A stretch of DNA of 36,440 nucleotides from positions 1 to 36,440 of the forward strand of contig JAAEOR010000603.1 in NCBI GenBank assembly GCA_024222895.1, in the 5' to 3' direction. Origin of the DNA: Hyphomicrobiales bacterium. GTDB lineage: Bacteria > Pseudomonadota > Alphaproteobacteria > Rhizobiales > Kaistiaceae. The position numbers and the translations under genes were made by a program. Each line of letters begins with the position of its first letter. Position 1 is the first letter of the stretch. Shown one piece after another: positions 1-36,440 of this stretch. Below the pieces are notes generated by a model, which was not told the DNA's origin, did not search any database, and saw only the letters and a list, made by a program, of their open reading frames with translations.

Positions 1-436
1 CGACGAACTGCGCGCCGAGAAGATCCTGCAGAACCGCCTGTTCGCCAACGACAAGATTACCGTGCTCTGGGATTCCGTTGTCGAGGATGTTCTCGGCGAC
101 GACGGTCCGCCTCTCTCGGTAACCGGACTGCGGGTCCGCAATGTCAAGACCAGAGAGACCAGCGACCTGCCATTTGGCGGCGTGTTCGTCGCCATTGGCC
201 ATGCGCCGTCGGTGGAATTTCTCGCCGATTCCCTTCAAACCAACGCAGGCGGCTATGTGTGGACCGCGCCGGACTCCACCGCCACCAACATCCCGGGGAT
301 ATTCGCTGCTGGTGACGTGACTGACGATATCTATCGCCAGGCAGTCACGGCAGCAGGCCTCGGTTGCATGGCGGCTCTCGAGGCCGAGAAATTCCTGGCT
401 GAAGTAGTCGAAGAGACCGCCGAAGCGGCGGAGTAA
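1..436 (+). CDS. trxB: Thioredoxin-disulfide reductase, C-terminal part (5' end outside window)
   Basis: Frame 2 is open from base 2 (DELRAEKILQNRLFANDKITVLWDS...). Contains VFVAIGHAPS and NIPGIFAAGDVTDDIYRQAVTAAGLGCMAALEAEKFL, typical of TrxB C-termini. Confidence 0.9.
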   Translation, partial: DELRAEKILQNRLFANDKITVLWDSVVEDVLGDDGPPLSVTGLRVRNVKTRETSDLPFGGVFVAIGHAPSVEFLADSLQTNAGGYVWTAPDSTATNIPGIFAAGDVTDDIYRQAVTAAGLGCMAALEAEKFLAEVVEETAEAAE

Positions 437-452
437 CGACCGGAACCCGCAT

Positions 453-1343
453 ATGGACTGGGACAAACTCCGCATCTTCCACGCCGCCGGCCAGGCGGGA
501 TCCTTTACCCATGCGGGCGAAACGCTCAACATGAGCCAATCGGCCGTCAGTCGCCAGGTCAGTGCGCTGGAACAGGATCTCGGCGTTTCCCTGTTCCACC
601 GCCATGCACGGGGCTTGATTCTCACCGAGCAGGGCGAGGATCTGTTCCGCGCCGCCGACGATGTGACAATGAAGCTTGAGGCCGTGCGGGCCAGGCTGGC
701 AGACTCGTCCAACGAGCCGACTGGTCCGCTGCGCCTGACGACAACGGTGGGATTGGGCTCAACCTGGCTGACGGAGCGCATCCACCAGTTCATCGACCAC
801 TATCCGGACATCAAACTTCAGCTGATCCTCGACGATGGCGGCCTCGACCTCAACATGCGCGAAGCGGACATCGCCATCCGCCTGCAGCAGCCAACCCAAC
901 CGGACCTGATCCAGCGGCGGCTATTCACGGTGCACATGCACCTCTACGCGGCACCCAAATATCTGGAACGCTTCGGCCATCCCCAGTCGCTCGAGGATCT
1001 CGACGAACATCGAATCGTCACCTTCGGTGTACCGGTCCCCAACTATCTGCGTGACGTCAACTGGCTCGAAAGCGCCGGGCGGGAGTCAGGTGAACCGCGA
1101 ACTCCGATCCTGCGGATCAACAATCTGCTGTCGATCAAGAGCGCCATCGTTCGCGGTATCGGGATCGCCGTCCTCCCCGACTATATGGTCGAGGGAGAGT
1201 CGCAACTGGAGCGCCTGCTTCCCGAGGCGGAGGTGCCGAGCTTCTCGACCTATTTCGTTTATCCGGCGGAGCTCAAAAGTTCGGCACGGGTCCATGTCTT
1301 CCGGGACTTCCTGTTGTCGAAAGCCCAGAATTGGTCATTCTGA
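453..1343 (+). CDS. LysR family transcriptional regulator
   Basis: N-terminal HTH (MDWDKLRIFHAAGQAGSFTHAGETLNMSQSAVSRQVSALEQDLGVSLFHRHARGLILTEQGE) plus LysR substrate-binding domain. Confidence 0.95.
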   Translation: MDWDKLRIFHAAGQAGSFTHAGETLNMSQSAVSRQVSALEQDLGVSLFHRHARGLILTEQGEDLFRAADDVTMKLEAVRARLADSSNEPTGPLRLTTTVGLGSTWLTERIHQFIDHYPDIKLQLILDDGGLDLNMREADIAIRLQQPTQPDLIQRRLFTVHMHLYAAPKYLERFGHPQSLEDLDEHRIVTFGVPVPNYLRDVNWLESAGRESGEPRTPILRINNLLSIKSAIVRGIGIAVLPDYMVEGESQLERLLPEAEVPSFSTYFVYPAELKSSARVHVFRDFLLSKAQNWSF

Positions 1344-1371
1344 AGATGCAACCCCCGTCTGTTGCATTTTT
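1344..1371 (+). terminator. Weak Rho-independent terminator after the lysR gene
   Basis: AGATGCAA-N10-TTGCATTT stem immediately after the stop codon, followed by a T-run (ATTTTTAC). Confidence 0.5.
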
Positions 1372-1447
1372 ACACTGCCCGACACTTTATGCACAAGAAA
1401 CCGAATATTCTCCTGCACAATCCTTCAGCAGTTGTACAATTAATTGT

Positions 1448-1581
1448 CGATGCGGTGATTCGTTCGTCAATTCCTCCCTACGCGCGAAGGATCGCATCGT
1501 CTGTTCCTCTCTGGAAGGTTTGTCGCTCGCGTTGCTGATGCGGCAAAGAACTGCCGGGCCATTAAGGCCCGGCCTTTTCTT
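1448..1581 (+). ncRNA. Candidate small RNA with anti-SD loop and own terminator
   Basis: Intergenic. Stem CGATGCG(1448-1454)/CGCATCG(1493-1499) with inner TTCG/CGAA and CGT/ACG displays loop CAATTCCTCCCT. Second hairpin TTCC-TCTCT-GGAA, then a strong terminator. Confidence 0.45.
1553..1581 (+). terminator. Rho-independent terminator
   Basis: GCCGGGCC-ATTAA-GGCCCGGC perfect 8-bp stem followed by CTTTTCTT. Confidence 0.85.
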
Positions 1582-1585
1582 GTAG

Positions 1586-1801
1586 CGTCCCACTTCCACC
1601 GATGTCATCGGCATCGTTATTGTCGGCGGCCGCGCAGATGCACAGGCCAGCGCCAGGGAAGCCGGCAAACGGTCGTTGATCCTTACGGAGTCGCTCCCGG
1701 GCGATTTCCATTATCCGTTCCCGCGCAACAGACGTCCGCGTCGACTTTCGAGAGCGCTCGTGGCCCGTGCGCGCCGTGACGGGCCGTGTTGCAGCTGGTA
1801 A
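1586..1801 (+). pseudogene. Possible remnant of an FAD-dependent oxidoreductase N-terminus
   Basis: Frame without ATG between TAG and TAA translates to RPTSTDVIGIVIVGGRADAQASAREAGKRSLILTESLPGDFHYPFP..., resembling the Rossmann FAD-binding motif; no downstream domain. Confidence 0.3.
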
Positions 1802-1859
1802 ACGGGTCTCCCCGATTGGCCGGGCGATCGACCTTATACCAACCCAACAGGCAGACCAG

Positions 1860-2603
1860 ATGATTGAGACCCACGATATTACCCGACCGCGCCGCGAACA
1901 GGTGGAGGCGCTTCGGGAAATCGGCGCCGCCACGGCCAGCAGTACGCTAGCACTGATGGGCATCCGCAACGCCCATATTGCCGGGCCGATCGCCCGCACG
2001 CCGGGGCGGAGCATTGCCGGGCCGGCGCTGACGTTGCAGTTCATGCCAAAACGCGAAGATGTCTACAGCGACGACGAATATGCCGAGCCGGAACTGCAAC
2101 TCCACCGCCACGCGCTCTATCACACCCAGCCCGGCGACATCGTCGTCGTCGACGCCCGCGGCGACCTGAAGAGCGGGATCTTCGGCGACATGATGCTCAC
2201 CTATTTCAAGGGCAAGGGCGGCATCGGCGTCGTCATCGACGGCTGCATTCGTGACTATCCGAATGCCAAGCGGCTCGATCTCGGGCTCTGGGTGTCCGGC
2301 CTGACGCCAAACTTCCACACCCAGACCGATCTCATGCCGTTTGCGGTCAACGAACCGATCGCCTGCGGCGGCGTGTTCGTGATGGGCGGCGATATCATCG
2401 TCGCCGATGACGACGGCGCGGTCGTCGTTCCGGCGGCGCTGGCGCAGGAAGTCATTGAAAAGGCCTCGGAGCACCACGAGTGGGAGGTCTTCTCCCGGCA
2501 ACGGCTTCTGGAGGGCGGAGAACTCAAACGCTACTACCCGCTGTCGGATGCGGCGCGCCCTGAATATGAGGCGTGGCTGAAGGAGCAGGCAAAGACCGAC
2601 TGA
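1860..2603 (+). CDS. RraA / HMG(CHA) aldolase family protein (ribonuclease activity regulator RraA-like)
   Basis: ATG at 1860 is preferred over the upstream ORF start. GPALTLQFMP, PGDIVVVDARGDLKSGIFGDMM, GVVIDGCIRDYPNAKRLDLGLWVSG and ADDDGAVVVPAALAQEV match the RraA-like fold. Confidence 0.88.
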   Translation: MIETHDITRPRREQVEALREIGAATASSTLALMGIRNAHIAGPIARTPGRSIAGPALTLQFMPKREDVYSDDEYAEPELQLHRHALYHTQPGDIVVVDARGDLKSGIFGDMMLTYFKGKGGIGVVIDGCIRDYPNAKRLDLGLWVSGLTPNFHTQTDLMPFAVNEPIACGGVFVMGGDIIVADDDGAVVVPAALAQEVIEKASEHHEWEVFSRQRLLEGGELKRYYPLSDAARPEYEAWLKEQAKTD

Positions 2604-2721
2604 TTGCACCGGAGCCAGCGCGAGCCCCTGTCGCCAGATCCGTCCATCGACCGATCAGCGCCTGCCACAAAGCCGGACATCCGGGCCTATATCGTCCCCA
2701 AGGGTCCCATGGAGAACAGAC

Positions 2722-3954
2722 GTGTCCAATACCCGCATTGCGGACATCCGCGTCACACCGATCGCCTTTGCCGATCCACCGCTCCTGAACAATGCCGGAT
2801 GCCATGAGCCCTTTGCTCTGCGGTCGATCATCGAGGTCGAGACCGATGGGGGTGTTGTCGGACTAGGTGAGTCTTATGGGACCAAACCGGTGCTTGCCGG
2901 CCTCGAGGCGGTGGCGCCGAGACTGGTCGGCCGCGATATCACGGATCTGAACGGCCTCTGGCGGGTCTGTCGCTCGGCTCTCGGCGAAGGCCCCGATCAG
3001 CGCCTGCTGCCTCGCATCGTCGGCGCGATCGAGGTCGCCTGCTGGGATGCCTTCGGCAAGGCAACCGGGCGGCGGGTCTGCGATCTTCTCGGCGGGCAGG
3101 TTCGCGACGCTGTGCCGTTTTCAGCCTACCTGTTCTACAAGTTTGCGCGTCACCACGGCGCACAGGAAGGCGACACCTGGGGCGAAGTCCTGACGCCGGA
3201 ACAGATGGTCGACGAAGCGCGAGCAATGATCGACGCCCACGGCTTCCAGGCGATCAAGCTCAAGGCCGGAGTGTTCGAACCGGCGGAGGAGATTGCTGCC
3301 CTGCATGCCCTTCGTGCGGCATTCCCGAAGGCGCCGTTGCGGATCGACCCCAACGCCGGCTGGCACGTCCACACCACACTGAAGCACCTGCCTGAGCTGA
3401 CCGGGCTACTGGAATACCTGGAAGACCCGACCCTGGGCATCCCGGCCATGGCACTGGTGCAGGCCGCGACCGACATTCCGCTTGCCACGAATATGTGCAT
3501 CGTCCACACCGATGACTTGGCCCCCGGACTGTCCGCCGGCGCCGCCCGAGTCATCCTCTCCGACCACCACTACTGGGGAGGGCTGCAGGCTTGCCGGGAA
3601 CTGGCTCGTATCTGCGCGGTCTGGGACATCGGCCTGTCGATGCATTCCAACTCGCATCTCGGAATCAGCTTGGCGGCGATGACTCATCTCGCCGCCGCCA
3701 CGCCAAATCTGACCTATGACTGCGACACCCACTACCCCTGGCAGGTCGACGAGGTGATCGTCGGCGGCAAGCTTCCGTTCAAGGGTGGTTCGCTGGGCGT
3801 GCCGGATGGCCCCGGCCTTGGTATCGAACTGGATCGGGACGCGCTGGCGCGGCTGCATGACAACTACCTGACCTGCGGGATTACCACGCGCGACGACGCC
3901 AGCGAGATGCGCAAGCATTGGCCCGACTTCGCGGCAATGCGGCCGCGATTCTGA
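2722..3954 (+). CDS. Glucarate dehydratase-like enolase superfamily protein
   Basis: GTG start. IKLKAG lysine motif, RIDPNAGW, HSNSHLGISLAAMTHLAAATPNLTYDCDTHYPWQ and C-terminal TTRDDASEM resemble GudD. Confidence 0.85.
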   Translation: MSNTRIADIRVTPIAFADPPLLNNAGCHEPFALRSIIEVETDGGVVGLGESYGTKPVLAGLEAVAPRLVGRDITDLNGLWRVCRSALGEGPDQRLLPRIVGAIEVACWDAFGKATGRRVCDLLGGQVRDAVPFSAYLFYKFARHHGAQEGDTWGEVLTPEQMVDEARAMIDAHGFQAIKLKAGVFEPAEEIAALHALRAAFPKAPLRIDPNAGWHVHTTLKHLPELTGLLEYLEDPTLGIPAMALVQAATDIPLATNMCIVHTDDLAPGLSAGAARVILSDHHYWGGLQACRELARICAVWDIGLSMHSNSHLGISLAAMTHLAAATPNLTYDCDTHYPWQVDEVIVGGKLPFKGGSLGVPDGPGLGIELDRDALARLHDNYLTCGITTRDDASEMRKHWPDFAAMRPRF

Positions 3955-4046
3955 CGCGGGCTGGAAAGCCACACCTATCGTTGGCATGGGCAGGTGAGCG
4001 CCGAACAGCCGGTCCGTCGGTTTCCAGGTCGCCCTTATACCAAGGG

Positions 4047-6008
4047 TTAGCCTTTCACCCCGCCGACGGTCAGTCCCTCGGCAAGAAAGCGTTGCGCATA
4101 GATGTAGAGGACGGCGACCGGAATCGCGGTCAGCAACGAGGCGGCCATCAACTGCCCCCAGGGAAGGATATCGCCCACCACCATCGACTGCAGGCCGATC
4201 GGCAACGTTCGCAGGGACTCGCTGGTGATGAAGACGAACGCGAACAGGAACTCGTTCCAGGCGTTGGTGAAAGCGAACAGCGCGACCGCCAACAAGGCCG
4301 GGGCCGCCAGGGGCAGCGTAATGCGCCAGAAGGCATACAGGCGACTGGCGCCGTCGATCATCGCCGCTTCCTCCAGTTCGACCGGAATCGAACGGAAATA
4401 GCCCATCATCACCCACGTCGCGAAGGGCAAGAGGAATGTCGGATAGGTGAGTATGAGGGCGCCATATGTGTTGATCAGCCCGAGTTCCGTCAGCGTCTGA
4501 TAAAGGGGGATGAACAGCAATGTTGCCGGAAGCAGGTAGGTGATCAGGAGGAAGCTCGTAAGCAGGCCGGCACCGCGAAACTTGAGCCGCGACAAGGCAT
4601 AGGCCGCAAGCGATGCGAGGGCGACCGAGATGATTGTGCTGAGAGTGGCGACGAGGACCGAGTTCCCGAACCATTTCAGGAAAGGTGTGTCCTGAATCAA
4701 GGACGTGAACTGTCCGAGCGTCCCGGGATCCGGCCAGAATATCGATACACGTTGACTGATCTGGGGCGTCGTCTTGAAGGAGGTGACAGTGACCCAATAG
4801 AACGGGAACAGGACGAAAACCATGAACGGGAACAGGATCAACAACCGGGTGATCAGGCTTCTGCGTTCACGCCCTGCCCGTTTGAGTATCGGTCGATGGG
4901 ACGACCGTCCGAAGAGCCTGTGGATAGCATCGGACAGTTTCTCAAGGCCCTCGAAAATCAACTCGAAAGGCAGGAACAGCAGGTCCAGCAGCCGGCCCAT
5001 GACAAGCCCGAGCAGCGCCAGAACCCGATCGCTGATGGTTGGCCCCTTATCGGTCGCAGCCTGCTTGTCGTCCTGCCGCATGAATTTCGCCAGCAACCAG
5101 ATCAGAAGCGCCATCAGCGGGGCGACGCTGAAGGCAATGGCGATGCCGGGCCCGTATTGCAGGGACCCGATCGCCTTCTCATAGGCAAGGATCGAGTACA
5201 AACGGGTCGCACCGCCGGGACCGCCACCGGTCATCAGGAAAATCAGGCCGAACTGGTTAAAGGTCGAGATGAACGACAGGAGCAACACGACGACAATGAC
5301 GTATCGCAGCCCCGGCAGCGTGACGTTGCGGAAGCGCTGGACGACATTCGCACCGTCGACCTCGGCAGCCTCCAGCTGCTCGCGATCAATCGCCTTCAGG
5401 CCGGCGAGAAGCAGCAGGACGTAGAACGGAATCCCTTTCCAAACGTTGACCGCAATGATGCTTGGCATCGCCAGGTCCGCGTCCGAAAGCCAGCCTAACG
5501 GTTTGTCGATCAGTCCAACGCCCTGAAGGATGGGGTTCAGGCCACCAAAAATCGGGTCGTAGATGCTCTTCCAGGCCAGAGCGGTGACGATTTCCGGCAC
5601 AATCCAGGGAAGCAGCATGATGCCGGTCAACACGCTACGGAAGGGAATCCGGCTGTTGAGAATCATGGCAATGGTCATGCCGGTGACGATCTTGACGGCG
5701 AGCGACCAGAACGTGAAACGAATGGTGTTCTCCAGGGAGAACAGGAAATCGCTGTTGGTCAGCAGCCGCTGATAGTTTCTGAAGCCGACATATTGGGTCT
5801 CGCCGGTCAGAAAATTCAGCGAGGTTGTACTCAGGAAAATGGCGTTGATGAACGGCCATGCGATCAGGCCGACCATGATCAAAACCATGGGCAGCACGAA
5901 GGGGATCGCGACCTTCCAGTCGCGCCCCAGAATACTCCGAAGCCGGCGCGCCCTGATGACCCGAGCCGGTCGCAGCGCAGGTGCACTCAGATGAACCGGA
6001 TTATCCAT
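4047..6008 (-). CDS. Fused sugar ABC transporter permease (UgpA/MalF-type plus UgpE/MalG-type in one chain)
   Basis: 653 aa. Two binding-protein-dependent permease domains each keep an EAA loop (EAAEVDGANVVQRFRNVTLPGL and EEAAMIDGASRLYAFWRITLPLAAP), joined by a ~70-aa linker. Confidence 0.9.
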   Translation of the reverse strand: MDNPVHLSAPALRPARVIRARRLRSILGRDWKVAIPFVLPMVLIMVGLIAWPFINAIFLSTTSLNFLTGETQYVGFRNYQRLLTNSDFLFSLENTIRFTFWSLAVKIVTGMTIAMILNSRIPFRSVLTGIMLLPWIVPEIVTALAWKSIYDPIFGGLNPILQGVGLIDKPLGWLSDADLAMPSIIAVNVWKGIPFYVLLLLAGLKAIDREQLEAAEVDGANVVQRFRNVTLPGLRYVIVVVLLLSFISTFNQFGLIFLMTGGGPGGATRLYSILAYEKAIGSLQYGPGIAIAFSVAPLMALLIWLLAKFMRQDDKQAATDKGPTISDRVLALLGLVMGRLLDLLFLPFELIFEGLEKLSDAIHRLFGRSSHRPILKRAGRERRSLITRLLILFPFMVFVLFPFYWVTVTSFKTTPQISQRVSIFWPDPGTLGQFTSLIQDTPFLKWFGNSVLVATLSTIISVALASLAAYALSRLKFRGAGLLTSFLLITYLLPATLLFIPLYQTLTELGLINTYGALILTYPTFLLPFATWVMMGYFRSIPVELEEAAMIDGASRLYAFWRITLPLAAPALLAVALFAFTNAWNEFLFAFVFITSESLRTLPIGLQSMVVGDILPWGQLMAASLLTAIPVAVLYIYAQRFLAEGLTVGGVKG

Positions 6009-6209
6009 GAGGCTTCCCTTCGAAGGAACTCAACACGCGGACGATCCTGTGGTCCGACCCAGAACCAAAAAACTGCCGGCGGCGCGCATCCGGAATCTGC
6101 ACCTAATACCAAGGGTGCTTGATACGACTACAGGAGACCGCGCCGCGTGAGCGCTGCGGTTCAGGCACACCGAAAAAAATCGACAGGCACGTTGTGTCCC
6201 AACAAACGC

Positions 6210-6231
6210 GGGGGCGGCCGAGGCCGCCCCC
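6210..6231 (-). terminator. GC-rich hairpin downstream of the SBP gene (attenuator or mRNA-stabilising element)
   Basis: GGGGGCGGCC-GA-GGCCGCCCCC perfect 10-bp arms, 9 bp beyond the SBP stop and before the permease gene; only a weak T-tract on the minus strand. Confidence 0.5.
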
Positions 6232-6239
6232 CAAAGCGC

Positions 6240-7640
6240 CTATGGCTGCATGATGCCGCCTTCTTCGAAGATCTCGACGATCTTCTGGTTTGCATCCTTG
6301 ACCGCATCGGTCGCACTCATGCGGCCGGAGATGACATTGGCTGCCATCTGTTCCACGACACCCTGGGCACGAATGGCATCGATGGCGGCATTGGGGTCGG
6401 CCGGCCATGACGCGCCGATAAACGGATCCTCAACGCTGACCTGTTCCTTGATGATCGCAAAGTTGGGATCAGCCGAGATCAACTCCTCGGTCCACAGATT
6501 CTCGTAAGCCGGCATGAACAGCCCGCCAGCCACCTCGGACATCGGAACGAAGTTCTTCGGATCCAACAGATCGAGGGCCAATTGCTTGGCAAGATCAACG
6601 TTTGGTGCGCCCTTGAATATCGTGAGCCAACCGTTGGTGTTGCCGCCGTCACGGCTGTCGCCATTGTTGGCTTCCGGCGCACGCAGCAGCACGATGTCCT
6701 TGAAGATCGGGTTTTTGTCGCGCTTGGCCTGGGCGTACACACTGAAGGCGTTGTGCGTGTAGCCAATGCTACCCGCCAGATACGCCTCGTTGTTGCTGAT
6801 GTCGCCCCAACTTTCGATGCCTGGAGGCAGCATTGGGCCATACTTGCCGTCGCGATTAAAGGTCTCGGCGATCCACTCAACCGCGGCCACGGTTTCCGGC
6901 GAATCGAACTGGACGATCAGGCCGGTCTCGTCGGTGTAGTGCCCACCAAATGCGAGGATGACGCTGTTCAGGAAGCCGTAGCCGTCACCACTCTGGTTGG
7001 GTGTTGCGCCCCAACCCCAAAATTCGTTGTCGGGGTCGGAAATCGCCAGCGCGGCCGTCCGGCGATCCTCGTAGGTCGTAAGGCTGGCGGGATCGATCCC
7101 CTTCTCCTTGAGCTTGTCGCCGCGGATGAAGTAGCCCGTGGTTCCCGCGATGAACGGTATCGCTCGCCACTTGCCGTCAAACTGGCCGTTCTTCGCCGCG
7201 TTGATCCCCGGCATGATATTGCCGTACTTACTGACCGCCTCGTCGACGACGTCGGTGACGTCCTCGACCAGGTCGAGCAAGGTCATCTGTGCGATGCTGA
7301 CATTACTGGTGTAAGCGATATCCGGTGGATTGCCGGCACGGACCGCGGCCGACATCTTGCCCAGAAAGTCACCGAAGGACTCGGGATTTGTCGTCGAGAT
7401 GTCGAGTTCGGCACCGTTAGCCTCGGCAAACTCAATGACCGTGTCGCGGAACAGGGTCTGAGCCTGTTCGAAATACTCAGTACGGTGAATGACGGTGAGT
7501 TTGCCCGCGGAGCCTTCCGGCAGGTCTTTCTCATCATCCTCAGCGAATGCAGGGATTCCGTGACCCGCTGCGAGCAGGCCGGCGCCGGTGGCGGCGGTCC
7601 CGCGAAGGACGTCTCGACGGCTTATCTTCTTGAAACTCAT
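6240..7640 (-). CDS. Sugar ABC transporter extracellular substrate-binding protein (CUT1 type, Tat signal)
   Basis: MSFKKISRRDVLRGTAATGAGLLAAGHGIPAFA Tat-like signal; SBP family 1 layout with IPFIAGTTGYFIRGD and GGNTNGWLTIFKGAPN. Confidence 0.9.
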   Translation of the reverse strand: MSFKKISRRDVLRGTAATGAGLLAAGHGIPAFAEDDEKDLPEGSAGKLTVIHRTEYFEQAQTLFRDTVIEFAEANGAELDISTTNPESFGDFLGKMSAAVRAGNPPDIAYTSNVSIAQMTLLDLVEDVTDVVDEAVSKYGNIMPGINAAKNGQFDGKWRAIPFIAGTTGYFIRGDKLKEKGIDPASLTTYEDRRTAALAISDPDNEFWGWGATPNQSGDGYGFLNSVILAFGGHYTDETGLIVQFDSPETVAAVEWIAETFNRDGKYGPMLPPGIESWGDISNNEAYLAGSIGYTHNAFSVYAQAKRDKNPIFKDIVLLRAPEANNGDSRDGGNTNGWLTIFKGAPNVDLAKQLALDLLDPKNFVPMSEVAGGLFMPAYENLWTEELISADPNFAIIKEQVSVEDPFIGASWPADPNAAIDAIRAQGVVEQMAANVISGRMSATDAVKDANQKIVEIFEEGGIMQP

Positions 7641-7764
7641 GACGGCTAGTTCCTCCCGGTGACGCGTTTCTTTTGATGCGATGGTCTCGCAGGCCGGCGT
7701 TCACAGAAAACTCAAGATGTTGCCGGTCTGGCTTCCCCCCTTTGCACTCGCCTTTTCCATTTCG

Positions 7765-7787
7765 AGGCGGACAGTGACTGTACGCCT
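7765..7787. promoter_or_regulatory. Candidate operator palindrome
   Basis: AGGCG-g-ACAGT-g-ACTGT-a-CGCCT, 23-bp palindrome with one mismatched pair, between the divergent SBP and sugar dehydrogenase genes. Confidence 0.45.
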
Positions 7788-8006
7788 AATTCATTGCTGG
7801 TCAATTTGCCGGGCAGATTTTTCGTCCGACCTGACGCTGCCCGGGATTGGCGGGCGGCCCATGACGGCGGCCGCGCGGTCGGCGGAGGGGCCGAATCAGT
7901 GTTTGAAGAGTCGCCGCACCGGGCCCTATCATCGCAGGCTCAGACTTTCCCGCCCGCGTCATGGACGCGGCATGACCGCAGCTGTGACCTTAGCGCGAGG
8001 CCGAAA

Positions 8007-9866
8007 TTGAAACCCACAAGCTTCATCATGTTCACGTCACTCATCGTCGCCCATCCGGCGCTCGGGCAAGACACGCCGGATGCGGTCGTCCCGGGAGCAC
8101 AGCCGTTCGACATGCAGGTGCTCACCACCGACCTGCGCGATCCCTGGGAAGTGACCTGGGGACCAGACGGCTTTCTGTGGGTGACCGAGCGAACCAACGG
8201 CCGGATCATCCGCGTCGATCCGAGGAACGGCACGAAAACCGTCGCGGTCGAGATTGCGGAGGTCTCGGCACCCGGCGGTCAGGACGGGTTGCTCGGCATG
8301 GCCCTTCATCCCGAGCTGCTTAATGAAACGGGTAACGACTTTGTCTACACCGCTCACACCTATGTGGACGAGGCGCGCGGACCGGATGAGACCGTCGCCG
8401 ACGAAGCTAATCCCTATCGATACCTCTACACCAGGATTATCCGACTGAGCTACGATCCGGTGAGCGGCAAGCTGACGGATCCGATTGAGCTTGTCGCCGG
8501 CCTCCCGGCGGGGAACGACCACAACTCCGGTCGGATGAAGATTGGCCCGGATCTCAAGCTGTACTTCACCGTGGGAGATGGCGGAAAAGGCCAACTCAGC
8601 AGCTGGTGCATCCCGATCGAGGCACAACGGCTGCCAAGCGCCAGCGAGATCGAGGCTGGAGATTTCACGGCCTACCAGGGGAAATCACTGCGTATCAATC
8701 TCGACGGATCGATCCCGGAGGACAATCCGGAAATCGATGGAGTCCGCAGCCACGTCTTCACCTATGGCCATCGCAACATGCAGGGTATCGCCTTTGCTCC
8801 GGACGGAACGCTTTATGCGTCAGAGCATGGCCCGAAGGCAGACGACGAGGTCAATATCCTGCTCTCCGGCGAGAACTATGGCTGGCCACACATCTCGGGC
8901 TTTCGAGACGACATGGCCTATCAGTTTGCGCGCTGGGCCGACGCCTCGACGCCATGCGCCGAGCTCCGATTCAGCGATATCGACATCCACCCTTCCGTAC
9001 CAGTCGAGGAAGAGACCGCGTGGGCCGGCGAGTCGCGGGATCCTCTCGCCACGATGTTTACGGTTCCGAGTGACTGGGATTTCACCAATCCGATGTGCGG
9101 CGGCATGCATTTTGTCTGCTGGCCGACGGTGGCGCCGTCCAGCATCGACGTCTACATGCCCGATGGCGGCGGGATTCCCGGTTGGGACAACTCGCTCATC
9201 GTACCGACGCTGAAACGCGGATCGCTTTATCGAATTCCGCTGACACCGGACGGCCTGGCTCCTCGCGGTCCAATCGAACGGTTGTTCCAGTCACCCAACC
9301 GCTTCCGCGATGTCGCCATCGGCCCCGATAGCCGGACCATCTATGTCATCACCGATTCCGGCGGCATAGCCGAATCGCCGGCGGGCGGCACCACCTTCGA
9401 GCTGCAGAATCCCGGATCAATCCTGGCGTTCACCTATACCGGGGAAGCCGACACCGACACTGACCGGGCCAACAGGCCCGAACCGGACGCGAAAGTCGAA
9501 GAACCGGCCGCCCTCAACGATCCCGCGGCCGGCGCTTTGCCCGTCTTTACTACCGATCAGGCCCGCCGCGGACGCATCGCCTACGAGGCTCATTGTGCGT
9601 CTTGCCACGGCCCAAATCTGGGCGGCAGCACCTACGGCACACCGCTGGCCGGCGCCTATTTCGAGGAGAAATGGAGCGGCGAGTCGGTCGGAGCGTTCTA
9701 CGCCTATTCGCACGACACCATGCCCCCGTCACGACCTGGCGATCTCCCCGATCAGGACTATGCCGCGGTCGTTGCCTATGTTCTCCAGGTCAATGGCATG
9801 GCCGAGGGAAGCACCGAGCTACCCGCCGATGTCACACAGCTCGGCCGCATGACGATCGGCCGCTAG
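8007..9866 (+). CDS. PQQ-dependent sugar dehydrogenase (glucose/sorbosone type) with C-terminal cytochrome c domain
   Basis: TTG at 8007 (alternative ATG 8028) gives a plausible signal peptide. DLRDPWEVTWGPDGFLWVTERTNGRI, GHRNMQGIAFAPDGTLYASEHGPKADDEVNIL, then HCASCHGPNLGG (CXXCH). Confidence 0.88.
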   Translation: MKPTSFIMFTSLIVAHPALGQDTPDAVVPGAQPFDMQVLTTDLRDPWEVTWGPDGFLWVTERTNGRIIRVDPRNGTKTVAVEIAEVSAPGGQDGLLGMALHPELLNETGNDFVYTAHTYVDEARGPDETVADEANPYRYLYTRIIRLSYDPVSGKLTDPIELVAGLPAGNDHNSGRMKIGPDLKLYFTVGDGGKGQLSSWCIPIEAQRLPSASEIEAGDFTAYQGKSLRINLDGSIPEDNPEIDGVRSHVFTYGHRNMQGIAFAPDGTLYASEHGPKADDEVNILLSGENYGWPHISGFRDDMAYQFARWADASTPCAELRFSDIDIHPSVPVEEETAWAGESRDPLATMFTVPSDWDFTNPMCGGMHFVCWPTVAPSSIDVYMPDGGGIPGWDNSLIVPTLKRGSLYRIPLTPDGLAPRGPIERLFQSPNRFRDVAIGPDSRTIYVITDSGGIAESPAGGTTFELQNPGSILAFTYTGEADTDTDRANRPEPDAKVEEPAALNDPAAGALPVFTTDQARRGRIAYEAHCASCHGPNLGGSTYGTPLAGAYFEEKWSGESVGAFYAYSHDTMPPSRPGDLPDQDYAAVVAYVLQVNGMAEGSTELPADVTQLGRMTIGR

Positions 9867-9981
9867 AACCGACCAGGTTGTTGCCGGCCCGTTCCGCTCA
9901 CTTTGGTTGTTTTACACTTTGTGACTGGCGGGTAAGGTCACGCGGAAACGACTGATCACATTGGATTTGGATGGAGGATGC

Positions 9982-10488
9982 ATGATGAGCCACGGGTTGA
10001 TGAGCGCTGTTGCCGGCTTTGCTCTGGCTGGCGCGGGGGCATTGTCTGTTGTCGAGGCGGCAACGCCCGCCGAAGGACCGCCTTGCGGAAAATTCACGAT
10101 CATCAAGGACCCCGGCCAGATCGAACATTTCGATGCGGGACAGGACGGCGCAGGCCCCGGAGATACGCGGTCCGGCCACTATCGTGTGTTGAATCAAGAC
10201 AATGAGCAAATCGGCGATTTGTACTTCAGCTCATCCATCGTTCCCGGCATTGATGCCAACCAATACACTCTGATTGGATCTTTCCAGGCGGTGTTTGCAA
10301 ACGGCGCAATCCATTGGAACGCACTCTATCCGCTTCCCGACCCGACGCACCCATCGCCGGCTGTCGACGATTTGCTGCATCCGGTGGCGGGCGGTACCGG
10401 CGATTTTGCTGGCGCACGCGGCACATTCCGAACCTTTGTCGATGGCGAAGGGCGACGGGCAGGAGAGTACGATATTTCCTGTCAGTAA
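9982..10488 (+). CDS. Secreted allene-oxide-cyclase/dirigent barrel-like protein (tentative)
   Basis: SD GGAGG before tandem ATGs; signal peptide; GHYRVLNQDNEQIGDLYFSSSIV and PVAGGTGDFAGARGTFRTF are reminiscent of the AOC/dirigent barrel. Confidence 0.5.
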   Translation: MMSHGLMSAVAGFALAGAGALSVVEAATPAEGPPCGKFTIIKDPGQIEHFDAGQDGAGPGDTRSGHYRVLNQDNEQIGDLYFSSSIVPGIDANQYTLIGSFQAVFANGAIHWNALYPLPDPTHPSPAVDDLLHPVAGGTGDFAGARGTFRTFVDGEGRRAGEYDISCQ

Positions 10489-10601
10489 GCGCGTCGCAGC
10501 GAGGCACAGCCGTATCCCGAAGGGGCCGAATCGCCGTTGCGCGCGCCAGGATCGACGCATGCGAGGGACAGCACGCTCGATTAAACCCACTCCAGGGTGT
10601 C

Positions 10602-10769
10602 GCTTACTTCCGCCAGCGGAAAGGAAGCATCGCCCTTTTCGACCAGCTTCGCGCCTCGATTGCGTCACGTGACCCAGCGGCTGCCCAACGTGCCTTGAAT
10701 CACTTTTCCAACGCTCCGGCCCAATCGAGACACAGTGCCGCTGTTCGGGGGCGGCCGCACCATCTTTGA
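10602..10769 (+). pseudogene. Possible remnant of a FadR-type GntR regulator C-terminus
   Basis: Frame downstream of 10488 reads AYFRQRKGSIALFDQLRASIASRDPAAAQRALNHF, similar to the terminal FCD helices (HRAIldAIraRDPeaAraAmraH); no HTH in frame. Confidence 0.25.
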
Positions 10770-10787
10770 AAGTGGAGAACCGCCGAA

Positions 10788-12086
10788 ATGGCCAACCCGA
10801 CAATTCGTGACATCCGCGTTATTCTTACAGAGCCCGACAACATCAGGCTCGTCATCGTCAAGGTCGAAACCTCGGAACCAGGTCTGCATGGGGTCGGCTG
10901 CGCCACATTCACGCAACGGCCAAGCACGGTTCTCGCCGCCGTGGAGGACTATCTGCGTCCCTTTCTGATCGGCCGGGATGTCGCCGACATCGAGGACATC
11001 TGGCAGTCGAGCTATGTCTCTTCCTATTGGCGGAATGGTCCGGTGCTCAACAATGCCTTGTCAGGCGTCGACCAGGCGCTCTGGGACATAAAGGGTAAGA
11101 TGGCAAACATGCCGGTTTATGACCTGCTGGGCGGCAAGGCCCGCGAGGCGGCAGCCGTCTACGTTCACACCTCCGGCGACAGCCACGAAGAGGTCGGGGA
11201 CAAGATGCAGGCCTTCATGGAGAAGGGGCATCACCACATTCGCGTCCAGATGAGCACGCCGGGCTACGCCACCTACGGCAACAGAGGTGCGGCGTCCGGG
11301 ACTCTGACCGCATCCAACCGCGACGTATCGCAGGGTCCGATTGCCGTCACATCCTGGCTGCGCACCTACGACGACAACAAGCTCTACGCCCATCCTGGCG
11401 GTGTCTTCGAGCCGAAGCCATACATGCGCTCGGCCATCGGCTTGTTCGAATACATTCGTGATCGCTTCGGCTATGGCGTCGAAATCCTCCACGACGTTCA
11501 CGAACGCCTTCCGCCGATCCTCGGCGTCTGGTTCGCCAAGGAAGTGGAGAAGTACCAGCTCTTCTTCCTCGAGGACCTGTTCTCACCCGAGGATAATGAA
11601 TATTTCCGGATGGTGCGGGAGCAGTGTGCCACGCCGATCGCCATGGGCGAACTCTACAACTCACCGCATGAGATCATCCCGATGATCAAGGACCGGCTGA
11701 TCGATTTCCTCCGCATGCACATGTCACAAATCGGCGGCATAACCCCGGCGAAGAAGTTTTCGGCGATGGGCGAGTTGTTCAGCGTGCGCACCGCATGGCA
11801 TGGCCCGGGAGATACGTCACCGGTCGGTCATGCTGCGAATCTCGCACTTGATATCAACAACTACAACTTCGGCATCCAGGAAGCCGCGCTGTTTGGCGAG
11901 CGAACCCTGGAAGTGTTCCCGGAGTGTCCCGAACTGCGCGATGGCATGATGTGGCCGAACGGCGAGCCCGGACTCGGCATCGATATCGACGAGACCTTGG
12001 CCGCAAAATACCCGTTCAAGGAGCGCGAATTCGGAGGAGCCTGGGACACGGTGCGGCGGGCCGACGGTAGCATGGTCAAGCCTTAA
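10788..12086 (+). CDS. D-mannonate dehydratase-like enolase superfamily protein (ManD/RspA family)
   Basis: DIKGKMANMPVYDLLGGK, HHHIRVQMSTPGY, ILHDVHERLPPI, FFLEDLFSPEDNEYF and RTAWHGPGDTSPVGHAANLALD match ManD. Confidence 0.9.
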   Translation: MANPTIRDIRVILTEPDNIRLVIVKVETSEPGLHGVGCATFTQRPSTVLAAVEDYLRPFLIGRDVADIEDIWQSSYVSSYWRNGPVLNNALSGVDQALWDIKGKMANMPVYDLLGGKAREAAAVYVHTSGDSHEEVGDKMQAFMEKGHHHIRVQMSTPGYATYGNRGAASGTLTASNRDVSQGPIAVTSWLRTYDDNKLYAHPGGVFEPKPYMRSAIGLFEYIRDRFGYGVEILHDVHERLPPILGVWFAKEVEKYQLFFLEDLFSPEDNEYFRMVREQCATPIAMGELYNSPHEIIPMIKDRLIDFLRMHMSQIGGITPAKKFSAMGELFSVRTAWHGPGDTSPVGHAANLALDINNYNFGIQEAALFGERTLEVFPECPELRDGMMWPNGEPGLGIDIDETLAAKYPFKEREFGGAWDTVRRADGSMVKP

Positions 12087-12370
12087 CCCGCTTCTCTCAC
12101 ACTCGATCTGATCAGCGCCGGTTCAAACGCGTGACAGGGCGGGAGGGGCGCGAAGATCGTATCGAGATACGGTCGAGGACTTCGACACACCCTGTCCTGC
12201 GCTTGTGTGGACGTCTTGCGCTTCAGCCGGCGTGAAGGTTGCATTTCGGACGACATCTACGGCGTCGGATAGCTCAGCCGTATGATCTCATACACTTATC
12301 GCCACCCGACACCCTATCTGCACCCTCGAAAGTGCAACGCAGACCGCCCCGAGCGTGAGAGAAGCGGGTT
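12085..12370. repeat. 286-bp non-coding element bounded by a 21-bp inverted repeat
   Basis: AACCCGCTTCTCTCACaCTCG at 12085-12105 is the reverse complement, with one mismatch, of CGAGcGTGAGAGAAGCGGGTT at 12350-12370; several hairpins lie inside. Confidence 0.8.
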
Positions 12371-12820
12371 TGAGCAGCCAATTCCTGGCCTTTGGGCAAC
12401 CAATTCCCGGGCCAGAGCTATACAGTCCCGGCTCCAGCGCTCCCGCCGGTCGGCGAAGCTGAGACCGTCCGGAACCGGCTTGATCGCTCAATTGACTTCC
12501 TCAGGTGAGCCAGTTTAGGTTCAGAAAAACCAGAAGGCTGGACCGCTCGATCAATGGGCGAAACCGGTTCGATGGACTTCAGGTATTCTGCGACAGGTCG
12601 GTTTAGCCTGTTCTCGACATCGAGATGTGCCAGACATTTTGAAGACGGACAGGCACGAAACAATCTCCTTTGACGGGACACGTGGCGGGAGACGCGGCTC
12701 TCTCGCAGGCGAAAAATGAAAACGTTATCCTGGGAGGAGGATAGCCAACGACCGCGTACTGTCCTTGGCGACATTCGATCTTTTTTCTACTCTCAACAAC
12801 ACGACTAGGGAGGACCTTAA

Positions 12821-14605
12821 ATGGTGAGACTAAATGTGAACCTTGCTGCCGCCGCCGTCATCGGTATGGCGCTGGCGCTAACGCCCTCGGTGGCTTTCTC
12901 GCAAGCCGCGGTCGAGATCGTCCCCGAGACGCCCTTGGCCGACGTCTCGCGCGACGAGACGCTCGTGCTCGGTTGGAGTATCAACTCGCCGGTCGGCGTG
13001 ACGAATCCCTGGGCGCTCCCCGGTTATACCCACCAGGAAGGCAATGGCTTCCTGTGGGAGCCGCTGATGTATTTCGGCATCTTCTCGGACAAAGAGATCC
13101 CGTGGCTCGCCGAGAGCATCGAATACACCAGCGATGATTTCACGTCGCTCAGAGTCAAGCTCAATCCGAAGGCGAAATGGAGCGACGGTGTGCCCGTCAC
13201 CTCCAAGGACGTCGTCTACACATTCGAGGGCCAGCTCAATAACGACAAATTGCCCTACCACGCGTCCTTTGCCCAGTTTGTCGACACGATCACGGCTGTC
13301 GATGATCTCACGGTGGATGTGCAATTCAAGATTCCCGCGCCGCGTTTCAAATTCGAGGTGCTGACCGAGAAGTTTGATACCGGTATTCCGATCGTGCCAG
13401 CCCATGCCCTGGAAGCCCAAGACAATGTCAACGAGTACCCCGGCGGCACGGAGATCCCACACTCGGGTCCCTACGATCTCGTTGCCTGGAACCAGAACCA
13501 GAAGATCTTCAACCGGAGAGACGATTGGTGGGCGGTCGAGGCAGGCCTGAACGATCTCCCGGAAGTGAAGCGTATCGTGATGGTGAACCTGGGTGGCCAG
13601 GTTGGTCAGAACATGGACACGGTTTCCCAGCGCCTCGTCAACAACGAGATGGACTCGGCTCTGGACATGCGGAGCGCCGTGATCGGGAACATTCTTGCTC
13701 AGAACGCGGACATCACGACCCATACCGGCAGCGAGTCGCCCTATGGCTATCTCGACTGGTGGCCGAACTCGCTGTGGATGAACACGCAGATCGAGCCGTG
13801 GAACGACCCGCGGGTACGCCGGGCCGCCGCACTCACCATCAACCGCGAACTGATCGACGAGATTCTCTATGAAGGCGCAGAGATTTCGACGATCTTTCCC
13901 TTCCCGCTCTACCCGGGACTTCAGGCCTTCGTCGACTCGCCCGAGGTTCAGGCACTGATCGAGAAGTATCAGCCCGGCAAGTACGACCTTGACGAGAGCG
14001 CCGCGCTGATGACCGAAGCCGGCTTCACCAAGAACGGCGATGATTTGTGGGAGAAGGACGGCGAAACCATCAACGCCACCATCCACGGCTTTGAAGGTAT
14101 CCACAGCGATATCGTGCCGATCCTGGTGGAAATGCTGCGCATGGGTGGCTTCGAAGCCTCGACCAACTTTGGTACGGACGCCTACCAGCAGATGGCCGAC
14201 GGTGCCGAGGGCTTCTACATGTTCGGGCACGGAGCGAGCTTGAAGGACCCCTATGCAGCCTTCGAACTGTTCCATGGCCGCTTCAGCGAATCGATCGGCA
14301 CCTCGGCCGGGAACAACCGGTTCTCGCGCTACAGCAACCCCGAGTATGACGCCATTCTGGATGAAATGGCGCCGCTGTCGTCCGACGATCCGAAGTTCAA
14401 GGAACTGGCGGCCAAGGCGCTGGAGGTCTACTGGCGCGACCAGATCGATATTCCGATCATCCAGTGGCTCCATCGCATTGCCTACAATCAGACCAACTGG
14501 ACCAACTGGCCAACCACCGCAAATGTGGCCATGGGCACCAACGGTGCCTTCTGGGCTCACACAGGCATGCTCGTGGTTGCGAACCTGAAAAAAGCGGCTC
14601 AGTAA
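12821..14605 (+). CDS. Peptide/oligosaccharide ABC transporter substrate-binding protein (SBP family 5)
   Basis: Signal peptide; LKPNAKWSDGVPVTSKDVVYTFEG-like motif and DPRVRRAAALTINRELID are typical of DppA/OppA-type SBPs. Confidence 0.92.
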   Translation: MVRLNVNLAAAAVIGMALALTPSVAFSQAAVEIVPETPLADVSRDETLVLGWSINSPVGVTNPWALPGYTHQEGNGFLWEPLMYFGIFSDKEIPWLAESIEYTSDDFTSLRVKLNPKAKWSDGVPVTSKDVVYTFEGQLNNDKLPYHASFAQFVDTITAVDDLTVDVQFKIPAPRFKFEVLTEKFDTGIPIVPAHALEAQDNVNEYPGGTEIPHSGPYDLVAWNQNQKIFNRRDDWWAVEAGLNDLPEVKRIVMVNLGGQVGQNMDTVSQRLVNNEMDSALDMRSAVIGNILAQNADITTHTGSESPYGYLDWWPNSLWMNTQIEPWNDPRVRRAAALTINRELIDEILYEGAEISTIFPFPLYPGLQAFVDSPEVQALIEKYQPGKYDLDESAALMTEAGFTKNGDDLWEKDGETINATIHGFEGIHSDIVPILVEMLRMGGFEASTNFGTDAYQQMADGAEGFYMFGHGASLKDPYAAFELFHGRFSESIGTSAGNNRFSRYSNPEYDAILDEMAPLSSDDPKFKELAAKALEVYWRDQIDIPIIQWLHRIAYNQTNWTNWPTTANVAMGTNGAFWAHTGMLVVANLKKAAQ

Positions 14606-14619
14606 GTAGGCCGCACCAA

Positions 14620-14660
14620 GCGATCAGGTGGGCGCCTCGCGCGCCCACCTCCCCGATCGC
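14620..14660 (+). other. Strong intergenic hairpin between SBP and permease genes
   Basis: GCGATC-AGGTGGGCGC-CTCGC-GCGCCCACCT-cccc-GATCGC: 16 bp of stem with one bulge and no T-tract. Confidence 0.75.
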
Positions 14661-14763
14661 GATGTCAGACATCCGCGCCGTCAAGAATGATCGATCGATC
14701 TCGCAATTGGTTTAGCCTGAACCGGCGCTCGTTCAGCCGACGCCCACAACCGGGAAAGTTATC

Positions 14764-15762
14764 TTGAACATCGCGGTGATAGCCCGACGGATCTTCTTCT
14801 TCTTTGTGGTCGTCTGGGCCGCGTCGACGATCACCTTCTTCATCCCGCGCATATCGACACGCAATCCCATTCGCGAGCGTTTCGCGCAACTTGCCCAGAC
14901 GGGTGGTTTTTCGCCCGGCGATCTGGAACAGATCATCGAGTCATTCACGAAGCAGTTCGGCCTGGATCGGCCCCTGTTTGATCAATATGTCGATTATCTG
15001 TGGAGCGTCGTGAACTTCGATTTCGGGTTCTCCCTCAACCGGTATCCGACAACCGTCACCGATCTCATTGCCCAGTCCCTCCCGTGGACAATTGGCCTTC
15101 TGCTCGTCACCACAATTCTCAGCTTTGTGATCGGCAATCTGCTCGGCGCGATCGCAGCCTGGCCCCGAGCGCCCAAGGGCTGGCGCAACTTTGCACTGCC
15201 GTTCGTGCTGCTGATGGGCGTTCCACCGGTGTTGATGGGCGTCTTGCTGCTTTTCTTCGTCGGCTTTCGACTTGGCCTCCTGCCGCTCGGCGGCGCCTAT
15301 TCGATCGGCGTGGTTCCGAATTGGTCGTGGAGTTTCGCGCTCGACATGCTGAAACATCAGGTGTTGCCCGCCCTTGCCTTGATCCTCGGCACTGTCGGGT
15401 CGTGGGTGCTGACCATGCGCGGGATGGGCATTACCATTCAGGGCGAGGACTATGTGAACTATGCGGAGCACAAAGGACTGAGCGGCGGTCGGATTTTCCG
15501 CGACTATTACGTCCGGAACGCACTGCTTCCCCAGGTAACCGGGTTCGCGCTCGCCCTCGGAACGGTGGTCACATCAGCGATCATCGTCGAAGGCATCTTC
15601 TTCTTACCCGGTATCGGTACCGTCCTGATCAACGCCATCCGCGCGAACGATTACCCTGTCATCTATGGCGTTGTGTTGTTCATAACGATCGCCATCGCGT
15701 TCATCATGACTCTGATGGAGTTCATCTATCCGCTCCTCGATCCACGTATTCGCAATCAATAG
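14764..15762 (+). CDS. ABC transporter permease (DppB/OppB type)
   Basis: TTG start; multi-TM; GEDYVNYAEHKGLSGGRIFRDYYVRNALLPQVTGFALALG EAA-type region. Confidence 0.92.
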   Translation: MNIAVIARRIFFFFVVVWAASTITFFIPRISTRNPIRERFAQLAQTGGFSPGDLEQIIESFTKQFGLDRPLFDQYVDYLWSVVNFDFGFSLNRYPTTVTDLIAQSLPWTIGLLLVTTILSFVIGNLLGAIAAWPRAPKGWRNFALPFVLLMGVPPVLMGVLLLFFVGFRLGLLPLGGAYSIGVVPNWSWSFALDMLKHQVLPALALILGTVGSWVLTMRGMGITIQGEDYVNYAEHKGLSGGRIFRDYYVRNALLPQVTGFALALGTVVTSAIIVEGIFFLPGIGTVLINAIRANDYPVIYGVVLFITIAIAFIMTLMEFIYPLLDPRIRNQ

Positions 15763-15773
15763 GAGCCGGGTTG

Positions 15774-16673
15774 ATGACGGTCGCTCAATCCGCGCTCGAA
15801 GAAGTAAGCCAGCCGCATCGCCTCACTCGCTTGTTCCGTTATCTGCGCCGAAACAAGAGCCTGGCGATCGGGCTTTTCATTCTTCTGATCCTGGTCGCCT
15901 TCACGGTGATTGGTCTGTTGACCATCGACCCGAGGCAAGCCTATCCCCTTGCGGCGCCCCCCAGGCGGCCGCCCAGTTGGGACTATCCCTTCGGCACCGA
16001 CTTCTTCGGCCGGAACCTGCTGGCAGCAATGGTTGTCGGTGCCTGGCAAACCGCTTTCATCGGTGTTCTCGCCGGTGGCCTGGGCACACTTATTGGCGTC
16101 GTCCTTGGCTTCGTATCTGCCTATTTCGGCGGATGGATCGACTCGACGATCCGAGTAGTCTGCCAGATCCTCACACCGATCCCGGTGCTGCTGATTCAGG
16201 TGGTTGTGGCAGGATCGCTGGACAAACGCGACGTGACGATCGTTACGATGGCCCTCATCGTCATGATGCTGGCATGGATGGGTCCGACCCTGGTGATCCG
16301 CTCACAGGTGCTGACAATGAAGGAACGGCAGTTCGTGTCGGTTGCGAAGTTGTCGGGCGTCGGCGATCTCGGGATCATATTCAAGGAGATCCTGCCCAAC
16401 CTCATTCCCTTCATCGCGGCTGCATTTGTCGGCCAGGTCTTCCTGGCGGTGTTCGCGTCGTTTTACCTGGCCGTGCTCGGCCTTGGCCCACTGCGCGAGC
16501 CGCTACTGGGCAACATCATCTGGTCCGCCCAGTCACAAGGCGCGTTCTTCAATGGTTGGTGGTGGTGGCCGATCGAGCCGGCGGTTGGGATGATCCTGAT
16601 CCTGGGGTCGCTCGCTCTGATCAATATGGGGCTTGATGAACTCGCCAATCCCCGGGTGCGGAAGGCCGAATGA
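15774..16673 (+). CDS. ABC transporter permease (DppC/OppC type)
   Basis: ATG at 15774 chosen over the longer ORF; PPSWDYPFGTDFFGRNLLAAMVVGAWQTAFIGVLAGGLGTLIG is typical of the OppC N-terminal region. Confidence 0.92.
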   Translation: MTVAQSALEEVSQPHRLTRLFRYLRRNKSLAIGLFILLILVAFTVIGLLTIDPRQAYPLAAPPRRPPSWDYPFGTDFFGRNLLAAMVVGAWQTAFIGVLAGGLGTLIGVVLGFVSAYFGGWIDSTIRVVCQILTPIPVLLIQVVVAGSLDKRDVTIVTMALIVMMLAWMGPTLVIRSQVLTMKERQFVSVAKLSGVGDLGIIFKEILPNLIPFIAAAFVGQVFLAVFASFYLAVLGLGPLREPLLGNIIWSAQSQGAFFNGWWWWPIEPAVGMILILGSLALINMGLDELANPRVRKAE

Positions 16674-17716
16674 CCATGGCAAGTTCCGTTCAAGCGGAAG
16701 GCGCCCAGGCCGCGCCGAAGCCACCGTCAGATCCCGTTGCCGTCGGAGGCACCGACTCGGTGCTGCAGGTCCGCAATCTGGAGGTGACCTACTACACCGA
16801 TGCGGGCCGCGCCAAAGCTCTCGACGACGTGAGCTTCTCGCTCGGTGCCGGCGAGAAGCTGGGCATGGTTGGCGAGTCCGGCTCGGGTAAGAGCACCCTC
16901 GCCCTCGCGATGATGCGCATGATCAAGGAACCGGGCCGCATCGAGAACGGCGAGGTCGTCGTCGACGGAACTGATTTGATCGCTCTGGACGAAGATGCCA
17001 TGCGCCGGGCTCGTCTCAGCAAGATCGCCTACATCCCCCAGGGCGCGATGAACTCCCTCAATCCGGTGATGCGGATCGGCGCCCAGATGGTGGATGCCGT
17101 CAAGTCGCATGTTCCGGACGAACAGCCCTCGGCAATCAGAGACCGCTGTATGCATGCTCTGGCGTCCGTCGATCTGGACCCCAAGGCGTTCCGCATGTAC
17201 CCGCACGAACTCAGCGGCGGCATGAAACAGCGTGTCTGCGTCGCCATCGGCATATTGCTGCATCCGCAAGTGATTATTGCCGACGAACCGACCAGCGCCC
17301 TCGACGTGGTTACGCAGCGCCAGGTGATGGAGACCATCGATCGCGTTCAGTCATCGATCAATGCCGCTGTCATCCTGATCGGTCACGACATGGGCCTGAT
17401 GGCCCAGTTCGTCGACAAGGTCGCGGTGATGTACGCCGGGCGCCTGGTCGAAGTGAGCGCGGTGCGCGACATGTTCACCGATCCGAAACATCCATACGCT
17501 CAGGCGTTGATCAACAGCCTGCCGAATCTCGACAACAAGGGCGTGTTCGAAGGCATTCCGGGGCTTGCACCTTCCTTGCTACGCCTGCCGAGCGGTTGTG
17601 CGTTTCACCCGCGCTGTTCGCGCGTGATGGACATCTGCAGCGCGAAGCGCCCGGAGGTAACCGCGCTGCCGGGCGGCCATACGGTCATGTGCCACCTCTT
17701 CGATGGAGAGGCGTGA
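16670..17716 (+). CDS. Oligopeptide-type ABC transporter ATP-binding protein (DppD/OppD)
   Basis: Walker A GESGSGKST, signature ELSGGMKQR, Walker B VIIADEPTSAL and OppD C-terminal GCAFHPRCSRVMDIC. ATGA overlap with the upstream gene. Confidence 0.95.
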   Translation: MTMASSVQAEGAQAAPKPPSDPVAVGGTDSVLQVRNLEVTYYTDAGRAKALDDVSFSLGAGEKLGMVGESGSGKSTLALAMMRMIKEPGRIENGEVVVDGTDLIALDEDAMRRARLSKIAYIPQGAMNSLNPVMRIGAQMVDAVKSHVPDEQPSAIRDRCMHALASVDLDPKAFRMYPHELSGGMKQRVCVAIGILLHPQVIIADEPTSALDVVTQRQVMETIDRVQSSINAAVILIGHDMGLMAQFVDKVAVMYAGRLVEVSAVRDMFTDPKHPYAQALINSLPNLDNKGVFEGIPGLAPSLLRLPSGCAFHPRCSRVMDICSAKRPEVTALPGGHTVMCHLFDGEA

Positions 17717-17717
17717 C

Positions 17718-18722
17718 ATGGCAAACCTGCTCGAACTCCACGGCGTCACCAAAATCTACTCGCGCGGCCTGATCCATGCCAAGGAAAACGTCGCGCTCCG
17801 CGACTTCTCGCTGACGCTGAAGGAAGACGAACCAACGATTCTCACCGTCGCCGGTGAGAGCGGCAGCGGCAAGACAACCCTGGCGATGCTGCTGCTCGGC
17901 TTCATTGACGCGACAGAAGGCCAGATCCTCTACAACGGCAAGGACATCAGCACGCTTCGTGGAAAGCAACGACTCGCCTATCGACGTGAAGTTCAGGCGG
18001 TGTTCCAGGATCCGTTCGCCGTGTTCAATCCATTCTACACCGTCGACCATTTGCTCACCGTTCCCATCCGCCGTTTCAAGCTGGCGCAGTCAAAGGCCGC
18101 CGCGCGTGAGAAGATGGACGAGGCACTGACGGCAGTGGGCTTGCGACCTGAAGACGTGCTTGGTCGGTTCCCGCACCAGCTCTCCGGAGGCCAACGCCAG
18201 CGAATCAACGTCGCCAGGGCGCTGCTGTTGCGGCCACGCCTCCTCGTCGCAGACGAACCGGTGTCGATGGTCGACGCATCTCTAAGGGCAAGTATTCTGG
18301 AGACCTTGCGCAACCTCCAGCGCGACTACGGCGTCTCCATCATCTACATCACCCACGATCTGACGACCGCCTATCACATTGCCAAGTCGATCATTGTGCT
18401 TTACCGCGGCGCGGTGATGGAAGCGGGCGATGTCGACGCCGTGATCAAGGATCCTCAACATCCTTATACGCGCCTCCTGGTCGACTCCATTCCCTGGCCT
18501 GATCTGGATCAGCGTTGGGGCGAACACTCGATCATAGCGCGAGAGGCTGACGAAACCGGTGAGGGTTGTCCTTTTCGCGGGCGCTGCCCTTCGGCGATGG
18601 ATGTCTGCAAGACGCGACCGCCGCTCTTTGAGATCGGATCGCATCAAACCGCATCGTGCTTTCTCTATTCGAACAAACCGGAGATCGTCTCCGATCGACT
18701 GTCGCAACTCTTGCCGGCCTGA
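17718..18722 (+). CDS. Oligopeptide-type ABC transporter ATP-binding protein (DppF/OppF)
   Basis: Walker A GESGSGKTT, QLSGGQRQR, LLVADEPVSMVD, GCPFRGRCPSAMDVC; ATG at 17718. Confidence 0.95.
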   Translation: MANLLELHGVTKIYSRGLIHAKENVALRDFSLTLKEDEPTILTVAGESGSGKTTLAMLLLGFIDATEGQILYNGKDISTLRGKQRLAYRREVQAVFQDPFAVFNPFYTVDHLLTVPIRRFKLAQSKAAAREKMDEALTAVGLRPEDVLGRFPHQLSGGQRQRINVARALLLRPRLLVADEPVSMVDASLRASILETLRNLQRDYGVSIIYITHDLTTAYHIAKSIIVLYRGAVMEAGDVDAVIKDPQHPYTRLLVDSIPWPDLDQRWGEHSIIAREADETGEGCPFRGRCPSAMDVCKTRPPLFEIGSHQTASCFLYSNKPEIVSDRLSQLLPA

Positions 18723-18874
18723 GCGGTACCTGCTGCGGCATTTCGATTTCCGGCAGGTGTTGCCGAGGCCTCGAATACGTGTATCTCAGCAGTGCTCTCT
18801 GATAGCCCCCGAATTTCCTCTGGCGGTCAGCCTTGGGGGGAACGATGTATCGGAGCGCGCGTAAGTGAGGAAGT

Positions 18875-19837
18875 ATGCTTGAAATTGCTGAAATGATCAG
18901 CCCGGTGCCGTCGCCAATCTGGAAGCTGGCGAAGCAGGCCGGTGTCGATGTGGCCGTTGGCGGCCTGCCGGTCGACGACGTGGCAAGCGGCGAGGCGCCG
19001 TGGGACTATGCGCCATTGCTGCGGATGAAGGAGCAATATGAAGCAGCTGGTTTCAAGCTCGCCGTCATCGAGGCGCGCCCGCCGCTCAATCTCGCCAAAC
19101 GCGGGCTGCCCGGTCGCGACGAAGAGATCGCGACTGTCTGCACGCTGCTGGAAAACATGGGCAAACTTGGCGTGCCGGTCTGGTGCTACGAATGGATGAC
19201 GGATTTCAACTGGCTGCGCACCAATCTGAGCACACCGTCGCGGGGCGGCTCGGTGGTTACCAGCTTCGACAGCGCGGATGTCCCGGACGATCCGATGGAG
19301 CTCGGACCCATCAGCGAGGAAGAACTCTGGATCAATCTCGGATATTTCCTCAACAAGGTCCTGCCCGTTGCCGAGAAGGCGAACGTCAAGCTCGCCATGC
19401 ACCCGGACGACCCACCGCTTTCGCCAATCCGGGGCGTCGGCCGGATCATGCGCAGCGTCGAAAACTTTCGGCGGCTTCTTGATCTGCATCCGAGCCTGAT
19501 GAACGGCATCACGCTCTGTCAGGGCAACTTCACGCTGATGACCGAGGACCTGCCCGGCGTTATCCGGGAACTCGGTGACAAGATATTCTTTGTTCATTTT
19601 CGCGATGTGAAGGGCACTCCATCGCATTTCGAAGAAACCTGGCACGATGCGGGAAAAACCAACATGCTGGCGTGCATGCGCGCCTACCGGGATATCGGCT
19701 TCAACGGGGTTCTTCGTCCCGACCACGTGCCGACGGTTGAAGGCGACAGCAACGACAATGCCGGGTACTCCGCGTTCGGACGGCTCTATGCCATCGGCTA
19801 CATCCGCGGCCTTCGGCAAGCTGTTTATGCCGAGTAA
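18875..19837 (+). CDS. Mannonate dehydratase-like TIM-barrel protein (UxuA family)
   Basis: VWCYEWMTDFNWLRTN, KLAMHPDDPPLSPIRGVGRIM, NGITLCQGNF, FFVHFRDVKGTPSHFEETWHDAGKTNM, GVLRPDHVP. Confidence 0.88.
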   Translation: MLEIAEMISPVPSPIWKLAKQAGVDVAVGGLPVDDVASGEAPWDYAPLLRMKEQYEAAGFKLAVIEARPPLNLAKRGLPGRDEEIATVCTLLENMGKLGVPVWCYEWMTDFNWLRTNLSTPSRGGSVVTSFDSADVPDDPMELGPISEEELWINLGYFLNKVLPVAEKANVKLAMHPDDPPLSPIRGVGRIMRSVENFRRLLDLHPSLMNGITLCQGNFTLMTEDLPGVIRELGDKIFFVHFRDVKGTPSHFEETWHDAGKTNMLACMRAYRDIGFNGVLRPDHVPTVEGDSNDNAGYSAFGRLYAIGYIRGLRQAVYAE

Positions 19838-19846
19838 ATTCTCACG

Positions 19847-20680
19847 ATGAAGATCGCCCTCACCGGTGGAACCGGCCGCATTGGACAGGCAATCGCAACC
19901 GAGGCGCTCGGCCGGGGTCACAGCGTAGTCAGCATCGACCGTGCCGCCCCCGCCGACGGCACGACGCATGAGAATGTGGACGCCATCACGGTCGACTTAA
20001 CCAATTACGACCAGCTCCTTCATGCTTTTGATGGCTGCGATGCCCTGATTCACATGGCGGCAATCCCCTCGCCCGGCCGGCATTCCGATCACGTCGTCCA
20101 CAACAACAATGTCGTTGGAAGCTACAATGCGCTGCGTGCGGCCGCCGAGCACGGCATTGAACGAGTCTGCCAGGCATCAAGCGTCAATGCGATCGGTCTG
20201 TCCTACAGCCGGGCGCCACGTTTCGACTACTTTCCAATTGACGAAGAGCACCCCAACTACAACGAGGAGGCCTACGGCCTGTCAAAATGGATCTGTGAGC
20301 AACAAGCCGACAGTCTCGTGCGACGCTATGAGGCAATGCGCATTGCGAGCATGCGGTTCCACTGGGTCGTCGCTGATCGCGCCACCGCGAGCCAATCGTT
20401 CAATCGGGAGAGCAAGCAGCCCGACAAGCACCTGTGGGCCTATACACGCTTCGAGGCAGCGGCTCGAGCGTGCCTGCTCAGCCTCGAAGCACCTTTCACG
20501 GGGCACGAGACCTTCTATATCATTGCACCGGATACGACGGTGGACGTGCCGAGCCTCGAATTGGCGGCACAGCATTTCCCGGACGTGCCGATCCGTGCCG
20601 ACCTCACCGGCAATCGCAGCTTTTTCAGTTCGGCGAAGGCCGAGAAGATACTCGGCTGGACGCACGATCGGCCGGACTGA
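19847..20680 (+). CDS. NAD(P)-dependent epimerase/dehydrogenase, extended SDR (uronate dehydrogenase-like)
   Basis: MKIALTGGTGRIGQAIATEALGRGH (TGxxGxxG), DALIHMAAIPSPGRH, YGLSK (YxxxK). Confidence 0.85.
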   Translation: MKIALTGGTGRIGQAIATEALGRGHSVVSIDRAAPADGTTHENVDAITVDLTNYDQLLHAFDGCDALIHMAAIPSPGRHSDHVVHNNNVVGSYNALRAAAEHGIERVCQASSVNAIGLSYSRAPRFDYFPIDEEHPNYNEEAYGLSKWICEQQADSLVRRYEAMRIASMRFHWVVADRATASQSFNRESKQPDKHLWAYTRFEAAARACLLSLEAPFTGHETFYIIAPDTTVDVPSLELAAQHFPDVPIRADLTGNRSFFSSAKAEKILGWTHDRPD

Positions 20681-20748
20681 GACGGGTCCGCGTCGCGCAC
20701 CGGCATTGATTGCGTCCGGCCGGGGCTGCGCCCGATCCCTCGACGTGC

Positions 20749-21705
20749 CTACATGTAGAGCCGCTGATCGTCCATTCCGGCATAGAGATCCGCAACGAAC
20801 TCGCCGTAGCCGTTGTACAGCTCGGTGGGAATCCGCTCATTCGTTGCCAGATCGCGCTCGGTTGCCTGACTCCAGCGCGGATGCGCGACATCCGGATTCA
20901 CGTTCGCCCAGAAGCCATATTCGGATGGCCCCAGTTCTTCCCAGAAGGTTATCGGCCGTTCGTCCGTGAACGTGAAGCGGACAATCGACTTGATCGACTT
21001 GAAGCCGTATTTCCAGGGCAAATGAATCCGCAATGGCGCGCCCATCGACTTGGCGACGGGTTTGCCGTAGGCGCCGGTCACCAGGAACGCGAGTTCATTG
21101 TTCGCCTCCGCCATGGTGACCCCCTCGACGTAAGGCCAGGGGTACCAAACCTGCTTCTGACCGGTCGCCACATCCGGCATCATGAAGGTCTCCATGCGCA
21201 GATATTGGGCGTCGCCAAGCGGTCTGGCGAACTTCACCAGTTCAGAGACCGGGAACCCGGTCCAGGGAACGGTTATCGACCAGGCCTCTACGCAGCGATG
21301 GCGGTAAAGGCGCTCCTCCAGCGGCATCCTGCGGATCAGGGTGTCGATGTCGGTCGTGATCTCCTCTTCGACCATACCGTCGATCTTCACTTCCCACGGG
21401 CGAGTTGGCAGAGCCTCGGCCGCAGCCGAGATGTTCCTTTGCGTCCCGAATTCATAGAAGTTGTTGTAGGTCGTATTGATTGACTCCGGCGTGACCGGCC
21501 GATTGATGGTGTATCTGGAATTCCGCGGCGCCGGATAAAGATCCGCGGTTGGATCGGTATCGGCGGCCCGGGCCACGAAGGGGAACGCCGACGACGCGAG
21601 GCCGACACCGCCTGCGGCCAGAATCTGGCGACGATCAAAATAGGTCGATTCCGGCGTGGCAAGCCGCTCCGGGATCTCCCAGCCTCTCGTACGTTTGATA
21701 TACAT
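20749..21705 (-). CDS. msrP: Protein-methionine-sulfoxide reductase catalytic subunit MsrP (YedY)
   Basis: RRQILAAGG Tat-like signal, NNFYEFGTQR, RHRCVEAWSITVPWTGFPVSELVKFA, PWPYVEGVTMAEANNELAFLVTGAYGKP, PLRIHLPWKYGFKSIKSIVRFTF. Confidence 0.93.
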   Translation of the reverse strand: MYIKRTRGWEIPERLATPESTYFDRRQILAAGGVGLASSAFPFVARAADTDPTADLYPAPRNSRYTINRPVTPESINTTYNNFYEFGTQRNISAAAEALPTRPWEVKIDGMVEEEITTDIDTLIRRMPLEERLYRHRCVEAWSITVPWTGFPVSELVKFARPLGDAQYLRMETFMMPDVATGQKQVWYPWPYVEGVTMAEANNELAFLVTGAYGKPVAKSMGAPLRIHLPWKYGFKSIKSIVRFTFTDERPITFWEELGPSEYGFWANVNPDVAHPRWSQATERDLATNERIPTELYNGYGEFVADLYAGMDDQRLYM

Positions 21706-21799
21706 CGTTAGTTTCCCTGCCAGAGTGTTGAAGCACACCTATTCCGGCCCGGGGACACGATCAAATCACGATGGTGTGGAGCGCCGCGGCCCCGTGACG

Positions 21800-23854
21800 T
21801 TACGCGGCCTTAGCACCCGCCCTCTCGATTGCCTGATCCGCAAGTTTGCCCGTCAGCTCTGCAAGATGGTCAAATTCGGCGCTGAATGTGCCGACTCCGG
21901 CGGTAGCGGAGCGGAGCTCGACAATCAGATCCCTGATTTCTGACTGGGGAATCATCGCCTCGACCACATCCCAGCCCGGCCAATCCGGCCGCGCGTCGAA
22001 ACCCAGCAGCTGCCCACGACGTTGCGAAACGATGCCGTTTACCCTTGGCGTCGCGTCCGAGGGTACGGCCACTTCCACCTTGAGTACCGGTTCGAGCAAC
22101 ACCGGTTTGCATTGCGGCATGCCCTCGCGCATGCCGACCTGCGCCGCGGTCCGGAAGGCCTGATCGGAGGAATCGACCGAGTGATAAGAGCCATCGGTGA
22201 GTGTTACCGCCACATCGACAACCCGAAACCCGAGGGGACCCCGGTCGAGATAGTCGGCGATTCCGCCCTCGATCGATGAGAAGTAGTTGCGCGGCACGGC
22301 ACCGCCGCTGATGGTTTGCGCAAAGCTGAATCCCGCACCGCGCGGCTGCGGTTTGATGTCGAGCATGACATCACCGAACTGCCCATGGCCGCCGGATTGC
22401 TTTTTGTGGCGGCCGCGCACCGTCACGGACCCGCGAATTGTCTCCTTATAGGGCACCTGCGGATCCTGAGTCGTGACCGAGATTCCATATTTGCCGGTCA
22501 GTCGTTCGAGAGCGACACGCAGGTGCATTTCACCCTGCCCTTCCAGCACCGTCTCACCTGTCTCCTGAACGTGGACGACGCGAAGCGACGGGTCTTCCTC
22601 CACTACCTTGGTCAAGGCAGACGAGAGCTTCACGTCGTCCTTTCGTTCAGCCGCCGCAACCGCTGTGCCGAGCACAGGTCGTGGCGGGTCGAGCGGCGCC
22701 ACCTGGGCCGGCGGCTCTTTGGCGGTCGACATCGTCCAACCGGTTTGAACGTCATCGAGCTTGCCCAGCCCGACGGCCTCGCCGGCAACAGCGGCATCCC
22801 GCTTGTTCGCCTGTTGGCCCATGAGGCGGAACACCCCGGAGACACGTCCGGCCGGGCCATTCGGACCGGTGAGCTCGACACCGTCGCCTACCGTACCGTT
22901 CAGGATGCGCGCAACCGAAAGCTTGCCGCCATGTGTTGTATGGAGCGTCTTGAGAATCTGAACGGCGCCTTCTCCATCATCGGGCACGCCGAGCCGGTCG
23001 CGCGTCTGGTCAATGCCGGGCGCTTCATGTCGAATCGCCTTCAGCAGCCGGCCGATGCCGTTTGCCTTCTCGGCCGCCCCAATCAGCACCGGACAGATGA
23101 CCCCGGCGCGCATCTCGCGAACCAGATCGGTGAAAATCTGCTCACGATCCGGCTGCAAGTCCTCGAGAAGCTGCTCCATCAGCCCGTCATCGTAGTCGGC
23201 AAGGGTTTCCAGCATGGTGAAACGGGCCTCTGCCTCACGGGCGCGATCGTCGTCGGCCATACTGATCATCTCGCTCGCCGCATGCTCGCGGTAGACGAAG
23301 GCCCTCTCCAGGGCGAGATCGATGAAGCCGGAAACGACGTCGTTCTGCCAGATGGGAATATGGCGAAGCACCATAGGCACTTCGCTGGCCGTCTGAAGCA
23401 TCTCCAAGGTCTGGCGGACACTTCCCTCGACCTTGTCGACCTTGTTGAGGAACAGGATACGGGGAACACCCTTGTCCTCGAGGCTCTTAAGGATGACCTG
23501 GAGGGCTGGAATCTTCTTCTCATCCGCCTCGGCGACAACGATGGCCAGATCGACGCCGGCGAGAACGGGCTCCGCCTCAAAGGAAAACTCGACGGAACCT
23601 GGGCAATCGATGATTGTCAGCCGATCGCCCATGAATTCGGTCTCGGCGACATTGGCTTCAACACTCATCTGATGAGCCCGCGCTTCAGGCGAGCCGTCAC
23701 CGACGGTGTTCCCCTCGGCAATCGTACCCTGGCGGGTCACCGTGTCGGTTCGCGCCAGAATCGCCTCAAGTAGTGTTGTCTTGCCGCTGGCAAACGGGCC
23801 CACCAGTGCAATGCACCGTGGCCCCTCGATTCTTCCGCCGCCGTTTTCTGCCAT
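21800..23854 (-). CDS. Elongation factor G-like GTPase (EF-G paralogue)
   Basis: P-loop GPFASGKTT, DCPGSVEF, FLNKVDK, EF-G domains III-V (GEMHLRVALERL, QLLGFDARPDWPGWDVVEAMIPQSEI); start ATG at 23854. Confidence 0.9.
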   Translation of the reverse strand: MAENGGGRIEGPRCIALVGPFASGKTTLLEAILARTDTVTRQGTIAEGNTVGDGSPEARAHQMSVEANVAETEFMGDRLTIIDCPGSVEFSFEAEPVLAGVDLAIVVAEADEKKIPALQVILKSLEDKGVPRILFLNKVDKVEGSVRQTLEMLQTASEVPMVLRHIPIWQNDVVSGFIDLALERAFVYREHAASEMISMADDDRAREAEARFTMLETLADYDDGLMEQLLEDLQPDREQIFTDLVREMRAGVICPVLIGAAEKANGIGRLLKAIRHEAPGIDQTRDRLGVPDDGEGAVQILKTLHTTHGGKLSVARILNGTVGDGVELTGPNGPAGRVSGVFRLMGQQANKRDAAVAGEAVGLGKLDDVQTGWTMSTAKEPPAQVAPLDPPRPVLGTAVAAAERKDDVKLSSALTKVVEEDPSLRVVHVQETGETVLEGQGEMHLRVALERLTGKYGISVTTQDPQVPYKETIRGSVTVRGRHKKQSGGHGQFGDVMLDIKPQPRGAGFSFAQTISGGAVPRNYFSSIEGGIADYLDRGPLGFRVVDVAVTLTDGSYHSVDSSDQAFRTAAQVGMREGMPQCKPVLLEPVLKVEVAVPSDATPRVNGIVSQRRGQLLGFDARPDWPGWDVVEAMIPQSEIRDLIVELRSATAGVGTFSAEFDHLAELTGKLADQAIERAGAKAA

Positions 23855-24075
23855 GGTCGCGCTCCCCGTTCCTAATTTGTTCCCAAACACTCCGATATGC
23901 TCTGTGTTAATCGTCTCAGGGAACGAAGCGGCTGACAAGGGGATCAATGCCAAAACCCGCGCGGCGGCGGCGGCGCATCATCCGGCCCGTGACGTAGATC
24001 CTCGTTCCACGGGCCCGGTGCTCGATCACCCCGGGGTGAATCCGGCCTGGGTAGTATCGCCCGGAGGGAGATGCC

Positions 24076-24140
24076 GGTACAGAAGCATGCAAGGGCGACA
24101 TTCCCTGTACCAATCTGACTCGGGTTCCCGCCGAACCGAG
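24076..24140 (+). promoter_or_regulatory. Candidate structured 5' leader of the CorA-like gene
   Basis: Hairpin 1 GGTACAG(24076-24082)/CTGTACC(24105-24111). Hairpin 2 CTCGG-g-TTC-ccgcc-GAA-CCGAG (24119-24140) overlaps the GAGG SD upstream of ATG 24150. Confidence 0.45.
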
Positions 24141-24149
24141 GTGACCGCC

Positions 24150-25127
24150 ATGCTTGACGCTTATTCCCTCGGTCCAAATGGACCCATCCGCCTGGATCTG
24201 TCGGCCGAAGCCCCCCTGCCGGCCGAAGCCGGCTGGATCGATCTGATGCAGCCGGGCCGGGCCGAAGCTCGAGCCGCCGAGGCCTCTCTCGGCGCAGCCC
24301 TGCCGACCCGCGAGGAGGCCGAGGAAATCGAGTTTACCAGTCGCTTCTACGCGGAGCACGGTGCTGTCTTCATGACAGCAACGGTCCTGACCGGCGTCGA
24401 CAAGGGGCAGCCGGTGCTTGTCCCCCTGACATTAGCGGTTGCTGGTGACGGTCGGATTGTCACCCTCCGCTATGACGAGCTTCGCGCCCATACGCAGTTT
24501 CTGGTCCGGGCGGTCAAGCTCGGAAGTATATGCACTTCGGTTCCGTCAGTGCTCCTCGGCATCGTCGAAGCCGTCGTTGACCGCACTGCCGACGTGCTCG
24601 AGCGGATTAGCCGTGATGTTGACCGCATCAACCGTGAAGTTTTCGCGGCGCAACGCGAACGTCGGCGCGGACGCCGCCTGGACGCATTCATCGACGATAT
24701 CGGGGTCCAGGGCGATCTGGCCGCCAAGGCCCGGGTAAGCCTCGCCTCGCTCGAGCGTCTGGTTCAGTACGCCAGCCTGACCCTGAAAGGCTCATTCGCC
24801 AAGGGTGCCAGCAAGAACCGCCTCAAGCTCATCGGCCGCGACGTGCGCTCTCTGGAGGACCATGTGAGCTTCCTGTCGAACAAGATCACGTTTTTGCTCG
24901 ACGCCATCCTCGGCCTCATCTCGGTCGAGCAGAACGAAGTGATCCGCGTTTTGACCGTGGCGGCGACGATTTTCTTTCCTCCGACCCTCATCGGCACGGT
25001 CTACGGGATGAACTTCGTCGACATGCCGGAACTGGGATGGGATCTGGGCTACCCGCTCGCCATCGGCCTCATGGCGGCTTCCGCCGTCCTGCCCTATTTA
25101 TACTTCAAGAGGCGGGGATGGCTGTGA
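24150..25127 (+). CDS. CorA/ZntB-family divalent metal ion transporter
   Basis: C-terminal [31 protein letters not shown] (GMN motif) and a second TM helix. Confidence 0.92.
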
Positions 25128-25179
25128 TGCCGGCGGTGAACTCCATCGTTTGACCGGCGCGAACAGGAGGGCGAACGCC

Positions 25180-26085
<906 letters not shown>

Positions 26086-26192
26086 CGTCCGCAGCGACGA
26101 CCAACCTGGTTCGTCGGGAGTCATGGCGGCCGGCCGCATCTCGCGGTTGGCAGAGCTGCGACCGCGAGAGGGCTCAGTAAGGATCCGGCCAG

Positions 26193-26645
26193 CTACTTCT
26201 TCTTGTTCGCGTGATAAGTCAGCGCCAGTGCGATGCAATGTCGAAGCGGTTCCACGGGCAGCGGCTTTCCGGTCTCGAGGATCACTGCGCGATTTCCCTG
26301 ATAAGCGAGCCGATCCGGGTATATTTCACGATAGGTCTCGATCAGCTTGGTCTGGCAATGGACATACAAGGCATAGCGATCCGGCTGGCCCTTGATCGCA
26401 TCGATGCGAATAGTCGTTCCGCTTTTTGTCTCAGGCGTCAGGTAGCTTGGCTGTCCCCATTTGAGGGTCTCCATCAACCGGCCAACGCCAGGTGTCGCGG
26501 CAGCCGTTTCCACAATCAGCGAGCGTAGACCGAGTAGTTTTCCGCGCACCCGAGCCGGATAGGACCCGAATACCGCTGCTACCGCTTCGTCATCAAAGGG
26601 CTCGGCCGCGATCTCCGAGGCGTTGGCCGCGCTCCGCCCTGTCAT
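26193..26645 (-). CDS. DUF1801 domain-containing protein
   Basis: ETLKWGQPSYLTPETKSGTTIRID and YALYVHCQTKLIETYREIYPD match DUF1801. Confidence 0.8.
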   Translation of the reverse strand: MTGRSAANASEIAAEPFDDEAVAAVFGSYPARVRGKLLGLRSLIVETAAATPGVGRLMETLKWGQPSYLTPETKSGTTIRIDAIKGQPDRYALYVHCQTKLIETYREIYPDRLAYQGNRAVILETGKPLPVEPLRHCIALALTYHANKKK

Positions 26646-26655
26646 AGTCGGACCC

Positions 26656-27891
<1,236 letters not shown>

Positions 27892-27986
27892 CTAGTGCGG
27901 CACGGCCGAAATCACAAGCAGTCGGGGAGCGTAGGGGCGGCGATTCCGAGGTGGACGTCGGCAGGTGCACTGCGTTGACGGCGGCT

Positions 27987-28550
27987 CTACTCGTCGTTGA
28001 CGGATTCTTCAGGCGGCTGCTCGACGACCGTTTTCAACTTCGCCAGGCCTGTATCGTAGTCGGCCCCGACAACGTCCGCGATCATACTGCCGAAGTAGCG
28101 GGCGATCGGATTGAACCCAAGGTCAGTGACAAAGCCCCACGTCACCCGGGTGCCGTCGCCATCGGGCGCCAGCGTGATCGACGTATTGGCCGGGCCCCGG
28201 TCGCCAAAATCAAGATCGATCACGACGCCCTCATCCGCCGCGATGCTCGCTACGGTCATGGTGCCGGAACCGACTTCCGGCACGTCGCTCTCCCAGCGCA
28301 GCGTCTGACCGACACCCTCGGTTGGCCCGGTGAACGTATAAGTGGCATCGGGATCGCGGCTGAACCAGGGCGACCATTCATTGAATCGACGGAGATCGCC
28401 AACCAGCGGGAACACGGCCGACGGTGACGCCGCGATATCGATCGATCGGGAGACGGCGGGGTAACGTGGCAGGAAAAAGGCCACGACAACGGCGACGACG
28501 AGCACTGCAACGATTCCGATTGCGACTCGTCGAATGATCTTGCCACGCAT
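27987..28550 (-). CDS. SRPBCC family protein (polyketide cyclase/START-like)
   Basis: RSIDIAASPSAVFPLVGDLRRFNEWSPWFSRDP and DGTRVTWGFVTDLGFNPIARYFG. Confidence 0.88.
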   Translation of the reverse strand: MRGKIIRRVAIGIVAVLVVAVVVAFFLPRYPAVSRSIDIAASPSAVFPLVGDLRRFNEWSPWFSRDPDATYTFTGPTEGVGQTLRWESDVPEVGSGTMTVASIAADEGVVIDLDFGDRGPANTSITLAPDGDGTRVTWGFVTDLGFNPIARYFGSMIADVVGADYDTGLAKLKTVVEQPPEESVNDE

Positions 28551-28758
28551 GGCCCTCGGCCCCCGGTCCCGATCTCAGGAAAAGCTTGTCGATATCATAA
28601 AACCTTGCCGCGTGTTGCGCTTCCCTTCGACCGCCTACACACGGAAAAAAGTCGGCGTTGCAACCATCATACACCCGTTTGCCCCCCCTCGCACGAGGTG
28701 CCAAACCGTGCGATGGTTCCGCCTGATCGCTCGGACGGCAAACAAGGTAATCGACCGC

Positions 28759-29499
28759 ATGGCCCTTCTGGAACTGAGTAATGTGTCCAAACATTTCGGC
28801 GCGATTCACGCGCTCAACGACGTGTCCTTCTCCCTGGAACCGGGAGAGGTTGTTGGCCTGATGGGCGACAACGGCGCCGGAAAATCAACGCTTGTGAAGA
28901 TCGTGGCCGGCAATTTTCAGCCGAGCCATGGCGATATGCGCATGGAGGGCCAGAATCTTACCCTGAACCGACCGATCGAGGCTCGCGAACATGGCATCGA
29001 GATCGTCTACCAGGATCTGGCCCTTTGCGACAATCTGACGGCTGCTGCCAACGTCTATCTTGGCCGAGAATTGCGCAAGGGCGTCGGGCCGTTCCAGATC
29101 CTCGACTATCCGTCGATGTATCGGCGCGCCGGCGAGCTCTTCAAGGAGATCAAGTCCGAAACGCGGCCGCGCGACCAGGTGAAGCAGATGTCGGGCGGTC
29201 AACGCCAGGCGGTCGCCATCGCTCGAACCATGCTGTCGGAGGCGAAACTCGTTCTGATGGACGAACCGACCGCCGCCATCTCGGTCCGCCAGGTGGCGGA
29301 AGTCCTGAACCTCATTCGCCATCTGCGCGACCAGGGCATCGCCGTGGTCCTGATCAGCCATCGCATGCCGGATGTCTTTGCGGTCTGCGACCGGATCGTC
29401 GTTCTGCGGCGGGGCATCAAGGTCGCGGACAAGGACATCGAAAAAAGCTCGCCGGAGGAAGTCACCGGCTTGATCACCGGCGCGATCGAGACCGCCTGA
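28759..29499 (+). CDS. Sugar ABC transporter ATP-binding protein, single ABC domain (FrcA/XylG-like)
   Basis: LMGDNGAGKSTLVKIVAGNFQPSHGDMRMEG, QMSGGQRQAVAIARTM, LVLMDEPTAAISVRQ; ATG at 28759. Confidence 0.9.
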   Translation: MALLELSNVSKHFGAIHALNDVSFSLEPGEVVGLMGDNGAGKSTLVKIVAGNFQPSHGDMRMEGQNLTLNRPIEAREHGIEIVYQDLALCDNLTAAANVYLGRELRKGVGPFQILDYPSMYRRAGELFKEIKSETRPRDQVKQMSGGQRQAVAIARTMLSEAKLVLMDEPTAAISVRQVAEVLNLIRHLRDQGIAVVLISHRMPDVFAVCDRIVVLRRGIKVADKDIEKSSPEEVTGLITGAIETA

Positions 29500-29552
29500 C
29501 GGTCGGCATCGGTTCCCCTGGCGCCGTAGGGAGGGCTGAAAGGGAAGGCAAT

Positions 29553-29939
29553 TTGGTTCAGTTCGCCCACAAGACCGAAGGCCTGCGTTTCCGCATCGTG
29601 CTGGCCCCTGGCGTGGCACTCGGACCCGGCAAAGCGGGCCTCCTGGAGGCCATCCGAGACACCAGCTCGCTGACGGCCGCCGCAAACCGCTTCGGCATGA
29701 GCTACAAGCGCGGATGGAGCCTGGTACAGGAAATGAACGCCGCCTTCGCGACACCGGTCGTGGAAACCGAAAAGGGCGGTTCCGGCGGTGGTGGCGGCGC
29801 ACGCCTCACGCGACTGGGCGATTATGTTCTCGACCGATACCGGCGCATGGAAGCGGACGCCGATCGTGTTGTCGCCGATGGGATCGCCGACCTCCGCCGC
29901 CACCTGGCTGAACAGCATCCAACAAGCTCAGCGGATTGA
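29553..29939 (+). CDS. ModE N-terminal-like winged-HTH regulator (no Mop domains)
   Basis: TTG at 29553 with upstream purine-rich SD. GKAGLLEAIRDTSSLTAAANRFGMSYKRGWSLVQEMNAAFATPVVETEKGGSGGGGGARLTRLGDYVLDRYRRME. Confidence 0.85.
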   Translation: MVQFAHKTEGLRFRIVLAPGVALGPGKAGLLEAIRDTSSLTAAANRFGMSYKRGWSLVQEMNAAFATPVVETEKGGSGGGGGARLTRLGDYVLDRYRRMEADADRVVADGIADLRRHLAEQHPTSSAD

Positions 29940-29968
29940 TTTGCCGATCGCATCGCCTTGCAATAGTC

Positions 29969-29994
29969 TCGATATTTCCACTTGGCCATATCGA
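29969..29994. promoter_or_regulatory. Candidate Mo-box (ModE operator)
   Basis: TCGATAT-N12-ATATCGA, total 26 nt, overlapping the modA start codon. Confidence 0.4.
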
Positions 29995-30776
29995 TGAACG
30001 TGATGCTTCGACTGTGTCTTCTTCTCACGATCAGCTTTTCGACCGCCTTGCCCGCTGCCGCCCGCGAGGCGGAGATTATCGTCTTCGCTGCGGCCAGCCT
30101 TAAGAATGCGCTCGACGATGCGATCGCGCTCTATAACGAAAACAGCCAGACCCGGATCCGGGTCAGCTACGCCGGTACCGGCACGCTGGCGAGGCAAATC
30201 GAACAAGCAGCACCGGCCGACCTTTTCCTTTCCGCCGATGTCGACTGGATGGACTATCTTCAGGAACGCGACCTGATCCGCTCCGAAACGCGTCAGGCGC
30301 TCGCGATCAACCGACTTGCGCTCATTGCGCCCGCGGGTACCGAGCTTGGGATCGACATCGGGCCCAACCTTGATCTCACACCTTATCTGGGTGGCGGTAG
30401 CCGCCTCGCCATAGCCGACACCCAGGCCGTTCCCGCCGGCCGCTACGCGAAGGCCGCGCTGGAATCCCTGGGCGCCTGGGAAAAGGTATCCGACCAGACC
30501 GTTGCCACGGATAATGTGCGCTCGGCGCTCGCATTCGTCGCCCGCGCGGAAACACCGCTTGGCGTAGTCTACGCAACGGATGCCACGGCCGAGACGGCGG
30601 TTCAGATCATCGGTCTCTTTCCCCAAACGAGCCACCCGGTCATCCAGTACCCGGCCGCCGTTGTGGCCGGTTCGGCCAGCGCAGAGGCGCCAAGACTGCT
30701 CGACTTCCTGCTCTCCGACACCGCCTGGCCGGCGTTCGAACGGCAGGGATTTCTCCGGACCGAACCGGTCAGTTGA
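29994..30776 (+). CDS. modA: Molybdate ABC transporter substrate-binding protein
   Basis: EIIVFAAASLKNALDDAIALY, VSYAGTGTLARQIEQAAPADLFLSADVDWMDYL; followed by modB and modC. Confidence 0.95.
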   Translation: MNVMLRLCLLLTISFSTALPAAAREAEIIVFAAASLKNALDDAIALYNENSQTRIRVSYAGTGTLARQIEQAAPADLFLSADVDWMDYLQERDLIRSETRQALAINRLALIAPAGTELGIDIGPNLDLTPYLGGGSRLAIADTQAVPAGRYAKAALESLGAWEKVSDQTVATDNVRSALAFVARAETPLGVVYATDATAETAVQIIGLFPQTSHPVIQYPAAVVAGSASAEAPRLLDFLLSDTAWPAFERQGFLRTEPVS

Positions 30777-30788
30777 GGCGCAACGACG

Positions 30789-31487
30789 ATGCTTGAGCCG
30801 TTCACCGCGCAGGAATGGTCAGCGATCGGCCTCAGTCTTCGTGTCGCCGTCACCGCGGCGTTCGTCAGCCTGCCCTTCGGCCTGCTCGTCGCCTACATCC
30901 TCGCGCGCTTTCGTTTTCCGGGTCGGGCGCTATTTGACGGAATCGTTCATCTGCCCCTGGTCGTGCCACCGGTTGTGACAGGTTACCTTCTGCTGCTCGC
31001 ATTTGGACGTCGCGGCCCTGTCGGCGCCTTCCTGGAGCAGACATTCGGAATCGTACTCGCCTTCAACTGGACCGGCGCCGCATTGGCCGCCGGCATCATG
31101 GGCTTTCCCCTGATGATCCGGGCGATGCGGTTATCGCTGGAAGGGATCGACCGACGCTACGAATCGGCCGCGGCCACGCTCGGTGCCAATCGCGCAATGG
31201 TCCTCATGACGGTTACCCTGCCTTTGATGCTGCCGGGGATCGTTGCCGGAACGGTTCTGGCGTTTGCCAGAGCCCTCGGTGAGTTCGGCGCCACAATCAC
31301 CTTCGTCGGCAACATTCCCGGCGTAACGCAAACCATCCCGTCGGCGATCTACTCATTCACCCAGGTGCCCAACGGCGAAGCCCCCGCGCTTCGATTGACC
31401 GTGGTCGCGGTGATCATCGCCTTCGCGGCACTGCTGGCTTCGGAAGCGCTCTCGCGGCGGGCCAGTCGCCGGGTCCTCGGTCAATGA
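30789..31487 (+). CDS. modB: Molybdate ABC transporter permease
   Basis: GIVHLPLVVPPVVTGYLLLLAFGRRGPVG and FARALGEFGATITFVGNIPGVTQTIPSAIYS. Confidence 0.95.
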   Translation: MLEPFTAQEWSAIGLSLRVAVTAAFVSLPFGLLVAYILARFRFPGRALFDGIVHLPLVVPPVVTGYLLLLAFGRRGPVGAFLEQTFGIVLAFNWTGAALAAGIMGFPLMIRAMRLSLEGIDRRYESAAATLGANRAMVLMTVTLPLMLPGIVAGTVLAFARALGEFGATITFVGNIPGVTQTIPSAIYSFTQVPNGEAPALRLTVVAVIIAFAALLASEALSRRASRRVLGQ

Positions 31488-32596
31488 CGTTGCGCGTCGA
31501 TATCACCGCTTTGGCCGGGGAGTTCGAACTCGCCGCCAACTTCACAACGGATGGACGGGTCACAGCTCTTTTCGGGCATTCCGGCGCGGGCAAAACCACC
31601 CTCGTCAACCTGATTGCCGGGCTTGCCCGGCCAAAGCGAGGCGCAATCTCAATCGACGGCGACGTATTGGTCGATGTCGAGCGCGGTGTTTTTGTTCCAG
31701 CCAATCGGCGGCGGATCGGCTACGTCTTCCAGGAGGCCCGCCTTTTCCCCCACATGTCGGTGCATGGCAATCTCGCATACGGCCGTCGCTTCACGCGCCG
31801 CGGCGACCGCTGGGCTGATTTTGACGCGATTGTCGAACTGCTTGGTATCGGCCAGTTGCTCAACCGGCGACCGGTAAGCCTCTCAGGCGGCGAGAAACAG
31901 CGTGTCGCCATCGGCCGGGCCCTGATCGCCAGTCCCCGGCTGTTGCTGATGGACGAGCCATTCGCCTCGCTGGACGACGCGCGAAAACTGGACCTGATGC
32001 CGTATATTGAGCGGCTGCGCGACACGATGGGGCTTCCAATTGTCTATGTCAGTCATGCGGTCGACGACGTAGCCCGACTGGCTGATACGCTGGTGGTCAT
32101 GAGTGAGGGAACGGTGGTTGCCTCGGGTCCGCTCAATACGATCCTCGGGCGGGCTGACCTGTATCGCTTTATCGGTCGGCGCGAAGCCAGTGTCGTGTTG
32201 ACGCTGAGGGTCGGGACGGCCGGTAGCGACCCGGACACAACGCTTCTGGACCATCCAGCGGGGCGGCTATCCGTGCCGCGGCTTGAAAAACTGGCTGGCG
32301 ACGAAGTGCGCCTGCGGGTCCGAGCCCGCGACGTTGCCCTGGCGGTCGGCGATCCGGGGCGCCTGTCGATCCGCAACCGCCTGACCGCCACCGTGACGGC
32401 AATCGACGACGGACCACCACCAATGGTTGATATTGCGCTCGACGCTGCCGGCATGCCGCTGGTGGCCAGTGTTACCCGCGACGCGGTCGAAGCGCTCGAC
32501 CTGCGTGTTGGTATGCCGGTGACCGCCTTGATCAAGTCGGCAGCGCTTGATCGGCCGACTCCGGCGTCCCGAGCATCTGACCGGCAAAAAATATGA
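31484..32596 (+). CDS. modC: Molybdenum ABC transporter ATP-binding protein
   Basis: FGHSGAGKTTLVNLIAGLARP, GYVFQEARLFPHMSV, SLSGGEKQRVAIGRAL, C-terminal TOBE-like region; overlaps modB. Confidence 0.95.
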   Translation: MTLRVDITALAGEFELAANFTTDGRVTALFGHSGAGKTTLVNLIAGLARPKRGAISIDGDVLVDVERGVFVPANRRRIGYVFQEARLFPHMSVHGNLAYGRRFTRRGDRWADFDAIVELLGIGQLLNRRPVSLSGGEKQRVAIGRALIASPRLLLMDEPFASLDDARKLDLMPYIERLRDTMGLPIVYVSHAVDDVARLADTLVVMSEGTVVASGPLNTILGRADLYRFIGRREASVVLTLRVGTAGSDPDTTLLDHPAGRLSVPRLEKLAGDEVRLRVRARDVALAVGDPGRLSIRNRLTATVTAIDDGPPPMVDIALDAAGMPLVASVTRDAVEALDLRVGMPVTALIKSAALDRPTPASRASDRQKI

Positions 32597-32601
32597 CGGT
32601 T

Positions 32602-32625
32602 CCCGACCCGGTCGGGCTTTTCTTT
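32602..32625 (+). terminator. Rho-independent terminator of the mod operon
   Basis: CCCGAC-CCG-GTCGGG followed by CTTTTCTTT, 5 bp after the modC stop. Confidence 0.8.
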
Positions 32626-32663
32626 CGCTCATCGGACAGTAAACTCGCCGCGGGAGCTGAGAC

Positions 32664-33272
32664 ATGATGGTTCTGCGTCAGTGGGCGAGTTCGAACGGGA
32701 TACTGAGGGTTTGCGGAGTCGCCGCCCTGGCGGTTTCCGTCACCGCTTATGCCTACGCGGGCGTTAAGACCTCGACCCAGATCCGCTCCTATTACGTCAG
32801 CGGCTCAACTTCCAAATCGTTGGTCAACTATATGCGCCGCCATCCTTTTCGAGGCGACACAGGCGACGCCGTTGCAAACATCCGACCCACATATCGGCTC
32901 TCGGCGCCGACGCGGATGAGCGGTGGTACCTGCCGTGCCAGCAAGGTGACCCTCAGTATCCGCTTTGTGATGACCCTTCCCAAGGCACGCAGCGAATCAT
33001 CAATGGCGTCGAGCACTCGCAACGCGTGGCGCAGCTTCGTCTCCTTCACCCGGCGGCACGAGGAAGGCCACAAGCGCATCTACGTTCAGTGCGGCAACGC
33101 CTTCGTTGCCAAAGCCCAGCGCATGACGAGCAAGAACTGCGGTAGCTTGAGCGTGTCGATCCGCCGCCTTCTGGAAACCGAGAAACGGGCCTGCGAACGC
33201 AAGCATCGCGCCTATGACCGCCGGGACTACAATCGCATCTACCGCCTCAGTCTGTTCCGGATGGCGAAATAG
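32664..33272 (+). CDS. DUF922 family predicted secreted zinc protease
   Basis: Signal peptide, YYVSGSTSKSLVNYMRRHPF, SFTRRHEEGHKRIY (HEXXH) as in DUF922. Confidence 0.85.
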   Translation: MMVLRQWASSNGILRVCGVAALAVSVTAYAYAGVKTSTQIRSYYVSGSTSKSLVNYMRRHPFRGDTGDAVANIRPTYRLSAPTRMSGGTCRASKVTLSIRFVMTLPKARSESSMASSTRNAWRSFVSFTRRHEEGHKRIYVQCGNAFVAKAQRMTSKNCGSLSVSIRRLLETEKRACERKHRAYDRRDYNRIYRLSLFRMAK

Positions 33273-33291
33273 TCGCGACAGTCGCTTTGTA

Positions 33292-33332
33292 CCAAGGGCG
33301 GCTAATATTGACTCAATATTGACCGCCCTTGG
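33292..33332. repeat. 41-bp near-perfect palindrome
   Basis: CCAAGGGCGG-CT-AATATTGA-C-TCAATATT-GA-CCGCCCTTGG; 20+1+20 symmetry with one mismatch and one G:T pair. Confidence 0.9.
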
Positions 33333-33433
33333 AATTACGCCCCCGAACGAAGTGCGCCCCGGCGATGGGGGCTGTGCCCTCATCACCGAGGCGCTTGCGC
33401 TCGGTTACACCCCATACTCGCCGAGCGACAGCT

Positions 33434-33832
33434 TCAGCAGTTCGCCGGAAGCTTGGCTTTCCCGCCGACAATCGTCACTTTGACCGGTGCGACGCCAGCA
33501 CGGATCATTCCGAGCTTCTCGGCCGCCCCTTGGGTCACGTCGATGACCCGGCCGCCGACGAATGGTCCGCGATCATTGATCCGGACCACAACCGACCGAC
33601 CATTGCGAAGATTCTCGACCCGTACCTTCGTACCGAAGGGGAGGCTTCGGTGCGCGGCAGCCAGCGCTCGAGCGTTCATCTTCTCGCCGCTGGCAGTCTT
33701 GGTTCCCATTTTGTACCAGGAGGCCTTGCCGCATTGGGCAGCGGCTTCCGCCTGAGTTGTCATTCCAACAGCCGCCATCGAGATCAAGACGGCGGCACCA
33801 AACGCGCCTAGGCGCAACTTAACAGACCCCAC
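33434..33832 (-). CDS. RlpA-like double-psi beta-barrel protein (septal ring lytic transglycosylase family)
   Basis: [69 protein letters not shown] at 33832 preferred because a signal peptide follows; exact start uncertain. Confidence 0.88.
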
Positions 33833-34018
33833 TCTATCTAACTTTCCCTTCCGAGATCCGCACCGATTTGCCGGTGCGTCCCCCCGGCCCCGGTCGTCGT
33901 GATGCGATATGCTACGAAGCGACCGGCGGCTTTCTTTGGCGCGATTGCGGCGCCAATGCGGCTTGGCGATAACCCTTGAAATCAGCTGGTTAGACAGCGT
34001 GAACATGGCCGGTCAGAA

Positions 34019-35734
34019 ATGAAATCAATGACGACATTCAACCGACTGGCGGCGTTCGCCTTTCTTCTGGTGCTCGCCACGCCAGCGTCGGGAGGCGACG
34101 AGAATCAATCGCCGACTCCGACGGCGATCGACGATCGACCGGCCTGCACAACGCCAAATGTGGCGACTCCGGCCGGTTCCGTCTGCGGCCTTTCACTGGA
34201 GTCCGACGCCGCCGACGGCAGTGGTCGCCGGAGGATCGATGCTTACCTCGGCATCCCCTACGCCGATACGACAGCCGGGCCCAACCGTTGGCGGCCACCT
34301 ATCCCGGCCGGCTCCCACCAAGGGGTCCTCACGGCAACCCATTTCGGCCCGGTCTGCCCGCAGGTCAGCGACTCCCCCAAGCCAGAACCGCAAAGCGAGG
34401 ACTGCCTGAGTGTCAATGTCTGGACGCCACGAGCGGACGCGGATCAAATCGGCTTGCCGGTAATGGTCTTTATCCACGGCGGCAGCTTCATCAACGGTGC
34501 CAGCTCGCTGCCGATCTATGACGGCGCCGCCCTGGCGGCCAGCGGCCGGGTGGTGGTCGTCACGCTCAACTATCGTGTGGGCGCCCTCGGATTTCTAGCA
34601 GGGATCGAGGCATTGGCCGGTAACTATGGCTTCCTCGATCAGCAGTTGGCGCTGACATGGGTACGCGACACCATCGCCGTTTTCGGAGGTGATCCCGAAC
34701 GGGTTACTCTGTTTGGCGAAAGTGCCGGCGCGGCGTCCGTCGGCCTTCACCTTGTCGCGCCGGCAAGTCGTGGCTTGTTCCAGGCTGCGATTATGGAGAG
34801 CAACCCGTTCGGCCTCCCTTTCAAATCGCGGTCAGTTGCAGGCTCCTTCGGCGAAGCGTTGCGGCTGAAGCTCGGCTGCATCAGCGAGCCACTGCAATGC
34901 TTGCGGAAACAGTCGGCCGAGGCGGTCGTCGGCGCCCAGACTTCGCTGCTGACAACCGTGGAACAGACGCTGGGCGGCTTCGCCAGTGAGTTGATATGGG
35001 CGCCGGTGGTCGATGGATCGGTGATCCCGACGCAACCCCTCGACACGCCGATTGCCATCCCGGTCCTGATCGGGACAAACCGCAATGAGGGCGTTCTATT
35101 TGCTTCCGGCGAGCGCCTTTCGCTCTTCGGAAAAACCGGGATCCCGCGACTCGAATATGACGCCCTGCTCGACCTGTTCTTTTCGTCTGGGACGGAGGAC
35201 CGAATTCGCAGCTTCGCCCGCTACAAATCGCGGTCCGGCGACAATACCCAGGCACTCGCCCACGTCCTTACCGATTATCTGTTCACCTGCCCCAACCGGC
35301 GCGCAATGACCAGGGCGGCCGCGCCGGTCTATGGCTACCGGTTTACCCACGTGCCGTCCTTTGATGTTTGGCCGGGGATCGCGCCCTGCGCCCCTGCGAA
35401 ACGGAAGGTCTGCCACACCTTCGAGCTACCCTTCGTCTTCAGCAATCCAACACCCGTCACCCGGCAGATCACGCCGCCTGGCGATCGATTTACGGCGGCC
35501 GAAAAGGCCCTGTCCGAACGGATGGCCGGATACTGGATCCGCTTCGCCGAAGCTCTCGATCCCAACTACGACGGCGCGCCGCCATGGCCGGCCTTCGACG
35601 AGGACCATTCAGGCCTGCAGGTCCTTGCCACCACCATTCGCCCGGAAACACATCCCGGCCATCACTGCGATTTCTGGGACGCGGTCGGCTATGACCTGCC
35701 GGGGCTGGCCGCGCGTATTCGCGACCTGCTGTGA
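34019..35734 (+). CDS. Type-B carboxylesterase family protein
   Basis: EDCLSVNVWTPR, PVMVFIHGGSFINGASS, TLFGESAGAASVGLHL, IGTNRNEGVLFA. Confidence 0.93.
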   Translation: MKSMTTFNRLAAFAFLLVLATPASGGDENQSPTPTAIDDRPACTTPNVATPAGSVCGLSLESDAADGSGRRRIDAYLGIPYADTTAGPNRWRPPIPAGSHQGVLTATHFGPVCPQVSDSPKPEPQSEDCLSVNVWTPRADADQIGLPVMVFIHGGSFINGASSLPIYDGAALAASGRVVVVTLNYRVGALGFLAGIEALAGNYGFLDQQLALTWVRDTIAVFGGDPERVTLFGESAGAASVGLHLVAPASRGLFQAAIMESNPFGLPFKSRSVAGSFGEALRLKLGCISEPLQCLRKQSAEAVVGAQTSLLTTVEQTLGGFASELIWAPVVDGSVIPTQPLDTPIAIPVLIGTNRNEGVLFASGERLSLFGKTGIPRLEYDALLDLFFSSGTEDRIRSFARYKSRSGDNTQALAHVLTDYLFTCPNRRAMTRAAAPVYGYRFTHVPSFDVWPGIAPCAPAKRKVCHTFELPFVFSNPTPVTRQITPPGDRFTAAEKALSERMAGYWIRFAEALDPNYDGAPPWPAFDEDHSGLQVLATTIRPETHPGHHCDFWDAVGYDLPGLAARIRDLL

Positions 35735-35752
35735 CACCCCGTCCCCTCGGGA

Positions 35753-36440
35753 TCATGCTACCCGATCAATCAATGCCATGGCGGCAGCCGGCGCCCGGAC
35801 CTTGGCGCCTGAGATGAAATAGGCGAACACATCACGCTCCTCACTCGGCGGCGGCGTGTTCAATACGCGCTCCAGGTCATCCGGCACGCCACCGGCGGCA
35901 AAGGTCTTTGCTCGCTCGCACCACAGGTCGAGATCAGCAGCCGGATAACCGGCGTCGTTCTCTTCCTGCGATCGCTGCAGGCGCAGATACACGAACGGTG
36001 CAGTCACGTCGGCGGCGGCTGGGTACGTGTCCGAGTCGGCGTAAACGATTGCGACGCCATGCTCGCGCAGGAGGTCAATGCATTCTGGGACGAGAAAACT
36101 ACGGTGACGGACTTCGACGACGTGCCGGAGCGGCCGTCCGTCCCGTTCCTTGGGCAACAATCCCAGGAAGGCGGCGAAGTCGTCGGTGTCGTAGCGCTTG
36201 AACGGAGCGAACTGCCAGAGTACGGGACCGAGTTTGTCCCCAAGCTCCAGAACACCGCTACCGAAGAACCACTCAAGCCCCTCACCAGTGTCCGCGAGCT
36301 TCTTCTTGTTGACGATCGCCCGGTGCCCCTTGACCGAAAAGACGAAACCATCCGGTGTCTCATCCCGCCATTTCGCGAAGCTCTTGGGCGACTGGGTTCG
36401 ATAAAACGTGCCGTTGATCTCGATCGTCGTGAGATGTTCA
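35753..36440 (-). CDS. DUF72 domain-containing protein (5' end outside window)
   Basis: Minus frame is open to the window edge: EHLTTIEINGTFYRTQSPKSFAKWRDETPDGFVFSVKGHRAIVN...LGPVLWQFAPFKRYDTDDFAAFLGLLPKE...EVRHRSF. Confidence 0.92.
   Translation of the reverse strand, partial: EHLTTIEINGTFYRTQSPKSFAKWRDETPDGFVFSVKGHRAIVNKKKLADTGEGLEWFFGSGVLELGDKLGPVLWQFAPFKRYDTDDFAAFLGLLPKERDGRPLRHVVEVRHRSFLVPECIDLLREHGVAIVYADSDTYPAAADVTAPFVYLRLQRSQEENDAGYPAADLDLWCERAKTFAAGGVPDDLERVLNTPPPSEERDVFAYFISGAKVRAPAAAMALIDRVA

Follow-up and report, generated by a model that had tools for sequence, protein, structure and literature searches.

A worn MITE-like foldback element at the stop codon of a manD-like gene in a Hyphomicrobiales bacterium

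The locus and its features

The window analysed here, i.e., the whole stretch of 36,440 nucleotides of contig JAAEOR010000603.1 (assembly GCA_024222895.1), contains a gene of the enolase superfamily and, directly after it, a short element which has no genes of its own (Table 1). The gene is matched by the ManD family model at 1.9e-117, but the match is below the curated cut-off, and it is called ManD-like for this reason. A PQQ-type glucose/sorbosone dehydrogenase with a cytochrome c domain is found at 7794-9866 of the window, and a dipeptide/oligopeptide-type ABC transporter cluster follows the element at 12821-18722.

The sequence AACCCGCTTCTCTCACACTCG, at 12085-12105, recurs inverted at 12350-12370 with a single mismatch (20/21 bp), and the chance expectation for such an inverted repeat in 286 bp is about 6e-7. 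A preliminary description of this DNA had reported this near-perfect 21-bp repeat closing 12085-12370, its start within the manD stop codon, a series of shorter inner repeats and the lack of any recognisable coding function, all of which were recovered here. The open reading frame ends with TAA at 12084-12086, being formed by the TA of a target-site duplication and A12086 of the element, the inner repeats belong to two long arms, and no coding sequence was found in the element, where the longest stop-free run has 57 codons.

The orientation of the element was set by the match of a right-arm model at 12236-12342 on the + strand. The length between the two TAs is 267-269 bp in the canonical family and 284 bp in the window copy, the difference being due to additional sequence in the left arm, around 12200-12219, which is present in the copy at locus L017 as well.

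Table 1. Features of the manD-like gene and of the adjoining element (window positions).
Feature	Position	Strand	Basis
manD-like gene, enolase superfamily; its stop codon is the insertion target	10788..12086	+	ORF, family profile
Left TA of the target-site duplication	12084..12085	.	Sequence; TA flanks in other copies
Whole element, 284 bp	12086..12369	+	Own-genome copy alignment; right-arm model match; element ends
Left terminal inverted repeat, start of the closing helix	12086..12105	+	Repeat match, copy alignment, consensus fold
Left arm, with GACAGGG/CCCTGTC, GATCGTATC/GATACGGTC and CGAAG/CTTCG	12116..12232	+	Copy alignment, consensus fold, 24-element structure
Site of the 3-bp mini-hairpin at the junction (consensus CCCGAAGGG), which has decayed in this copy	12230..12240 (limits approximate)	+	Consensus fold, 24-element structure
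Right arm, with tip hairpin GTATGATCTCATAC at 12280-12293	12238..12338	+	Consensus fold, right-arm model, 24-element structure
Right terminal inverted repeat, opposite side of the closing helix	12350..12369	-	Repeat match, copy alignment, consensus fold
Right TA of the target-site duplication, present as TT and interpreted as decayed	12370..12371	.	Sequence compared with other copies

Copies in the same genome and in relatives

The blastn search of the region against its own genome, which the preliminary description had proposed, returned 44 matches in about 40 places, with 70-87% identity in the longer ones, and a single-copy accident of sequence, considered at that stage, is contradicted by these dozens of copies. 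When aligned, the full-length copies have common ends, CTAGCCCGC(A/T)TCTCTCACACTC ... GAGTGTGAGAGAAGCGGGCTAG, and flanks that are unrelated to one another, and several of the partial matches have both ends complete and one whole arm missing. This genome is an imperfect bin (7.1 Mb in 1186 contigs, with 7.6% contamination); contigs C523 and C1012 belong to the genus, given that the flanks of their copies match congeners at around 80%.

No match was obtained in the four congeners or in the other sampled genomes of the family. The wider search was performed with a covariance model of the right arm, for which the RNAalifold structure of the arm alone, partly misplaced, was used only as a search model. 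The class sample yielded members in 14 of 385 genomes and the order sample in 9 of 249, the own genome being counted (around 4%), and several of the carriers hold at least ten copies. When GTDB genomes were scanned by pattern, one carrier was returned, the Rhodospirillales MAG PL25a_bin.107, and the class sampled is, judging by this name, probably Alphaproteobacteria. Plasmid and phage records gave no match to the element, and viral contigs gave no exact match for two tip patterns.

The terminal inverted repeats (TIRs) of the full elements differ between genomes, as in TAGAGCCTTATCGGATCATACGG, TAGAGCACTTTCCGACCATATGG and TAGCCCGCCTTTCTCACAGGG. Nearly all of the full elements, across genomes, measure 267-273 bp with both TAs included, the exceptions being one of 256 bp (L056) and a few with insertions of 15-50 bp. 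Copies within genome G221 and within genome G690 reach 98.5% identity, i.e., they are near-identical and recent.

Insertion sites

Of 38 copies, 34 have TA at both ends of the element, and in these the TA and the outer host bases read CTAG (20 copies), CTAA (5), TTAG (5), TTAA (2), TTAC (1) or ATAG (1), and the terminal bases of the element are G or A, and C or T. The targets are YTAR sites, often stop codons. As the flanking tetramers are equal in only 3 of the 14 sites other than CTAG, the target-site duplication, judged from filled sites, is most likely TA, and a duplication of 4 bp is disfavoured by the same count.

A frame open for at least 90 codons and stopping exactly at the junction TA was found at 25 ends, and the other frames gave counts of 12 and 11, an excess of about twofold which could be explained by the rarity of YTAR inside GC-rich genes. 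Two loci are found without the element in congeners G001 and G003. At the first (L020), the same two genes are present there and only a short spacer separates them, in sequences that are too diverged for the empty site to be viewed at the level of single bases, and at the second (L019) the similarity to these congeners starts right at the element junction.

Cloverleaf fold and covariation

Both strands of the window copy fold better than their shuffles (-121 kcal/mol, z -3.8, on the + strand; -144 kcal/mol, z -7.2, on the - strand), and the consensus reaches -176 kcal/mol (z -13.8), or -185 kcal/mol (z -15.6) on the other strand. Given that it folds far less well than the consensus, the window copy can be considered a decayed member of the family. 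The consensus fold is a cloverleaf, with a closing helix made by the TIRs, a left arm, a 3-bp mini-hairpin at the junction and a right arm, and it has conserved internal loops.

The position of the window copy directly after the manD stop and the strong fold of its - strand would be compatible with a present role as a terminator or as an mRNA-stabilising 3' end of manD, but the + strand, which has the sense of the manD mRNA, folds far worse than the family consensus, the family is missing from the congeners and the pairing is not kept up in the own-genome copies, which leaves such a role with scarcely any likelihood.

In 24 full elements, RNAalifold identified 93 pairs, 80 of which present at least one compensatory double change. 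In this structure, 93.7% of the cells are paired, against 64.3% in shuffled and 34-41% in slid controls, and the covariation score is 0.733 against 0.203 when shuffled; the structure was derived from the same alignment on which it was scored, which favours it somewhat, although it stands very far above the controls. Conservation is as high in unpaired as in paired columns (mean identity 0.70 and 0.67). The motifs AGGA, G..G...CG, CGG.C.AG and GACG of the left arm are found again, reverse-complemented, in the right arm, which gives the two halves opposite orientations, and the identity of the core with its own reverse complement exceeds that of shuffles, by a clear margin in some elements and a small one in others.

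The preliminary description had left two readings side by side, a MITE-like element and a multi-branched structured RNA, to be separated by copy number (multi-copy for the former, single-copy with covariation for the latter). This test proved too simple for an element that is both multi-copy and covarying. A single-copy RNA is ruled out by the many copies, and the RNA reading becomes one of a structured non-coding RNA, either a gene or a 3' element of mRNAs, that was spread by a transposon and whose folding as RNA is the selected function. The structure is real, and its very strong covariation (80/93 pairs), together with the conserved internal loops and the location right after stop codons, would fit such an RNA. 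An RNA under selection should, however, favour G-T over A-C on its own strand, and this bias was not seen in the own copies (85 G-T and 80 A-C), within genomes or across genera, where the 24 elements present 63 G-T, 53 A-C and 87 other mismatches in 2229 cells. Both strands also fold about equally well, the arms are in opposite orientation, the own-genome copies mostly lose pairs (308 one-sided and 30 two-sided departures from the consensus pairs, with 16 two-sided expected) and no Rfam family covers the element. As the G-T and A-C exceptions are equally common, the folding of DNA is likelier than selection on RNA, and a structured RNA as the main function is very unlikely.

The upkeep of pairing can also be approached through recent copies. 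Within genomes, the two-sided changes between near-identical copies amount to 10 in G690 (0.7 expected), 28 in G221 (3.1 expected) and 10 in G587 (0.9 expected), counts which are inflated by shared ancestry. These paired changes could come either from selection for pairing or from arm-to-arm correction by template switching, a mechanism that has been described (PMC8794818) and that could keep the arms paired without selection. The element could then be an ordinary MITE with a functionless fold, whose arms are kept paired solely by this correction within hairpins at replication, as the excess of two-sided changes would allow. Such correction should nevertheless erase the internal loops, which are conserved across genera, it would not fix the length, and the old copies are uncorrected. 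The persistence of the conserved loops argues that correction alone is not enough, and this reading is regarded as unlikely. It overlaps with the preferred one, being also a MITE, and the degrees of confidence expressed here do not sum to one.

Search for the mobilising enzyme

No transposase or larger element with the ends of the family was found in the carriers searched, which are incomplete draft genomes in which part of the transposase families was covered, and the mobilising enzyme may be present but unrecognised, or lost. The TIR search returned 40 matches in G690 and 39 in G221, with no match in the control. The TIR pairs in both genomes are spaced only about 250-300 bp apart and the rest are solo ends and short remnants, with no larger TIR-bounded element in either of them. 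Among the loci read in these genomes (L179-L198), there are many solo TIR ends and remnants shorter than 40 bp, and at two of them (L189 and L197) the left TIR is followed immediately by GCGGGCTAG. These solo ends and remnants suggest that the copies decay by losing almost the whole hairpin.

Given that TA is duplicated, an enzyme of the IS630/Tc1-mariner type is pointed to, and the CTAG/YTAR target is a further likeness to MITEs derived from this group. No IS630 with the present ends was found, however, and the IS630-type DDE_3 family is absent from five carriers (G221, G690, G587, G457 and G526). The IS630 of the own genome was rejected as the parent, as its ends differ and it adjoins a truncated element copy. 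At L045 (G000:C31, around 23365-23465) and L063, an IS630-family element with its transposase split over two frames abuts a repeat copy that has no left end, as if it had inserted into this copy.

In the IS5 group (IS427/IS1031), some alphaproteobacterial members have CTAG/YTAR targets and TIRs beginning with GAGC. In a search by DUF4096, transposases with this domain were absent from four carriers (G221, G690, G457 and G526), and the DUF4096 elements that were found have ends that do not match. An IS with DUF4096 in G587 sits in CTAG.

A further candidate is a REPIN-like element moved in trans by a RAYT (Y1) transposase, given that the present element is palindromic and gene-less, as REPINs are, with conserved mismatches in the arms and without a linked transposase. 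Y1 genes are, however, absent from 10 of the 14 carriers searched, G221 and G690 among them, and the present element differs from REPINs in its long TIRs and TA duplication, so this origin is extremely improbable.

Relation to known elements

The present family has TIRs, a target-site duplication, a short length, no transposase gene and many copies, as expected of a MITE. An autonomous relative with the same ends was not found among the TIR matches of G690 and G221 or the IS genes read, although such a partner is not strictly required for a MITE, as partners can be lost. The family was not found in Rfam or described in the literature searched, mostly outside subscription journals and ISfinder, and we call it a TA-duplicating foldback MITE-like family.

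Bacterial MITEs with a terminal TA include Correia/NEMIS, ERIC and RUP (table in PMC2229807), which are likewise gene-less, multi-copy, mostly intergenic and foldable, with TIRs and TA termini (PMC2229807). The present element differs from them in its length of around 270 bp, which is fixed, in the cloverleaf of two long arms and a mini-hairpin, in a sequence that turns over with paired changes and in that no partner IS was found. According to the summary in PMC2229807, the CIR elements of Caulobacter and Brucella (Chen and Shapiro 2003) are also alphaproteobacterial intergenic repeats with two hairpin arms, a linker and TA ends, but they have about 110 bp, lack a closing TIR helix and carry GANTC, the site being expected at an arm tip. 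The present element has a long closing helix, and it is set apart from CIR1-4 on the basis of this description. GANTC occurs anywhere at all in just 4 of the 31 elements, and these 4 are from other genomes than the own one, so that membership in the CIR family was rejected as judged by this site.

Interpretation

The window copy is a worn, partly decayed member of a family of gene-less mobile elements. The evidence for mobility comprises the many copies, the TIRs, the TA-flanked ends, the empty loci of congeners, the near-constant length and the covarying cloverleaf in relatives, and the region is almost certainly mobile DNA. Of the two readings in the preliminary description, the MITE-like one is retained, and an element of this type with a TA duplication is very probable; with good probability, the copy is an old non-autonomous DNA transposon, a foldback that inserted at a YTAR site, the manD stop, and duplicated TA.

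In the mechanism proposed, a candidate transposase supplied in trans would act at the TIR ends, and the element would be inserted at a YTAR site, here the manD stop codon, with the duplication of TA. The folded DNA, as a cruciform or a single strand with its conserved internal loops, may be needed for mobility or recognised during it. Once inserted, the copies are no longer maintained, and they lose their pairing and often a whole arm. As an ordinary transposon with TIRs can do without paired arms, the requirement for folding is something that we infer, and a role for the folded DNA in mobility seems, on balance, the likelier case. In a stricter version, the element could spread only if its full length folded, either as a cruciform or as single-stranded DNA. 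The cloverleaf, with the conserved internal loops of its two oppositely oriented arms, would then be the substrate of a trans-acting enzyme that joins it to TA sites, with one end or arm templating the other, and this version is considered doubtful.

Across many genera, the sequence has turned over, ends included, and a near fully paired cloverleaf of around 270 bp and its length have stayed fixed. A transposase that depends on TIRs alone should call for far less structure than this. Given this excess, the family can be used to test the part of folded DNA in transposition and the way in which palindromes are kept perfect. It also illustrates that excellent covariation over a long sequence, which makes it a candidate "structured RNA", can belong to a DNA element located in stop codons.

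Atypical copies

The element at L056 (G180:C257) has the usual closing helix and right arm, together with an unrelated left arm built of other hairpins, and the arms may thus be exchangeable between elements. A divergent subtype is found at L103 and L108 (G147), with the ends TAGGGTCCAGACCC and an outer left-arm stem that cannot be aligned, its length still being 267 bp. At L054, positions 956-1251 of the - strand match the cspA thermoregulator of Rfam at 43.2 bits, below the cut-off of 78. Within the copy at L055 (G266), around 1392-1500, there is an interruption by a different palindromic repeat, GCGCATGACCCCGAAAATCG...CGATTTTCGGAAAGGATCATGCGC, which seems to represent a second family of alphaproteobacterial repeats, unrelated to the present one.
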